NCBI RefSeq assembly: GCF_002005105.1
Contig: NZ_MSCV01000011.1
Location: forward strand, 62,001 to 126,000
Origin: Methylocaldum sp. 14B
GTDB taxonomy: Bacteria; Pseudomonadota; Gammaproteobacteria; Methylococcales; Methylococcaceae
Direction: 5' to 3'
Length of the DNA: 64,000 nucleotides
Shown: piece by piece, positions 1 through 64,000 of the stretch
How the letters are laid out: every line of letters starts with the position of its first letter
Numbering within the stretch: the stretch's first letter is position 1
The notes under the pieces: generated by a model
The model's input: only the letters and a program-made list of their open reading frames with translations
Databases searched by the model: none
Told to the model about the DNA's origin: nothing
Program-made: the position numbers and the translations under genes

Positions 1-1
1 T

Positions 2-238
2 AAGTCCTACCCCGGCTGGGAGGGTTTCCAACCATTCGGGGAAAAACAAAAAGAAGGCGGAACCGGTCAGCCGGAGACGGGACAGCAACCCCAAGGCGAA
101 GGCCAGCAGCCCCAACCCGGGATGGAGCAACGGCAGCCCGAAGGCGAGCAAGGTACGGGCAGTCCCGGCGGGGCAACGGGCGGAGACAGCGGCACGGAAG
201 GCGGAGAAGGCGGCTCCGAAGACGGGCAAAACCAATAG
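2..238 (+). CDS. 3' end of an unidentified gene, Gly/Gln/Glu-rich tail
   Basis: An open frame enters from the left edge and stops with TAG at 236-238. The visible 78 residues begin KSYPGWEGFQPF and then become a low-complexity tail of Gly, Gln, Glu and Pro (runs such as GQQPQGEGQQPQPG). Tails like this occur at the C-terminus of some VWA/TPR-type membrane-associated proteins, but no domain lies inside the window, so no function is assigned. The start is upstream of position 1. A 10-bp inverted repeat about 105 bases after the stop could end its transcript. Confidence 0.6.
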   Translation, partial: KSYPGWEGFQPFGEKQKEGGTGQPETGQQPQGEGQQPQPGMEQRQPEGEQGTGSPGGATGGDSGTEGGEGGSEDGQNQ

Positions 239-342
239 ATTTTCACATCGGGTTTGCGGCCGACGCTAAACAGAAGCGCCTTTCGAGCGCCAACGCGAAT
301 CCAGCACGAAAACCCCGATCTCGCTCAGATGACGGAGGAAAC

Positions 343-377
343 GAGACGCTCTAGGGACGGCTGGCTAAGAGCGTCTC
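343..377. other. 10-bp inverted repeat between two genes
   Basis: GAGACGCTCT at 343-352 is exactly complementary to AGAGCGTCTC at 368-377, with a 15-base loop. It lies between the end of the left-edge gene and the BON lipoprotein gene. There is no T-run, so a Rho-independent terminator is not supported. It could be an mRNA 3'-end hairpin or a regulator site. The rest of 239-453 shows no gene that I can support. Confidence 0.4.
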
Positions 378-453
378 ATGCTTCAAGTACGACTGGATTG
401 AACGAGCATTTGGGCTTGGCTACTGCCGTAGATCGAAACCAGGCAAGGAAAAA

Positions 454-780
454 ATGAAACGGCGATATTTCCTGGTGTCCATTGCGGTGCTCGTCCTGAC
501 CGGCTGCGCCAATTCGGAAGGCAAGAAGACGGAGTTCGGCGCCAATGCCGACGACGTTACTATTGCGAGCAGGGTCAAGGCAGCGCTTTTACAGGACATT
601 TATGTCGGCGGTCTCGGCATCCAGGTGCAAGCCCATCAGGGGCATGTGCAACTCGGCGGTTTCGTTCCCGACGAGGATCAACGCCGGCATGCCGAGGCGA
701 TCACGCGCGGAATCCGAGGCGTCAAGTCGGTCGAGAACAACATCCGCGTCAGACAGAAACGCGACGAGCCGCGGTTTTAG
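454..780 (+). CDS. BON-domain lipoprotein
   Basis: This is a 108-residue precursor with a lipoprotein signal: basic MKRR, a hydrophobic stretch, and the lipobox LTGC, so the mature protein should start at Cys18 and be lipid-anchored. The remainder (about residues 33-102) reads as one BON domain: an alpha helix (TIASRVKAALLQD), a beta strand with the typical V-x-L-x-G-x-V pattern (HVQLGGFVPD), a second helix and a closing strand (VKSVENNIRV). BON proteins (OsmY/DolP group) bind phospholipid membranes and support envelope integrity under stress. DolP of E. coli has two BON domains, so this single-domain form is shorter. The start ATG follows an A/G-rich stretch (aaggaaaaa). Confidence 0.85.
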   Translation: MKRRYFLVSIAVLVLTGCANSEGKKTEFGANADDVTIASRVKAALLQDIYVGGLGIQVQAHQGHVQLGGFVPDEDQRRHAEAITRGIRGVKSVENNIRVRQKRDEPRF

Positions 781-936
781 GAAACCCCGTCGTGGAGCTG
801 AGACTTGGCGTCAGGCTTCTCGGGAGACTGTTTGTTCTTTTCGGTTCGTTCGTCGTCGCCTTTCTTATCGGCTCGGTTTGATTTCGCGTTGCCGCACCTG
901 CCGGCGCGAGGAATGTTCCCTTGTTCGGCCCGGTCC

Positions 937-1545
937 TTATCGCCGCTCTCGCCAGAAATGAATTCGGTCGGGCGACATTCCGTATCGCGAGTAGCGTCTT
1001 GCGTCGTGCCCATACGGGAACGGATATCCGCTAAAACTCGAATAATCGCGAAAAATGGGGACTCCGGGATAAGTCCATAACGGAAAATAGACCGGCTGAG
1101 GATATTGGCAATACTGAGCGGCCTCGGCGTCCACCATAGCCGCGCGTGCCGATTGCCATGCCGCCAGGGCTTCCAGCTCGCGAACCCGGACCAAGCGTTC
1201 TTCACGCGCTTCCGCCGCTTTCCGAGCCGCCTCGGCCGCCTGCTGCTCTTTCCATTCCTCCAATCGCGCAATCGCCTCGGGGTCGGGTTTGGTGACCTTG
1301 ATATGCATCCGACGGCAACTCCTCGAAGCCGGTTCATCGGTATATAACAACCCGGCATCGGTTCGGCATTTGTAGATCTCCGCCGAATGCACCGGTCGAA
1401 ACCACAAGACCGCGATGCTCGCGAGAAGGCAGAACAAAAGGCACCTGATCGGACTCGATTTCCCTGAGCTGACGGCGACTCCCTTCCGCACGCCTTCGTT
1501 CTCTGCCCCTGTCGCTAAATCGCCCATTACGCGCTTAGTGACCAT
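937..1545 (-). CDS. DUF4124 domain protein, secreted
   Basis: It has a hydrophobic signal segment (CLLFCLLASIAVLWF) ending at HSAE, followed by a DUF4124-type module: EIYKC, then LLYTDEP and a second Cys (SC). That module is a small cystine-containing beta unit found at the N-terminus of periplasmic proteins in many Proteobacteria; its function is unknown. A charged helical stretch rich in Ala/Glu/Arg and an aromatic tail with many Tyr and Pro follow. I chose the ATG at 1543-1545 (MVTKR) because GGAAG precedes it. A GTG at about 1491 or the upstream TTG at 1578 are also possible. It is transcribed alone, away from the kinase gene. Confidence 0.65.
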   Translation of the reverse strand: MVTKRVMGDLATGAENEGVRKGVAVSSGKSSPIRCLLFCLLASIAVLWFRPVHSAEIYKCRTDAGLLYTDEPASRSCRRMHIKVTKPDPEAIARLEEWKEQQAAEAARKAAEAREERLVRVRELEALAAWQSARAAMVDAEAAQYCQYPQPVYFPLWTYPGVPIFRDYSSFSGYPFPYGHDARRYSRYGMSPDRIHFWRERR

Positions 1546-1728
1546 ATCGCTACTTCCGTACGATTCGGGCAACGTCAAGCAATTAGACCCGCGTTCCGCC
1601 CCTTCCGTTCTTGGATAAGAGCCGACCGTGGCGCCGATCGGTTCGGCGCGATCGTCGCCGTCCGTTTGTCCCTTAGCCGATGACGAACTACATTAATGTG
1701 AGCTTCGTTCAATACACACGATCGACCA

Positions 1729-3684
1729 ATGCGCGGTAACGATAACGCCGATTTCGACGATTACACGGTGCTGAAACTCCAGCTCGATGCTGCGCAAGGT
1801 TCGCAGGAATCCACAGCCGATTACAGACTCACCGATCATTACTCCTTGTGCGGCACAGTGGGCCAGGGGGGCGTGGGGCGGGTGCTGCTCGGTTTCGACG
1901 AGCGCATTGGGCGTCAGGTGGCCATCAAGGAAATGCTCGCGTCGAACGAAGCCGTCGACCCCACCATCAGGCTCCGTTTTCTCCGCGAGGCCCAAATCAC
2001 GGGACGCCTGGAGCATCCGGGCATCGTTCCGGTCTACGACATGGGAACCACTTCCCAAGGTGCTCCTTATTACGTGATGCGCCTCGTACGGGGGCAGACC
2101 CTGGCCGAAGCGCTTTCCGCATGCAATTCGGAACAGCCCGAACAGGCGCTTGCAAAACGTCTGCAATTGCTCGACCGGCTCATCGATGTCTGCGAGGCTA
2201 TGGCCTACGCCCATTCGAAAGGCGTGGTGCACCGGGATCTCAAACCCGGCAACATCGTGCTGGGACAATTCGGCGAAACCATCATCCTGGACTGGGGTCT
2301 CGCCAAGATCGGCATCGAAGCCGATGTCTTCCGCCGGGCCGTACCGGCCGCATCCGAAGAGGCCGGATCCGACGACCTCACTCAAGTCGGCGAAATCCTC
2401 GGGACACCCGCTTATATGGCGCCCGAACAAGTGGATCAGCGTTATGGCGAAGTGGACGCGCGAACCGACGTATTCGCCCTCGGCTGCATTCTGTATCACA
2501 TCTTGGTCGGACGGGCGCCGCTCAAAGGCAGCCTCTCGTCCATCGTCGAGCAGCTCAAGTCCAAAGCGCCGCTGCCCTCCTCGCGCAAAGGTCCGGTTCC
2601 CGCACCGGCCGAGCTTACCGCCATTTGCGACAAGGCCCTCGCGAAGGACAAGCTTTGCCGCTTCCGGGACGCCGCCGAATTGACCGACGAGCTGCGCGCT
2701 TTCCGCGATGGACGATTGGTCAGCGCGTACGCTTATTCGCGCGGCGAGTTGCTGCGCCGTTTCGTCGCCCGCAACAAGGCAGCGCTTTCCGCTGGACTTG
2801 CGGTCGTCATGGCCGTCGCGATCGGTGCGGGGCTGGCGGTCCATTTTGCCATGGATGCCCGGAAAGAGCGGGAAGTGGCCGTCGCCGAGCGACGAATGGC
2901 GATCCATGCCCGCGAGCGCGCGGAAACGGCGCTGGCCGACGTCACCCGCATATCCAACGAAAACCTGACCGCCGCCGATCAGATCGCGGAAGACATAGCG
3001 AATGCCATAGGCTCGATACGAAGCGGGATGGAACGGCTCGCGGACGCCGCGGGCAACGTAGGCGACCGCAAGGCCATGACTCCGATTCTGACATCCCTGC
3101 TGACCCGGTATCCCGACGCCGAGCTTTTTGCCGCCACGATCGCCCCCGGCACGATCACCGCCGTGGCGCCGGCGAAATACGCTGAAGCCATCGGCGCCGA
3201 TACCTCCCGGCTCGAACACAATCGTCTGGCGCTGGAATTGACCGAACCCATACTGAGCCGCGTCTACGAGGCGCCCGAAGGTTTCGACGCCGTAACCCTC
3301 GTCGTACCCATAAAGCGCGGCAAGACCATACCGGGTTTTCTGTCCGCCCGTTTCAAGGCCGCCGAGTTCCTGGGAAAACTATTGCCCGCCGGACTCCAAA
3401 CCCAGGAGAGAGCGGTGTGGATCATTCAGGACGACGGTTTCATCCTTTACGACACCGATACCGACGAAATCGGGGAAAACCTGTTCCGCGAAGAACGGTT
3501 CGACAAAATTCCCGAATTGCGCCAGCTCGCGAGACAGATTGCGGATCAGGAAGCCGGCATCGGCTATTACCACGGCCCGACCCATGGAAGCGGCCGAGAA
3601 TCCAATCGCATTGCCGCCTGGCAAACGGTTCGGCCTACAAAAAACCGCGCGTGGAAGGTCGTAGTGCTGGAGCAGTGGGGATAA
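1729..3684 (+). CDS. Transmembrane Ser/Thr protein kinase with extracytoplasmic Cache-like sensor
   Basis: The protein has 651 residues. The N-terminal kinase domain (about 38-325) has a glycine loop GQGGVG (45-50), the catalytic Lys in AIKEM (K67), the helix-C Glu in LREAQ (E87), HRDLKPGN with catalytic D170, DWG (D188) replacing the usual DFG, and GTPAYMAPEQ as activation/APE segment. One membrane helix follows (about 352-374), then a charged, probably coiled-coil stretch, then an outer domain of about 230 residues that resembles Cache folds (VWIIQDDGFILYDTDTDEIG is typical of the ligand pocket). It should phosphorylate cytoplasmic Ser/Thr targets in response to an external ligand. Targets and ligand cannot be read. 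The gene stands alone, converging on a secreted-protein gene. Confidence 0.88.
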   Translation: MRGNDNADFDDYTVLKLQLDAAQGSQESTADYRLTDHYSLCGTVGQGGVGRVLLGFDERIGRQVAIKEMLASNEAVDPTIRLRFLREAQITGRLEHPGIVPVYDMGTTSQGAPYYVMRLVRGQTLAEALSACNSEQPEQALAKRLQLLDRLIDVCEAMAYAHSKGVVHRDLKPGNIVLGQFGETIILDWGLAKIGIEADVFRRAVPAASEEAGSDDLTQVGEILGTPAYMAPEQVDQRYGEVDARTDVFALGCILYHILVGRAPLKGSLSSIVEQLKSKAPLPSSRKGPVPAPAELTAICDKALAKDKLCRFRDAAELTDELRAFRDGRLVSAYAYSRGELLRRFVARNKAALSAGLAVVMAVAIGAGLAVHFAMDARKEREVAVAERRMAIHARERAETALADVTRISNENLTAADQIAEDIANAIGSIRSGMERLADAAGNVGDRKAMTPILTSLLTRYPDAELFAATIAPGTITAVAPAKYAEAIGADTSRLEHNRLALELTEPILSRVYEAPEGFDAVTLVVPIKRGKTIPGFLSARFKAAEFLGKLLPAGLQTQERAVWIIQDDGFILYDTDTDEIGENLFREERFDKIPELRQLARQIADQEAGIGYYHGPTHGSGRESNRIAAWQTVRPTKNRAWKVVVLEQWG

Positions 3685-3724
3685 AACGGCCGAAAAGCTC
3701 ACGTTGGCGCGGTCGGCCGGAAAC

Positions 3725-4105
3725 TCACGGCTTGACCTCGACAGCATACGGCTGAAATCCCCAGCACCCGTCCCGGCTCTTCGCCTTGACCGTGATCCGA
3801 ACCTTACCTGGCTCGGTAAGGGGCTGCGGCGGGACGGCCTTGACTCGCCAGTCGCCGCTTCTCAGGCGTTCGAGTACCGGCGTAACCGGTTGGCCGTTGA
3901 TTTCGACCGTAAGAGTATCGCTGTCGGTATTGTCCGACGCGACGAAAGCGAACTCGGCAAGCGCGGCAACGGCGCCGGTCGGATTCGGTTCGAAGAATTT
4001 CGGCTCGGCGCACCCGCTGCTTCCGCCGCCCCCGCCACCGTAAGCCCAGACGCTTCCGCTCGCGATAGCGATCAACAAAACCGCCGTCTTAATCAAGCCG
4101 TGCAT
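3725..4105 (-). CDS. Small secreted protein of unknown function
   Basis: A 126-residue precursor starts at the ATG at 4103-4105, which has a strong ribosome site (AAAGGAGG, 6 bases upstream). This argues against the ATG six codons further upstream. It has a signal peptide (MHGLIKTAVLLIAIASGSVWA), then a glycine run (YGGGGGGSSG) and a domain with two Cys (SSGCAE, RDGCWG) and alternating beta-strand-like segments (VKAVPPQPLTEPGKVRITVKAKS) that suggest an immunoglobulin-like fold. It is periplasmic or exported. It ends 40 bases from the kinase gene's stop, tail to tail. I do not recognise the family. Confidence 0.7.
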   Translation of the reverse strand: MHGLIKTAVLLIAIASGSVWAYGGGGGGSSGCAEPKFFEPNPTGAVAALAEFAFVASDNTDSDTLTVEINGQPVTPVLERLRSGDWRVKAVPPQPLTEPGKVRITVKAKSRDGCWGFQPYAVEVKP

Positions 4106-4184
4106 ATTGCCTCCTTTGGGCAAGCCGGAATCGGAACAACCGCCCTGTCGACTGAAACAGATCGGCGGAATGGCGTCAAGACAT

Positions 4185-4336
4185 CTTTGTCGGCAACGGT
4201 TTAGCGGTGAGTTTTAGGAAATTTGTAGGTCGGCAATCCGTTGCCGACACACTGGGTCGCCGAGAGCATTGTCGGCAAAGGTTTGCCGACCTACTTGCAT
4301 AGTGAGGACGCCACACCAAGCCGGAAAACGCCCTAT
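4185..4336. repeat. Intergenic palindromic repeat, copy 1
   Basis: This stretch is matched by 6316-6481: GGTTTAGCGG near the left end, TTTGTAGGTCGGCAATCC and TTGCCGAC in the middle, GCCGACCTACT, then GCCAC-CCAA-CCGGAAAA at the right end. Internal palindromes formed by GTCGGCAA/TTGCCGAC give a cruciform-capable, REP-like structure. The right edge touches the stop codon of the small gene at 4333. In copy 2 the centre is replaced by another hairpin element. Confidence 0.75.
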
Positions 4337-4524
4337 GGTTTGTCCGGCAAGTTCATCACCATCTTGTGCTCGGCCACCTGCCGCGAATCGAGGAAATCGC
4401 GCATCGCGAGGGCCACGGTGCGGATAAGCTCCTCCTTGTGCGGATAGTGATCGATCTGCTCCTGGACCCACTCGTCCAATGCGACTTCTAACGTAGATTG
4501 CTGAAAAACCCAAACTTTGCTCAT
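4333..4524 (-). CDS. Small conserved-looking hypothetical protein
   Basis: A 63-residue acidic, helical protein starts MSKVWVFQQ and contains VALDEWVQEQ and KEELIRTVALAMRDFLDSRQ. An upstream in-frame start would add 27 residues of low-quality basic sequence that partly overlaps the promoter of the divergent ligase gene, so the inner ATG at 4522-4524 is preferred. No domain is recognised. It has no signal peptide or membrane helix, so it should be cytoplasmic. The compact size and amphipathic helices would fit a small adaptor or regulator, but that is only a guess. Confidence 0.5.
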   Translation of the reverse strand: MSKVWVFQQSTLEVALDEWVQEQIDHYPHKEELIRTVALAMRDFLDSRQVAEHKMVMNLPDKP

Positions 4525-4642
4525 CGACTTCAAATCCAAATAAGCACACCTCGGCACGCCCGCGAAGTTTCGATGGCGGTGGCGCCCAGGGTGGCCGGAG
4601 ATCATAATTTAAAGCACCACATTTTAATCGGCGCGACGAACC

Positions 4643-6148
4643 GTGTTGACCCATCGCACTTCCGAAATTCAAAACCGGCTTCACCACTTTCTATTTAGGT
4701 CGCTCGACGAACTGATGGCCGACCGGCTTGCCATGGATGCTGAATCCGTCGTATTGGACCTTTTCCACCGAACGGCGAGCCGTGTTCCGGCTTACCGAAC
4801 ATTTCTCGGCGCCCATGGCATAGCGCCGGAGACCGTCGGATCTTTTGATGCCTTTCGGCAGCTTCCCCTGATCGACAAGCCCAATTACATGCATGTCTAC
4901 CCACTGCCGGAGCGCTGCCGCAACGGCCGCTTGGCGGAGTGCGACCGGGTGGCGGTTTCCTCGGGTTCGACCGGAAAACCCACGTTCTGGCCCAGATCGA
5001 TCATCGACGAGCTCGATATCGCGCTTCGTTTCGAGCAGATATTTCACGACAGTTTCTGGGCGCACGAACGCAGCACGCTGGCCGTGGTTTGCTTCGCCCT
5101 CGGGAACTGGGTCGGCGGACTGTACACCACGTCCTGCGCCTGGCATCTCGCAGCCAAAGGGTATCCCCTGATGGTGGCGACGCCCGGCAACAAAAAGGAC
5201 GAAATCTTCCGGGTGATCCAGGAACTCTCGCCGAGTTTCGAACAAACCGTGCTCCTCGGCTATCCGCCGTTCATCAAAGATGTCATCGATGCGGGTCTTG
5301 CCGCCGGAATCGAATGGCCGCGCTATCGGGTGAAAATGGTCTTCGCCGGCGAAGTGTTCAGCGAGGAATGGCGGAACCTGGTAGGCGAGCGGGTCGGCTC
5401 GAAAGCGCCCTGCTACGATTCGGCCTCGCTCTATGGCACGGCGGATGCCGGGGTTTTGGGCAACGAAACGCCGCTGAGCATCGCCGTCCGCCGCTTTCTG
5501 GCGGACCGCCCCGAGGCGGCCAGGGAGCTCTTCGGCGAATCGCGCCTGCCTACGCTGGTTCAGTACGACCCGATCAGCCGGTTGTTCGAGGTCCACGAGG
5601 AAACCCTGGTGGTTTCGGGCGACAACGGAGTGCCGCTGATCCGCTATCACATCGCCGATAAAGGCGGAGTTGTCGGTTACGGTGAGATGCGCGATTTTCT
5701 GCGAGATTGGGGAGCGGGCCCGCTGGCCGAATACGGTTTGGACGAAACCTTTCCCTGTAGACCCCTGCCCTTCGTTTATGTATTCGGACGCGCGGATTTC
5801 ACCGTGTCTTTCTACGGTGCCAATATCTATCCGGAAAACGTGACGGTCGGCCTGGAACAGCCGCATATCATGGCTTGGGCGACGGGCAAATTCGTCCTGG
5901 AAACGAAGGAATCGGCAGACGGGGACAAATACCTGAGCGTGACCGCCGAACTTCTGCCCGGCGCCACGGCGGACGATCAGAAATGCCGGACGCTTGCGGA
6001 ATCCGTCAAAGCGCAGTTGTTGCGGCTCAACAGCGAATTCGCCAACTACACGCCGCCGGAAAAACAACTCCCCAAAGTTACGCTACGGCCGTTCGAGGAT
6101 CCCGAGTACTTCCCGGCTGGCGCCAAGCACCGGTATACCCGGCGATGA
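4643..6148 (+). CDS. PaaK-like adenylate-forming enzyme (phenylacetate-CoA ligase family)
   Basis: About 501 residues. The AMP-binding signature SSGSTGKPT lies near residue 107-115. The later motif YGTADAGVLGNE fits the adenine/AMP pocket of the acyl-adenylate family, and VVSGDNGVPLIRYHIADKG matches the conserved (Y/W)-R-x-x-D region with the ribose-binding Asp. A C-terminal small domain follows (FGRADFTVSFYGANIYPENV) with the flexible hinge and a late Lys. The family activates carboxylic acids with ATP, often as CoA thioesters. The acid here is unknown because the gene has no pathway neighbours. The start is uncertain: a GTG at 4643 gives the longest frame, and an ATG at 4715 also fits. Confidence 0.8.
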   Translation: MLTHRTSEIQNRLHHFLFRSLDELMADRLAMDAESVVLDLFHRTASRVPAYRTFLGAHGIAPETVGSFDAFRQLPLIDKPNYMHVYPLPERCRNGRLAECDRVAVSSGSTGKPTFWPRSIIDELDIALRFEQIFHDSFWAHERSTLAVVCFALGNWVGGLYTTSCAWHLAAKGYPLMVATPGNKKDEIFRVIQELSPSFEQTVLLGYPPFIKDVIDAGLAAGIEWPRYRVKMVFAGEVFSEEWRNLVGERVGSKAPCYDSASLYGTADAGVLGNETPLSIAVRRFLADRPEAARELFGESRLPTLVQYDPISRLFEVHEETLVVSGDNGVPLIRYHIADKGGVVGYGEMRDFLRDWGAGPLAEYGLDETFPCRPLPFVYVFGRADFTVSFYGANIYPENVTVGLEQPHIMAWATGKFVLETKESADGDKYLSVTAELLPGATADDQKCRTLAESVKAQLLRLNSEFANYTPPEKQLPKVTLRPFEDPEYFPAGAKHRYTRR

Positions 6149-6315
6149 GGCCTTAGCTTGCCCGGCTTTACACGGGAAGACTACGATGCCGGGGACTCTC
6201 CGTCGGTAGAGGAAGCTTGCTCCGGTCGGCCAGCGAGACAGCGCAGCACGATCGATAAGCGCTGCACTGTCGCCAACCGGACAGGGAAGCCTGATGGCCT
6301 ATAGAGCGCTTTTCA

Positions 6316-6481
6316 CCGCGGTTTAGCGGCGAGGATCGGGAGTTTGTAGGTCGGCAATCCTTTGCCGACAAACCCGCTGCGTCGGGAAGGGTCGCGACTA
6401 AAGCGACCGTTTGCGATTGGGAAAGGATGCCGACCTACTGCACCTTCGGGCGCCACGCCAAACCGGAAAAATGCTATAGAG
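6316..6481. repeat. Intergenic palindromic repeat, copy 2, carrying a nested hairpin unit
   Basis: This is the second copy of the repeat at 4185-4336, with the same flanking blocks (GGTTTAGCGG; TTTGTAGGTCGGCAATCC; GCCGACCTACT; CGCCACGCCAA-CCGGAAAA). Between the two GCCGAC arms it holds an extra hairpin unit (6386-6420) that copy 1 lacks. It fills most of the 357-base gap between the PaaK-like gene and nrdB. I see no gene in that gap. Confidence 0.75.
6386..6420 (+). repeat. Hairpin repeat unit (loop GACTAAA, tail GTTTGCGATTGG), single copy
   Basis: Stem GGTCGC (6390-6395) and GCGACC (6403-6408) enclose the loop GACTAAA, followed by the tail GTTTGCGATTGG (6409-6420). The same loop and tail recur in the cluster at 18426-18674 with different, still complementary, stems. 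This copy sits inside another repeat, so the unit behaves like a separate insertion. Confidence 0.8.
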
Positions 6482-6505
6482 CGTAGTTCCGGGAAGAGAC
6501 CGAGA

Positions 6506-7768
6506 TCAATCCCAGCTCAGAACGCCGCCGGTCTGATATTCCGTTACCCGGGTCTCGAAGAAGTTCTTCTCCTTCTTGAGATCCAGGATTTCGCTCATCC
6601 AAGGGAATGGATTGCCAGCGCCGGGGTACTGCTCCGGCAAACCGATCTGGGCGCAGCGTCGGTTGGCGATGAACTCCAGATAATCCTTGAACATGCCGGC
6701 ATTCAGCCCCAATACGCCACGCGGCATGGTGTCGTAGGCATATTGCGTCTCTATCTCCACCGCCTCGCGAATCATGCGGATGATTTCATCCTGAAAGTCT
6801 TTGCGCCAGAGATGCGGATTCTCGATCTTGATTTGGTTGATGACATCGATGCCGAAGTTCATGTGCATCGATTCGTCCCGCAAGATGTATTGAAACTGCT
6901 CGGCGGTGCCCGTCATTTTGTTGCGTCGCCCCATCGAAAGGATTTGGGTAAAGCCGACGTAGAAGAAGATCCCTTCGAAAATCACGTAGAAGGCGATGAG
7001 ATCGCGAAGCAGGCGCTGATCGTCTTCGGGCGTTCCGGTCCGGAATGCGGGATCGCCCAGAGACTGGGTGAACGGCAAGGCCCACTCCGCCTTGCGCGCC
7101 ACGGCCGGCAATTCACGGTACATGTTGAACACCTCTCCCTCGTCCATGCCGAGAGACTCGACGACATACTGGTAGGCATGAGTGTGCAGAGCCTCTTCGA
7201 AAGCCTGGCGCAGCAGATATTGGCGGCACTCCGGATTGGTAATGTGCCGGTATACCGCCAAAACCAGATTGTTGGCCACCAGGGAATCGGCGGTGGAAAA
7301 GAATCCGAGATTTCGCTTGATGATGGTGCGCTCGTCTTCGGTCAGTCCGTCGATACTCTTCCAAAGCGCAATGTCCGCGTTCATGTTGATTTCCTGCGGC
7401 ATCCAGTGATTGGCGCAGGCATCCAGATATTTCTGCCAGGCCCAACGGTACTTGAACGGCACGAGCTGATTCAGGTCGGCGCGGCAATTGATAATCTGCT
7501 TGTCATCGACCTGGATGCGCCGGGCCCCCATTTCGATGCTCTCAAGGCCAGTCGCACCGGTACGAGAGTCGCTGCCCGCAGCAATCCCCTGGTCCGCTTC
7601 GTATCGCGTTTCAGCAAAAAAATCCTGAAATTCGGGACTGACCTTGCCGGTATCGCGCGCTGCGGCTAGTTCCCCTCCCCATTCCGCCAGCCGGGGCGCA
7701 TTCGGATTAGTTTCAGCTTTGACGGATTTGCCGGTAACGCCAGCGAGGGGATCTTCCCAATTCAACAT
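6506..7768 (-). CDS. nrdB: Ribonucleoside-diphosphate reductase, class Ia, beta subunit
   Basis: This 420-residue radical-generating subunit has all expected ligands of the di-iron centre and the radical Tyr. [12 protein letters not shown] gives Glu, His and, four residues later, the Tyr equivalent to Tyr122 of E. coli. [10 protein letters not shown] supplies a further Glu, and [13 protein letters not shown] the last Glu and His. It works with NrdA to reduce ribonucleoside diphosphates to deoxy forms. The gene stands apart from nrdA (13974-16895, same strand), whereas the two usually form one operon. An NrdR-box pair lies 80-130 bases upstream. The C-terminus ends TGGVLSWD. Confidence 0.95.
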
Positions 7769-7850
7769 GCTTTTTTCCTCTTTTCGGCCCGTGAGTGTTC
7801 AGGAGAAATATCTATGCAACTCTCGATCGTTGAGCGGTTGCCAACCTAAG

Positions 7851-7897
7851 CGACTATATATTGTGCACAAAAACATTATAGACACAATATGTAGGCT
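7851..7897 (-). promoter_or_regulatory. Pair of NrdR-box-like sites upstream of nrdB
   Basis: Two 16-bp sites match the NrdR consensus (ACACWATATNTWGTGT type). The sites are CGACTATATATTGTGC at 7851-7866 and ACACAATATGTAGGCT at 7882-7897, each agreeing at about 13 of 16 positions. Their starts are 31 bp apart, the three-turn spacing typical of NrdR box pairs. NrdR is the ATP/dATP-sensing zinc-ribbon/ATP-cone repressor of reductase genes; its own gene is not in this window. Confidence 0.75.
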
Positions 7898-7945
7898 ATA
7901 ACTTTTGCCGGCAAGCCTCTCCCGCGTTTTTTGGGCCGAACCGCG

Positions 7946-8167
7946 CTACCACTGCACGGTAAAGGACATGGTGTTGATGTTCTTCCTGAACACTTCCAGC
8001 GCAAAGGGCTGCGCCAGTTTGTAAAGGTCCAAGATGGAATAATCGAGCCCCGGCCGTGCTCCGCTCTTGAATAACGACTCTTCGATGTTCTTGGCCATGA
8101 TCAGCATCAGATCGTCAAGGTTTTCAGGGGAAACCGGTTTAATATCGCGCAAAAGTTTTTCGGCCAT
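7946..8167 (-). CDS. Small hypothetical protein (73 aa)
   Basis: It starts with ATG at 8165-8167 behind AAAGGAG. The sequence is mixed helix (ENLDDLMLIMAKNIEESLFKSG) and ends in the strand-like SFTVQW. There is no signal peptide or membrane segment and I do not recognise a family. It precedes nrdB on the same strand, but the 177-base gap holds the NrdR boxes, so it is probably a separate transcript. Confidence 0.55.
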   Translation of the reverse strand: MAEKLLRDIKPVSPENLDDLMLIMAKNIEESLFKSGARPGLDYSILDLYKLAQPFALEVFRKNINTMSFTVQW

Positions 8168-8382
8168 GATCCGAGCTCCTTTGGTTGCTGCGTCGCATCT
8201 CGATCGACTGATTCTCTTCCGAGTCCAAGTCGACTCTCGATTTGTGGTATTTATTCTACTCCTTAGACAGTTCGGATGTGGGTTGCCTCCGAACCGGGGA
8301 TGTGCAAACCGTTCTCGTCAAGCTCTGACAAATGTGATGAAATTTCGACGTTGGGGTTATCTAATAACAAAGGCTGGACACG

Positions 8383-8703
8383 ATGAATAAAAAGACCGAC
8401 TCCCCCGAAGATCGACGGGTCGCACCGCGTTCGATTTCTTCCGTTCGCACTTATCTCATCCCCCCTGCCGGCAATCCATCACGCGGAATCACCAAAAACC
8501 TGAGCCGTTCCGGCATTTTTCTGCAGATGCCCACGCACACAGAGGCATCCGTGGGAAAACCCGCCATGGTCGTTTTTGCCGTCGAAAGAGGAAAAATCGT
8601 GCGGTTGCTCCGGTATTCGGTCATCGTCAAACGTGAATCTCAACAAGGATATGGGCTCGAATTCGGGCGGGCGTTATGGTCCACCGCGGTATTCCGCCGT
8701 TAA
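8383..8703 (+). CDS. PilZ-domain protein (c-di-GMP binding candidate)
   Basis: This 106-residue protein is a stand-alone PilZ domain. The N-terminal EDRRVAPR supplies the RxxxR-type arginine segment, and NLSRSGIFLQ is the (D/N)-x-S-x-x-G motif of the beta barrel. Both elements of the c-di-GMP binding site are therefore present. A central strand stretch (AMVVFAVERGKIVRLLRYSVIVKRE) and GYGLEF complete the barrel. Such proteins act as second-messenger receptors for motility, pili or exopolysaccharide, but no target gene lies next to it. The ATG at 8383 is followed by the polar leader NKKTDSPE. Confidence 0.8.
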   Translation: MNKKTDSPEDRRVAPRSISSVRTYLIPPAGNPSRGITKNLSRSGIFLQMPTHTEASVGKPAMVVFAVERGKIVRLLRYSVIVKRESQQGYGLEFGRALWSTAVFRR

Positions 8704-8832
8704 TAGGCTGTGTTTACACTGCACGGGATATGGACGGTCTATCGGCCGGCGTACGCCCGAGTGAATCCGGCCAAGAGTTTATCAATCGAGGTTGCCACCT
8801 CGCCCTTGACCGGGCGAGGCGCAAAAAGCAGG

Positions 8833-9285
8833 TTAACGCAATAGCTCGAGTGCCTTCTCGGCCGCTTCTTGTTTAGCCTTGCGTTTTACGACCTGAGCAG
8901 CGTCCCGGGTCGATTTGGGTGCATTTTTGACTTGGCTTTTGATCGCCTTGGCCTGATCCACACCGTCCTCGACAGCCTTGACGCCTTGTTTGGCTTGTGC
9001 CGGGACAGCATCCTTCAGCTGCCCCTCGGCAGATTCCTTGGCAGTGTCTAGGGCTTGCTCTCCTATCGCAGCAGACGCTTTATCGATGCTTTCCCTCAGG
9101 TTTTTGGCTTTCTCTATGCTCTCGGCCGCCACGTGCACTCGCTCGCGCGTACCGCGCTGAACCACCGTTTTGGCAGTATCTTTCAAGAGTTGTTTGGTGG
9201 CGCTTTCGATACCAGCCTCGGTAGCGGTTGTCGTGCCGCTCTCCCCTAAAAGCATGACCAGCAACCCCAGCGTTATTGTTTTCAT
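8833..9285 (-). CDS. Secreted alpha-helical protein, unknown function
   Basis: A 150-residue precursor starts at the ATG at 9283-9285, with GAGGAG 8 bases upstream. A five-codon-longer start is unlikely because it would overlap that ribosome site. It has a short signal peptide (MKTITLGLLVMLLGESG). The rest is charged helix with many Ala, Lys, Glu and Gln (EGQLKDAVPAQAKQGVKAVEDGVDQ), similar in look to periplasmic helical-bundle or apolipoprotein-like stress proteins. No Cys is present and no family is recognised. Confidence 0.6.
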   Translation of the reverse strand: MKTITLGLLVMLLGESGTTTATEAGIESATKQLLKDTAKTVVQRGTRERVHVAAESIEKAKNLRESIDKASAAIGEQALDTAKESAEGQLKDAVPAQAKQGVKAVEDGVDQAKAIKSQVKNAPKSTRDAAQVVKRKAKQEAAEKALELLR

Positions 9286-9407
9286 AGGATGTCTCCTCAT
9301 GTCTGAACACGGACGCCCAAGGCCATCCGTCGGCTAATAGTATGCAGACCGGCCGGCTGTGTATAGCATGGAGTGCGTCAACGCTCGCATTCCTTTAGCT
9401 TCATCGC

Positions 9408-10187
9408 ATGAAAACAGAACGCCACAGAACCCCAAAACTGGCTTTACTGCTCGGCATTATCGCGCTCGCGGTCATCGGCATGTTTTTGGTTCCCGCCGTC
9501 CCGCAAGACCCGGCCTATCACGAGTTCGCCGACCGCAGCCGGTGGTTCGGCATGCCGCATTTCTGGAATGTCGCGACCAATCTCCTCTTCCTCCTGGTCG
9601 GTCTGGCTGCGCTTCGGGAACTCGTCCGGGGAGTGCCGGATCGAACGCTCCCGGAGCTCCGGGCAAGCTATTTCGCCTTCTTCATCGGTATCGCACTGAT
9701 CGGCCCCGGCTCGGCGTATTACCATCTCGATCCAAACAATACGACACTGGTCTGGGACCGTCTGCCCATGACCGTCGCCTTCATGGCTTTCGTCTCCATC
9801 ATCGTCGGCGAATATATTTCCCGCCAGGCGGGGCAAAAACTGTTATGGCCGCTGATTCTCGTCGGTATTGCCTCCATCATCTATTGGCACGTGACCGAAC
9901 AATCCGGACAAGGGGACCTACGCCCTTACGGCCTCGTCCAATTTCTACCCATGCTGCTGATTCCGCTGATACTGCTGTTGTTCTCGCCTTCGTTCACGGG
10001 AAGCGGGTATATCTGGGCATTGCTCGGGTTCTATTTGGTCGCCAAACTGGCGGAGCTGCTGGATGAGACGATCTTTCAGGTGATGTACCCGATCAGCGGG
10101 CATGCGCTCAAACATGTTTTGGCGGCGATAGGGGCTTATTGTTTCTTGCTGGGGCTGAGAAAAAGAAAGCCGATCCGACACGAATGA
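9408..10187 (+). CDS. Ceramidase-fold (alkaline ceramidase/CREST superfamily) membrane protein
   Basis: This 259-residue integral membrane protein has about seven hydrophobic helices. The motifs match the ceramidase/CREST metal-hydrolase family: DRSRWFGMPHFWNVATN near residue 42, GSAYYHLDPNNTTLVWDRLPMT near residue 105-124 (catalytic Ser, a metal-ligand His and the conserved Asp), and GHALKHVLAAIGAY near the end with the last His pair. In eukaryotes this family cleaves ceramides; bacterial members probably hydrolyse a membrane lipid amide, substrate not proven. It stands alone between a secreted helical protein and mgtE. Confidence 0.75.
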   Translation: MKTERHRTPKLALLLGIIALAVIGMFLVPAVPQDPAYHEFADRSRWFGMPHFWNVATNLLFLLVGLAALRELVRGVPDRTLPELRASYFAFFIGIALIGPGSAYYHLDPNNTTLVWDRLPMTVAFMAFVSIIVGEYISRQAGQKLLWPLILVGIASIIYWHVTEQSGQGDLRPYGLVQFLPMLLIPLILLLFSPSFTGSGYIWALLGFYLVAKLAELLDETIFQVMYPISGHALKHVLAAIGAYCFLLGLRKRKPIRHE

Positions 10188-10286
10188 GCTTTGGCGGAGC
10201 AATCCGCCGCCCCCCCGGCAGGGTAAACCGGTTACTCGCGGATAAACGTCAATCGTGTTTCCGCCCGCCCCCCATTCGCGCCGCCA

Positions 10287-11573
10287 TCAAAACTCCATGA
10301 CGACCTTTGCGATCAGGAAATATAAGACCAAGCCGAGAGTATCGACCAGCGTCGTCACAACAGGAGCGCTCACTACCGCCGGATCGATACCGAACCGTCG
10401 CGCCAACAGCGGCATTCCGGCACCTACCAGAGTTGCGAGGACACAGATGGCGATCAGGGTCAGGGAAACTGTCGTAGCCAGCCCCGATTCGAACAGCAGC
10501 AACACGGGCACATAGGCGAGCAAAGCCACGGCAGTGCCGAGCAGAATGCCGATCCGAGTCTCGCGGAATACCACGCGCCCGACTCCCACCCCGTTGACAT
10601 CGCCTGTAGCCATGGCACGGATCACGGTAGTCGCCGATTGGGCTCCACAATTGCCCCCAATACCGACGAGAAGGGGTATGAACACCGAGAGACTGATCGT
10701 CTGCTCCAGCAGTGATTCGAAAGCGGTGATTACGTTGACCGTCAGGGCGCCGGCCAAGGCAAGCAGCAACAGCCAGACAAAGCGGGCGCGGGCCAGATCC
10801 AACAAGGTGATCGAAAAATAGGGACGATCCACCGGCTCGCTACCACCGGCCCGAGCAAAGTCCTCCTCCTGTTCGAGCTGAACGACGTCCATGGCGTCAT
10901 CCACCGTAATCAAGCCGAGCAAATGCCGAGCATCGTCGACTACCGGCAGCGCCAACAGATCCGCCGCCTGAATCAGACTGGCCACCTGCTCCTGGTCTGT
11001 CTCAGGCGCTACCGTGGGTACCGGCGCCAGCATGACGTCCTCCACCTGCTGGCCCGGGTCGGCCAGCACCAGAGCACTAAGCATTGCCAATCCCACCAGC
11101 CGCTCGCCGCTGTCGAGGACCGGCAGCACGTTCACGGTACTGACCGCACGGCCCTCGCGGTGGATTAAGGTCAACGCGTCCCGTACCGAAAACTCCGGCC
11201 GAAGCGGCAAATACTCCGGATTCATGATGCGGCCCGCGCTCTCCACGGGGAAGGCGAGCAATTTGTGAGTCAGGCGCCTTTCGCGGGGACTGAGGCGGGC
11301 CAGCAGAGCCTGGCCTACCGGCTCAGGCAAGGTATCCAGCAGGCGGACTCGGTCATCCGGATCGAGATCCTCGAGCAATCGATTGACTTGATGATCGCGC
11401 AGAAACGCCAGCACCTCCTTCTGCAGCGGCGCTTCGAACTGTTCAAAAACAGCCCGCGCCACTTCCGGCGGATAATGCGACAGTGCCTCCGCCCGCTGCG
11501 GCGGTTCCAGCCGCCGTAACGCCTTGACAGCATCGAGCGTGTATTTCGGCATTTCACCGCCTTGATGACTCAT
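10287..11573 (-). CDS. mgtE: Magnesium transporter MgtE
   Basis: About 428 residues in the family order: an N-terminal superhelical domain (residues 1-125, LSHYPPEVARAVFEQF, LEDLDPDDRVRLL), a tandem CBS pair (about 130-250, with VLPVLDSGERLVGLAM and LPVVDDARHLLGLITVDDAMD), and a five-helix pore domain (about 280-428) with the Mg2+-selectivity segment PLLVGIGGNCGAQSATT. Cytoplasmic Mg2+ closes the channel through the N and CBS domains in characterised members. I chose the ATG at 11571-11573; a GTG one codon upstream is also possible. I see no Mg2+-sensing leader RNA in the upstream gap, which is largely repeat. Confidence 0.93.
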   Translation of the reverse strand: MSHQGGEMPKYTLDAVKALRRLEPPQRAEALSHYPPEVARAVFEQFEAPLQKEVLAFLRDHQVNRLLEDLDPDDRVRLLDTLPEPVGQALLARLSPRERRLTHKLLAFPVESAGRIMNPEYLPLRPEFSVRDALTLIHREGRAVSTVNVLPVLDSGERLVGLAMLSALVLADPGQQVEDVMLAPVPTVAPETDQEQVASLIQAADLLALPVVDDARHLLGLITVDDAMDVVQLEQEEDFARAGGSEPVDRPYFSITLLDLARARFVWLLLLALAGALTVNVITAFESLLEQTISLSVFIPLLVGIGGNCGAQSATTVIRAMATGDVNGVGVGRVVFRETRIGILLGTAVALLAYVPVLLLFESGLATTVSLTLIAICVLATLVGAGMPLLARRFGIDPAVVSAPVVTTLVDTLGLVLYFLIAKVVMEF

Positions 11574-11756
11574 CACGTCCTAGATTGTTGGATGCCGAAG
11601 GAATTTCAGCTCGACCATGTGCCAAACTCGGGATTCTCGTGTGTCACGCTGTCCTTTGCAGGCTATTCCATGCGCCTACTTCTTTGGACAACCGGCATGG
11701 CCGGTATCGTTCAGAGCTCTTCCGTAATATGGTATTTATCTTTTTCGAGTTCGAAA

Positions 11757-12035
11757 GAATAAGGTTTCGCTATTAAGGTGTCGCTGCCGCGACAGATTGA
11801 TTTGACTGTGGGTGCTCGGACCCACGGCCGAGGTCCTTTCTTTTGCGCCGCCAAAAGAAAGGACCCAAAGAAAAAGCGGCCCGACGACTTGCCGCTTCGC
11901 GGTGCCCTGCGCGTCGCAGGCCCGGTCGGGGCTCGGCAGAAGGGATTTCCTATCCCTCTGCCGAGTGGACGCATCCCTGCGTCCACCCTTCGGGCCATTC
12001 CCGCCCGCGTCTGCGATGCTCGGCTACGTCGACGG
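11757..12035 (+). repeat. Left inverted copy of a long intergenic repeat
   Basis: A GAATAAGGTTTCGC block (about 11757-11769) leads into a 34-bp segment at 11800-11833 that is the exact reverse complement of 13807-13840. A hairpin (CTTTCTTTTG/CAAAAGAAAG) and a GC-rich core follow, then an inner end with ATTCCCGCC and TGCTCGGC, also shared with the right copy. The cores differ more than the ends. The 590-base gap between mgtE and the ATPase gene is this repeat plus an AT-rich stretch (12036-12166) with no gene. Confidence 0.8.
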
Positions 12036-12166
12036 GATACAAATCGTGTATGTCGCACGCCGATAATGTGTGCAGTCAGACAGTATCAGAGCACTATTGG
12101 GTAATACTTATACCGAATTGTGCCTCGTGCAAGCACGCACTCATAGATATAATTGGTATAAATATT

Positions 12167-13528
12167 TCATTTCCTTTCTCCATTTCTGGAAAAAGTAATC
12201 CCCCGCGGAATCATAGACTGCCGGTATCCAGTGGAGACACGAGCTGGAACATGCATATATTGCTTCTCTCTAGATCGCGCTTCTTCTCCATACAACTCGA
12301 TCCCATTTGCTTCAGCCTGCATTCTCACGTAACCGCGTAGCATTTTTTCGCGATATGAATACAAGCCAGGCCGATTTCCGGAAATTAAAACTGAACCGCA
12401 AGAAGCATTTTTCAGATTTCTAATTCTGGCACTGTATTTACCGTTATCAAGCCGCAGCTTATCGGTGTACTGATCCATTATTTTGCCGTAAGAAGAATAC
12501 ATATCTTTTAAATAACGGAGCAACATATCCGAATCCGCTGTTGACCAGAGAACTTCCTCATAATCACCTGATGGTTGATTTACCGCTAACTCATATGGAC
12601 GTTTTAGCTCTGCGGAAATACTATGTATTGCGTCCCTAATTGCAGGAAGATAATGCTCCCACGTTACTTTTTCAACTTCTTTTGCCTCATCATAAACCCG
12701 CCATAGCATTTTCTCCGTTATTAGATGTACATAATAAGGGTATCCGTCACTCACTTGTGCAATACGAATGTAAACATCTCTGTCCACATCGATACCAAAT
12801 GTTCGTGCTGCATGGAGCACAATTTCCCATCGAGCCTCCCAAGGCAATTTAGGGAGTTCAATCGTCTGTAACTGTCGATAGGCAGACTGATGTGCGCCAA
12901 GCAATTCTTCTAGAGTTTTTCCGACACCCGTAAAAATAAATTTGAGCGGTATTTTTTTGTCACCAAGTTGTTTAATTAAATCTGCAAAAAGGTTTCTCTC
13001 TTCTGCAGAGCTAATCCGATCAAATTCATCCAATACAACAATTGGTTTTTCAGAGTGAAGGTACGAGACCTCTCTAAGTAACTCTACGGCCTCAGGCAAT
13101 GTTCGAATCTGCTCACGAATATTCAAGCGTGTTTCATTTTGATTCTTTTCGATCTTAAAGAAACGCAGATCAATTGATTTCTTGACTTGTCTTGTTATCG
13201 AACGGAAACGACTTATATTTGCGGCCTGCATTGCGATATCGGCGACAACTGAGAGTAAAGTCGCATCGGGAGAGCACGAAACATCGATATAATCAGCCTC
13301 TGGGCTTTGATATTGATTTGCAGCTATCGCCGCAAGAGAAGACTTTCCGACCCCTCGATCTCCATAAATGAATATGTGTCTACCTGGAGCATATAAAGCC
13401 TTATCGATTTGATCAAGCTCTTCTCCGCGCCCAAAGAGATGTTCAATACTCTGAATCGGCTGAGATGGAAACACCACTGTATTTAACTTTTCTCCAAACT
13501 CATGACGATTAAACGTGGAAATCGACAT
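12167..13528 (-). CDS. AAA+ ATPase (Orc1/Cdc6-like AAA_16 type), AT-rich, probably acquired
   Basis: About 453 residues. The N-terminal ATPase module has LFGRGEELDQIDKAL (box II-like), Walker A GDRGVGKSS (near residue 58), Walker B IVVLDEFDR (near residue 162) and a sensor-1-like FIFTGVGKT. A winged-helix-like region and a basic tail follow (REKMLRGYVRMQAEAN). The family uses ATP to remodel nucleic acids or act as an NTP switch, and occurs in DNA replication, transposition and defence. The coding sequence is far richer in A/T than its neighbours, pointing to transfer. The ATG at 13526-13528 (MSISTF) has GAAGG upstream; a TTG 12 codons earlier is less likely. It stands alone between inverted repeats. 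Confidence 0.8.
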   Translation of the reverse strand: MSISTFNRHEFGEKLNTVVFPSQPIQSIEHLFGRGEELDQIDKALYAPGRHIFIYGDRGVGKSSLAAIAANQYQSPEADYIDVSCSPDATLLSVVADIAMQAANISRFRSITRQVKKSIDLRFFKIEKNQNETRLNIREQIRTLPEAVELLREVSYLHSEKPIVVLDEFDRISSAEERNLFADLIKQLGDKKIPLKFIFTGVGKTLEELLGAHQSAYRQLQTIELPKLPWEARWEIVLHAARTFGIDVDRDVYIRIAQVSDGYPYYVHLITEKMLWRVYDEAKEVEKVTWEHYLPAIRDAIHSISAELKRPYELAVNQPSGDYEEVLWSTADSDMLLRYLKDMYSSYGKIMDQYTDKLRLDNGKYSARIRNLKNASCGSVLISGNRPGLYSYREKMLRGYVRMQAEANGIELYGEEARSREKQYMHVPARVSTGYRQSMIPRGITFSRNGERK

Positions 13529-13604
13529 ATTTATTGCCTTCGATATTGAGTTCAGAAATGGCAAATGTGGAATTCATTTACTTGGGAAAACTGATCTTGA
13601 AATT

Positions 13605-13870
13605 CCCTTCCCCGTTTGCCGCGCCGAGCACCGGAGCTTTCGGCGGGAATAGCCCGGGAGGGGCGCGGAAAGGATTCCGCGCGTTGCCGGAGGGCCATGG
13701 ATGGCCCTTCCGGCAACCCCCGACGAAAGCGAGGAGCGGAGGAGACAAGCGGCAATCGGGTGTCCTTTCTTTTGGCTCCTTTTCTTTGGACAAGCAAAGA
13801 AAAGTGCCTCGGCCGTGGGTCCGAGCACCCACAGTCAAATGAACCCTCGCGAAGCGAAACCTTTTATTCG
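13605..13870 (-). repeat. Right inverted copy of the long intergenic repeat
   Basis: This is the mirror partner of 11757-12035. The 34 bases at 13807-13840 are the reverse complement of 11800-11833, and GCGAAACCTTTTATTC (about 13855-13870) answers the GAATAAGGTTTCGC block of the left copy. The middle holds perfect hairpins (GGAAAGGATTCC; GCCGGAGGGCC with GGCCCTTCCGGC). It fills most of the gap between the ATPase gene and nrdA. Short frames through it are translations of the repeat, not genes. Confidence 0.8.
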
Positions 13871-13950
13871 GTGGGTTACGGCCAAAGGCCTAACCCACCC
13901 TACCATACCCTCACCCTAACCCCCTCCCAGAGGGAGAGGGAACTGAAAGG
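13870..13950. repeat. Second, unrelated palindromic repeats upstream of the nrdA stop
   Basis: GGTGGGTTA (13870-13878) pairs with TAACCCACC (13891-13899) around GGCC-aaa-GGCC. It is followed by a CCCTCACCC...GAGGGAGAGGG dyad (about 13909-13941), a motif type often seen in GC-rich bacterial intergenic repeats. The dyads lie between the long repeat and the nrdA stop and might serve as a transcript end, although no T-run follows. Confidence 0.55.
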
Positions 13951-13973
13951 TCCCACAGTAGAGAGGAAGTAAA

Positions 13974-16895
13974 TTACTGACACGCCTCACATTCCGGATC
14001 ATCAATCGAACACATCTTCACCCCCGAAGCCGCCGCCTCGGCATAGGCGGCTTCCGCCGGGTGGTGCTTCGTTCCGGGAATCGCATCGTCGATGGGGTCG
14101 GTCTTCACGGCGTTGAGCTTGCCGTCGAAGGCGGTGCTCTTCTCCACGTGGGTGGCGCCCATGGTGCGGAGGTAGTAGGTGGTCTTGAGGCCGCGAATCC
14201 AGGCCAGTTTGTACAGGTTGTCGAGCTTCTTGCCGGAGGGCTCGGCCATGTACAGGTTGAGGGATTGCGCCTGGTCGATCCATTTTTGCCGGCGCGAGGC
14301 GGCTTCGACCAGCCAGCGCGGATCGACTTCGAAGGCGGTGGCGTAGATCTGTTTGAGCTGGTCCGGTATGCGCTCGATCTTTTGCAGGCTGCCGTCGTAG
14401 TACTTGAGGTCATTGATCATGACCGCATCCCACAGGTCGAGCTTCTTGAGATCGTTCACCAGATACGGATTGACCACGGTGAACTCGCCGGAAAGGTTCG
14501 ATTTGACGAACAGGTTCTGATAGGTCGGCTCGATCGACTGCGACACGCCGCAGATGTTGGAGATGGTCGCCGTCGGGGCGATGGCCATGGTGTTGCTGTT
14601 GCGCATGCCGACCGCTTTCACCCGCTCGCGGAGCGCGTCCCAGTCCAGCGTAAAGCTGCGGTCTTGTTGCAGATAACCGCCCCTGCCCTGTTCGACCAGA
14701 GCCATGGAATCGTAGGGCAGGATGCCCTGGCTCCACAGCGAGCCTTCGAAGCTGGAATATCGACCGCGCTCTTCGGCGAGATCGGTGGACGCCTTGATGG
14801 CGTAGTAGCTCACCAGTTCCATGCTCCGGTCGGCGAAGCTTACGGCTTCGTCTGACGCATAGGGGATACGCAGCTTGTACAGCGTCTCCTGGAAGCCCAT
14901 GATGCCCAGCCCCACCGGCCGATGGCGCAGGTTCGAGCGGCGCGCCTGGGGAACGCTGTAGTAGTTGATGTCGATGACGTTGTCCAGCATGCGCATGGCG
15001 GTGGAGATCGTTTTCTCCAGCTTCTGCGCGTCGAGAACGCCGTCCTCGGTGACGTGATTCGACAGGTTCACGCTGCCCAGGTTGCACACGGCGATTTCGT
15101 TGTCGTTGGTGTGCAGGGTGATCTCGGTGCAGAGATTGGAGCTGTGAACCACGCCCATGTGCCGGTTGGTATAGCGCAGGTTGCACGGATCCTTGAAGGC
15201 GACCCAGGGATGTCCCGTTTCAAACAGCATGGACAGCATCTTGCGCCAAAGCTGCGTCGCCGGAAGCCGCTTGTACAGCGTGATTTCGCCGCGGTCCACC
15301 TTGGCTTCGTACTCCAAATAGCGCTTCTCGAAGGCTTCGCCGGTGAGGTCGTGCAGATCCGGCGTGTCGCTGGGAGTGAACAGCGTCCAGTCGCCCTCTT
15401 CCGCCACCCGCTTCATGAACAGATCGGGCACCCAGTTGGCGGTGTTCATGTCGTGGGTACGGCGGCGATCGTCGCCGGTGTTCTTGCGGAGTTCCAGGAA
15501 CTCCTCGATATCCAGGTGCCAGGTTTCCAGATAGGCGCACATGGCGCCCTTGCGCTTTCCGCCCTGATTGACGGCGACGGCCGTGTCGTTGGCCACCTTG
15601 AGGAAAGGAACGACGCCCTGGGATTTGCCGTTGGTGCCTTTGATATGGGACCCCATGGCGCGAACCCGGGTCCAGTCGTTCCCCAGGCCGCCGGCATATT
15701 TCGACAGAAGGGCGTCGTCCTTGATGGCACCGAAGATGCCGTCCAGATCATCCGGCACGGTGGTGAGATAGCACGAGGAGAGCTGCGGGCGCAGTGTGCC
15801 GGAGTTGAACAAGGTGGGCGTGGAACTCATGAAATCGAAGCTGGAAAGCAGGTTGTAGAACTCGATGGCTTTCGCTTCACGATCGATTTCGCTGATGGCG
15901 AGCCCCATCGCGACGCGCATGAAGAACGCCTGGGGCAGCTCGAAACGGACGCCTTTGGCGTGAATGAAGTAACGATCGTACAGCGTTTGCAGGCCCAGAT
16001 ACGTGAACTGAAGATCGCGTTCGGGTTTGAGCGCCGCGCCGAGGCGCTGTAAGTCGAATCGGGTCAGCTCGGGCGACAAGAGCTCGAGTTCGGCGCCGCG
16101 CTTCACGTAATCCGCGAAATATTCCGCGTAGCGGTCCGCCATTTCGTCTTGAGTGGCTTCGAAAAAGCCGTGGCCGAGGAAACTCAGCGCCTCGCTGCGC
16201 AGGCTGTCCAGCAGCAACCGGGCGGCCACGTAAGAGTAATTCGGCTCCTGTTCGATCCGGGCGCGCGCCGCCATCATGAGCGCCGGGGCCACGTCTTTCT
16301 CGGGCACGCCATCGAACAGGTTGCGCTGCGTTTCTTCGAGAATCCAGGCTCCATCCACGTCGGCGAGATCGCGGCAGGCCTCTTCGACGATCTTTTGCAG
16401 GCGCGCCATGTCCAATGGCTTTTGGCTGCCGTCGGGCAGGGTCACGTGAATGACCGGCGCTTGGGCTTCTTCTTGCTCCGCGGCTTTCTGCGCCCGAAGC
16501 CGCGCCCTGTCCTCGCGATACAACACGTAAGCGCGGGCGATCTTGTGATGCCCCCCACGCATCAAGCCCAGTTCGACCTGATCCTGAATGTCTTCGATAT
16601 GAATGGTGCCGCCGGAAGGATTCCGCCGGAACAGGGCATTGACCACCTGGCCGGTCAGCTCCTCGACGGTCTCGTGGATGCGGCGGCTAGCGGCGGCGGT
16701 ATTACCTTCGACGGCCAAAAATGCTTTGGTAATGGCGACGCTGATCTTGCCGGCGTCGAAAATAGTCACCTTGCCGTTGCGCCGGATGACGCGCATCTCG
16801 CCGGGAGCGGTTGCGCGCAGATCGGCGGAAACAGTTGGCAGATCCAAGGGAATCGCGGTCGGCTGATTGGTACGGGCTGCGGATTCGGTTTCCAT
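13974..16895 (-). CDS. nrdA: Ribonucleoside-diphosphate reductase, class Ia, alpha subunit
   Basis: About 973 residues. The N-terminus carries two ATP-cone-like allosteric modules (VIRRNGKVTIFDAGKISVAI near residue 35 and IHVTLPDGSQKPLDMARLQK near residue 150), so dATP feedback control is likely. The catalytic barrel has the redox Cys in SSCYL, the thiyl-radical region SNLCTEI and the partner Cys in AVCNLGSVN, and ends with CSIDDPECEACQ, whose CxxC accepts electrons from thioredoxin/glutaredoxin. I chose the ATG at 16893-16895 (METESAA) because GGAGG precedes it; the longer frame would start inside the NrdR box. It is separated from nrdB by about 6 kb. Confidence 0.95.
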   Translation of the reverse strand: METESAARTNQPTAIPLDLPTVSADLRATAPGEMRVIRRNGKVTIFDAGKISVAITKAFLAVEGNTAAASRRIHETVEELTGQVVNALFRRNPSGGTIHIEDIQDQVELGLMRGGHHKIARAYVLYREDRARLRAQKAAEQEEAQAPVIHVTLPDGSQKPLDMARLQKIVEEACRDLADVDGAWILEETQRNLFDGVPEKDVAPALMMAARARIEQEPNYSYVAARLLLDSLRSEALSFLGHGFFEATQDEMADRYAEYFADYVKRGAELELLSPELTRFDLQRLGAALKPERDLQFTYLGLQTLYDRYFIHAKGVRFELPQAFFMRVAMGLAISEIDREAKAIEFYNLLSSFDFMSSTPTLFNSGTLRPQLSSCYLTTVPDDLDGIFGAIKDDALLSKYAGGLGNDWTRVRAMGSHIKGTNGKSQGVVPFLKVANDTAVAVNQGGKRKGAMCAYLETWHLDIEEFLELRKNTGDDRRRTHDMNTANWVPDLFMKRVAEEGDWTLFTPSDTPDLHDLTGEAFEKRYLEYEAKVDRGEITLYKRLPATQLWRKMLSMLFETGHPWVAFKDPCNLRYTNRHMGVVHSSNLCTEITLHTNDNEIAVCNLGSVNLSNHVTEDGVLDAQKLEKTISTAMRMLDNVIDINYYSVPQARRSNLRHRPVGLGIMGFQETLYKLRIPYASDEAVSFADRSMELVSYYAIKASTDLAEERGRYSSFEGSLWSQGILPYDSMALVEQGRGGYLQQDRSFTLDWDALRERVKAVGMRNSNTMAIAPTATISNICGVSQSIEPTYQNLFVKSNLSGEFTVVNPYLVNDLKKLDLWDAVMINDLKYYDGSLQKIERIPDQLKQIYATAFEVDPRWLVEAASRRQKWIDQAQSLNLYMAEPSGKKLDNLYKLAWIRGLKTTYYLRTMGATHVEKSTAFDGKLNAVKTDPIDDAIPGTKHHPAEAAYAEAAASGVKMCSIDDPECEACQ

Positions 16896-16936
16896 AGATG
16901 CGTGTCCTCCGAGGATGGCTGTATGTATTACGACAT

Positions 16937-16984
16937 ACACTATAGAATGTGGTCCGCCATATCGTCAAGCACAACATCCTGTGG
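16937..16984 (-). promoter_or_regulatory. Pair of NrdR-box-like sites upstream of nrdA
   Basis: ACACTATAGAATGTGG (16937-16952) and GCACAACATCCTGTGG (16969-16984) resemble the NrdR consensus with their starts 32 bp apart. The match is weaker than at nrdB, but the spacing and position, 42 bases upstream of the chosen nrdA start, are right. The two nrd loci therefore look like one NrdR regulon although the genes are split. Confidence 0.65.
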
Positions 16985-17145
16985 TTTACTCTGTTGAGGG
17001 CCTGTGGATAAATTGTGCAAGAAAAGCGTTAAAATGCATTGAAATCAAGATACTTGGCGCACGTCCATTATTCGTCCAACGGGTTTGTTGTACTATTTGT
17101 CCGCCAATACACAACAACAATTCATAACAAGGGCAACTTCTCACC

Positions 17146-18288
17146 ATGCAAAGCGTGCGGGAATGGTTGAGTGACTGGGTCAAGCGAGTGCTGCCGAACT
17201 CGCAGGCCGTCTCTTTCGCAATTCTTTTGATCGTCGGTTTCGTGCTGGTGATCAGTTTGGGGCAGATGCTCATGCCGGTATTCGCGGCAGGCGTCATTGC
17301 CTATCTGCTGGAAGGCCTAGTCGCGATCGGCGTGCGGAAAAAGCTGCCCCGCCTTGCCGCAGTCATCATCGTCTACGTACTTTTCCTCGCTTTTCTATTG
17401 TTTTTGTTCGTCGCACTCCTGCCGCTCCTTTATCAGCAAACCGTGCAACTCATAGAGCAGCTGCCGGCTTGGATGAACCGCGGACAAATGCTGGTGATGC
17501 AGCTGCCGCAGCAGTATCCGAACTTCATTACCGAGGAACAGATCTACGAATTGACCGGCGTGGTACGGAGAGAACTCCTCGCCTGGGGCCAATCCATGCT
17601 GACTTATTCGTACGCGTCCTTGGTCAGCGCCATCACTTTGATCGTCTATCTGATCCTGGTGCCGTTGCTGGTGTTTTTCTTCCTTAAAGACAAGGACTAC
17701 ATCCTCGGTTGGTTTAGCCAATACATGCCCCGCGACCGCAATCTTTCTACCCGTGTGTGGCGCGAGGTAGACATGCAAATCGGAAATTACGTACGCGGAA
17801 AGTTCTTCGAGGTCACGGTGCTGCTCGCCGTCAGCTATGCGGTGTTCTCGCTGATGGGGCTCAATTACTCGCTGCTGCTCGCGGTGCTGATGGGGCTCTC
17901 GGTGATCATTCCCTACGTCGGCGCGACATTGGTAACGTTTCCGGTGATGATCGTGGCTTTCTTCCAGTGGGGACTCACCGACGATTTTTGGTATTTGCTG
18001 CTGGCTTACGGCATCATTCAGGCCCTGGACGGGGTCGTATTAGTACCGCTGCTGTTTTCCGAAGTGGTCAACCTGCACCCGGTGGCCATCATCGTCGCCA
18101 TCTTGTTTTTCGGCGGGTTCTGGGGATTCTGGGGCGTGTTTTTCGCCATTCCCTTGGCGACATTGGTCAAGGCGGTACTGGCGGCTTGGCCGCGATTGGG
18201 GGAAGAGGAAATTCCGCCGGAAGACGCCGCCCCGGCTCAGTTGGTAAAACCACCCAAAACCATACCCTTGAGCCGGGAGCAGGTTTAA
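17146..18288 (+). CDS. AI-2E/PerM family transporter
   Basis: This 380-residue membrane protein has the family layout: two N-terminal helices (AILLIVGFVLVISLG, VITAYL-type segment), a pair of helices around residue 65-90, a long extracytoplasmic/amphipathic middle (EQLPAWMNRGQMLVMQLPQQ), then four to five helices with VYLILVPLLVFFFLKDKD and GLSVIIPYVGATLV. The family includes AI-2 exporter TqsA and Na+/H+ antiporters; substrate here is unknown. The C-terminus is a soluble Pro/Glu-rich tail. It is divergent from nrdA across the NrdR boxes. A related gene lies at 29420-30505. Confidence 0.85.
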   Translation: MQSVREWLSDWVKRVLPNSQAVSFAILLIVGFVLVISLGQMLMPVFAAGVIAYLLEGLVAIGVRKKLPRLAAVIIVYVLFLAFLLFLFVALLPLLYQQTVQLIEQLPAWMNRGQMLVMQLPQQYPNFITEEQIYELTGVVRRELLAWGQSMLTYSYASLVSAITLIVYLILVPLLVFFFLKDKDYILGWFSQYMPRDRNLSTRVWREVDMQIGNYVRGKFFEVTVLLAVSYAVFSLMGLNYSLLLAVLMGLSVIIPYVGATLVTFPVMIVAFFQWGLTDDFWYLLLAYGIIQALDGVVLVPLLFSEVVNLHPVAIIVAILFFGGFWGFWGVFFAIPLATLVKAVLAAWPRLGEEEIPPEDAAPAQLVKPPKTIPLSREQV

Positions 18289-18425
18289 ACCCGCATTTCT
18301 CACCCTCCTTCGTAGCGACGGCGTCGAAACGCCGCTGTGGCGCGCCGCACGGACTGAGCGACGGCGGAGGCGTAGCCGACACTACGTCGAGCCGCCGTGC
18401 CAAGGCTATAGGATGTGCCGACCAA

Positions 18426-18674
18426 GGAAGGGTTGCGACTAAAGCAACCGTTTGCGATTGGGTGCATCGCTCGCGAACGATGCCTGTCCTGAGCCCAGTC
18501 GAAGGGCGGTTCGTTCTTCACAGCATCCTACGGCCTCTGTTTGCAATTGGGACGGCGTCCGTAGTAGGAAGGGTCGCTTCGGCGCTCCCGAAGCGACCGT
18601 TTGCGATTGGAAGGGGCCGACTAAAGGCCCGTTTGCGATTGGAAGGTCGCGACTAAAGCGACGTTTGCGATTGG
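18426..18674 (+). repeat. Cluster of hairpin repeats with variable stems, constant loop and tail
   Basis: Five tail motifs GTTTGCGATTGG (one degenerate, GTTTGCAATTGG at about 18539-18550) occur here. Unit 1 (18431-18461) has stem GGTTGC/GCAACC; unit 3 (18572-18610) has GGTCGCTTCGG/CCGAAGCGACC; unit 4 (18614-18642) has GGGCC/GGCCC; unit 5 (18646-18674) has GTCGC/GCGAC. Units 1, 4 and 5 share the loop GACTAAA. Stems differ but remain complementary, so the hairpin itself seems conserved. The 411-base gap between the AI-2E transporter and rlmE holds this cluster and other dyads, and no gene. Confidence 0.85.
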
Positions 18675-18699
18675 AGGAGAGTGAGAAATGCGGGTTAAT

Positions 18700-19320
18700 C
18701 TACGATTTTCTCGACTTGGCCACCAAATAGACTTCGGGGCTTCGATCCCGCGAAGCTTTGGGTTTTCGCACCGACACCTTGCCGAACATCTGGCGGGATT
18801 TCCGCACGAAGTCGTCGAAGTCGGGTCCTTGGAACAGCTTGGCCACGAAGCTCCCGCCGGGCTTGAGGAGCTGTTCGGCGGTATCGAGAGCCAATTCGGC
18901 GAGATACATCGCTCTTGCCTGATCCACAACGCGCGCGCCGCTCATGTTGGGCGCCATATCGGATAAAATCAGGTCGACCGGCCGGCCCTCCAGTTTCGCC
19001 TGCAACTGCTCCAATACGGATTCTTCCCGAAAATCGCCCTGAATTGCGGTCACACCCGGAATCGCTTCCATCGGCAGAAGATCAAGCGCTATAATTTCGC
19101 CGCTTTTTCCGATCCGCTCAGCTGCGTACTGGGACCAACCGCCCGGCGCGGCTCCCAAGTCCAGCACCACCATGCCCGGCTTGAACAAGTGCTCCCGCTC
19201 GTCCAATTCTTTCAGCTTAAACACCGCCCGTGAGCGGTAGCCAAGCGCTTGGGCTTGTTTTACATATTCGTCGGAAAAGTGTTCGGCCAGCCAACGACGG
19301 CTGCTTCGACTACGCGGCAT
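18700..19320 (-). CDS. rlmE: 23S rRNA (uridine-2'-O) methyltransferase RlmE (FtsJ/RrmJ)
   Basis: This 206-residue Rossmann methyltransferase uses SAM to methylate U2552 (E. coli numbering) in the A loop of 23S rRNA, a late step of 50S assembly. [13 protein letters not shown] carries the first catalytic Lys, [16 protein letters not shown] is the SAM-binding motif [14 protein letters not shown] holds the catalytic Asp, and [11 protein letters not shown] the second Lys. The length matches E. coli RlmE. It is head to head with yhbY, the conserved gammaproteobacterial arrangement, with only 6 bases between the two start codons. Confidence 0.95.
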
Positions 19321-19326
19321 AATCTA

Positions 19327-19641
19327 ATGTACGGCCAAATTGAATCCCAGTTCCCGAGGAAATCCGAGTTGAAATCTGATTATAAGAAATTCTTGCGTGC
19401 CAAGGCCCATTCCCTGAAACCCGTCGTCATCACCGGCCAGGCGGGAATCACACCCGCCGTATTGAACGAGATCGGTTTAGCCTTGGACCATCATGAATTG
19501 ATCAAGGTGCGGGTGAACGCCGCCGACCGAGAAGAACGCCGCGAGATGACCGCCCAGATCTGCGGAGAACTGGGCGCCGAATTGATTCAATCGATCGGCC
19601 ATATCATCACGCTTTATCGGCAAAATCCTGACAAGAAATAA
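19327..19641 (+). CDS. yhbY: YhbY-family RNA-binding protein (CRM domain)
   Basis: This 104-residue protein is a single CRM (CRS1-YhbY) domain: a helix with KKFLRAKAHSLKPVVITGQAG (the GxxG RNA-binding loop type), then ALDHHELIKVRVNAADREERREM and a closing strand GHIITLYR. YhbY associates with pre-50S particles, fitting its pairing with rlmE. The ATG at 19327 is the longest sensible start; the family usually begins closer to LKSDYKKFLR, so about 12 residues could be leader. Its TAA (19639-19641) directly abuts the greA stop on the other strand. Confidence 0.9.
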   Translation: MYGQIESQFPRKSELKSDYKKFLRAKAHSLKPVVITGQAGITPAVLNEIGLALDHHELIKVRVNAADREERREMTAQICGELGAELIQSIGHIITLYRQNPDKK

Positions 19642-20118
19642 TTAAATATATTTGACCGAGCAAACTTCGAATTCCCTTACGCCACCCGGCGCCTGTACCG
19701 TCGCGACATCGCCCTCCCGCTTGCCGATCAGCGCCCGGGCGATGGGCGAGGTGATGGAGATCAGTCCTTCCTTGATATTGGCTTCATCCTCGCCGACGAT
19801 TTGGTAAGTCACCGAATCGCCGCTGCCCATGTCTTCAAGCTCGACCGTGGCCCCAAAAACCACCTTGCCCCCGGCATTGAGCGTCGTCACATCGATGATT
19901 TGAGCGTGCGCCAACTTGGCCTCGATTTCCTTGATCCGGCCTTCGGTAAATCCCTGTTGCTCGCGCGCCGCGTGATATTCCGCGTTTTCCTTCAAATCGC
20001 CGTGCGACCGAGCCTCGGCGATGGCTTCGATAATCCTCGGGCGCATGACTGTCTTAAGGTGGTTAAGCTCTTCGCGCAGCTTTTCTGCCCCACGGGCGGT
20101 CAGTGGAACTTTATTCAT
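19642..20118 (-). CDS. greA: Transcript cleavage factor GreA
   Basis: It has 158 residues, the standard length. The N-terminal coiled coil (residues 1-75) has the acidic tip [13 protein letters not shown], whose Asp and Glu reach through the RNA polymerase secondary channel to trigger cleavage of backtracked RNA. The C-terminal FKBP-like globular domain contains [21 protein letters not shown] and ALIGKREGD. It starts 19 bases after the carB stop, so it is probably the last gene of a carA-carB-greA transcript. The stop is TAA adjoining that of yhbY, so there is no room for a terminator between them. Confidence 0.97.
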
Positions 20119-20137
20119 AGTTGCGTTTCCTCAAAAG

Positions 20138-23362
<3,225 letters not shown>

Positions 23363-23422
23363 GAAGCGTTGTATCGTTGATCTATGTCTGAGCGAAAACC
23401 GTTCCGGACTGTGCGAATAAAC

Positions 23423-24583
23423 TCAACCTGCGGGTACCGTGCGTGCGGACCGGCCGTCCTGGCGACAGGCCATGCTTTCGATAAAGCGGTCGAACAACGG
23501 CGTCAGGTCGTGCGGTCCGGGACTGGCCTCGGGATGGCCTTGAAAACTGAAGGCCGGGCGATCGGTCAGCTCGATGCCCTGCAGGCTGCCGTCGAAGAGC
23601 GAGCGGTAGATCGGTCGTACGTTTCGCGGCAGGCTGCCTTCGTCCACAGCAAAGCCGTGATTTTGGCTCGTGATCAATACGCGACCGGTATCCAGTTCCT
23701 GAACGGGGTGGTTGGCGCCGTGGTGACCGAACTTCATCTTCATCGTCCTCGCGCCGCTTGCCAAAGCTAACAACTGATGGCCGAGACATATACCGAATAC
23801 CGGAATTTGGATGTCCAGAAACTCCCGGATTGCTTGGATGGCGTAATCGCAGGGCTCGGGATCGCCCGGTCCGTTCGATAAGAAGATTCCGTCCGGGTTC
23901 AATGCCAGAACCTCACGGGCCGATGCCGTGGCCGGAACTACCGTCAAGCGGCAACCCCTGTCGGCGAGAAGGCGAAGAATATTGCGTTTGACGCCGAAAT
24001 CATATGCGACCACATGGAAGCGATTCTGATCGAGTTCGCCGTATCCCTGCCCGAGCTGCCAGGACGTTTCCAACCACGCATAGCTTTGTCGTGCGGTGAC
24101 CTCCTTGGCCAGGTCCATGCCTTGCAGCCCCGGAAATTCCCGCGCTTTGGCGACGGCATAATCCGGGTCGATCTCTTTGCCGGCGATAAGGCAACCGCGC
24201 TGGGCTCCCTTGTCGCGAAGAGTGCGGGTCAGTTTCCGGGTGTCGATTCCGGCAATGCCAACCACCCTATTTTCTTTCAGATACTCCGGGAGCCCCTTGT
24301 CGGCCCGCCAATTGCTCAAGCGCGTCGGCACGTCGCGAACAACCAGTCCGCTGGCGTAGACGCCCCCCGACTCCACGTCTTCACGGTTGATGCCGACGTT
24401 ACCGATGTGCGGATACGTGAGCGTTACGATTTGGCGGGCATAGGACGGGTCCGTCAGGATTTCCTGGTAGCCGGTTATGGACGTGTTGAAAACCACTTCA
24501 CCGACGGAACAATCTTCTGCTCCGATGGATATACCCCGAAAAACGGTGCCGTCTTCCAAGGCCAGCAATGCGAGCGTGTTCAA
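23423..24583 (-). CDS. carA: Carbamoyl-phosphate synthase small (glutaminase) subunit
   Basis: It has 386 residues. The N-terminal CarA domain contains [21 protein letters not shown]. The C-terminal class I glutaminase domain has the nucleophile Cys in [16 protein letters not shown] and the catalytic His/Glu in [12 protein letters not shown]. It hydrolyses glutamine and channels ammonia to CarB. The start appears to be TTG ([15 protein letters not shown] is the family's beginning and no ATG is available in place), so translation may be limited. A perfect hairpin lies 25 bases upstream of the start. Confidence 0.97.
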
Positions 24584-24607
24584 TTTGTGTCACCTTAGAC
24601 ATGCAAA

Positions 24608-24637
24608 ACGGGAGGGACCATATGGTCCGTCCCGTTG
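24608..24637 (-). promoter_or_regulatory. Hairpin just upstream of carA (attenuator-like or terminator)
   Basis: The palindrome GGACCATATGGTCC (24616-24629) is extended by AACGGGA/TCCCGTT across one mismatch, giving a stem of about 12 bp. On the minus strand it is followed by TTTTGC, only a weak T-run. It could end the upstream CDGSH transcript or modulate entry into carAB. No leader peptide was identified. The remaining gap to 24746 shows nothing else. Confidence 0.5.
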
Positions 24638-24746
24638 CTGTTATTCGTGGATATCGCTAATTTAACGGGGATTTTACGAAAAATGGGCATCTGCTGTCTA
24701 TGAGGGTCAGTCAACCGTCCGGTCGACGCCCCGCCCTTCGGAGTCT

Positions 24747-24983
24747 TCACAATCGGCTGTGGGTTCCGTCGCACATGGGTTGCTTATCGGTATGCTTGCA
24801 GCCGCAGAGCCAGACTTTCTTTGCCTCGGCAAGTTCGAAAACTACTGGCGAAAACTCCGTTCCCTTATGGGAACCATCGCAAAACGGTTGCTTGGCGGAT
24901 CGCCCGCAGGCACACCACCAGTATTTACCCGGCGCTAGATCCATGGCGTACGGGGCCTTCTGAGGGATGGTCGGTTCGGACAT
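24747..24983 (-). CDS. CDGSH iron-sulfur domain protein (two domains)
   Basis: It has 78 residues from the ATG at 24981-24983, with CAGGAG upstream; a 14-codon longer frame would run through that site. Two CDGSH motifs of C-x-C-...-C-D-G-(S/T)-H type are present: CACGRSAKQPFCDGSH and CGCKHTDKQPMCDGTH. Each should bind one 2Fe-2S cluster with three Cys and one His. Bacterial small double-CDGSH proteins are thought to act in redox or Fe-S/iron handling. There is no membrane anchor. It lies upstream of carA on the same strand, separated by a hairpin. Confidence 0.9.
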   Translation of the reverse strand: MSEPTIPQKAPYAMDLAPGKYWWCACGRSAKQPFCDGSHKGTEFSPVVFELAEAKKVWLCGCKHTDKQPMCDGTHSRL

Positions 24984-25171
24984 GGCTATCTCCTGTTCTC
25001 GTTCTAAGGGCAAAGAAGGTGACATAAATAGGCCTGATCTGTCATCAGTCTGGATAATCCATGATCAGTTTTCGAGCGGCCGGAGTTCGCCGTACGTGCG
25101 CCCCATCGTCCCGAGTTTCGGAGATACGACTCGGAACGACTAATCGCGGTTCCGCACAGAGCCACGCCGAA

Positions 25172-26242
25172 TCATATTCTTAGCCCCAGAGGATTATCGG
25201 GATCGATATGGTCCATAAACGGTTTACGGCGGTCCTGATCGGTGACTTGGTAAATACACCCCAACCAATTGTTGAACACCGCTTTCGCAGTATCCCGCCA
25301 AGTGTTGTCCAAATGCCGGATCACCTCCTCTTCGGGAAACTCCGGAGGCGTTTTGCCAAGGCGCCGGGCGCTTCGGAGATGTTGACCGTATTCGTTAAGT
25401 ACACCGCCCACGTCCAAATTGAAATAATGTTCCGGAAACGGCGGATAATCCTCGCGTTCTCCGTGGTAGTGGCGCATCACTTCGCGCTTGTACTCCTTCA
25501 GCAGGCTGATCGTGTCGTACTCCGGATGCCCTTGGAAATAGACTACGCGGAACAGGTCCGGGCTCACCGCGAGATGGACGCCCGCCTCCTCGCTTTCAAC
25601 CAGAACTTTAAGCCCGGCAGCTTCCATATCTTCCCGAAAAATTTCATTGTAACGGGAGTGAGGCACGTCGAAACGGGTATTGATGTCGGCAACCAAAGGA
25701 TGGCGCCGCTCGACCACTCGGTGGGAATAGACTCCCCAACGCTTGAAGCCCAAATGAGTGCGCTCTACGCCGTGGCAATACTGAAACAGCGCATGGGTCG
25801 CAAGACACGAACATAAAATGGACGTGACGTTCTGCTTCGCCCAGTCGAACACTTCGGTCAACGGTTGCCAGAACGCCTCCTCAGGAAGATGCGGATGAGT
25901 GACGTTCGCGCCGCTCACGATCAGCCCGTCGAGCCCATCGCGCTTGATTTGCCCGAAGGTCTCGTAATAGCGGTCGATATGGTTTTGCGCCTGTTCGCTC
26001 CGCTGTATGCCTTCGATCGTGAACGGATGCATGTGAAACTGCACGATCGGATTGGCGGCCCCAACCAGGCGAAAAAATTGCCGCTCGGTCGCCTCCAGAG
26101 CCGAATCCGGCATCATATTGAGAAGCCCGATATGCATTTCTCGGATGTCCTGATGGCGAGCGCGCTCGACCGAGAGGATTTCCTGCCCCTCCTCCCTCAA
26201 GCGCCTGAACGTGGGCAATTCGGTGTGCGCTACCAAAGACAT
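25172..26242 (-). CDS. metA: Homoserine O-acyltransferase (MetA family)
   Basis: It has 356 residues, longer than the roughly 309 of E. coli MetA because of extra C-terminal sequence. The catalytic Cys lies in SILCSCLATHALFQYCHG (near residue 143), with the Glu/His partners in VYFQGHPEYDTISLLKEYKRE. It transfers an acyl group (succinyl or acetyl) from CoA to homoserine, the first committed step to methionine. The segment GANVTHPHLPEE around residue 110 differs from the E. coli GAP-LG form, and this region determines acyl specificity, so succinyl use is assumed rather than shown. It ends the haemoglobin-ATPase-metA operon, 33 bases after the ATPase gene. Confidence 0.9.
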   Translation of the reverse strand: MSLVAHTELPTFRRLREEGQEILSVERARHQDIREMHIGLLNMMPDSALEATERQFFRLVGAANPIVQFHMHPFTIEGIQRSEQAQNHIDRYYETFGQIKRDGLDGLIVSGANVTHPHLPEEAFWQPLTEVFDWAKQNVTSILCSCLATHALFQYCHGVERTHLGFKRWGVYSHRVVERRHPLVADINTRFDVPHSRYNEIFREDMEAAGLKVLVESEEAGVHLAVSPDLFRVVYFQGHPEYDTISLLKEYKREVMRHYHGEREDYPPFPEHYFNLDVGGVLNEYGQHLRSARRLGKTPPEFPEEEVIRHLDNTWRDTAKAVFNNWLGCIYQVTDQDRRKPFMDHIDPDNPLGLRI

Positions 26243-26275
26243 GTCTTCAAGCTCTCCGAAACTGAATTAACGCGA

Positions 26276-27115
26276 TCAGCGCGCCAAGGCGTCCATGATG
26301 AGACGAATGAAATCGTCCTCACCTCGAACGTTCGCAATCTCATTGGCATCGACGGTGTAGCCGTATTCGTCGGCGATGGCCTGGTAATTGGGCAAGCGCG
26401 CGCGGAACAGCCGGGGAAACACCCAGGAAACGAATTCGTCCGGCGGGATATCCTCGATGGCCGAATAGGCTTTTTCCGCCATGAATTCGGCGAGTTGCCG
26501 GTCCAGAAACTCTTCCCGATAGTACAGCGGCTTGGGATCGCGTTGAGCGCGCTCGATTAGAAGATGCTCCAATTCCGGAGTGGTCTTGATATACAGAATA
26601 ATCGTGTGCTCGGCGAGAATCCTGATGGTTTCCGGATCTTCCAGTTCGCAGACGCTGCCGCCCGCGTCATTGATGAAATGCTTGTAGCCGTAGATAGAGT
26701 CGACCTTTTCGATAAATTCCGGCACGTCGCGCATGGCGGCGATTTCGGCCTGCCGGTGCAGGGCCTGACGACGCTTGAACTCGGCCGGAGTGAGTCCGCC
26801 CTTCGCCGGATCGCCGATTTTCCCGAGGAACGTCGAAACCGGCGCCAAGTTGTCTACGGTGATGTTGCTGCGGATATAAATCGAATCGGAACGCAGCAAA
26901 TCGCGCAAGAACGGCACGTCCATGGCTTGCCGCTTGATATTGTCGAGAATCGGCTCGTCCAGATACCGGGTGCCGATTCGATAGTCGCCGGAGTAATGGA
27001 ACCACGTCTTCTTGGGCAAACTATTGGCCAGCGTCGTTTTGCCGACGCCGGACATGCCCAGCAGCGTGATGCGTTTGGTCTCCCAGTCCAAGAACGCCTT
27101 GGGGCTCATTCTCAT
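26276..27115 (-). CDS. P-loop ATPase of unknown function in the metA operon
   Basis: This 279-residue soluble protein has a Walker A GMSGVGKTT at about residues 20-28 and a kinase-like look: FHYSGDYRIGTRYL, an acidic stretch YKHFINDAGGSVCELEDPETI, and HTIILYIKTTPELEHLLIERAQRDPKPLYY, as in shikimate/adenylate-kinase-type P-loop folds. Substrate or role is unknown. It lies between a truncated haemoglobin gene (31 bases) and metA (33 bases), all on the minus strand, so co-transcription is likely. ATG at 27115 or, two codons later, 27109. Confidence 0.75.
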   Translation of the reverse strand: MRMSPKAFLDWETKRITLLGMSGVGKTTLANSLPKKTWFHYSGDYRIGTRYLDEPILDNIKRQAMDVPFLRDLLRSDSIYIRSNITVDNLAPVSTFLGKIGDPAKGGLTPAEFKRRQALHRQAEIAAMRDVPEFIEKVDSIYGYKHFINDAGGSVCELEDPETIRILAEHTIILYIKTTPELEHLLIERAQRDPKPLYYREEFLDRQLAEFMAEKAYSAIEDIPPDEFVSWVFPRLFRARLPNYQAIADEYGYTVDANEIANVRGEDDFIRLIMDALAR

Positions 27116-27146
27116 GGTATGTTCCGTGTCAGTGTGTAATGAGCGG

Positions 27147-27545
27147 TTACTCGCCCCGGTTGATCATGTGAGTCGCAGTCTGCGCGAATGCCCGGGCCAG
27201 AGACTCGCGCAAAGCGGGGTCCAGGGGCATATCGTCGAGAGCCTTATACATACAAAGCAGCCATTGATCCCGTTCCTTCGTGCCGATAGAAAACGGAAAA
27301 TGCCGCATCCGAAGGCGCGGATGCCCGAACTCCTCCTGAAAAAGATCGGGACCTCCCAGCCAACCGGACAGAAACTTGAACAGCTTGTCTTTCGAACCGG
27401 CCAAATCCGCAGGATGCATCGCTCGAATATCGAGAGCTTCCGGCATTACATCCATGTACCCGTAAAATCTTTCCACCAGTTCCCGAACGGCGCTCTCGCC
27501 GCCGACGAGTTGGTACGGGGTCATTACGTCGGGGGGATTCATCAT
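27147..27545 (-). CDS. Group II truncated haemoglobin
   Basis: This 132-residue 2-on-2 globin has TPYQLVGGESAVRELVERFYGYMD (helices A/B with the B10-type Tyr), the CD/E region DKLFKFLSGWLGGPDLF, and the proximal helix FGHPRLRMRHFPFSIG with the heme-binding His; RDQWLLCMYKALDD carries the G8 Trp typical of group II. Such proteins bind O2 and often detoxify nitric oxide. Two ATGs begin it (27545 and 27542). It is the first gene of the metA operon and divergent from an FNR-like regulator gene 311 bases away. Confidence 0.92.
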   Translation of the reverse strand: MMNPPDVMTPYQLVGGESAVRELVERFYGYMDVMPEALDIRAMHPADLAGSKDKLFKFLSGWLGGPDLFQEEFGHPRLRMRHFPFSIGTKERDQWLLCMYKALDDMPLDPALRESLARAFAQTATHMINRGE

Positions 27546-27856
27546 AATTCCGATACGTCAAAAATCGCGCGAATTTTAACAGGTTCGGTTCCTGAGCGGT
27601 TTAACTCGATCGGGCGGTCTCCCCAATTTGAGATGATATGTTTAATATAAAACACCGCGAGCGAATCAACCGCGCTAGCGATACACGCTGGTTATCCGCT
27701 TGATGACTTGACGCAAGGCCATCGCCTCGCGATTATGGGCGCTCATGCGATGGAATACGCGGCTTGAGCAACTATTAGCATCCGCCTCCGACTTGTTACC
27801 AATCGTCAAAAACTGCAAACGGTTTATCCCGGCTGATTATCCGTCCAATCGAACTC
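27546..27856. other. Divergent intergenic region between haemoglobin and FNR-like genes
   Basis: No gene, repeat or RNA is supported here. The region is comparatively AT-rich near 27640-27655 (GTTTAATATAAAAC) and should hold two divergent promoters. I looked for the FNR-type dyad TTGAT-N4-ATCAA and found none. Confidence 0.5.
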
Positions 27857-28585
27857 GTGACCACAACACCTTCGCTCGACCTTAAGACGAAACTGCAAGT
27901 TACCTGTCAAAATTGCAGTTTGACTTCATTGTGCATTCCTCGGGGATTAGCCCAGGAGGATATCGAACGCATCAGCCGCATCGTCGCTCGTAAGAAAACC
28001 TTACAACGAGGCGAGCATCTCTTCCGCGAGGGCGACAAGTTCCGCGGGGTCATCGCGATCAAGGGAGGAACGGCCAAGACCGTCATTTACGACGCGCAAG
28101 GCTACGAATACATCACCGGCTTGCTGTTACCGGGGGAACTATTAGGTTTCGACGCACTGGCCACGAATCACCACAAGTGCTCTGCAATCGCGCTCGAAAC
28201 CTTGAGCTACTGCGAACTTCCCGCCAATCAACTCGACCAATTGTGCCACGAAGTACCGAATTTGCTGCGGGAACTTTTCCGCCATGCCAGCGCCAAGCTG
28301 GACGAGGAAACGGATCAAGTAATTGTCAACAAGCGCGCGGCAGAAGACCGGGTTGCCATGTTTATCCTGAATCTGTCCGACCGCCTTCGAAAACGCGGCT
28401 TTTCGCCGGTGGACTTCAATCTCACCCTTACTCGTCAGGAAATAGGCAATTTTTTGGGATTAGCACTCGAGACGGTCAGCCGTACCTTGCGGAATCTAGA
28501 AGATGCCGGGCTGATTACGGTCCGCCATAAACATATCCGTATACTGGATCTAGAGGCATTGAGAGCCACATATACCCACCGCTGA
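27857..28585 (+). CDS. fnr: FNR-type oxygen-sensing transcription regulator (CRP/FNR family)
   Basis: It has 242 residues and starts at GTG. Cys17, Cys20 and Cys26 (CQNCSLTSLC) and Cys119 (LSYCELP) have the spacing of the four [4Fe-4S] ligands of E. coli FNR (20, 23, 29, 122), so this is probably a true O2 sensor. The cAMP-fold domain (residues 45-150) holds GELLGFDALATNHH as in FNR. A dimerisation helix and a helix-turn-helix follow, with LTRQEIGNFLGLALETVSRTLRNLE; the E-x-x-S-R pattern recognises TTGAT half-sites. It should control respiration genes. It is a single gene. Confidence 0.92.
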   Translation: MTTTPSLDLKTKLQVTCQNCSLTSLCIPRGLAQEDIERISRIVARKKTLQRGEHLFREGDKFRGVIAIKGGTAKTVIYDAQGYEYITGLLLPGELLGFDALATNHHKCSAIALETLSYCELPANQLDQLCHEVPNLLRELFRHASAKLDEETDQVIVNKRAAEDRVAMFILNLSDRLRKRGFSPVDFNLTLTRQEIGNFLGLALETVSRTLRNLEDAGLITVRHKHIRILDLEALRATYTHR

Positions 28586-28710
28586 TTCAGCCTAACCGCA
28601 TTTTCAACAAGCCCGAATAATTCGGATCTTCGCGGGACGGCAATGTCCCTAGCGTCACGGGATACCGGCCGGCAACCCATAGAGAAATATCGCCTCACAA
28701 GACCTAAACG

Positions 28711-28746
28711 AAAAAAGGCGCGCAGAGCTGAACTCGGCGCGCCTTT
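28711..28746 (-). terminator. Rho-independent terminator of the pseudoazurin gene
   Basis: AAAGGCGCGC (28714-28723) pairs with GCGCGCCTTT (28737-28746). Read on the minus strand, the stem is followed by a run of T (CCTTTTTTCG). It lies about 24 bases after the pseudoazurin stop and is a classical intrinsic terminator. Confidence 0.9.
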
Positions 28747-28769
28747 AAATAGAGACTGAAAAAGGATAA

Positions 28770-29216
28770 TTATTTCTTCTCAGACTCTTTGAATTTCGTT
28801 AGAAGACCTTTCGCAGGCTTCGCTTCTTTAACGGTATCGGCAACCTGAAGGTATTTTTCTACCGTAGCGTCCAGATCAGCCGGTTGGCCCACTACCATCA
28901 CGGCGCCCATGCGAGCACCCCAGTGCGGCGGACATTTGAAGACGTACAGACCCTCTTTCTCGACGGCATAGTCGTAATCGGCGCCCATAGCGGACAGCAT
29001 TTTCGGAGCCCCTTCCGGCCACATGCCTTCTACGCTCTCCACGAAATGGGTCGCCATATTGCGGAACGAAATAACATCGCCAACTTTAGCGTGAATAAAC
29101 TCGGGCGCGAATTTCACACCTTGGCCTTTTACTTCGATCGTCTCCGCGTTAACGGCGGCCGATGCCAGCATCGCCACACCCGCCACAGCAAGCATCGCTT
29201 TCTTAGCAAAAATCAT
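28770..29216 (-). CDS. Pseudoazurin-type blue copper protein
   Basis: A 148-residue precursor starts at the ATG at 29214-29216 with GGAGG upstream. Signal peptide MIFAKKAMLAVAGVAMLASA ends at VNAE. The cupredoxin domain has the type 1 copper ligands: His in MATHFVESVEG, then C-P-P-H-W-G-A-R-M near the C-terminal side, giving Cys, His and Met. It would shuttle single electrons in the periplasm between cytochromes/oxidoreductases and copper enzymes, for example in denitrification or methylotrophic chains. A basic tail (KPAKGLLTKFKESEKK) follows. It is a single gene with its own terminator. Confidence 0.92.
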   Translation of the reverse strand: MIFAKKAMLAVAGVAMLASAAVNAETIEVKGQGVKFAPEFIHAKVGDVISFRNMATHFVESVEGMWPEGAPKMLSAMGADYDYAVEKEGLYVFKCPPHWGARMGAVMVVGQPADLDATVEKYLQVADTVKEAKPAKGLLTKFKESEKK

Positions 29217-29419
29217 TACATAACCTCCAACACTACTGTTTTTCGTTCTCACGGATACCAGGCAAATCGGACAACAAACCCTGTTTTGCCAAAGCCGTTT
29301 TCCTGAACTGATCCGATATATCACCGTACACCGCGGCGCAGGATGATACACCAATTTGGCTTAATTAGCTATGAATGATATTTAAGCCTGCGCATCGAAA
29401 ACCGTATTTCCACGGCTCA

Positions 29420-30505
29420 TCAGCCGAACTGTCCGGAATTTCCCTCAGAAGAGTCGTCGCCGTACAGATCGCTCATTTTATAAAAGCCATGAATATGCCG
29501 AATCATCACCATGATTACCGAAGCAACGGGCAATGCGAGCAACACCCCTAGGAAACCAAACAGCTGACCGCCTGCCAGAACAGCAAAAATGACCGCGACG
29601 GGATGCAGTCCGATCTTATTTCCTATCAGCCACGGGGTTAACCAAACGCCCTCAAGCATTTGGCCTACGCCGAATACAGCCAAAACCGGGACGATCGACC
29701 ACAAATCTCCGAATTGTGCTAACGCCGCTATCGATGCAGCCACCACGCCGGAGATGGAACCCGCATACGGTATGAAACTGATCAGCCCGGAAAACATGCC
29801 GATAAGAAGCGCCAAGTCCAATCCGGCCAGCCATAATCCGATACTGTAAATCGTGCCCAGAGCGGCCATGACCGCAAACTGACCTCGAAACACGGCACTC
29901 AACACTTCATCCGATTCTTCCGCCAGTATGACGACAACCGGCGCCCAGCGACGGGGCAAGAGATCGTGGACACGGGCGACTATGTCATCCCAGTCCCTCA
30001 GCAGATAAAAGATGACCACCGGAATCAGCACCAGATTCATCAGCCACGAGATGACTACGGCGCCGGAATGCGACAAAGAGGACAGCACAGTGGTCGCCAC
30101 CCCTCCCGCCTGCTGCCAATGCCCGCTCAAAACCCCGGCCACCTGTTCCAGATCGACAAACTTGATGCGGACTCCTAAATGTTTTTGCACCCAAGGGACA
30201 ACGGACGTTTTAAACCAGCGGGTGTATGCGGGGAGATTATCGATGAACCGGCTGATCTGCTCCTCTAACATTGGGATGATCAGCAGAAGCACTAGACCGA
30301 TAACTAAAACAATGACTGCAAACACGACGATGACGGCATTTTGACGTTTTAGTCCGAGCGCTTCCAAACGGTCGGCAAGGGGATCGCTCAGGTAGGCTAT
30401 CAGCGCGCCGGCCACAAAAGGCGTCAAAATGGGCATCAATAAATAAATCAGCCAGCCGACTGCGAGAATGCCGGCTACTGCCATGCATTTGTTCAAATTA
30501 GCCAT
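29420..30505 (-). CDS. AI-2E/PerM family transporter (second copy)
   Basis: This 361-residue membrane protein has helices at both ends and the family hallmark VFYLLRDWDDIVARVHDLLP in the middle, followed by LIGMFSGLISFIPYAGSISG and LTPWLIGNKIGLHPVAVIFAVLAGG. It shares only the family pattern with the copy at 17146-18288, not close sequence. Substrate is unknown; PerM-type members are permease-like exporters. It lies upstream of the pseudoazurin gene and follows a DD-carboxypeptidase gene on the same strand (47 bases after its stop). Confidence 0.85.
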   Translation of the reverse strand: MANLNKCMAVAGILAVGWLIYLLMPILTPFVAGALIAYLSDPLADRLEALGLKRQNAVIVVFAVIVLVIGLVLLLIIPMLEEQISRFIDNLPAYTRWFKTSVVPWVQKHLGVRIKFVDLEQVAGVLSGHWQQAGGVATTVLSSLSHSGAVVISWLMNLVLIPVVIFYLLRDWDDIVARVHDLLPRRWAPVVVILAEESDEVLSAVFRGQFAVMAALGTIYSIGLWLAGLDLALLIGMFSGLISFIPYAGSISGVVAASIAALAQFGDLWSIVPVLAVFGVGQMLEGVWLTPWLIGNKIGLHPVAVIFAVLAGGQLFGFLGVLLALPVASVIMVMIRHIHGFYKMSDLYGDDSSEGNSGQFG

Positions 30506-30552
30506 CCCCGCCCTGTTAACGTTTCACGAATATGACAAGCACCGGCGTCGAC

Positions 30553-31806
30553 TCACCTAGACGAACGCCCCGAAACGCATTCTATGCGTTTACGTTTGAG
30601 CGCCTGACAGGCCGCGGTTGCGTCCTCCTTCGTCATTCCGTTGAAAATGGCCAGATAGAGCTTTTTTCTGCCCTGTGAGCGCGCGGTCACCGTTGCACGT
30701 GCATGACGAAGCGGATATGGAGCGAGCTTCAAAGCCTTCGACAGCCGCTGTTCCGCCGGCTTTTCGGCGGAAAATGTGCCCACACGAATGTGCCAGGCCT
30801 GCTTTCCACGATTGGTGCCCGATTTCTCGCGTCCATCTCCTTCATCGGCGGAGCGCCTGTTGCCTCCCGCTAACTTGACGTTTTTCTTTCCGCCCGACTT
30901 CTCGACCGACCGTTCAGGCAATTTTGGACGCGAGAGTAAAGCAGGCGGTTCCGGTTGGTCAAAGGAGGCCGTACGCACCTCGTATTCCAATCCGTTGAGC
31001 TGCGCAAAGCCGTAGTCGAGTATATCCTGCATATGGGCATCCCTCGCCGAAGCGCTGGTTCCGCCAAAAACCACCCCTATCAGCCGTTGACCGCCTCGCC
31101 GCGCCGATGCAACGAGGTTAAAACCGGACGCATTGACGAACCCGGTCTTGATCCCGTCCGTTCCCGGATAGTTTTTCAGGAGATGGTTGTGATTATGAAA
31201 GCTACGGCCCTCGAACTGGAACTGGGTCGTAGAGAAGTAGGGATAGTACTGGGGAAAATGTTTGTACAGGGACTTCCCGAGCCGGAACTGGTCCCAAGCC
31301 GTCGTGACTTGATTGGGATCGGGCAAGCCGGACGCATTCCGGTAGACGGTGCGCTCCATGCCCAGCTCGCGAGCTTTCTCGGTCATCAGCTGCGCGAATG
31401 CGGACTCGGAACCGGCCATTCCTTCGGCGATCACCGCCGCCGCGTCATTTGCGGACCGGGTTACCAAAGCCAATATGCCTTGCTCGACCGTGATCGTATC
31501 GCCTGATTTCAACCCCAATCGCGACGGGGGACGAAGAACCGCAAACCGGGACGCCCGAAATAGGGTATCGGAAGAAAGGCGTCCGTTAGCCAAAGCTTCG
31601 AAGACCAGATAAAGCGTCATCATCTTGGTGAGCGATGCCGGATGCCTCAACTCGTCGGCATTCCGCTCGAACAGTGGACGCTCGGATTCGACTTCCACCA
31701 CCAGCGCCGCATAAGGACCGGCCTCCGCTCGATGAGCGAAGGAAAAGCCAGTCGCCAAGACCAATAAAGCCAAGACCAAGAGGTGATTGTGCTCAATCCA
31801 ATGCAT
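30553..31806 (-). CDS. D-alanyl-D-alanine carboxypeptidase with C-terminal SPOR domain
   Basis: About 417 residues from the ATG (MHWIEHN) at 31804-31806. After a signal sequence ending in HRAEA, the S11 peptidase has all three penicillin-binding motifs: SLTK (nucleophile Ser), SAN and KTG in GIKTGFVNASG. It trims the terminal D-Ala from peptidoglycan stem peptides in the periplasm. A basic linker follows, and the last 80 residues (AWHIRVGTFSAEKPAEQRLS ... LYLAIFNGM) form a SPOR domain that binds denuded glycan strands at the division site. SPOR-bearing DacA-like enzymes are more usual in alphaproteobacteria than in E. coli-type PBP5. Confidence 0.92.
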   Translation of the reverse strand: MHWIEHNHLLVLALLVLATGFSFAHRAEAGPYAALVVEVESERPLFERNADELRHPASLTKMMTLYLVFEALANGRLSSDTLFRASRFAVLRPPSRLGLKSGDTITVEQGILALVTRSANDAAAVIAEGMAGSESAFAQLMTEKARELGMERTVYRNASGLPDPNQVTTAWDQFRLGKSLYKHFPQYYPYFSTTQFQFEGRSFHNHNHLLKNYPGTDGIKTGFVNASGFNLVASARRGGQRLIGVVFGGTSASARDAHMQDILDYGFAQLNGLEYEVRTASFDQPEPPALLSRPKLPERSVEKSGGKKNVKLAGGNRRSADEGDGREKSGTNRGKQAWHIRVGTFSAEKPAEQRLSKALKLAPYPLRHARATVTARSQGRKKLYLAIFNGMTKEDATAACQALKRKRIECVSGRSSR

Positions 31807-31922
31807 CGTTATCGTCAAATTCTTCTGAATGCGTGATTTTTGCCAAATCTGCAAGGGGCAGCCGGAAATTCACTCCTGAGGCAACCCGCTGGGCAGGAGA
31901 GGCCAGATCCAAAAATTCAGTC

Positions 31923-32402
31923 TCAGCGCTGCTTCAATACGCGCTGCTTCTCGCGCTGCCAGTCCCTTTCCTTTTCGGCGGCACGCTTATCGTGCTGCTT
32001 CTTACCTCTCGCTAAACCGATTTCCAGCTTGGCACGTCCGCTTTTCCAATACAGCGCGAGCGGAATTAAAGTATAACCTTTGCGTTCCACATGACCGATG
32101 AGCTTGCTCAATTCTCGACGATGCAGGAGCAGCTTCCGGGTTCGGATGGGATCGGGTGTGACATGGGTGGAGGCAGAAGCCAGCGGAGAAATATGTGCTC
32201 CGAGCAGCCAGGCTTCGCCGTTTTTCAGCGTGACATAACTCTCCTTCAGCTGTGCTCTTCCCGCACGCAAGCTTTTCACCTCCCACCCTTGCAGGGCTAG
32301 TCCCGCCTCGTAGCGCTCCTCGATGAAATACTCGTGCGTGGCTTGCCGGTTGAGAGCGATGGTGCCACTTCCGGCTGTATCCTTGTTTTTCTTTGCGGCC
32401 AT
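31923..32402 (-). CDS. smpB: SsrA-binding protein SmpB
   Basis: This 159-residue protein starts MAAKKNKD at 32400-32402; the upstream in-frame extension has no family match. Core motifs: [39 protein letters not shown] and the C-terminal basic tail ([20 protein letters not shown]) that folds as a helix in the mRNA path of the ribosome. It binds the tRNA-like part of tmRNA (ssrA, 45076-45434) for rescue of stalled ribosomes. It is divergent from an NSS transporter gene. Confidence 0.97.
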
Positions 32403-32509
32403 GTACTTAAAACTAAATTGCCTGACTCGATGGAAAAATCTTGTTATTTTACCCCAACCTCGGGTTGCCCGGACCTTCGATTGGCTCAGCATAATAATTC
32501 GGAGAACAC

Positions 32510-33862
32510 ATGACCGATCAACGTTTTCTGCACAACCAATGGTCATCGCGCTTGGCGTTCGTTCTGGCTGCAAGCGGTTCGGCCATAGGCCTCGGGAATA
32601 TCTGGAAGTTTCCCTATCTGGCCGGCGAAAACGGAGGCGGAGCGTTCGTCGCGGTTTACCTCTTATGCGTCGCTGCCATCGGTATTCCGATCATGATCGC
32701 AGAGACCATGCTGGGGCGCCGCGGTCGGCAAAATCCCATCAATACCATGTTGTCGCTGGCACAGGAAGCGAAAGCCGGTCCTGCCTGGCACTATGCCGGT
32801 TGGCTCGGCGTGTTGTCGGGCTTCCTGATTCTGTCCTATTACTCGGTCATCGCCGGCTGGTCGATGGTCTACATCTTGAAGATGAACAGCGGCTACATGA
32901 GCCATATCAGCGCCGAAACCGCCGCACGGGTATTCGACGACCTCAAAAGCGCTCCGGAAATTCAGTTTATCTGGCACACTGTCTTCATGGCCGCCACGAT
33001 GCTCATCGTCAGCCGCGGCGTCAGCGGCGGACTGGAGCGAGCGACGCGCTTCATGATGCCGGGCTTGTTCATCATGCTCATACTCCTGGACGGTTATGCG
33101 ATGAGTTCCGACGGATTCGGCCAGGGAATGTCGTTCCTGTTCAAGCCGGATTTCAGCCGCATCAACGGCGAGAGCGTGCTGGTCGCGATGGGGCAGGCCT
33201 TTTTCTCTCTCGGATTGGGCATGGGCGCAATCATGATCTACGGCTCATATCTCCCTGATCATGTTTCGATTTCGCGGTCTACCATTTTTGTCGCCTCCGC
33301 GGACACCCTAGTGGCTTTATTGGCGGGTGTTGCCATTTTTCCAATCGTATTCGCCAACCACTTGGAGCCGACCATGGGCCCCGGCCTGATTTTTCAGACG
33401 CTGCCCATCGCCTTCGGTCAAATGCCCGGCGGTTCACTGTTCGGGGTGTTGTTTTTCGTTCTCGTATTTTTTGCGGCGATTACTTCCGCGATTGCCTTGA
33501 TCGAACCCGCCGTGGCCTGGCTGTCCGAAAACCAGGCGATGAGCCGCGAGAAGGCCTGTCTTTGGAGCGGACTAGGCTGCTGGCTACTTGGGCTCGGAAC
33601 CGTATTTTCGTTCAATCTATGGTCCGGAAATACCTGGTTCGGCAAGAATTTCTTCGAGCTCGTGGATTTTCTCACGGCCAATATCATGTTGCCCCTTGGC
33701 GGCATCTTGGTTGCCTTATTTGCCGGCTGGATCATGAGGCGCGAGACCTCGGAAACGGAGCTCGAAATGGGGTCGGCTTATAACTATTGGCGTTTTACTA
33801 TTCGCTACGTTTCTCCCTTGGCTGTCGCCCTCGTCACCCTTAGCGCCGTCGGCGTGATTTGA
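32510..33862 (+). CDS. Sodium-dependent transporter, NSS/SNF family
   Basis: This 450-residue protein has about 11-12 membrane helices. The start carries [27 protein letters not shown] with the unwound helix 1 G-x-G-N-x-W-x-F-P signature that binds Na+ and substrate in Leu[19 protein letters not shown] (helix 3) and [19 protein letters not shown] (helix 6) follow. The family imports amino acids or related compounds with Na+. The substrate cannot be read. It lies 31 bases before rnfH on the same strand. Confidence 0.92.
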
Positions 33863-33893
33863 TTCGGTAAAGATCGGACAAGCAGCAAAAGAA

Positions 33894-34163
33894 ATGAAAG
33901 TCGAAGTCGCTTACGCGAAACCGGATGTACAGGTCATTCTCACCGTGAACGTACCGGAAAATGCGACAGCGGAAACCGCCATCGCCGCATCAGGTATCCT
34001 GGACCGTTTCCCGGAGATCGACCTGACAAAGGACAAGATTGGAATTTTCAGCAAGGTCTGCTCCATCGACCAACCGATAAAGCCGGGCGACCGAGTGGAG
34101 ATTTATCGCCCCTTGATCGCCGACCCCAAAGAAGCTCGGCGCGCGCGGGCAGCGAAGAAGTAG
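33894..34163 (+). CDS. rnfH: RnfH/RatB family ubiquitin-like protein (UPF0125)
   Basis: This 89-residue beta-grasp protein has VEVAYAKPDVQVILTVNVPENATAE, then IGIFSKVCSIDQPIKPGDRVEIYRPLIADPKEARR, the family signature. It is the RatB member of the conserved smpB-ratA-ratB-bamE neighbourhood. Here ratA is absent between smpB and rnfH, its place taken by the NSS transporter. Function is not settled; no rnf operon is in the window. It converges on bamE with 29 bases between stops. Confidence 0.9.
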   Translation: MKVEVAYAKPDVQVILTVNVPENATAETAIAASGILDRFPEIDLTKDKIGIFSKVCSIDQPIKPGDRVEIYRPLIADPKEARRARAAKK

Positions 34164-34192
34164 AACCGCGGACCGAGACTCCTCGCACTCTA

Positions 34193-34645
34193 CTAATCGC
34201 CTTTTCGGAACAAACCCGTGATCTTTTCCCACAAGCTTTTCTCGCGCTCGATCTTCGGGATATCGATCGTCACATCCTTGCCGGGTTCAATCTCGGGAAG
34301 GTTGCCCGGTCGGAAGTCACCCTGAAGCCCGATCAATTCATCCTTGTCGAAAACCAGGGTAATCCGCTTCTGCATCCGTTGCTTGCCACCGGGCTCGTTG
34401 GAATAGATATAGTCCCAGCGATCGTCGTGGAAAGGATCGACGACCAGTGGCGTACCCATGATGAATGCCACTTGCCGCTTGGCCATACCGGGCCGAAGTT
34501 GATCCACCATTTGCTGAGAAACGATATTGCCCTGATGGATGTCGAGCCGGTACACCCCAGGTAGGGACTCTTTAAGCTTTTCGGTGGAACAGCCGGCTAA
34601 AAACAGAGTCAGGCAGTAGGTTATTACGATGAAACGCTTCGGCAT
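34193..34645 (-). CDS. bamE: Outer-membrane assembly lipoprotein BamE (SmpA/OmlA)
   Basis: A 150-residue lipoprotein with signal [20 protein letters not shown] (lipobox LAGC). The BamE fold includes [52 protein letters not shown] and [16 protein letters not shown]. It is a component of the Bam complex that inserts beta-barrel proteins into the outer membrane. The ATG at 34643-34645 was chosen over a longer frame because the lipobox follows directly. It is divergent from fur with only 78 bases between starts. Confidence 0.95.
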
Positions 34646-34723
34646 GTTATGATTGCGGAGAATCGGACCCAACGTCCAATCATACTCGATCGACAGAGTT
34701 AAAACACTGCGTAGGTTGCCGCT

Positions 34724-35155
34724 TTGGAAAGTCAAGACATACGAAACGCCGGGCTTAAAGTGACTCTCCCGCGCGTCAAGATTCTAGAGATGCTGGAGAA
34801 CCGTAGCGGATCGGATCGACACCTGACAGCGGAAGAAGTCTACAAGTCGCTGCTCAGCGAGGGTGAAGAAATTGGCTTGGCCACAGTTTACCGAGTCCTG
34901 ACCCAATTCGAGGCGGCGGGCTTGGTCAAACGCCATCATTTCGAAGGCGGAAACTCGATCTTCGAGCTAAACCGCGGCGAGCATCACGATCACATCGTAT
35001 GCGTCAAGTGCGGCCGAGTCGAAGAATTCAGCGACGAGTTCATCGAGCGCCGCCAAAACGAAATAGCAAACGAGAAGCATTTTAAGCTGACGGATCATTC
35101 GCTCTGTCTCTACGGCATCTGCATGGATTGCCAAAAGGGCCAATCGCCTCTCTGA
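34724..35155 (+). CDS. fur: Ferric uptake regulator Fur
   Basis: This 143-residue metalloregulator has a TTG start. The winged helix (residues 1-80) has [26 protein letters not shown] and [18 protein letters not shown]. The metal/dimer domain has [16 protein letters not shown] (CxxC zinc site and His cluster) and [11 protein letters not shown] with the second CxxC. Fe2+-Fur represses iron-acquisition and related genes. A candidate Fur box lies in the same window before the multicopper oxidase gene (43016-43034). Divergence from bamE is conserved in gammaproteobacteria such as Pseudomonas. Confidence 0.96.
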
Positions 35156-35219
35156 TTCCCGACAACCTTCTTTTTCCCCATGAAGCTCACTTTTTGCGGA
35201 GCCCGGTCGATATCGGCGC

Positions 35220-36467
35220 ATGTTTAAGCCACTGATCTTTTTCATCGGTCTGCGCTATACGCGGGCTAAGCGGCGCACGCGCTTCATTTCGTTCATTACC
35301 TTCACTTCGGTTCTGGGCATCGCCTTGGGCGTCACCGCCTTGATTACAGTACTGTCAGTGATGAACGGATTCGAAGCGGAACTTCGCGAACGCATACTGG
35401 GCATGACTTCGCATGCCTCCATCTCCGGCTTGGATGGCCAACTGCGGAACTGGCGCTCGCTTGAACCCCCGCTCGAACAAGACTCCCGTATTCTAGGCTG
35501 GGCACCTTATATCGAAGGTCAAGCCATGCTCAACTCGGACCGCCGAGTTAGCGGCGTGATGCTGCGCGGCATCATGACCGACTACGAACCGCGCGTGTCC
35601 GAGGTCGCCAACCGCATCGTGGAAGGCCACCTCGAAGCGCTCAAACCCGGCGAATTCGGCATTATTCTCGGTTCTGAGCTGGCTGATTATCTGGGTGTCC
35701 TCACCGGCGACAAGGTGACCGTCATCACCCCGCAACTTACGGCAACACCCGCCGGCATTCTGCCGCGCCTCAAGCGCTTTACGGTGGTCGGAGTTTTCCA
35801 GGTCGGGATGTATGAGTACGACCGGAATCTGGCGCTGATTCAGCTGGAAGACGCCGCCAAGCTGTTTCGCCTCGATGACGCCATATCGGGGCTTAGACTC
35901 AAGCTGGACGACGTATTTTACGCGCAGCGAGTGGCGCGGGACCTTGGCCCCAAACTCGATGGGCGTTATCAGATTGCCGACTGGACGCAGTCGCACAGCA
36001 ACTTCTTCAAAGCCATACAAACCGAAAAGCGGGTAATGTTCATCATTCTCCTGCTCATCGTCGCGGTCGCCGCTTTCAACATCGTCTCCACACTAGTTAT
36101 GGTGGTCACCGACAAGCGTTCGGATATCGCGATCCTCCGAACCCAGGGCATGACTCCACTCGAAGTCATGGGAATATTTATCGTGCTCGGTACGGTCATC
36201 GGTACGTTCGGCACCTTGCTGGGCGGTGTCGGCGGAGTCTTATTGGCGTGGAATGTGGAAACCATCGTACCGGCGATCGAGCGGTTGTTCGGCGTTCATT
36301 TCCTGTCGGCCGACGTTTACTACATCAGCGAGCTGCCGTCGAAACTGATCTGGTCCGACGTGTACCGGATTACCGGCATGGCCTTCCTGCTTTCCATCCT
36401 GGCGACGATCTATCCGGCCTGGCAGGCATCTCGCATCAAGCCCGCCGAGGAACTCCGTTATGAATAA
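35220..36467 (+). CDS. lolC: Lipoprotein-releasing ABC transporter permease (LolC/E or LolF type)
   Basis: This 415-residue protein has an N-terminal helix ([28 protein letters not shown]), a large periplasmic domain (residues 45-265) and three more helices ([22 protein letters not shown]; a further pair near 325-345 and 380-400). MacB/FtsX-like fold. With LolD it extracts outer-membrane lipoproteins from the inner membrane for LolA. The locus has only one permease gene next to lolD, so either a lolE lies elsewhere or the complex is a LolF homodimer. Stop overlaps the lolD start by 8 bases. Confidence 0.93.
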
Positions 36468-37182
36468 GCCGGTGCTGCAGTGCCGCGATCTGCACAAGCG
36501 TTATGCCCAAGGCAATCTGAGCGTCGATGTGTTGCAGGGCATAACGCTTTCCGTCGAACCGGGACAGCAGGTCGCCATTATGGGAGCGTCCGGCTCGGGC
36601 AAAAGCACGCTTTTGCACTTACTCGGGGGTCTAGACGCGCCAACCCGAGGGCAAGTCCAACTGGACGGCGTGGACCTGGGAACACTGAACGAACGCAAGC
36701 TCGCCCAACTGCGTAACCGGGTGCTTGGATTCGTCTATCAATTCCACCACCTGCTGGGTGAATTCACGGTACTGGAAAACGTCGCCATGCCGCTTTTGAT
36801 CGCGAAGCTGCCGATACATGAAGCAAGAAAGCGCGCGGCTTCGATGTTGGAGCGGGTCGGACTCGGCAAACGCCTGGAGCATAAACCCGGAGAATTATCG
36901 GGCGGCGAACGCCAGCGCGCAGCCGTCGCCCGCGCGCTGGTCACGAAACCAAAGTGCGTTTTGGCTGACGAACCGACCGGAAATCTGGATCGAAAAACCG
37001 CGGAACAGGTGTATCAACTCATGCTGGAGCTGAACCAAGAAAACGGGGTGAGTTTCCTAGTCGTCACTCACGATCCGTCTTTGGCTCAGCGGATGGACAC
37101 GATATTGCATTTGGAAGACGGACGGATCGTCAAGCCGGAAAACCTATCCGAACCCGTCCGCCTAAAGCAGCATTACGATTAG
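36460..37182 (+). CDS. lolD: Lipoprotein-releasing system ATP-binding protein LolD
   Basis: This 240-residue ABC ATPase has Walker [10 protein letters not shown] (about 45-53), the Q-loop in [20 protein letters not shown] with the Lol-type FHHLL, signature [15 protein letters not shown], Walker [13 protein letters not shown] and switch His in FLVVTHD. It powers lipoprotein release through the adjacent permease. Translation is likely coupled to lolC by the 8-base overlap. Its last 4 bases overlap the end of the opposite DUF2062 gene. Confidence 0.96.
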
Positions 37183-37820
37183 CCTGCTTTCTTCGCGACA
37201 GGCTTCGCTGCTCCGATCAATCGATCGTTCTGATGCTTGTGCCGGTGTTCCAGGAACTTCTTGTACGACGCGTAGCTTTCCCGGACCATAATGGCCGTAC
37301 TCAATTCCGCATTGCGGAACTTTCTCAATTCCACCTGATGTCGCACGGATCGCCGCCACATGAAAAGTATGCCGAAATAGCCTAGGACGGCCCCGAGGTG
37401 CATCAGAATGGCGCAACCAATCAGCAAGGGTGCCCCTAACTCCAATGCTTTTTCTATGGTGAACAGTTCCGAGAACTGATCGAAGTCGAAAGCTGCTTGT
37501 CCCATAACAAGCGCGCCTACCTTGTAGGCGAAGTAATACATCGGCACCCAGGTCAGCGGATTGGTAATCCAGACCAAGGCCACGGCGATAGGTAAATTGG
37601 CATTGAAATAGATCGCCAAAACCGCGGCGATGATTTGTTGCCAGGGCAATGGCGGGGTATACATGGCCCATAGCCCTATGGCAAAAGCCCGTGATACCGA
37701 CCGACGGTTCAGATGCCATAAATTCGGCGAGTGAAGCTTATCCCCCAAAAACTCCAGCGATTTAATTTCCTTTACTTTTTTCGGGTCCGGCAAGTAGCGC
37801 TTAAAAAACTTTTTAGGCAT
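37179..37820 (-). CDS. DUF2062 membrane protein
   Basis: This 213-residue protein has three to four hydrophobic helices and the family motif [24 protein letters not shown] and [24 protein letters not shown]-terminal charged tail ([21 protein letters not shown]) stays in the cytoplasm. The family's function is unknown. Its position beside lolCD and comEC recurs in gammaproteobacteria, hinting at an envelope role, which is inference. It converges on lolD, with a 4-base overlap of the coding ends. Confidence 0.88.
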
Positions 37821-37895
37821 AGCCCTTAACTGGGATGATTGTGAACTATTTTTTTAGGTAAAAGGCGCGCTATTGTACGGATTTGAAATTCAAAG

Positions 37896-40292
37896 TTGAA
37901 TGAAATTCTCCATCCACAAACCCGCAGCCCGCTGGTTCTTCCGCTAGCCATCGGCTTTGTCGGCGGGGTCAGCGCTGTCCAGCAACTTCCGTCTTTGCCC
38001 GGTGCCTGGGCTTTCGTCCTCTTGAGCTCCGCTTTCGGTCTAGCCGTTTATTATAAGCTGCGTTTTCCGGCAGCATTTGCGTTCGGCATCCTCTGGGCGC
38101 TTGCCTTTGCCGCAATTCGACTCGACCAAGGTCTTCCGACTGCAACTGAGAGACAAACGGCCGTCGTCGAAGGCGTCGTTCGTACCATTCCCCAGCCCGT
38201 GGACCACGGTTTCCGTTTCGACTTCGATATTGAACAAACTCTACAGCCCGACGACCTAAGTTTGCCGTCACGCGTTCGCCTGAGCTGGTATGACCGCGGA
38301 GTTTCGCCAAAAGCGGGCGAACGCTGGCAGCTCAGAGTAAAGCTCAAGCCGCCGCATGGAATGCTGAACCCGGGAAGTCTCGACTACGAACAATGGCTGT
38401 TTGCCCAGGGAATCCGCGCGGTCGGTTACGTCGCGAAGTCTCCGGACAATCGGCGGCTCGATGCGGGAGACAACCGGTATTCATTCGAAATTTGGAGGCA
38501 GGCCCTTTACGATAGCCTTTCGGCAACACTGAACGACGAACCCGCAGCCGGAATCATCAAGGCTCTGGTCATGGGAGTCGACGATGACATTACGCCCATT
38601 CAATGGGACGTGCTTCGGCGCACGGGCACGACTCACCTGGTTGCGATTTCCGGCTCGCATATCGGTTTAGTCGCAGGATTTGTCTTTTTCGTCATACGCC
38701 GAATGTGGTCGAGGTTGGGCATCATGCGCTGGTCGCCGCCGACTGTTGCGGCCGTTTGTGCTTTTGCGGCCGCCCTCTTCTACTCGGCGCTGGCGAACTT
38801 CGCGATTCCCACTCAACGCGCCATGATTATGATCGGCATCGTCATGGGCGCCGTCATCGGCCAGCGGCATCTCAATAGTTTTCATGTCCTCGCGACGGCC
38901 TTGCTGGCCGTGGTGCTTTACGATCCGTTGGCGGTTCTTTCGGCGGGATTCTGGCTTTCCTTCACAGCTGTCGCTCTAATCCTTTTCGCTGTTTCATACA
39001 GAAGAGGCGAAATCGGCGGTTGGCGGGCCATGATGCGGGTGAACTGGGCCACCTCGCTAGGCCTTGCACCCCTGCTGTTGTTATTCTTTCAGCAGGTTTC
39101 GATCATTTCTCCAATTGCCAACTTGTTTGCCGTCCCCGTGATCGGCTTGCTGCTGATTCCGGTTTGCCTGACCGGCGCACTGCTGTTACCGATACTGCCG
39201 GTGGCGGGCGAAGCGCTGCTGATCCTGGCATCACGCCTGCTTGAATGGACGTGGCCTTTTCTCCAATGGATTGCCGAACAGCCGGTGGCTCAGTGGACCC
39301 ATGCCGGACCGCCGTTCTGGACCATTCCGCTGGCATTGAGCGGCTTCGTGCTGCTGCTATCCCCCAAGGGCATTCCGGCGCGCTGGCTCGGTCTCGTTCT
39401 GGCCGTTCCGGCCGTGACCGCGCAGCCCGATAGGCCGCCTCAAGCGGGCTTCCTGCTTACCCTGCTCGATGTGGGCCAGGGACTCGGCGTTGCCGTCGAG
39501 ACTAGCGAACACCTCATGATCTTCGACACCGGAGCCCGGTTCGGGAGCCGGTTCGATATCGGCTCCGCCGTCATCGAGCCTTATCTCCGCCATCGCGGGA
39601 TCGAGCGCATCGACGCCTTGATCGTAAGTCACGGCGACAACGACCACATCGGCGGCGCGCCGTCGCTGCTCAGACGATTTGTGGTCGGGCGGACTTATAC
39701 CAGCGTGCCGGAAAAGTTATCGGAATTTTCGACTGAAACCTGCAAAGCCGAACAGTCTTGGGAATGGGACGGCGTCAAATTCGAGATGCTCGCGCCCATC
39801 GAAAAAAGCGAGCGCGAGAACGACAATTCCTGCGTATTGAAAATCAGCGGGCCCGGCGGCAGCGCACTATTGACCGGCGACATCGAAAAAACCGGTGAAC
39901 GCCTATTGGTTGACCGTTACGGGCATCTTTTAGCCAGCGACATTCTGGTCGTCCCCCATCATGGCAGTAAAACCTCTTCAAGCTCCGCCTTTTTGGCTGC
40001 CGTGAAGCCTCGTTACGCTCTCATTCCCGCAGGCTATCTGAACCGATACGGGTTTCCTCATCGGGCGGTGCTGCAACGCTACGGAAACATGAACATACCG
40101 GTACTGAATACCGCCGAGACAGGCGCACTTACCGTGCTCGTAGGCAACCGGAAGGATGATCTAAAACTGGAAAGCTACCGCAGGGAAAACGGCCGATACT
40201 GGAATGCCCATTCCGCGGCGATGGCGGAATGGGCGGAAACGGAAAATCAAGTCAGACGATCAGAACTCGAGGACCTGAGTTTCCTTCAATAA
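37896..40292 (+). CDS. comEC: DNA internalization-related competence protein ComEC/Rec2
   Basis: It has 798 residues with the full three-part layout: a DUF4131-type N-terminal region with two helices and an OB-like beta domain ([20 protein letters not shown]), the Competence multi-helix core ([38 protein letters not shown]) and a C-terminal metallo-beta-lactamase domain from about residue 515 ([35 protein letters not shown]). It forms the inner-membrane channel for single-stranded DNA uptake, and the nuclease-like domain may degrade one strand. The start is TTG (MNEILHP). No comEA or pilus gene lies nearby. Its end overlaps cysN by 33 bases, tail to tail. Confidence 0.93.
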
Positions 40293-41912
40293 CGCAAGCA
40301 CTTCGTCCGCTTCCATTTCATCGGCCGAAACATGGAGCGCGCTCAAACCGTCGCCACTCGGGCTTGCTTCGCAAGGACAGATGCAGATCAGTCCGGCATG
40401 GTTGATCTGCTCTGCAATGGCTTGAACCTGTACGCCCAGCGCCTCGTTATCCAAAACGGTGCTGGCATGCCCGACATCGAAGAGCTTCCGTTCGAGTTCA
40501 TACGCCACATCGTGCCGGCGTTCGCCGGTAATCCATAGCGTCACCGCCTTTTGTCCGAAACGCGCGCTCCGCTCTTCAACCGTCACCCGCCGTAAACCGG
40601 ATTCGCCGTCCGCCTGACTTAGGATCATGCCGGCGCCGACGGTAACGTTGGTCAGGCGATCGATGACGATGAACGATCCGGTGCCCTTGCAAACCTTGTA
40701 AGGATCGAACGCGATCGGCCCGCTCAGGGAGACCTCGCACAAGCCGATTTCGTTCAGCTTGAGCTGGTCCGCCGGAAGCTGCTCCAAGGTATTGATATCG
40801 ACGCGGTGATGGATCTGAGAAACCGAGCCGTTGACCACCTTGGTCATCTGCTTCAGATAATACTGGCGGCCCGGAACCAAAGGCGCCTCGGTCATCCACA
40901 CGATATGGGCCTTGAAACGGGTGCCGAGCATCGGCAAGTCATCGGAACGGACCAGCATGTCGCCGCGGCTCACGTCGATTTCATCCGTAAGCGTGATCGT
41001 AACGGCTTGAGGCGGAAATGCTTCTTCCAGTTCTCCGTCGTAAGTCACGATGGACTTGATGCGGCTGGTCTTCTTGGACGGCAGCACCGTAATCGGATCG
41101 CCTTTGCGAAAAACCCCCGCGGCCACGGTGCCACTGTAACCGCGGAAATCCAAATTCGGTCGATTGACGTACTGCACCGGAAAGCGCGGATTCGTAAAAT
41201 TCTGGTCCTTGGCGATCTCGATGGTGTCCAAAAGCTCCATCAGCGCCTGCCCCTGATACCAGGGCATTTCCTCGCTACGGCTGACGACGTTGTCCCCCTT
41301 CAAAGCCGACAGCGGGATAAAGCGGACATCGTGAATATCCAGTTTTTCGATGAACGCCAGATAGTCGCTGCGTATACGCTCGAATACATCGGAGCTGTAG
41401 CCGACTAGATCCATCTTATTGATGGCTACGACCACGTGCCTGATGCCCAGCAGGGACACGATAAAGCTGTGACGCTTGGTCTGCGTCATCACGCCGTGGC
41501 GCGCATCGACCAGAATGATGGCCAAATCGCAGGTGGACGCTCCGGTCGCCATGTTGCGGGTGTACTGCTCGTGCCCCGGCGTGTCGGCGATGATGTATTT
41601 CCGCTTCGCCGTGGAGAAATACCGGTAGGCCACATCGATGGTGATGCCCTGCTCCCGCTCGGCCTGGAGCCCGTCGACCAGCAGCGCCAAGTCGATATCG
41701 CCGCCGGTGGTACCCGATTTGACGCTGTCCTTCTTGATCGCCGCCAGCTGGTCCTCGTAAATCATTTTCGAATCGTGCAGCAGGCGCCCGATCAGGGTGC
41801 TCTTGCCGTCGTCGACATTGCCGCAGGTCAAGAAGCGCAATAATTCCTTGCGCTCGTGCTGAGCGAGATAGGCGTGGATATCGGAACTGATGAGCTCGGA
41901 CTGATGAGACAT
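40260..41912 (-). CDS. cysN: Sulfate adenylyltransferase subunit 1 (CysN) with degenerate APS-kinase-like tail
   Basis: A 550-residue EF-Tu-like GTPase with [17 protein letters not shown] (P-loop near 31), [17 protein letters not shown] and [11 protein letters not shown] (NKxD). It drives APS synthesis from ATP and sulfate with CysD by coupled GTP hydrolysis. It is about 75 residues longer than E. coli CysN. The tail from about residue 455 lines up with CysC (APS kinase): [20 protein letters not shown] sits where the kinase has its P-loop, but no GxSGSGKST is left; [10 protein letters not shown] and [13 protein letters not shown] resemble later CysC strands. The tail cannot bind ATP in the usual way. 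It lies 77 bases after cysD. Confidence 0.93.
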
Positions 41913-41989
41913 AGACTAATTCACTGGATGAATGGGTCAGACGCAGACGCCAACGTTGAATGCACGCTCGGCACCTTCCATAGCGAAAA

Positions 41990-42898
41990 TCAGAAATAAC
42001 CCTCTTTTTTCTTCTCTTCCATCGACCCCGCTTGATCGTGATCGATGACACGCCCTTGGCGCTCCGACGTCTTGGTCAGCAGCATCTCCTGGATGATGTC
42101 GGGCAAGGTGGCGGCGGTCGATTCGACGGCGCCGGTCAAGGGATAGCAACCCAGGGTACGGAAGCGGACCATCTTCATGATCGGCTTTTCGCCGGGTGCC
42201 AGCGGCATGCGATCGTCGTCCACCATGATCCATATCCCGTCGCGCTCGACCACCGGCCGCTCTTTGGCGAAATACAACGGGACGATCGGAATGTTCTCCA
42301 GATAGATGTACTGCCAGACATCCAGCTCGGTCCAGTTCGAAAGCGGAAACACCCGGATGCTCTCGCCCTTGTTGATCTTGCCGTTGTAGAGATTCCAAAG
42401 CTCCGGGCGCTGATTTTTCGGGTCCCAACGATGGTTTCGGTCGCGGAAGGAATAAACGCGTTCTTTCGCCCTCGACTTCTCCTCGTCCCGGCGCGCTCCG
42501 CCGAATGCCGCATCGAACTGGTATTTGTTCAAGGCTTGCTTGAGAGCCTCGGTTTTCATGACATCCGTGTGCTTCTTGCTGCCGTGGGTGAACGGACCGA
42601 TGCCCTGCTCCACACCCTCCAGGTTGACGTGAACGATGAGATCCAGCCCCAGATCGTGGGCGCGGCGATCGCGAAACTCGATCATCTCCCGGAATTTCCA
42701 GGTCGTATCGACATGCATGAGCGGAAAAGGCGGTTTGCCGGGAAAAAACGCCTTCATCGCGAGATGCAGCATGACTGCGGAATCCTTGCCAATCGAATAG
42801 AGCATTACGGGACGCTCAAACTCGGCAGCCACCTCGCGGATGATGTGGATACTTTCGGCTTCCAGCTGCTTGAGATGGGTAAGTGTATGTTCGTTCAT
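41990..42898 (-). CDS. cysD: Sulfate adenylyltransferase subunit 2 (CysD)
   Basis: It has 302 residues, the standard length. The N-type PP-loop ATP pyrophosphatase fold has [18 protein letters not shown] (SGKDS-like pyrophosphate loop), [16 protein letters not shown], and [20 protein letters not shown]. The C-terminal segment has [16 protein letters not shown]. It adenylates sulfate to APS, the first step of sulfate assimilation, together with CysN. Start ATG at 42896-42898 ([16 protein letters not shown]). No cysC, cysH or cysIJ is in the window. Confidence 0.97.
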
Positions 42899-43015
42899 GG
42901 AAAAGAGTGTTGATCCCGAAACCCGGAAAGAGATTCATCCCATTGTTTATGGCGCTCAATACTACCATAAAAGCCTTTGGCCACTTCCGGGGAACAAATA
43001 CTGGCATCCTATAAT

Positions 43016-43034
43016 GATATTGATTATCATTTTC
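43016..43034 (+). promoter_or_regulatory. Fur box upstream of the multicopper oxidase gene
   Basis: GATATTGATTATCATTTTC agrees with the 19-bp Fur consensus GATAATGATAATCATTATC at 16 positions, and ATAAT directly upstream extends the repeat of GATAAT-type hexamers. It lies about 40 bases before the GTG start. The oxidase should be derepressed when iron is scarce. Fur is encoded at 34724-35155. Confidence 0.8.
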
Positions 43035-43075
43035 TCACGCTTTTTCGATCGATTCCCCGTCCCAGGTTTATCGCC

Positions 43076-44185
43076 GTGATCCAGATCCGAATCCTCCTTT
43101 CACACTTGGCGGTTCTACTGTTGTTCTCCGAAGCCGTGACGGCCAATTCGACGCGAACCTACTACATCGCCGCCGAAGAAATCTTGTGGGACTACGCCCC
43201 CTCCTATCCCGTCAATCCCATGCATGGCGCAGAATTCAACGAGGACGAGAAAGTCTTCGTCGAAGGGAATAACGCCGATCGGATCGGCCGACAGTATTAC
43301 AAAGCGCGTTATATCGAGTACGCCGACGCCAGCTTTACCCAAATCAAGGAACGTCCGCCCGAGTGGCGGCACTTAGGGATACTAGGGCCTGTAATTCGCG
43401 CCAACGTCGGCGACACCATCAAAGTGGTGCTGAGGAATAAACTGGCAAACATGCCGATTTCACTCCATCCGCACGGCGTGCTTTACCGGAAGGACAGCGA
43501 AGGCACTCATTACGCGGACGGCACATCCGGAGATGACCGCAAAGACGATACGGTCGAACCGGGCGAAACCCACACCTACCTCTGGCAAGTACCCGAACGT
43601 TCGGGTCCGGGCCCCGAGGACCCGAGTTCGATCGTGTGGCTTTACCATTCCCATGTCAACGAGGTGGTCGACACGAATACCGGCCTGGTAGGACCCATCA
43701 TCATTTCCCGCCGAGGCGTTCTGCAGAACAACGGTAAACTGAAAGGCATCGACCGCGAATTCGTCGTGCTGTTCACCGTGTTCGACGAAAACAAGAGTTT
43801 CTTTCTGGACAAGAACATCAGCACCTTCGCACCGGCTGCCACGGACGAGAAAGATGACGAAAGCTTCGTCGAAAGCAACTTGATGCACAGCATGAACGGC
43901 TACGTCTATCACAACCTTCCGGGAATGACGATGAAAGAAGGCGAAACCGTGCGCTGGTATCAACTGTCCCTCGGAACCGAAGTCGATCTCCATACCCCGC
44001 ATTGGCACGGCAATACGCTCACCGAGACCGGGCGCCGCGTAGATGTCGTGAATCTGCTTCCGGGAACCCACGTCACCGTCGATATGAAACCCGACAATCC
44101 CGGCGTCTGGATGTATCACTGCCACGTCAATGACCACATCGACGCGGGCATGATGGCCAGTTATACGGTCACGCGCCGAAAGTGA
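43076..44185 (+). CDS. Multicopper oxidase, ceruloplasmin-like two-domain type
   Basis: A 369-residue precursor from the GTG at 43076 (VIQIRILL), giving a signal peptide that ends near EAVTAN; an upstream frame lacks a signal and crosses the Fur box. The copper ligand motifs are complete: LHPHG, WLYHSHV, HTPHWHGNTL and MYHCHVNDHIDAGM (type 1 Cys, His, Met and the trinuclear site). Multicopper oxidases couple one-electron oxidation (Fe2+, Cu+ or phenols) to reduction of O2 to water; the Fur box argues for ferroxidase or siderophore-linked use. It is periplasmic. A ferritin-like gene follows. Confidence 0.9.
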   Translation: MIQIRILLSHLAVLLLFSEAVTANSTRTYYIAAEEILWDYAPSYPVNPMHGAEFNEDEKVFVEGNNADRIGRQYYKARYIEYADASFTQIKERPPEWRHLGILGPVIRANVGDTIKVVLRNKLANMPISLHPHGVLYRKDSEGTHYADGTSGDDRKDDTVEPGETHTYLWQVPERSGPGPEDPSSIVWLYHSHVNEVVDTNTGLVGPIIISRRGVLQNNGKLKGIDREFVVLFTVFDENKSFFLDKNISTFAPAATDEKDDESFVESNLMHSMNGYVYHNLPGMTMKEGETVRWYQLSLGTEVDLHTPHWHGNTLTETGRRVDVVNLLPGTHVTVDMKPDNPGVWMYHCHVNDHIDAGMMASYTVTRRK

Positions 44186-44314
44186 CAATCAGGTCGCGCC
44201 TGCGGAATTCCGCAGGTCGAACCGACCGCACGATTGCACTATTGCCTTGCGATGCCAAAAGAGAGATGCTTCGAACCGTATGAAACCTGCCGAATAACAC
44301 TTTCGGAGTGCCAT

Positions 44315-44785
44315 ATGGACCAGCAGATGCATAACTTCGAGCAAGTTAAAGATGTGCTCGACTACGGTATTCAACTACACAGCCAACTGACAGAACTTTA
44401 CGATTCGCTGAACCAACAAAACGATCAGGCTCGGGTAAAAATGCTTTTGGATTACCTCAGCCGCCACGAAAAAAATCGGGAACAGGCGATGCAGCGGTTC
44501 GAAGATGGATCGCGCAAGAGCATCCTCAATTTCTGGCTCCAATATTCTCCAGGCTCCAACGTCGAACAACTGCTAAAGAATTGCGCCGTTAGGCCCAATA
44601 TGTCCGTCGATGACGTCATAAAGATCGCCATGGCCTTCGACAACGCGCTGATCGAACTCTATAAAGGAGCGGCAATCATCGTCGACGATCCGCATGCCAA
44701 AGAAGTGTTCGCGAATCTCGCGGAGATGGAAGAACAAGAGAAACACCGCTTCGTCCGCGACGCGGAATGGATGGACGATCTCTGA
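44315..44785 (+). CDS. Ferritin-like four-helix protein
   Basis: 156 residues from the ATG at 44315 (MDQQMHNFEQVKD), behind GGAGTG. The sequence is four helices with repeated Glu/His in diiron-type positions: QLHSQLTELYDSL, YLSRHEKNREQAM, DNALIELYKGAAI and EMEEQEKHRFVRDAEW (E-x-x-E-x-H like). This is the ferritin/rubrerythrin-like helical bundle. There is no rubredoxin domain and no signal peptide. It may store or oxidise iron, but the iron ligands are inferred. It lies 129 bases after the multicopper oxidase and may share its iron regulation. Confidence 0.65.
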   Translation: MDQQMHNFEQVKDVLDYGIQLHSQLTELYDSLNQQNDQARVKMLLDYLSRHEKNREQAMQRFEDGSRKSILNFWLQYSPGSNVEQLLKNCAVRPNMSVDDVIKIAMAFDNALIELYKGAAIIVDDPHAKEVFANLAEMEEQEKHRFVRDAEWMDDL

Positions 44786-44807
44786 AAGACTGAAAACCAG
44801 TTCTACT

Positions 44808-44855
44808 CACGGACTTGTCCGTGCTTAAGGCCGGAAACACCCTTCCGGCCTTAAG
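44808..44855. other. Two adjacent hairpins after the ferritin-like gene
   Basis: CACGGAC/GTCCGTG (44808-44823, 2-base loop) is followed directly by a 13-bp stem CTTAAGGCCGGAA/TTCCGGCCTTAAG (44824-44855, 6-base loop). No T-run follows, so this is at most a Rho-assisted end or mRNA stabiliser. The rest of 44856-45029 shows no gene. Confidence 0.6.
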
Positions 44856-45029
44856 GAAGACTGCATCTCACGAGAGATGAGCGCATAGCGCCATGCCGCT
44901 TTAGCGTGATTGAAATTTGTCCCCTGCCGGTAGTCGCTAGCCTGCATTACCCGATCCCTTCAGCGTATCGCAACGTTCCGCCAAGAAAAGCTGTTTCGCA
45001 CGATTATCGCGCCACGACTCAAACGCTGG

Positions 45030-45057
45030 TTGCTCGAAACTTTTTTGCCGTTATACT
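45030..45057 (+). promoter_or_regulatory. Sigma-70 promoter of ssrA
   Basis: TTGCTC at 45030-45035 and TATACT at 45052-45057 are 16 bases apart and fit -35 and -10 elements. Transcription would begin near 45064, a few bases before the mature tmRNA 5' end at 45076, leaving a short leader for RNase P. Confidence 0.7.
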
Positions 45058-45075
45058 GTCTATCTTCCTGACCTA

Positions 45076-45434
45076 GGGGGCGACTTGGCTTCGACGAGGA
45101 TCGCAAAACCCGAGGTGCATGCCGAGGTGCAGATAACCTCGTTAATCAATCTGCAACCAATATAGTTGCCAACGACGACAACTACGCTCTGGCCGCTTAA
45201 TCCGGCCGGCCTCTGATCCGAAGCCCGCTTATAGGCGTCGGTTTTTGGGGGTAACCCAATTGTAAGCTCGCGATGAGGTCTGTCCGGGGCCGATTCGCTA
45301 AAACCTAACGGAACCGCCGGCCGTCTTCCCTGCCGCTCGGGTAGCGACCGGTTAAATCAATAGAGTCGGATAAGCATGTAGAGCCAAAGGCGGAGGATTC
45401 GCGGACGCGGGTTCAATTCCCGCCGCCTCCACCA
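45076..45434 (+). ncRNA. ssrA: Transfer-messenger RNA (tmRNA)
   Basis: Starts GGGGGCGACTTGGCTTCGACG, the typical proteobacterial 5' end, and finishes with a T arm (GGGTTCAATTCCCGCC) and CGCCTCC-A-CCA. The acceptor stem GGGGGCG/CGCCTCC pairs over 7 bp with one G-U. Between them lie the tag frame (ANDDNYALAA) and pseudoknot segments. tmRNA with SmpB (31923-32402) frees stalled ribosomes and tags the product for proteolysis. The CCA is encoded. The 3' end is a common integration site and the accessory region begins just after it. Confidence 0.97.
45168..45200 (+). CDS. tmRNA proteolysis tag frame (ANDDNYALAA)
   Basis: The resume codon is GCC at 45168-45170, followed by ten codons in total giving ANDDNYALAA and TAA. 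The ALAA end is the degron read by ClpXP and similar proteases. It is translated only after trans-translation switches the ribosome, so it has no ribosome binding site. Confidence 0.92.
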   Translation, partial: ANDDNYALAA

Positions 45435-45440
45435 ATAACA

Positions 45441-45472
45441 AAACCCCAACCATTCTCGGTTGGGGTTTTTTC
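45441..45472 (+). terminator. Rho-independent terminator of ssrA
   Basis: CCCCAACC (45444-45451) pairs with GGTTGGGG (45458-45465) around ATTCTC, extended by A-T pairs and followed by TTTTTTC. It starts 7 bases after the encoded CCA. Confidence 0.95.
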
Positions 45473-45756
45473 TTGCCTGATCGCGCCGGCTCCCGCGTGT
45501 TCGCGGGGACTCCTGCGGAAGCCTGCGGACTTCGGCATCCGGCCCATGGCCCCGTCCAGGGCCACCTTCCTCTCTCTCCCGGCCGTTGTTCTCTCCGGCC
45601 TCGCTCCGGGAAACTGGCCCGAAGTCCGCAAAGGCCGCAATCGCCACGCCTAAAAATCAACGAGTTACGCGCGGACGAATCAAGCGGTTGGATCGAAGCA
45701 TCGCCCGACCAAAGGAAACCACACCGTTCATGCCGACGCCGAGGCGGTTTGAAAGA

Positions 45757-45784
45757 TGTCAGAAACAGATATATACTTCTGACA
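45757..45784 (+). promoter_or_regulatory. Inverted-repeat operator upstream of the AbiE pair
   Basis: TGTCAGAA (45757-45764) and TTCTGACA (45777-45784) form a perfect 8-bp inverted repeat with a 12-base AT-rich spacer, 15 bases before the AbiEi start. Antitoxins of this type repress their own promoter through such repeats, so this is the likely autoregulation site. The remainder of 45473-45756 holds no gene I can support. Confidence 0.7.
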
Positions 45785-45799
45785 AACGGAGACCGCCCC

Positions 45800-46396
45800 A
45801 TGAGCCACCTCAGCGAAGCCATTCTGTCCGCCGCCCAGGCCCTCCCGGAGGGAGGCTTGATCTCGCCCAAGGAATTCCTGCATCTGGCGTCGAGGGCCGC
45901 GGTGGATCAGGCACTGGCCAGGCTGGCACGCGAGGGGAAGTTGCTGCGCGTCGGACGGGGGGCCTACGCCCTGCCGGTGGCCAGCCGCTTCGGTTCCCGC
46001 CCGCCCTCGACCGAGGCGGTCGTCGAAGCCATCGCGTCCACCCACGGTGAAGTCGTCGTGCCCAACGGCGCGGCGGAAGCCAATGCGCTGGGGCTGACCA
46101 CGCAGGTGCCGACCCGGGAGATCTTTCTGACGTCGGGGCCCACGCGCAAGCTGCGCCTGGGTAACCGCACCGTCGAGCTCAAGCACGGCAGCCGCTGGCA
46201 GCTCGCGCTCGGCAAGCGCCCGGCCGGCAAGGCCATTCGCGCCCTGTCCTGGCTGGGACCCGAGCAGGCGCCCTCCGCCCTGCACATCCTGCATGCCCAA
46301 CTGCCCACGGAAGAATGGGCCGCCTTGCAGGCCGCGCGGGCGGCCCTGCCGGGATGGATGGCCCGCGCCGTCAGCGAGATGAATGCGCATGGCTGA
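45800..46396 (+). CDS. Type IV antitoxin, AbiEi family (DUF6088-like)
   Basis: 198 residues from the ATG at 45800. The N-terminal winged helix is clear (LISPKEFLHLASRAAVDQALARLAREGKLLRVGRGAYALP), followed by the antitoxin domain (PSTEAVVEAIASTHGEVVVPNGAAEANALGL, then ELKHGSRWQLALGKRPAGKAIRAL). It should bind its promoter repeat and neutralise AbiEii without direct contact, as in type IV systems. A longer in-frame extension upstream would cover the operator and is rejected. Overlaps the toxin gene by 8 bases, so translation is coupled. Confidence 0.88.
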   Translation: MSHLSEAILSAAQALPEGGLISPKEFLHLASRAAVDQALARLAREGKLLRVGRGAYALPVASRFGSRPPSTEAVVEAIASTHGEVVVPNGAAEANALGLTTQVPTREIFLTSGPTRKLRLGNRTVELKHGSRWQLALGKRPAGKAIRALSWLGPEQAPSALHILHAQLPTEEWAALQAARAALPGWMARAVSEMNAHG

Positions 46397-47408
46397 GTCC
46401 TGGTTCGCGCTCAGCCAGGCTGATCGGGTCGAGGCCGTGGAATACGCGGCGGCCCAGAGCGGCCGCCCGGCACACCTGCTGGAAAAAGACATCTGGGTGG
46501 TGTGGACGCTCTCGGCAATCTACGCCTCCCCCATCGCCGACACGCTGACGTTCAAGGGCGGCACGTCGCTTTCCAAGGTCTACAAGGTCATCGACCGCTT
46601 TTCGGAAGACATCGATCTGACCTACGACATCCGCGCCCTGGTGCCGGATCTGCTGCGCGAAGGCAATCCGATTCCGGCATCGATGAGCCAAGAGAAGAAG
46701 ATCACTCGCGCGGTACGCGCACGGCTTCCCGAGTGGATCGAGCAGACGGTACGCCCGGTCATCGAAGACGCCTTGGCCGCGAGCGGCTTGCAGGCGGACT
46801 TGAGTCTCGCCGGCCAGGAGCGCGACAAGCTGATCATCGCCTATCCCGCCGTGAAGACCGGCACGGGCTATGTCTCCGCGACTGTCCAACTGGAGTTTGG
46901 GGCGCGGGCCACGGGCGAGCCGCATCAGTTCCATCCGGTGGCTTGCGACATCGCGCCGTGGATCGAGGGCGTGACCTTTCCGACGGCACGGCCCTTGGTC
47001 ATGGCCGCCGAACGTACGTTCTGGGAGAAGGCCACGGCCGCACACGTCTACTGCCGTCAGGCACGCCTGCGCGGCGAACGCTATTCACGTCATTGGTACG
47101 ACCTGGCGGCGCTGGCGCGAACCGAGCATTTCGACAAGGCGGCCGCCGATCGGCAACTGGCGCATCAGGTGGCCGAGCACAAGTCGATGTTCTTCGCCGA
47201 GAAGGATGCCAACGGCGGCAAGATCGACTACGTCGAGGCTGTGAGCGGCTCGATCAAGCTGGTACCGGAAGGCGCATCGCGCACGGCGTTGGCGCAGGAT
47301 TTTGCGGCGATGCGTGAGGATGGCCTGCTGCTGTCGGATCAGCCGGAGTTCGATGCGATTCTGGAAACCTGCGCCGCCATCCAGGACAAGGTTAATCGGC
47401 TGGCGTGA
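46389..47408 (+). CDS. Type IV toxin, AbiEii nucleotidyltransferase
   Basis: 339 residues from the ATG overlapping the antitoxin stop. The nucleotidyltransferase motif I is LTFKGGTSLSKVYKVIDRFSEDIDLTYD (here GGTSLSK and the D-x-D of SEDIDL). Later motifs include ERTFWEKATAAHVYCRQ and RHWYDLAALA. Homologous toxins add nucleotides to tRNA 3' ends or otherwise block translation; the antiphage role of AbiE is known. It is the second gene of the pair, 12 bases before the end of the opposing recombinase cassette. Confidence 0.9.
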   Translation: MAESWFALSQADRVEAVEYAAAQSGRPAHLLEKDIWVVWTLSAIYASPIADTLTFKGGTSLSKVYKVIDRFSEDIDLTYDIRALVPDLLREGNPIPASMSQEKKITRAVRARLPEWIEQTVRPVIEDALAASGLQADLSLAGQERDKLIIAYPAVKTGTGYVSATVQLEFGARATGEPHQFHPVACDIAPWIEGVTFPTARPLVMAAERTFWEKATAAHVYCRQARLRGERYSRHWYDLAALARTEHFDKAAADRQLAHQVAEHKSMFFAEKDANGGKIDYVEAVSGSIKLVPEGASRTALAQDFAAMREDGLLLSDQPEFDAILETCAAIQDKVNRLA

Positions 47409-47410
47409 GG

Positions 47411-47851
47411 TCAGCCACTTCCAAGCCCAATCCGCGCGCGCTGCTCATCCCACAACGCCGGCGGGTCCACCGCCAAGTCGAACAGGGTGATGTGATTCGG
47501 CAGCGTATCGTCCAGGATCGCGGCCACGATGTCCGGCGCCAGCGTGGTGAGGTTGACCATCCGGCTCACGTAGCTGTTGTCGATCCCCTCCCGCGCGGCG
47601 ATCTCCTTCAGTGATTTCGCTTCCCCCGACTCGAGCATGGCCAGCCAGCGATGCCCCCTCGCCAGCGCCAACTGGAGCGGCGTCGGGGTTACGTCCCACG
47701 GCCGCACGGGAGCGGTTTCGCCGCTCGGCAGCGTGACCAGCTTGCGCCCGCTGCGGCGTTTGATCTGGATCGGCACGGACAGGGTCAACCTGCCGTCACT
47801 CGTCTGGAGGATGTCCGGCTCGCCGGTCTTCAGGATGCGGATGTCACTCAT
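47411..47851 (-). CDS. ParB-like HTH protein of the recombinase cassette
   Basis: 146 residues. The core AKSLKEIAAREGIDNSYVSRMVNLTTLAPDIVAAILDD is a KorB/ParB-type helix-turn-helix. The N-terminal part (LTLSVPIQIKRRSGRKLVTLPSG) is beta-rich. It may regulate or assist the serine recombinase, with which it overlaps by 4 bases (47848-47851) in the same direction. No nuclease or CTPase motif of full ParB is present. Confidence 0.7.
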   Translation of the reverse strand: MSDIRILKTGEPDILQTSDGRLTLSVPIQIKRRSGRKLVTLPSGETAPVRPWDVTPTPLQLALARGHRWLAMLESGEAKSLKEIAAREGIDNSYVSRMVNLTTLAPDIVAAILDDTLPNHITLFDLAVDPPALWDEQRARIGLGSG

Positions 47852-49203
47852 GCCAGCGCCTCCTCCGTCTGCTCGGCGGGCTCGGGACGCAGCTCCAGCA
47901 CCAGACGCTCGATGCCGTTGGCGCGCAACCGCACCTCGAGGTCGTTGGGCGACACGATCACTTTCTCGACCAGCAGCCGGACGATTCGGCTCTGCTCCGC
48001 AGGAAACAGCTGATCCCAGATCGCGTCGAGCCGGGTCATGGCCACCGTGACCTGCGCCTCGTCCAGGGTCGGGTCGAGCTCGATCGCCTGCGGCAACACC
48101 TCGCCCAAGAGATCGGGCGCGCGCAGGATCGCGCGCAGCTGGTCGAGGACCGCCGATTCCAGTTCGGCGGCCGGTAGGCGCGGCAACCCGGACGCTCCCG
48201 CATGCTCCTTGCAGTCTCGTTGCGGAACGTAATAGCGATACCGGCGCCCGTTCTTCTTCGTGGTGTGCCAGGGCGACAGCGCCCGGCCATCGTTGCCGAA
48301 CACGATGCCCTTGAGCAGATAGGGAACGGTCGCCCGCGTGGTGTTACCGCGGACCCGGCCGTTGGTGGCCAGGATGGCGTGAGCCCGGTCCCAAAGCTCC
48401 CGCTCGATGATCGGCGGATGCTCGGCCGGGTACCACTGCTCCTTGTGGCGCAGTTCACCGAGGTAGGTACGGTTGTTGAGCAGCTTGTACACCAGGCTCT
48501 TGTCGATCGGCTTGCCTTCCCTGACTTTGCCGTCCTGCGTGGTCCACGCCTTCGACGTCACGCCGTCCAGCCTCAACTCCTTGACCAGCATCGTGCTGGA
48601 GCCGAGTTCGACGAAACGTTGGAAGATGTGGCGGACCAGCTTGGCCTCGCTTTCGTTTGGGACCAGCCGGCGGTTCTCGACGTCGTAGCCAAGTGGCGGC
48701 ACGCCGCCCATCCACATGCCCTTGCGCTTGCTGGCGGAGATCTTGTCGCGGATGCGCTCGCCGGTCACCTCCCGCTCGAACTGGGCGAAGGACAGGAGGA
48801 TGTTCAGCATCAGCCGCCCCATCGACGTGGTGGTGTTGAACTGCTGCGTGACCGAGACGAAGGACACGCCATAGCGCTCGAACACATCCACCATCTTGGA
48901 GAAATCGGCGAGGCTGCGTGTCAGGCGATCGATCTTGTAGACCACCACGATGTCGATCTTGCCGGCCTCGATGTCGGCGAGTAGCCGACGCAGCGCCGGC
49001 CGGTCCATGTTGCCGCCCGAGAACGCGGGATCGTCGTAGTCGTCGGCGACCGGAATCCAGCCCTCGGCGCGTTGGCTGGCGATGTAGGCATGGCCCGCGT
49101 CGCGCTGTGCATCGATGGAGTTGTATTCCTGGTCCAGACCTTCGTCGGTGGACTTGCGCGTGTAGACGGCGCAGCGCATGCGACGCTTCAGAACTTCGCT
49201 CAT
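47848..49203 (-). CDS. Large serine recombinase (phage/ICE-type)
   Basis: 451 residues from the ATG at 49201-49203 (MSEVLKRRMRCAVYTRKSTDEG). The N-terminal resolvase domain has the catalytic Ser in YTRKSTDEGLDQEYNSIDAQ and further active-site Arg in KIDRLTRSLADF and ERIRDKISASKRKGMW. Then a recombinase domain (YLLKGIVFGNDGRALSPWHT, with a Cys in RDCKEHAG) and a C-terminal coiled coil. It catalyses integration/excision between attachment sites. The translation start overlaps the DUF2924 stop (ATGA) and the longer frame is rejected. The annealing att sites are not identified. Confidence 0.9.
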   Translation of the reverse strand: MSEVLKRRMRCAVYTRKSTDEGLDQEYNSIDAQRDAGHAYIASQRAEGWIPVADDYDDPAFSGGNMDRPALRRLLADIEAGKIDIVVVYKIDRLTRSLADFSKMVDVFERYGVSFVSVTQQFNTTTSMGRLMLNILLSFAQFEREVTGERIRDKISASKRKGMWMGGVPPLGYDVENRRLVPNESEAKLVRHIFQRFVELGSSTMLVKELRLDGVTSKAWTTQDGKVREGKPIDKSLVYKLLNNRTYLGELRHKEQWYPAEHPPIIERELWDRAHAILATNGRVRGNTTRATVPYLLKGIVFGNDGRALSPWHTTKKNGRRYRYYVPQRDCKEHAGASGLPRLPAAELESAVLDQLRAILRAPDLLGEVLPQAIELDPTLDEAQVTVAMTRLDAIWDQLFPAEQSRIVRLLVEKVIVSPNDLEVRLRANGIERLVLELRPEPAEQTEEALA

Positions 49204-49700
49204 CGCCGGCCTCCCTTCCTCGCGCCGGGCTTGGGATTGGCCGACGGCTTGAGGCCGAAGAACAGCGGACCGGACCACCGTGTGCCCGTGATCTCGCGGG
49301 CGATCATCGAAAGGCTGGCGAAGGTGCGGCCCTGGAATTCGTACTGACCATCGGCCATCGAGACCACCCTGTACTCGACACCCTTGTATTCCCGGGTCAG
49401 CACCGTGCCGGCCGCAGGGCGGTAATCGCGGTCGCGCTTCCTGACCTTGCCGGTTTCCACCAGATCGGCGATCCGCCGCTTGTTGCGATCCAGCAGGCAG
49501 GCGTTGGCTTTGCGGAATTCCGCTTCCTGCAGCCGGTACGCAATGCGTCGCTCAAGGAACTGGCGGTTGTGCGTGGGCGCGTCCTCACCGACCAGCTTTT
49601 TCCAGAGCACCTTGATCTCGGCCATCGGAAGCTCGGGCAATCGGGCGATTTGCCCCGCCACCGATGGCGGCGTTGAAAACGTCTCTTTCGGCGTACTCAT
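49200..49700 (-). CDS. DUF2924 protein, recombinase-associated
   Basis: 166 residues, basic. It contains LPMAEIKVLWKKLVGEDAPTHNRQFLERRIAYRLQEA, then YRPAAGTVLTREYKGVEYRVVSMADGQYEFQGRTFASLSMIAREITGTRWSGPLFFGL, the family core. DUF2924 genes almost always precede large serine recombinases on mobile elements and probably act as an accessory DNA-binding or directionality factor, not proven. Overlaps both neighbours by four bases, as a tight operon. Confidence 0.88.
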   Translation of the reverse strand: MSTPKETFSTPPSVAGQIARLPELPMAEIKVLWKKLVGEDAPTHNRQFLERRIAYRLQEAEFRKANACLLDRNKRRIADLVETGKVRKRDRDYRPAAGTVLTREYKGVEYRVVSMADGQYEFQGRTFASLSMIAREITGTRWSGPLFFGLKPSANPKPGARKGGRR

Positions 49701-49915
49701 TCTGACTCCGTAGTTGTCTTGTTGACGGGGTCTGAATGAACGCGCTGGTTGCCGGAAAAGCCAAGCTCAAACTCGCTCTCTGCGGCTATGTTTGCGGACT
49801 GCGCAGCACCGGCGTTGCGCAAGCGCACCAGCCCGTTTGCCAGCAGGGACGCAATTTCGCGCCGGCGCTGCTCCGGCGTCATCCGGTCGGGTGGTAGGTG
49901 GTTGAATCGATGCAT
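49697..49915 (-). CDS. Small first ORF of the recombinase operon
   Basis: 72 residues from the ATG at 49913-49915 (MHRFNHLPPDRMTPEQRRREIASLLANGLVRLRN), with AGGA 9 bases upstream; a 10-codon longer frame exists. The N-terminal half is a helical segment with many Arg, the C-terminal half polar. Its stop overlaps the DUF2924 start. Small ORFs in this position are usual in such cassettes; function unknown. Confidence 0.6.
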   Translation of the reverse strand: MHRFNHLPPDRMTPEQRRREIASLLANGLVRLRNAGAAQSANIAAESEFELGFSGNQRVHSDPVNKTTTESE

Positions 49916-50040
49916 CGGTAGCGGTCCTGTCTGTCCAACTCGCATGACGCGAAATTGTCCGGATGGACCGCCGCCGACACCATCAGGGAGTTTCGGAGGC
50001 GTGCGGACTGATGCGGGCTGTGGCGAAAAGTAGGTTCCTG

Positions 50041-51255
50041 TCAGTTCGATAAATGACGGGCGAGGATCGTCTTCACCAGCGAATCTCCGGGCTGAGCGCT
50101 GGCGATCATTTCCCGGATCTGCTCGTTGACGCGCTGGGCAGGGACGCCTGCGCCTGCCGCCGCCTGCGTGACTGCCGAATACGCATCGAGCACATCAGCC
50201 CCGGTGATGTCGTAGCCATATCCGAGGGAGATCCAGTGCAACGCGGCCAGGCCGGCGGCGAGCGCGAAGTCAGGCTGCTTCACGGCACAATCGCGGGCGG
50301 CGCGGGTCAAGGTGCGCGGATCGGTCGGGCTGCGTGTCGCCAGTTCAGCAGCCACGGTGAAGAGACCCGCGTCCTTGGCAGCGGCAAACCATTTGCCTTC
50401 GGCGCCGGGCGTGCTGGCAATCAGGTCGCGCAGGATCTCTTCCGGCAGCTTGTCGGGATACTTCTTGGCAATGGCACGAAACGTCGCCAGGTTCGTTGTG
50501 CCCTGATTCGCCTCCAAGGCATAGCGCCGGTAGGCTTCGTCGATCAACCCGGAGGACAACAGGAGGGCCTCGCAGGCTTGCGCGATCTGCCAACCCGGGT
50601 CATTGAGACCACGTGATTCCTCGGCGTAGCGGATCGCTTCCGCCTTCTTGCCCATCGCCGACAGTGCCTTCACACCCCAGCGCCGGTCGTGCCACCACTT
50701 GAAAGGCGCCTTGTCGAGCAACGCCAGCAGTTCCTGATGGCGGCCTGCCGCACACAGGGATGCCAGGCAGGCGCTCGTGCCCTTGAAGAATCCGTGGCCA
50801 GACGCCTTCGGGCTCCATACGCTTTCGACGACCGGCATGAACTCGTCGGCCCAGTGTGACGCCAGCTCCGGGGTCACGCACAGCTCGCCCCAGTAGTCGC
50901 CCAGTAGTTCGATGTAGGGCATTTCGTCGTCTTGCAGCGCCTGCCACAAACGCTCCAGCCAGCGTCGCCGCATCTGTGGCTCGACATCCGCTTTGACGAT
51001 GATGGGCACCAGGGTGTCGATGGCCTTGTTGACGGCCGAACCCAGGGCGCCCGATGAGCTGTCCACTTGCTCCAGGGCTGGCGAGAGCTTTTCCAGCAGG
51101 GTGATGGCGCCCTCAGCTGCGAGAACAGGCTCCTTGCGTGCGACCTGCTTGATCTCCGCGATGGCTTCCTTGATCCGCTGCACCGGCGTGTCGGATCGCC
51201 AGCCGAACGCATGACGGCGAAAACGGGAGGTGAATTGCCACTTGTGGGCGCTCAC
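50041..51255 (-). CDS. Unknown protein downstream of ImmA, helical-repeat type
   Basis: 404 residues from the GTG at 51253-51255 (VSAHKWQFTSRFRRHAFGW); the upstream frame overlaps the ImmA gene and is poorer. All-alpha, with successive helices resembling a TPR/HEAT-like solenoid: RRRWLERLWQALQDDEMPYIELLGDYWGELCV, RHQELLALLDKAPFKWWHDRRWG, AIRYAEESRGLNDPGWQIAQACEALLLSSGLIDEAYRRYAL. No catalytic motif seen. It begins 17 bases after the ImmA stop, so the same operon. It may be the partner or target of the ImmA protease; inference only. Confidence 0.7.
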   Translation of the reverse strand: MSAHKWQFTSRFRRHAFGWRSDTPVQRIKEAIAEIKQVARKEPVLAAEGAITLLEKLSPALEQVDSSSGALGSAVNKAIDTLVPIIVKADVEPQMRRRWLERLWQALQDDEMPYIELLGDYWGELCVTPELASHWADEFMPVVESVWSPKASGHGFFKGTSACLASLCAAGRHQELLALLDKAPFKWWHDRRWGVKALSAMGKKAEAIRYAEESRGLNDPGWQIAQACEALLLSSGLIDEAYRRYALEANQGTTNLATFRAIAKKYPDKLPEEILRDLIASTPGAEGKWFAAAKDAGLFTVAAELATRSPTDPRTLTRAARDCAVKQPDFALAAGLAALHWISLGYGYDITGADVLDAYSAVTQAAAGAGVPAQRVNEQIREMIASAQPGDSLVKTILARHLSN

Positions 51256-51272
51256 GATCGATCCGCCATGGG

Positions 51273-52184
51273 CTACCGCACCGGATACTGGCCGTTGCGA
51301 ATGAAACGATCGTAGGTGTCTTCCTCCGGCTCCTCGTCGTCCTGGCGCGCGCCCTGCCATTCGGCCTCGGGCAGCACCAGCAGGGTCAATGTGTAGTCGT
51401 ATTGGGCAGCGACGCGGGTCATTTCGGTGATCGGCATGGTGGCAGGTTCACGGGCAAACCAGGACTGGGCACGCCCCGTCCGGCTGTCGGCCATGTCAAA
51501 GGCGTTGTAGCTGTGCGCCAGAGCATCGTGCGGCAGCTCGATGGTGTTCCTGCGGGTCGCGAAGTAGGCGCCAGACCTGAGCGCCGCCTTGTTCGACTTG
51601 GCCCACAGCATGTGGTCGTCGCGGCTGGCGACCAGCACTGCCCGCTTGGGCGCGATCTCGGTCCAGCGCAGAGCTGCCGCGGTCAACGAGACGCCGTAGC
51701 GGTCGGCGCAGTGACCCAGCAGATCGAAGCTGATCGGCTGCCCGTCGACCTGACGCCGAAAGTCGTCCAGCGGCATCAGCAGGGTCGACGCGAAAAGATC
51801 TGCCTCGGCCTCGATGTCCCGCTCGTCGTTGTCACCGGTCTCGATGTCGTCGTCACCGCACTCGAAACGATCCTGCTGATGGCGATGGAGGATGTAGTGA
51901 CCGAACTCGTGCGCGATCGTGAAGCGCTTGCGTCCCTCCGATGGAGTGGCGCTGTTGTAGAGGATCAGCCACTTCGACCGCGTCTTGTTGGCCGCCAGGA
52001 GGCCGTCGAAGCCGTCCAGATCCTCCCCCCGGATCTTGTCGATCGGCGAGTCGGCGAAACACTGGCGCGAGTACTCCAGGGCGAGCTCATCGACCTTGAC
52101 GGGAAACCGATCCGCCCCGAGAACCGTGTTGAGCATGGCCGAGATGCGGTTGGCCTCGGCCATGGGCTTCTTGGCCTCTGTCAT
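51273..52184 (-). CDS. ImmA/IrrE family metallo-endopeptidase
   Basis: 303 residues. The zinc protease motif is FTIAHEFGHYILHRH (HExxH type, HEFGH) with the third ligand region DIEAEADLFASTLLMPLDDF. A C-terminal domain of about 130 residues follows. In ICEBs1 the ImmA protease cleaves the ImmR repressor to induce the element; here the adjacent XRE gene, overlapping by four bases, would be the substrate. It could thus be a stress-triggered switch of the island. The last part (PEAEWQGARQDDEEPEED) is acidic. Confidence 0.88.
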   Translation of the reverse strand: MTEAKKPMAEANRISAMLNTVLGADRFPVKVDELALEYSRQCFADSPIDKIRGEDLDGFDGLLAANKTRSKWLILYNSATPSEGRKRFTIAHEFGHYILHRHQQDRFECGDDDIETGDNDERDIEAEADLFASTLLMPLDDFRRQVDGQPISFDLLGHCADRYGVSLTAAALRWTEIAPKRAVLVASRDDHMLWAKSNKAALRSGAYFATRRNTIELPHDALAHSYNAFDMADSRTGRAQSWFAREPATMPITEMTRVAAQYDYTLTLLVLPEAEWQGARQDDEEPEEDTYDRFIRNGQYPVR

Positions 52185-52501
52185 TCATCTTCCCACGCGT
52201 CGAGAATCTTGCGGATCTTCTTCTTGTCCGGCTCGGACATGCTTTTGTACTTACGGAAGAAGGCCTCATCGAGCACTTCTTCGTCCGGCGTGGTCGCCGA
52301 CTCGGTGAGCAGGAATTCTGTAGTCACCTCGAGTACGGCAGCGATCTTGCCGATCTTCTCAGCCGAGGGCTTCGGTTCGTCCTTGTTCTCCAGCTCCCAG
52401 ATGTAGCTCTTGCTGGAGTCGGTCAGTTCGGCCAACTGCTCAAGGCTGAGCTTCTTCTGTTTCCGCAATGCGCGGATCTTGTCCCCCAAGGGCGATGGCA
52501 C
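52181..52501 (-). CDS. XRE-family repressor paired with ImmA
   Basis: 106 residues. N-terminal HTH_3/XRE domain: LGDKIRALRKQKKLSLEQLAELTDSSKSYIWELENKDEPKPS, then IGKIAAVLEVTTEFLLTES. The rest (DEAFFRKYKSMSEPDKKKIRKILDAWEDE) is an acidic tail, perhaps the site cut by ImmA. It should bind the CGAACGTTCG palindromes in front of it and control both its own operon and the divergent gene pair. ATG at 52499-52501; overlaps ImmA start (ATGA). Confidence 0.9.
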   Translation of the reverse strand: MPSPLGDKIRALRKQKKLSLEQLAELTDSSKSYIWELENKDEPKPSAEKIGKIAAVLEVTTEFLLTESATTPDEEVLDEAFFRKYKSMSEPDKKKIRKILDAWEDE

Positions 52502-52548
52502 CGGTATCTCCTAATCGTTCTGCGTCAGGCCGAAGATGTTACCACTAC

Positions 52549-52627
52549 GCCGAACGATTTCGTACCTGCTTGACAAACCCAGCATCAGTCCGAGACAATC
52601 CGAAACGTTCGGCACACCGAACGTTCG
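52549..52627. promoter_or_regulatory. Shared operator/promoter region of XRE operon and divergent pair
   Basis: Three copies of the half-site CGAACG-type dyad: CGAACGATTTCG at 52551-52562, CGAAACGTTCGG at 52601-52612 and CGAACGTTCG at 52618-52627. Plus-strand promoter candidate: TTGACA (52570-52575) with GACAAT (52594-52599) at 18 bases, directly before the last two dyads, so bound repressor would block it. The dyads are the likely XRE binding sites. Confidence 0.65.
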
Positions 52628-52687
52628 CGTCCTTGGTGGGATGTGGCGGCGCCGGGCATCGTCCGTTTGAAGAAGGAGAAGAAAGGC

Positions 52688-53911
52688 ATGACCGCGTTCA
52701 ACCCTCGTCACCTCGCCCGTCAGGTTCCGGCCACCACTTGGCAGGCGTATCTGTCCTCCCGTTCCATCGCCATCCCCGAATCTTTTGACTGGAACGCCGA
52801 GGAAAAGGCATTTTCCGATGCCCTGATCGCCCTCCTGGAGGAACTCGAACCGGATCAACAGGCACTGCTGCACGCGGAACTGCGCCATGCCCACGCCCTC
52901 GCGACCCAGAAAGGCATCGATGCGATCCTCAACGCCAGCGACAACGACGCGGCCATTCGGGAGGACTTCGGAAAACTGCGCAACCACGCCGAACGGGCCT
53001 TGTGGGTGCTGGTGAACTGGCCGAACACCTTCATGACGGCGGAGGCGCTGCTCCAATTCGATCTCGGCGTCGGCAAGCGGTCGTGGAAACGGCAAGCCAT
53101 CAAGGTGACCGAGCCGGTGTCCCGAGAGGCTGCCGACATCGAGGGATTGCAGGCCGCCTTGTCCGAGGTGCTCTCGAAACGCAAGGGACCACGGCGCGCC
53201 TGCCATGTGGACGTCTGCGACCGTCACCTGGACGGCGGTGTGCAGATCAGCGTCTACGTGGAGGACGATCCCAACGATCTGGTGGAGTTCGTCGAGGAGG
53301 GCATGCGCCGCCGAACGACCCGCCCGGCGACCAATCTCGCGCTGGTCTACTTTCCCGCATCCGGCATCGTCGACACCGTCGGCCGGGGCGGCGCCAAGGT
53401 CCACCAGCCGCTGGTGACGCTCTTCGCACGCCATCTGCTGAAACAGGAGGTCAAGCCCGAGGCAGTGAAGCAGCCGATGTTCTATCTCAACCGGCTGCGG
53501 CACGGCTTGGACCTTCCGGAGGACAGCGACATCGACCTCGCCGCCCACGGCATTGATCGCATTCGCCTCCGCCGCGCCCGGCTCAGGAGCACGAGGGCGC
53601 CGATCTGCGACTTCTGGGTAGGCGTACCGGCGGATCAGGCCGAACACTGCGTGCTCGCTGCATCGAGCGCCCACCTGAAGGACCACGACCTGTTCCGCGG
53701 TCCGTTCAATATCGTCGAGGCCCTCATCAGCATCTACTTCGCCCCTGCCGAGGTGGGCAAGCGCGGTCGCGTACTGAACATCGACCTCAAGCAATCGGGG
53801 ATCTCCAACCTCCAGGACATGGCAGAGGAGGACGCCAAGCTCGCTGAGCGCCTCCTGCGTGCCTGGCGCGTCTCCGAACCGACCGAAGTCGAACTGGCCC
53901 TGGTCGCGTAG
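52688..53911 (+). CDS. Unrecognised protein, first of an XRE-controlled gene pair
   Basis: 407 residues from the ATG at 52688 (MTAFNPRHLARQVP), with GAAGGAGAAG upstream. Central part: HVDVCDRHLDGGVQISVYVEDDPNDLVEFVEEG, then TTRPATNLALVYFPASGIVDTVGRGGAKVHQPLVTLFARHLL, and a late FWVGVPADQAEHCVLAASS. No Walker, nuclease or HTH motif is clear. It is cytoplasmic, with mixed alpha/beta composition. The following gene starts 8 bases later. Position next to repressor/protease suggests a defence or element-control cargo; function unknown. Confidence 0.7.
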   Translation: MTAFNPRHLARQVPATTWQAYLSSRSIAIPESFDWNAEEKAFSDALIALLEELEPDQQALLHAELRHAHALATQKGIDAILNASDNDAAIREDFGKLRNHAERALWVLVNWPNTFMTAEALLQFDLGVGKRSWKRQAIKVTEPVSREAADIEGLQAALSEVLSKRKGPRRACHVDVCDRHLDGGVQISVYVEDDPNDLVEFVEEGMRRRTTRPATNLALVYFPASGIVDTVGRGGAKVHQPLVTLFARHLLKQEVKPEAVKQPMFYLNRLRHGLDLPEDSDIDLAAHGIDRIRLRRARLRSTRAPICDFWVGVPADQAEHCVLAASSAHLKDHDLFRGPFNIVEALISIYFAPAEVGKRGRVLNIDLKQSGISNLQDMAEEDAKLAERLLRAWRVSEPTEVELALVA

Positions 53912-53919
53912 AAGCCGCC

Positions 53920-54876
53920 GTGCAAGCACGCAACGACATCGCCTTCGGCCTGCTCTGCGGGCTCGTCGAGGAATCCGAGGAAAGCCTCCATCCGGATGCC
54001 GCCCGGTATTCCGGACAAATGGATGCCTATCGGCATCTCCTCGACCTCGGCGCCCTCGGGGCGGGCGACGGTGTCGGATCGAGCATTCTCTGTCCCTGGT
54101 GCGGAATGGGCGATCTGGAGGGGATTCGCTTCGAGCAAGGAGGCCGCCAGGGGTACTGCACGGACTGCGGCTGGGTGGATCTGGCCAGTGATCAAGTGAC
54201 ACGGCTCAGGGTAGACATCACGCGCATCGTCCGCTGGCTCGCCTCGGCCCTGGGCCTTGCGGGACGGTATCAACATGAAGAGCTGGTTCCGACAGCGCTG
54301 TGGCGCCTGGGCGAGATCGAACATCGGCGAAAGCGGCGCATTATCTTCTTCGGTCGAAGGCTGAACGACCCGGCCTTGACGCCCATCATCGAACATCGAC
54401 TTCGCACTGCCTGCGCACCGGGTTGCGGCGTCCTCATCACCACTACACCCGACGTCGCCCAAGCGATCCAGGCCGCCGGCCATCTCGTCGTTCCGCTGCG
54501 TGCCGTGGCGCATCTCCGCAAGGCCGGCTTCGTCATCGAGAATCTCGACGCATACCTCGACGGCTCCGCCGGGATCGGCGAACGGGATTCGGAAACCTCC
54601 CTGCGGCTCATGCACTCCGGCCGCATCGCACTGATCGACGGAGAGCGGCACGCACTGTCGCCCCAGGTCTACCGCTTTCTTTCGGTACTCGCGCAGGGCG
54701 GCGGCGATCCCGTCCATAAACGCACCATCGCCGACGCCTTGGAAATCGATGTCGACAAGTGCAAGGGCGCGGACATCTGCAAGCGGCACAAGGCCGTCTA
54801 CCGCACCTTCGTCGCCCACGACAACGACGGTCACTATTGGCTGAAACCCGAATTCGTCAACGACCAAAGGAGGTGA
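53920..54876 (+). CDS. Unrecognised zinc-ribbon protein with C-terminal winged-helix-like region
   Basis: 318 residues; the start is GTG (VQARNDIAFGLLCG). A zinc ribbon SILCPWCGMGDLEG ... RQGYCTDCGWVDL lies at about residues 55-85. The middle (RRIIFFGRRLNDPALTPIIEHRLRTACAPGCGVLITTTPDVAQAIQAAGHLVVPLRAVAHLRK) looks like a Rossmann-like nucleotide or sensor fold; the end (ALSPQVYRFLSVLAQGGGDPVHKRTIADALEIDVDKCKG) is like a winged helix of response regulators. It may bind DNA. It works with the preceding gene, judging from the 8-base gap. Function unknown. Confidence 0.68.
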   Translation: MQARNDIAFGLLCGLVEESEESLHPDAARYSGQMDAYRHLLDLGALGAGDGVGSSILCPWCGMGDLEGIRFEQGGRQGYCTDCGWVDLASDQVTRLRVDITRIVRWLASALGLAGRYQHEELVPTALWRLGEIEHRRKRRIIFFGRRLNDPALTPIIEHRLRTACAPGCGVLITTTPDVAQAIQAAGHLVVPLRAVAHLRKAGFVIENLDAYLDGSAGIGERDSETSLRLMHSGRIALIDGERHALSPQVYRFLSVLAQGGGDPVHKRTIADALEIDVDKCKGADICKRHKAVYRTFVAHDNDGHYWLKPEFVNDQRR

Positions 54877-54941
54877 TGCACCCAACGAAGCGCAATCCTT
54901 TCATCCGGCAGTTCAACTTCGATCTGGATGAGGTAAATGAC

Positions 54942-55166
54942 ATGAGTGGTAAGAACCAGTGGGTCGTCCGCAACGGCGACAAGTGGGGTGTCCGGGGGGA
55001 AGGCAACGACCGCCTGACCTCCGTACACGATACACAACAGGAAGCCTTCGAGCGCGCACGCGACATCGCGCGCAACCAGGGCAGCGAGGTGCTCATCCAG
55101 GGCGAGGACGGGAAGATCCGCGAGCGCAACAGCTACGGCAAAGATCCGTTCCCGCCTCCCGGCTGA
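54942..55166 (+). CDS. DUF2188 protein
   Basis: 74 residues from the ATG at 54942 (MSGKNQWVVRNGDKWGVRGEGN); GAGG lies 9 bases upstream. A frame starting at 54876, overlapping the previous stop as TGATG, would add 22 residues without family match. The DUF2188 core VVRNGDKWGVRGEGNDRLTSVHDTQQEAFERARDIARNQGSEVLIQGEDGKIRERNSYG is complete. Function of this small, frequently island-borne family is unknown. Third gene of the XRE-controlled transcript, closed by a terminator. Confidence 0.82.
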   Translation: MSGKNQWVVRNGDKWGVRGEGNDRLTSVHDTQQEAFERARDIARNQGSEVLIQGEDGKIRERNSYGKDPFPPPG

Positions 55167-55190
55167 CCACCCCGCATTTCCACCCCCGAT

Positions 55191-55226
55191 AAGGGCCCGG
55201 AGCCAACCACTCCGGGCCTTTTTCTT
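55191..55226 (+). terminator. Rho-independent terminator after the DUF2188 gene
   Basis: AAGGGCCCGGAG (55191-55202) pairs with CTCCGGGCCTT (55210-55220) around CCAACCA and is followed by TTTCTTTTCC. It separates the XRE-controlled transcript from the phage-type module. The 190-base gap holds nothing else. Confidence 0.85.
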
Positions 55227-55355
55227 TTCCGGCTCTGCGCAGGGCCGATTTGCACGATTTGCCCGCCCATCCTGCCCGCTTTGCCCGCCGGTTTGTCCAC
55301 CCCCTGAAACCCAGAATGACCTCACGTTTCCGCAACAACCCGTAAGGAGCGAATC

Positions 55356-55568
55356 GTGAGTATCAAACACCTCAACCAACGCCAACTGGCCGACCGTTGG
55401 GGCGTCAGCGAAGCCACCCTGGAACGTTGGCGCTCCGAAGGAATCGGGCCGGTCTTTCTCAAGATCCAGGGGCGCGTGCTCTACCGCGTCGAGGACGTCG
55501 AGTCCTACGAGGCGGAGTGCCTGCGCAAGAGCACCTCCGAGCGCGTCGGCGCGGGAGGTGTGGCATGA
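55356..55568 (+). CDS. Excisionase/MerR-like small HTH protein
   Basis: 70 residues, GTG start (VSIKHLNQRQLADRWGVSE) with AAGGAG in front. The helix-turn-helix pattern is LNQRQLADRWGVSEATLERWRSEGIGPVFLKIQGRVLYRVEDVESYEAE, that of phage excisionases and AlpA-type regulators. Could act as directionality factor for the recombinase or as activator of the following module. Overlaps the next gene (ATGA). Confidence 0.82.
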   Translation: MSIKHLNQRQLADRWGVSEATLERWRSEGIGPVFLKIQGRVLYRVEDVESYEAECLRKSTSERVGAGGVA

Positions 55569-56035
55569 GCCGCCTCACCCCAGACCAGGTTCTCGCCACG
55601 CCGGCCGGCGAGCTCGCCGCGCTGCAAAGCGATGCGCTGTTCCAGCTGAAGAACGACGCCGCCGATCTGCTCTCGGCCGCCAAGGCCATCGTCGAGCACC
55701 TCGAACGCGCATTGGAGCTGAAGTACGCCGACCGCGCGCACGCCCTGCGCCTGGCCGCCCGCAAGGATACCGGTGTCGTGCATTTCGACGACGGCCGCGT
55801 GCGCGTCACCGCCGACCTCCCCAAGCGGGTCGAGTGGGACCAGAAGCGTCTCGCCGAGATCGTGCGCCGCATCGCCGAGGGCGGAGAGGACCCCGCCGAG
55901 TACGTCGAGACCGCCTACCGCGTCTCCGAGACCAAGTTCAACGCCTGGCCCGAGTCGCTAAAGAGCGCCTTCGCCCCCGCCCGCACCCTCAAGACCGGCA
56001 AGCCCGGATTCCGTCTCGCCCTGCTGGAGGAGTGA
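55565..56035 (+). CDS. Phage-type protein of unknown function
   Basis: 156 residues, starting ATG inside the stop of the previous gene. Sequence is helical at the start (LLSAAKAIVEHLERALELKYADRAHALRLAARKDTG) then GVVHFDDGRVRVTADLPKRVEWDQKRLAEIVRRIAEGGEDPAEYVETAYRVSETKFNAWPESLKSAFAPAR. Similar proteins precede Sak4-type recombination genes in prophages; a role in annealing or nuclease control is inferred only. Confidence 0.6.
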   Translation: MSRLTPDQVLATPAGELAALQSDALFQLKNDAADLLSAAKAIVEHLERALELKYADRAHALRLAARKDTGVVHFDDGRVRVTADLPKRVEWDQKRLAEIVRRIAEGGEDPAEYVETAYRVSETKFNAWPESLKSAFAPARTLKTGKPGFRLALLEE

Positions 56036-56040
56036 CCGTC

Positions 56041-56322
56041 ATGTTCAAGAACCGCACTTTGCTCGACAAGCTGAAAAAGCAGCACCCCTATCTGCTGGAG
56101 TCCCTGCCGGAACGGATCGAGACGAATGGCGCCGACGTGGCCATCGAAGACGCCACTCTGGACCAGATCGCCTTCGCCGTCATCGCCCTCGAAAACGAGG
56201 TCCGGCCCATCAGTCGCCGCATGAACGCCTTGCGGGAGCTCTACGACCTCGCCCGTAAACGCGGTGCACTCGGCGCGCACCGGATCGGAGACGCCATCGC
56301 CGACAAGGAGGGCCGCTCATGA
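56041..56322 (+). CDS. Small phage-type protein of unknown function
   Basis: 93 residues (MFKNRTLLDKLKKQHPYLLESLPERIETNGADVAIEDATLDQIAFAVIALENEVRPISRRMNALRELYDLARKRG in outline), mostly helical and acidic/basic mixed. Five bases after the previous stop, and its own end overlaps the next gene by four bases, so it belongs to the same operon. No motif recognised. Confidence 0.6.
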   Translation: MFKNRTLLDKLKKQHPYLLESLPERIETNGADVAIEDATLDQIAFAVIALENEVRPISRRMNALRELYDLARKRGALGAHRIGDAIADKEGRS

Positions 56323-57176
56323 GCCTTCCCATCATCTCCGCCGACCAGCGCCTGGCCGAGAAGCGCGGCGTGAAAGGCGTGCTGGTCGGCAAGAGTGGCA
56401 TCGGCAAGACCTCGCAGCTCTGGACCCTGGCGCCCGAGGCGACCCTGTTCTTCGACCTCGAGGCGGGCGACCTCGCGGTCGAGGGCTGGGCGGGCGACAC
56501 CATCCGCCCGCGCACCTGGCAGGAGTGCCGCGACTTCGCGGTGTTCATCGGCGGTCCGAATCCGGCGCTGCGTGAGGACCAGCCATTCAGCCAGGCTCAC
56601 TTCGACGCCGTCTGCGCGCGCTTCGGTGACCCGACCGTGCTCGATCGCTACGACACCGTGTTCGTCGACTCGATCACCGTCGCCGGGCGTCTGTGCCTGC
56701 AGTGGTGCAAGGGCCAGCCGCAGGCCTACTCGGAGAAGACCGGCAAGCCGGATACCCGCGGCGCCTACGGCCTAATGGGCCAGGAGATGATCGCCTGGCT
56801 CACCCACCTGCAGCACACGCGCGGCAAGAACGTGTGGTTTGTCGGCATCCTCGACGAGCGTCTCGACGACTTCAATCGCCGCGTCTTCCAGCTGCAGATC
56901 GACGGCTCCAAGACCGGGCTCGAGCTGCCGGGCATCGTCGACGAGGTGGTGACGCTGGCCGAGCTCAAGGCCGACGACGGTACGGCCTACCGCGCCTTCG
57001 TCTGCCACACGCTCAACCCCTGGGGCTACCCCGCCAAGGACCGCTCCGGCCGCCTCGACCAGATCGAGGAGCCGCACCTCGGCCGGCTGATGGCCAAGAT
57101 CGCCGGCCCGGCCCGCCCTGCACTCGAACGCCTCGACTTCGCGCGCCCCGCGCCTTCCGAACCCGTACAGCAATAA
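56319..57176 (+). CDS. Sak4-like RecA-fold ATPase (AAA_24), phage recombination
   Basis: 285 residues. Walker A is GVLVGKSGIGKTSQLWTL (GKSGIGKT) and Walker B VFVDSIT (in DTVFVDSITVAGR). FFDLEAGDLAVEGW carries the conserved acidic patch, and YGLMGQEMIAWLTHLQHTRGKNVWFVGILDE the sensor region. Such proteins (Sak4/AAA_24) act as phage single-strand annealing/exchange recombinases. It is followed by an SSB-like gene, the usual partner. Starts with 4-base overlap. Confidence 0.78.
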   Translation: MSLPIISADQRLAEKRGVKGVLVGKSGIGKTSQLWTLAPEATLFFDLEAGDLAVEGWAGDTIRPRTWQECRDFAVFIGGPNPALREDQPFSQAHFDAVCARFGDPTVLDRYDTVFVDSITVAGRLCLQWCKGQPQAYSEKTGKPDTRGAYGLMGQEMIAWLTHLQHTRGKNVWFVGILDERLDDFNRRVFQLQIDGSKTGLELPGIVDEVVTLAELKADDGTAYRAFVCHTLNPWGYPAKDRSGRLDQIEEPHLGRLMAKIAGPARPALERLDFARPAPSEPVQQ

Positions 57177-57188
57177 GGAGCCACGACC

Positions 57189-57785
57189 ATGAGCTATTTC
57201 GATTTCAACGACGCCAACGAGCAGTCCTCGTTCGACCTGATCCCCAAGGGCACGCTGGTGCGCGTGCGCATGGCCATCCGCCCGGGCGGCTTCGACGATG
57301 CGAGCCAGGGCTGGACCGGCGGCTACGCCACCCGAAACGACAACACCGGCTCGGTGTACCTCAATTGCGAATTCGTGGTGATGGAGGGTGAGTACGCCCG
57401 CCGCAAGCTGTGGTCGCTGATCGGTCTCTACAGCCCCAAGGGTCCCGAGTGGGCCAACATGGGCCGCGCCTTCGTCAAGGCGATCCTGAACTCGGCGCGC
57501 GGCGTCCATCCGGGCGATGCCAGTCCCCAGGCCCAGAACGCGCGGCGCATCGCCGGCTTCGCCGATCTGGACGGCATCGAGTTCCTCGGCAAGGTCGATT
57601 GGGAGAAGGACCAGAACGGCCAGGACAAGGCGGTCATCAAGCAGGCGATCCAGCCCGATCACAAGGACTACGCCGCGCTGATGGGCAACGCGCGTCCGTC
57701 CGCCCCGGCGCCCACCACGCCCAACGCATATGCCCAAGCCACGGGTCGCGCTCCGATCACGGGCCGTCCGAGCTGGGCGCAGTAA
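57189..57785 (+). CDS. SSB-like (DUF669-type) single-strand DNA-binding protein
   Basis: 198 residues. Beta-rich OB-fold-like core: SFDLIPKGTLVRVRMAIRPGG, GSVYLNCEFVVMEGEYARRKLWSLIGLYSP, IEFLGKVDWEKD. The C-terminal part is a flexible Pro/Ala tail ending SWAQ. Similar genes follow Sak4-like recombinases in phages and likely coat single-stranded DNA. It starts 12 bases after the ATPase gene, with AAGGAG upstream. Confidence 0.7.
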   Translation: MSYFDFNDANEQSSFDLIPKGTLVRVRMAIRPGGFDDASQGWTGGYATRNDNTGSVYLNCEFVVMEGEYARRKLWSLIGLYSPKGPEWANMGRAFVKAILNSARGVHPGDASPQAQNARRIAGFADLDGIEFLGKVDWEKDQNGQDKAVIKQAIQPDHKDYAALMGNARPSAPAPTTPNAYAQATGRAPITGRPSWAQ

Positions 57786-57800
57786 GGGGGGACTGCCGGC

Positions 57801-59477
57801 ATGATGCTTCGTCCCCGTCAGGCCCTGCTGGTGGAGCGCTCGCTCGCGGCGCTCTACCGGCACGGCAACACCCTGGCCATCGGCCCGACCGGTTCGGGCA
57901 AGACCATCATGCTGTCGGCGGTGGCCGGCGGCGTGTTGGAGGAGCCCGACGCAAAAGCCTGCATCCTCGCGCACCGCGACGAGCTCACCGCCCAGAACCG
58001 GGAGAAGTTCGGCCGGGTCAATCCCGGTCTCACCACCTCGGTGTTCGATGCCAAGGAGAAGTCCTGGGCCGGGCGCGCCACCTTCGCGATGGTGCAGACG
58101 CTCTCGCGCGATGCGCATCTCGACGCGATGCCCACGCTCGATCTGCTGGTGGTCGACGAGGCGCACCATGCCGCCTCGCCGTCCTACCGGCGCGTGATCG
58201 ATCGCGTGCTGTCGCGCAACCCCAAGGCGCTGATCTTCGGCGCCACCGCCACGCCCGCGCGCAGCGACGGCAAGGGGCTGCGCGAGGTGTTCAGCAACGT
58301 CGCAGACCAGATCACCCTGGGCGAGCTCATCGCCTCCGGCCACCTGGTGCCGCCGCGCACCTTCGTCATCGACGTCGGCGCGCAGTCTGCCCTCGCACAG
58401 GTGCGCCGCACCGCCACCGACTTCGACATGACCGAGGTGGAGGCGATCCTCAACAGGACGCCGATCACCGACGCGGTGATCCGTCACTGGCGCGAGAAGG
58501 CCGGCGAGCGCAAGACCATCGTGTTCTGCTCCACCGTGGCGCACGCGCAGTGCGTGGCCGACGCGCTCAATGCCGCCGGCATCCGCGCCGTGCTGATCCA
58601 CGGCGAGTTGTCGGACGCCGAGCGCAAGGCGCGCCTCGCCGAATACGAGACCGGCGAGGCGCAGGTCGTGGTCAACGTGGCGGTGCTGACCGAGGGCTAC
58701 GACTACACGCCCACCTCCTGCGTGGTGCTGCTGCGACCGAGCTCCCACAAGTCGACGCTGACCCAGATGATCGGGCGGGGGCTGCGGACCGTCGATCCGG
58801 CCGAGCATCCCGGCGTGGTCAAGACCGATTGCATCGTGCTCGACTTCGGCACCGCGACGCTCATGCACGGCTCGCTGGAGCAGGAGGCCAACCTGGACGG
58901 CCACCAGCACCAGGGCGAGGCGCCCACCAAGGAGTGTCCCTCCTGCGAGGCGACCGTGCCGCTCGGCTGCCGCGAGTGCCCACTGTGCGGCTTCGAATGG
59001 ACCATTGATCCGGCCGAGCAGGCGGAAGCCATGGACGACTTCGTCATGACGGAGATCGACCTGCTCAAGCGCTCCAACTTCCGCTGGTGCGATCTCTTTG
59101 GCTGCGACGATGCATTGATGGCCACCGGCTTCGGCGCCTGGGGTGGCGTCTTCTTCCTGAACGGCCGCTGGCACGCGGTCGGCGGTGGCAAGGACCTGCT
59201 GCCCCGTCTGCTGGCGGTGGGCGATCGCACGGTCTGCATGGCCAAGGCGGACGACTGGTTGAACGAGAACGAGTCCCTCGACACCGCCCACAAGACGCGC
59301 CGCTGGCTCAACGAGCCGCCCACCGAGAAGCAGCTGCGCTACCTGCCGCAGGCCATACGTTCCGACTTCGGGCTCACCCGCTACCAGGCCTCGGCGCTGC
59401 TCGCCTTCCAGTTCAACAAGTCGTCCATCCAGCGCCTCGTGCTGGCAGCCAACGACGAACACCGGAGGGCGGCGTGA
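57801..59477 (+). CDS. SF2 DEAH-box helicase, phage type
   Basis: 558 residues. Motif I GPTGSGKTIML (residues 28-38), motif II VVDEAHHAAS (DEAH), motif III ATATPARSDG, motif V/VI TEGYDYTPTSCVVLLRPS and QMIGRGLRT. Between residues 375-400 a zinc ribbon CPSCEATVPLGCRECPLCGF. Then a C-terminal domain of about 150 residues. It probably unwinds or remodels DNA during replication/repair of the element. Last 4 bases overlap the next gene. Confidence 0.9.
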   Translation: MMLRPRQALLVERSLAALYRHGNTLAIGPTGSGKTIMLSAVAGGVLEEPDAKACILAHRDELTAQNREKFGRVNPGLTTSVFDAKEKSWAGRATFAMVQTLSRDAHLDAMPTLDLLVVDEAHHAASPSYRRVIDRVLSRNPKALIFGATATPARSDGKGLREVFSNVADQITLGELIASGHLVPPRTFVIDVGAQSALAQVRRTATDFDMTEVEAILNRTPITDAVIRHWREKAGERKTIVFCSTVAHAQCVADALNAAGIRAVLIHGELSDAERKARLAEYETGEAQVVVNVAVLTEGYDYTPTSCVVLLRPSSHKSTLTQMIGRGLRTVDPAEHPGVVKTDCIVLDFGTATLMHGSLEQEANLDGHQHQGEAPTKECPSCEATVPLGCRECPLCGFEWTIDPAEQAEAMDDFVMTEIDLLKRSNFRWCDLFGCDDALMATGFGAWGGVFFLNGRWHAVGGGKDLLPRLLAVGDRTVCMAKADDWLNENESLDTAHKTRRWLNEPPTEKQLRYLPQAIRSDFGLTRYQASALLAFQFNKSSIQRLVLAANDEHRRAA

Positions 59478-59830
59478 TATGCGCGATCTGCGGACGAGAG
59501 GGACGCGGCTTCTGCTGGCTGTCGCCGAGGAATGGCCCGCGTGCGCCGGACGGAAAACCCCTGTTCAAGCGCTTCTGCTCGATGCGCTGCCAGGACATCC
59601 ATCTGCACAGCCTGAAGGCGGGAGGTGGCGTCGTGATTGATCCCACCCACAACGAGAAGGCCGCGATGGAGGCCGTGCTGCCCCACCTCGGCGAATACGT
59701 CGCCGCCATCGGGATGGACCGGCCGCTGTCGGCCTACAGCCGCAAGGAGGTCCTGCAACTGGTCGACGTGGTGCTCACCGCCTACTTCGACAACCTGCGT
59801 GAGATCACGCCCGACGACGTGCCGTTCTGA
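59474..59830 (+). CDS. Small zinc-binding phage protein (DUF6511-like)
   Basis: 118 residues; GTG start overlapping the helicase stop (VICAICGREGRGF). Two Cys pairs, CAICGREGRGFCW and FCSMRCQD, form a zinc site. The rest is helical (NEKAAMEAVLPHLGEYVAAIGMDRPLSAYSRKEVLQLVDVVLTAYFDNLRE). Looks like the DUF6511 family of phage proteins; function unknown, maybe recruitment of other replication factors. Confidence 0.7.
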   Translation: MICAICGREGRGFCWLSPRNGPRAPDGKPLFKRFCSMRCQDIHLHSLKAGGGVVIDPTHNEKAAMEAVLPHLGEYVAAIGMDRPLSAYSRKEVLQLVDVVLTAYFDNLREITPDDVPF

Positions 59831-59840
59831 GGGGGTGGCC

Positions 59841-60608
59841 ATGCTCGATTACAACCACCGCCCCAAGTTCCACGAGCGCCTCGGCGCCGTCATCGACGAG
59901 GCGCTGGCGCGTGAACGTGCCTCACAAACGCCGCGCCGTTATCTCGGCGCGTCACGGCTCGGCGTGGCCTGCGAGCGCGCCCTGCAGTACGAGTACGCCC
60001 AGGCGCCGGTCGATCCCGGCCGCGAGCTGCCCGGGCGGGTGCTGCGGGTGTTCGAGGTCGGGCATGCCCTGGAGGATCTGGCGATCCGCTGGCTGCGCCT
60101 GGCCGGCTTCGAGCTCTACACGCGCAGGGCCGACGGCGGGCAGTTCGGTTTTTCCGTCGCCGGCGGCCGCATCCAAGGACACGTCGACGGCATTCTCGCC
60201 GCCGGCCCCGCCGACATCGATCTCGACTTCTCCATGCGTTGGCCCGCGCTGTGGGAGTGCAAGACGATGAACGACAAGTCCTGGCGCGAGACCGTCAAGC
60301 AGGGCGTGGCCCGCGCCAAGCCGATCTATGCCGCCCAGCTCGCCGTCTACCAGGCCTACATGGAAGGCGCCGTGCCGGGCATCGCGAGCAATCCCGCGCT
60401 GTTCACCGCCATCAACAAGGACAGCGAGGAGATCTGGTTCGAGCTCGTGCCGTTCGACGGCGGGCTCGCGCAGCGCATGTCGGACCGGGCCGTGCGGGTC
60501 ATCACCGCCACCGAGGCCGGCGAGCTGCTGCCCCGGCACTCCACCACGCCGACCCACTTCGAGTGCAAGTCGTGTCCCTGGCAGGACCGCTGCTGGAGAC
60601 CGGCTTGA
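59841..60608 (+). CDS. PD-(D/E)XK nuclease, Cas4/RecB-like with Fe-S cysteines
   Basis: 255 residues from the ATG at 59841. Nuclease motifs: GHVDGIL (Asp), WECKTM (E-x-K), then KPIYAAQLAVYQAYM (QxxxY). Cys in GVACERALQYEY and three Cys in ECKSCPWQDRCWRP give the 4Fe-4S ligand pattern of Cas4/AddB-type nucleases. It trims DNA ends in the element's recombination module. There is no CRISPR array or other cas gene in the window, so it is not a CRISPR Cas4. Confidence 0.85.
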   Translation: MLDYNHRPKFHERLGAVIDEALARERASQTPRRYLGASRLGVACERALQYEYAQAPVDPGRELPGRVLRVFEVGHALEDLAIRWLRLAGFELYTRRADGGQFGFSVAGGRIQGHVDGILAAGPADIDLDFSMRWPALWECKTMNDKSWRETVKQGVARAKPIYAAQLAVYQAYMEGAVPGIASNPALFTAINKDSEEIWFELVPFDGGLAQRMSDRAVRVITATEAGELLPRHSTTPTHFECKSCPWQDRCWRPA

Positions 60609-62794
60609 TGGCGGAAAACATCGTCTGGCTCGATTTCAATGATGCACCGGATCAGCAGACGCATGCGTCATCCGATACCGAGGCGCTGCGCAGGGGTCTT
60701 CTCGATCGCCTGGAGGCGGTGCTGCTCTACCTGTTCCCACAGGGCCGCATCCGCGGCGGCAGGTTCTATGTCGGTGACGTCGACGGCAACCGTGGCAAGA
60801 GCCTGGTGGTCGAGCTCGAGGGCGAGCGGCGCGGTCTGTGGAAGGACTTCGCCTCCGACGAAGGCGGGGATGTCATCGATCTATGGGCGCGCTCGCGGGG
60901 GCATTCCGCCCGGCACGACTTTCCCCGGCTCGCGGACGAGATCCGCCGATGGCTCGGGCTCGCACCGCCCATCGGCCGAGCGAAGCCATCGGATGTCCGC
61001 AGCGCACCGATCGACGAGCTCGGCCCCTACACCGCGAAGTGGGATTACCTCGCGGAGGACGGTCGGCTCATCGCCTGCGTCTACCGCTTCGATCCGCCCA
61101 CTGGCAAGGAGTACCGCCCCTGGGACGTGCGCGCCCGCCTATGGCGCGCCCCCGACCCGCGTCCGCTCTACAACCTGCCGGCCGTGGCCCAGGCGCGCGA
61201 GGTGGTACTGGTCGAGGGCGAGAAGGCGGCCTCGGCGCTGATCGGGACGGGCATCACGGCGACCACGGCTATGAACGGCGCGCGGGCCCCGGTGGAGAAA
61301 ACCGACTGGACGCCGCTCGCCGGCAAACATGTGCTGATCTGGCCGGATCGCGATGCGCCCGGTTGGGACTACGCGGAGAACGCCGCCCGTGCCTGCGTGG
61401 CGGCCGGGGCGGCCTCGGTCGCCATCCTCATGCCGCCGACGGACAAGCCCGACAAGTGGGATGCGGCCGACGCCGTGGCCGAGGGCTTCGATTGCGCCGA
61501 GTTCATTCGAGAGGGCGAGCGCAGGGTCGTGAAGATCGCCGCCCCCGGGCTCCCGACCTTCACCCTGGGCATGCTGCTCGACGACGACTCCCCGTTGCCG
61601 CCCGACCTCGTCGCGCCCCGCGTGCTCACCCCGGGCGGGATGCTCGTCTTCGGCGGCGCGCCCAAGGTGGGCAAGAGCGACTTCCTGCTGGTCTGGCTCA
61701 CGCACATGGCGGCGGGCGCCACCTTCCTCGCCATGACGCCGCCGCGCCCGCTGCGGGTGTTCTACCTGCAAGCCGAGGTGCAGTACCACTACCTGCGCGA
61801 GCGCGTGAAGGAGATCCGCCTCCCGCCCAGTCGCCTGGGTGCGGCACGCGCCAACTTCGTCGCCACGCCCCAGCTGCGCCTGGTGCTGGACGACGCCGGG
61901 ATCAATCAGGTCATCCCCGCCATCGCGCAGGCCTTCGGCGGCGAGCCGCCCGACATCATCGCCATCGATCCCATCCGCAACGTCTTCGACGGCGGGGACG
62001 CCGGCGGCGAGAACGACAACGCCGCCATGCTGTTCTTCCTGTCGCAGCGGGTGGAACGCCTGCGCGACGCGGTGAACCCGGACGCCGGCGTCGTGCTGGC
62101 CCACCACACCAAGAAGCTCGGCAAGAAGCAGTTCGAGGAGGACCCGTTCCAGGCCCTGGCCGGGGCCGGGAGTCTGCGCGGCTACTACACCACCGGCATG
62201 CTGCTGTTTCGCCCGGACGAGACACGCACCACGCGCCAGCTGATCTTCGAACTGCGCAACGGCGCGGCCATCCCCTCGATGCACGTGGACAAGATCCGCG
62301 GCGAGTGGCGGGAGGTCGATGCCAACGAGCGGCTGGTGATGAAGGACTACGGCGAGCGCCTCGATGCCGAGCGCCGGCGCAAGCGCGACGCCATCCTGCA
62401 GATCCTGTTCGACGAGGCGGCCCAGGGGCGCTGCTACACCGCCAACCAGTTCGCGGAAAGCTTCGAGGGCAAGGCGGGGCTCGGCGGCGAGCGCACCATC
62501 CGCGAGCGCCTCTCCGCGCTCTCGACCCAGGGCTACATCAAGTACTTCCGCAACGCGCAGGACTACGGCCTGCCGCCCGCCCGCACCAAGTTCGGCTACC
62601 TGTGCGTCGAGGCGATGGTGCTGCGCTCGGTCGTCGGCGAGCCCGATCCAGACACCGGCGAAGTGTCGCTGCGCGAACTGCCGGTGCTGCCCACCCACTT
62701 CAAATGCCCGCAATCGGGGGCCGCGCTGCCGGTCGAGAACCCCGAGGTGTGGGTTTACCAAGACGACCTGAACGACCCCGAGGAGCCCGCATGA
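60608..62794 (+). CDS. TOPRIM primase / RecA-fold helicase fusion
   Basis: 728 residues from the ATG overlapping the nuclease stop (MAENIVWLDF). N-terminal zinc-less CHC2-like region (FYVGDVDGNRGKSLVVELEGERRGLWKDF), TOPRIM fold with VVLVEGEKAASALIG (Glu) and VLIWPDRDAPG (D-x-D), then an AAA_25/RepA-type ATPase: FGGAPKVGKSDFLLVW (Walker A), IIAIDPIRNVFDGG (Walker B) and LAHHTKKLGKK. C-terminal winged helix likely (ARTKFGYLC). It probably primes and unwinds the element's DNA. Confidence 0.85.
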   Translation: MAENIVWLDFNDAPDQQTHASSDTEALRRGLLDRLEAVLLYLFPQGRIRGGRFYVGDVDGNRGKSLVVELEGERRGLWKDFASDEGGDVIDLWARSRGHSARHDFPRLADEIRRWLGLAPPIGRAKPSDVRSAPIDELGPYTAKWDYLAEDGRLIACVYRFDPPTGKEYRPWDVRARLWRAPDPRPLYNLPAVAQAREVVLVEGEKAASALIGTGITATTAMNGARAPVEKTDWTPLAGKHVLIWPDRDAPGWDYAENAARACVAAGAASVAILMPPTDKPDKWDAADAVAEGFDCAEFIREGERRVVKIAAPGLPTFTLGMLLDDDSPLPPDLVAPRVLTPGGMLVFGGAPKVGKSDFLLVWLTHMAAGATFLAMTPPRPLRVFYLQAEVQYHYLRERVKEIRLPPSRLGAARANFVATPQLRLVLDDAGINQVIPAIAQAFGGEPPDIIAIDPIRNVFDGGDAGGENDNAAMLFFLSQRVERLRDAVNPDAGVVLAHHTKKLGKKQFEEDPFQALAGAGSLRGYYTTGMLLFRPDETRTTRQLIFELRNGAAIPSMHVDKIRGEWREVDANERLVMKDYGERLDAERRRKRDAILQILFDEAAQGRCYTANQFAESFEGKAGLGGERTIRERLSALSTQGYIKYFRNAQDYGLPPARTKFGYLCVEAMVLRSVVGEPDPDTGEVSLRELPVLPTHFKCPQSGAALPVENPEVWVYQDDLNDPEEPA

Positions 62795-63570
62795 ACACGC
62801 ACAGCCAAGTTGGCAAAACCGCTGCCAACTTCCCCCCGGTTTTCAGAGACGTTGGCAAGTTGGCAAACGCCTGCCAACTTGAATCCCATACTGATCAACG
62901 TGTTAGGGAGTTGTCGGCAGGTTGGCAAGTTGGCAACGCTGCCAACTTGCCAACTTCCCCAAACCCGCGTGGTTGCTGGGTTTCCGGAGATTTCCAAGTT
63001 GGCGAAAACTCCCTCCCCCCTTCGGGGGGAGAGGAACACGCGGTGTCCTCTCCCCCGACCCGAAGGGGTCTGCCCGGCACGGAAGGTCGGGATCGGGGAC
63101 CGGGCACTGCCATCCTGAGCCTCGACCTCGGCACCCGGACCGGCTGGGCGCTGCTCGGCCGTGACGGCTCCATCACCAGCGGCTCGGAGTCCTTCAAGCC
63201 CCGGCGCTTCGAGGGCGGCGGCATGCGTTACCTGCGCTTCAAGCGCTGGCTCACCGAGGTCAAACAATCGGCGGACGGGCTGGATGCGGTGTACTTCGAG
63301 GAGGTGCGCCGCCACGCCGGAGTGGATGCCGCCCACGCCTACGGCGGCTTCATGGCCCAGCTGACCGCCTGGTGCGAGCACCACGGCATCCCGTACCAGG
63401 GTGTGCCGGTGGGCACGATCAAGAAGCACGCCACCGGCAAGGGCAACGCCGGCAAGCAGGAGATGGTGGCCGCCATGCAGGCCCTGGGTTTCCGGCCCGC
63501 GGACGACAACGAGGCCGACGCGCTGGCACTGCTGATGTGGGCGATCGCGACGCAGGAGGTGCCGGCATGA
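62791..63570 (+). CDS. RuvC-like Holliday-junction resolvase with repeat-derived N-terminus
   Basis: 259 residues from the ATG at 62791. The catalytic RuvC/RNase H fold starts only at about residue 107 (ILSLDLGTRTGWALL, first Asp), with YFEEVRRHAG (Glu), and the final acidic pair in DDNEADALALLMWA. The first ~105 residues are translated palindromic repeats (62806-63067) and have no family match, so translation may really begin at an internal site shortly before the catalytic domain. It resolves branched DNA for the element. The 4-base overlap at the ATG supports coupling with the primase gene. Confidence 0.8.
   Translation: MNTHSQVGKTAANFPPVFRDVGKLANACQLESHTDQRVRELSAGWQVGNAANLPTSPNPRGCWVSGDFQVGENSLPPSGGEEHAVSSPPTRRGLPGTEGRDRGPGTAILSLDLGTRTGWALLGRDGSITSGSESFKPRRFEGGGMRYLRFKRWLTEVKQSADGLDAVYFEEVRRHAGVDAAHAYGGFMAQLTAWCEHHGIPYQGVPVGTIKKHATGKGNAGKQEMVAAMQALGFRPADDNEADALALLMWAIATQEVPA
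62806..63067. repeat. GTTGGCAA direct/inverted repeats and GC palindromes within the resolvase 5' region
   Basis: Seven or so GTTGGCAA-type octamers in both orientations form hairpins: AAGTTGGCA/TGCCAACTT (62807-62831), GTTGGCAAGTTGGCA with TGCCAACTT (62851-62880), and a long GTTGGCAAGTTGGC/GCCAACTTGCCAAC (62931-62955). A C/G palindrome (CTCCCCCCTTCGGGGGGAG-like) at about 63011-63035 follows. Looks like iterons or a REP-type insertion, in frame with the resolvase. Confidence 0.75.
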
Positions 63571-63782
63571 ACGCGCCCAACCCCCACTATCGTTGCCCCC
63601 TGGGGCGCCTGCAACCGACTCGCCCGGACGTCGATGTCATCAAACGCGACGGCTGGCGCGACCAGGGCATCCTGGTGGTGTCGCTCGACGACGAGCGGCT
63701 GGACTGGATCGAGCGGGAGCTGGTGAAGCGCATCGGCGAGCGGCTCTACGGTCGCCTGGGAGACGGCCATGTGGAGCGTTGA
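63567..63782 (+). CDS. Small phage-type protein
   Basis: 71 residues (MNAPNPHYRCPLGRLQPTRPDVD, then GWRDQGILVVSLDDERLDWIERELVKRIGERLYGR). Starts within the resolvase stop (ATGA) and runs 14 bases into the next gene, so the same operon. N-terminal part polar, C-terminal part helical. No family recognised. Confidence 0.6.
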   Translation: MNAPNPHYRCPLGRLQPTRPDVDVIKRDGWRDQGILVVSLDDERLDWIERELVKRIGERLYGRLGDGHVER

Positions 63783-64000
63783 CGGCGTCGCCGAGCGCTT
63801 CCGGGAGGCCGCCCAGACCGCGCGGCGCCTGCCGCCCGTGCGCGTCCAGGGCTACTTCAACACCTGGCCGGCCATCCTGCGCCAGCCGTGGGAGACCTAC
63901 TCCGGCGACGACGTGCTGTACCGCTTTCCGCCCGACCCGGCCGCCATCGACCGCATGGAGGAGACCATGCGCTGGGTGCTGTGGCTCACCGAGGAGCAGC
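63769..64000 (+). CDS. DUF6362-like protein, 5' part (cut by window end)
   Basis: The ATG at 63769 (MWSVDGVAERFREAAQTARRLPPVRVQGYFNTWPAIL) opens a frame that runs past position 64000 with no stop. 77 residues are visible; the pattern resembles DUF6362 phage proteins, which sit at the end of replication modules just before packaging or regulatory genes. Its function is unknown. It overlaps the previous gene by 14 bases. Confidence 0.65.
   Translation, partial: MWSVDGVAERFREAAQTARRLPPVRVQGYFNTWPAILRQPWETYSGDDVLYRFPPDPAAIDRMEETMRWVLWLTEEQ

Follow-up and report, generated by a model that had tools for sequence, protein, structure and literature searches.

What are the short hairpin repeats between an AI-2E family transporter gene and rlmE in Methylocaldum sp. 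14B, and why do their stems vary in sequence from copy to copy? The window, meaning the whole 64,000-nt stretch of DNA that was analyzed, contains the transporter gene as an open reading frame at 17146-18288 on the plus strand (Pfam AI-2E_transport, E 5.7e-65) and rlmE, encoding an FtsJ-like methyltransferase, at 18700-19320 on the minus strand (Pfam FtsJ, E 2.6e-63). The two genes form a convergent pair, and the entire cluster lies in the gap between them, as had been noted in the original prediction. That prediction also described six units with four different stems, and attributed the matched changes on the two stem arms to selection on folded RNA or extruded DNA.

The cluster comprises four full units and one remnant tail rather than six units, all on the plus strand. 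Unit 1 (18426-18461) is of a short class and has the stem GGTTGC/GCAACC (18431-18436 and 18444-18449) with the loop GACTAAA (37.9 bits). Unit 2 (18567-18610; 72.0 bits) is of a long class and is indeed the expected unit with an 11-bp stem and another loop: the arms GGTCGCTTCGG and CCGAAGCGACC, at 18572-18582 and 18588-18598, enclose CGCTC. Units 3 (18609-18642) and 4 (18641-18674) are again short, with 5-bp stems GGGCC/GGCCC and GTCGC/GCGAC, respectively. Unit 3 overlaps both neighbors by GG and scores just 12.8 bits (E 0.42) with R1, a long-class model; unit 4 scores 30.0 bits. The candidate remnant (18500-18550) gave a weak model match (13.1 bits, E 0.36) and ends in the degenerate tail GTTTGCAATTGG at 18539-18550. 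Three of the four predicted stems are thus present in the cluster. The fourth, GGTCGC/GCGACC, belongs to a separate plus-strand unit at 6385-6420 (loop GACTAAA; 39.1 bits), which sits inside a REP arm (left GTCG, right GGGAAAGGATGCCGACCTAC). With up to one mismatch allowed, the tail GTTTGCGATTGG occurs six times in the window against 0.60 expected (100 shuffles, maximum 3). The interval between units 1 and 2 also contains a TGCATCGCTCGCGAACGATGC and TGTCCTGAGCCCAGTCGAAGGG stretch (18462-18520).

Beyond what had been predicted, the cluster is part of a larger inverted-repeat element at 18283-18696, a dispersed element without assigned strand whose near-palindromic ends are AACCCGCATTTCTCAC ... 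GTGAGAAATGCGGGTT. Similar copies with different inner content occur in loci L075 and L132. In the three genomes with a resolved gap (G002, G003 and G005), the AI-2E/rlmE gap is short and contains neither a unit nor the outer element.

Family size, anatomy and stem pairing

The units belong to a dispersed family of hairpin repeats, as predicted. The pattern GGAAGG N8-38 GTTTGCGATTGG has 240 exact matches genome-wide and its reversed form none; for GACTAAA N3-15 GTTTGCGATTGG, the corresponding numbers are 98 and none, so that the proposed search for further genomic copies came out in favor of a family. The anatomy of the units was evaluated in a sample of 61 stretches totaling 1,171,547 bases, or 21% of the genome (1.17 of 5.62 Mb). 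In this sample, 228 tails were listed; removal of 12 weak ones gave 216 units, which are grouped into 107 clusters, and 55 of these clusters hold two to six units. Short units are 34 or 36 nt long, with stems of 5-6 bp and a GACTAAA-like loop. Long units measure 44 nt; their stem offers 11 pair positions, and their loop is of the CGCTC type (the GGCGCTCC loop). Both classes share their ends, starting with GGAAGG and ending with GTTTGCGATTGG. In chains, consecutive units overlap by GG, giving a repeating segment of 32, 34 or 42 nt. The feet GGAAG and GTTTG are invariant or at least 90% conserved in 38 long forms.

The GGAAGG N8-38 GTTTGCGATTGG pattern was found in 11 of 101 searched genomes (own included) and in 8 of 32 genera, three of the 11 positive genomes having just one or two matches each. 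Real units are present in the Methylococcaceae MAG STB_183 (L060, L061) and in a MAG filed as Methyloversatilis, DYIL01 (L062, L064-L066). Matches in L063, L067, L247 and L248 are chance-like, lacking the unit context, and were rejected. A model search across the class (185 genomes, strict filters, few genomes from the own family) recovered the own genome, the one other match being weak (30.8 bits). Carriage of a 421-nt block on plasmids was rejected, as blastn against 72,556 plasmid records gave no match to it. Separately, an IMG/VR viral contig carries a short-class unit at L249:5907-5940 with a flank resembling those in L060/L061; this may reflect a prophage or a binning error.

The two arms of the long class change together. 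Pairing holds in 91.3% of pair cells across the 46 distinct long units, against a mean of 70.4% and a maximum of 74.7% in 1000 shuffles, none of which reached the observed value; mispaired stems, which would have counted against the original prediction, are thus the minority. Two-sided change occurs at nine of the 11 pairs, a count matched by five of the 1000 shuffles, and the number of pair types was matched by 88; the unit copies being related, these and the following shuffle figures are not probabilities. In 38 chosen long sequences, 95.7% of cells are paired and the covariation score is 0.668 versus 0.192; none of 500 shuffles reached the observed percentage or the observed score. Slid controls for the same 38 dropped to 33-56% paired. 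The short class alone is weak: 14 chosen sequences show two-sided change at one of six pairs, and 48 of 500 shuffles reached their score. The predicted matching of the arms therefore holds strongly against shuffles for the long class and weakly for the short class by itself.

Selection on folded RNA or extruded DNA is one possible source of this covariation. Template switching during DNA replication has been described as able to create and maintain hairpins (PMC8794818), and switching from arm to arm can give the same pattern, so that pairing need not imply selection. Correction of one arm by the other is incomplete, since a G-A mismatch is retained at one pair in 13 of the 46 distinct long units. 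The covariation may stem from selection or from template switching. As DNA, the window units are predicted to form hairpins with z scores of -4.8 for the long unit and -2.6, -1.9 and -1.8 for the short ones. A known structured RNA family was rejected as a candidate: the Rfam 15 covariance models gave no match up to E 5 in the 1.3 kb around the cluster (17900-19200).

Insertion boundary, target and host palindromes

The insertion boundary was determined by joining the flanks of 111 chains, with the segment from GGAAGG to GATT omitted, and seeking uninterrupted copies of the joined flanks in the same sample. Seventeen chains with a unit tail as their left flank were excluded, as in these the joined flanks match the chain itself. 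Using up to one mismatch per 24 nt, an uninterrupted counterpart existed at offset 0 for 44 of the remaining 94 chains, representing 27 distinct sequences, and for 50 it did not. One chain matched at offset -1, two at +1, and none at -4 to -2 or +2 to +4. With zero mismatches allowed, 19 chains matched at offset 0 and none at any other offset. In a control of mispaired flanks, swapped across chains, there were 72 matches in 1809. The boundaries are thus precise. In 78 of 82 same-strand clusters, the GG of the unit is followed by A or GA, the GG itself being in part a search criterion. Insertion is beside a short fixed motif and without target duplication. A MITE with target duplication was rejected as a candidate: GGAAGG at one end and GCGATTGG at the other do not form an inverted repeat, and the joined flanks match empty copies without duplication. 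At one locus, L120, G003 has an empty site at the orthologous position, with an accuracy of about one base; the site in G001 may hold a decayed unit, and G002 has no alignment there.

The hosts are largely palindromes, and the left and right flanks of a cluster are often two parts of one palindrome. Assigning host types to the 107 clusters by fuzzy pattern, we found 61 in arms of RAYT-type REPs, of which the same sample contains 164 uninterrupted copies. Another nine clusters lie in another unit, eight in CGTC-like repeats (a label that rests on the CGTC start), five in each of two further repeats and 19 elsewhere. Within REPs, the insertion site is in the arm, not the loop; inverted units occur in the loops of other units. 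Both nesting and tandem chains are present, in addition to the target context described above. Sorted by flanking context, the 82 same-strand clusters form 35 groups with at most 21 members each, and the unit sites L118, L120, L131 and L140 lie in otherwise different sequence. Immediately at the insertion site, the flanks show modest palindromy, which reaches at least 7 bp in five of the 35 context groups versus 2.1% in mispaired controls, and at least 5 bp in seven of 35 versus 9.8% (p 0.05). In another genus, represented by genome G017, the hosts are CCCTCTCCC..GGGAGAGGG and CCTTCCCCCT..AGGGGGAAGG palindromes. For two of 12 chains in that genome an uninterrupted copy exists, in each case at offset 0, against none of 1511 in the control.

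We consider it probable that the units constitute a REP-like, non-autonomous family of mobile hairpins that insert 5' of GGA without duplicating the target. The fixed insertion boundary points to a mobile unit, and in this respect bears out the earlier view that the repeats are not the result of mere duplication. The transposing segment would be the 32, 34 or 42 nt from GGAAGG through the hairpin to ...GTTTGCGATT, and the point of insertion would be exactly 5' of GGA (or GGGA), the target not being duplicated. Read on the other strand, the segment would be 5'-AATCGCAAACGG-hairpin-CCCTTCC-3', placed 3' of CC (mostly TCC) and itself ending in TTCC at the 3' end, a layout that would follow the logic of the IS200/IS605 single-strand elements. 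Since the unit carries its own GGA target, it could be re-targeted, yielding head-to-tail chains with a 2-nt overlap. The inverted units in the loops of other units suggest an order of insertion, and copy number would in part reflect hitch-hiking in larger host repeats. Such movement would proceed through single-stranded intermediates, with a Y1/HUH-type enzyme supplied in trans. In a group 3 REPtron, GTAG is described as a guide, and changing it to GTGG moved TnpA(REP) cleavage to CC (PMC8266576). In the other-strand reading, the 5' foot of the unit ends in GG; together with the junction at CC, it would fit this guide rule by analogy.

A tentative reading is that of a minimal mobile hairpin of 32-42 nt that would prey on palindromic repeats, REPs included. 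Its recognition would depend on the fixed ends and on there being a stem, whatever the sequence of that stem, and it would insert 5' of GGA while the target is single-stranded or extruded, using an enzyme other than the host RAYTs.

It is unlikely, in our assessment, that the family spread passively, that is, by rare insertion followed by amplification in host REPs or MITEs, tandem slippage and gene conversion, with template switching keeping the stems paired. Such spread would account for the flanks common to many clusters and for the recurrence of host elements with GAAAACGCTCTAA-like ends, and template switching can provide the hairpins (PMC8794818). However, the number of context groups, including the four unlike sites named above, the hosts of different sequence in another genus and the single fixed boundary all require a precise insertion step. 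The retained G-A mismatch likewise argues against complete correction of the arms.

Candidate enzymes and gene context

The own genome contains seven Y1_Tnp genes, none of which is a clear partner for the units. Three of the seven are each flanked on both sides by a particular GTAG REP type and are called RAYTs here, based on the Y1 domain and the flanking REPs. A repeat identity as the cognate REP of a RAYT was rejected for the units, as the RAYT genes carry other REPs: the Y1 loci L071 (C4:82438), L073 (C31:23280) and L074 (C21:80217) have the GTAG REP types GGGCGGGTTAGCG, GGCTGGGACGAGCG and GGTCGGCAATCC, respectively. An inverted unit pair lies approximately 0.17 kb from the C4:82438 gene, beyond that gene's own GTAG REP; the nearest repeats on both sides are GTAG REPs. 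Among the many Y1 matches in relatives, the 29 loci examined (2.0-3.4 kb each) were rejected as sources of a mover, none of them containing a full unit. There is no gene inside the units. In the 1.17 of 5.62 Mb sampled, we saw neither an autonomous element with unit ends around a gene nor, in the same 21% of the genome, an insertion sequence with such ends. One of the 5'-half types sought lacks the tail and carries an inserted host-type repeat. As separate observations, G003 C1 has 31 Y1_Tnp matches, several of them equal-scoring; five of the 13 exact-pattern units of G017 lie within 42 kb (C1:2190071-2231953), and a Y1 gene with a weak HTH match is located at 2234983, approximately 3 kb from this group.

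It is doubtful that the units are mobilized in trans by a resident RAYT, with that of the GTAGGTCGG REPs as the foremost candidate, through recognition of a REP-like hairpin whose foot is GAAG instead of GTAG. GAAG does stand directly 5' of the unit stem, where REPs have GTAG, and the 61 clusters in REP arms are within REPs of the GTAGGTCGG type. Nevertheless, the junctions are not at CT, and the orthology of one RAYT, traced in 30 genomes, does not track the presence of units. G003 has a close orthologue (91%), as does G001 (85%, with a stop). In the unit-bearing genomes G005 and G017, the best matches are 38 and 37%, respectively, and three other unit-bearing genomes (G006, G009 and G016) have no match at 1e-10. 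Conversely, exact-pattern units are absent from G033, which carries a 55% homologue.

Units also occur in coding genes. At L118:9817-9903, two 42-nt units stand in tandem and in frame within a TrbC-type conjugation gene for pilus assembly. Aligned against two homologues from Methylomonas, the pair corresponds to a gap of exactly 28 residues; homologues from Azospirillum and Edwardsiella are also without the insert, which falls within a gap of 33. Among intergenic clusters, convergent gaps are somewhat favored (20 of 51 versus 22% of intergenic random points), in a crude count in which 46 of the 107 clusters fall inside gene calls that may run through repeats and which is of no use for coding location. 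This enrichment and the predicted DNA hairpins are compatible with a fold, of RNA or DNA, that is kept because it serves gene expression, for instance by protecting mRNA 3' ends or binding gyrase, but we regard such a role as very improbable given the lack of Rfam matches around the cluster, the unit-free gap in G002, G003 and G005, and the nesting and coding insertions, which fit mobility better.

A further unit, of 35 nt, is in frame near the end of the signal peptide in an outer membrane efflux protein gene (L157:9053-9088), and the surrounding 801-base stretch is 100% identical in G002.

Comparison with known palindromic elements

One survey sorts REPs into GTAG and CGTC families, some members of which are inserted in palindromes or genes (PMC3733652). 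The units resemble the GTAG REPs, REPINs and BIMEs associated with RAYTs in being short, high-copy palindromes that occur singly, in pairs or in clusters and have variable, compensated stems (PMC3733652), here within the 5-13 bp used to define GTAG REPs. In contrast to these, the units have no unpaired GTAG, or listed degenerate form of it, at the end of the palindrome. They possess a 12-nt conserved tail and two hairpin classes with the same ends, and they do not flank a RAYT gene, being nearest to none of the Y1 genes examined. CGTC REPs are likewise described as palindromes without a dedicated transposase, and some are nested in larger palindromes, as for the CGTC-1 dimers of H. neapolitanus; that account leaves open how such orphan hairpins spread (PMC3733652). 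The units differ from these in having no CGTC tag and in their loops and tails, and CGTC-like repeats serve them as host sites. The family thus shares its way of life with REPs and, failing both tag tests, is a member of neither the GTAG nor the CGTC family. No description of it was found in the literature searched, which included PMC12306157; a text search for the tail letters led to papers with titles on other subjects.

REPs have been described as hot spots for insertion sequences (PMC1525189), and clusters as arising from REPINs inserted into or beside REPINs (PMC3116915). ISPpu9, ISPpu10, ISPa11 and others resemble the units in using REP palindromes as insertion sites (PMC1525189). They are full insertion sequences with a transposase, whereas the units are hairpin invaders of 34-44 nt. 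The nesting also indicates that REPs are targeted by other hairpins, not by insertion sequences alone. Elements of the IS200/IS605 family insert beside a short fixed motif without target duplication. The units share with them and with their non-autonomous derivatives (PATEs) a hairpin, an adjoining short fixed motif and the absence of target duplication, but consist of one hairpin in 32-42 nt and carry no gene. Nor was the bias of that family toward the lagging-strand template seen for the units in G003, where a small sample gave 18 versus 13 clusters, with four mixed (p 0.47). For this comparison, the origin was placed at approximately 4.05 Mb and the terminus at approximately 1.05 Mb from the GC skew of 20 samples, of which the 0-kb sample was opposite in sign.

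In 44 of 94 chains, comparison with uninterrupted host copies from the same genome fixes the insertion boundary at single-base precision, and the host palindromes differ between two genera. The ends, hairpin and target therefore provide a concrete substrate for testing biochemically which enzyme moves orphan palindromes. Because stem identity is free while the ends and pairing are kept, the family also separates recognition of structure from recognition of sequence.

Rickettsial palindromic elements insert in frame in coding genes, as the units can, and differ from the units in sequence, host group and size. These elements have been linked to CGTC REPs (PMC3733652). As a final observation on the repeats of this genome, a dispersed host element with the ends TTAGAGCRTTTTC / GAAAAYGCTCTAA (L136:12026-12204 and many other loci) carries paired REPs and units, and one copy of it sits inside a unit.
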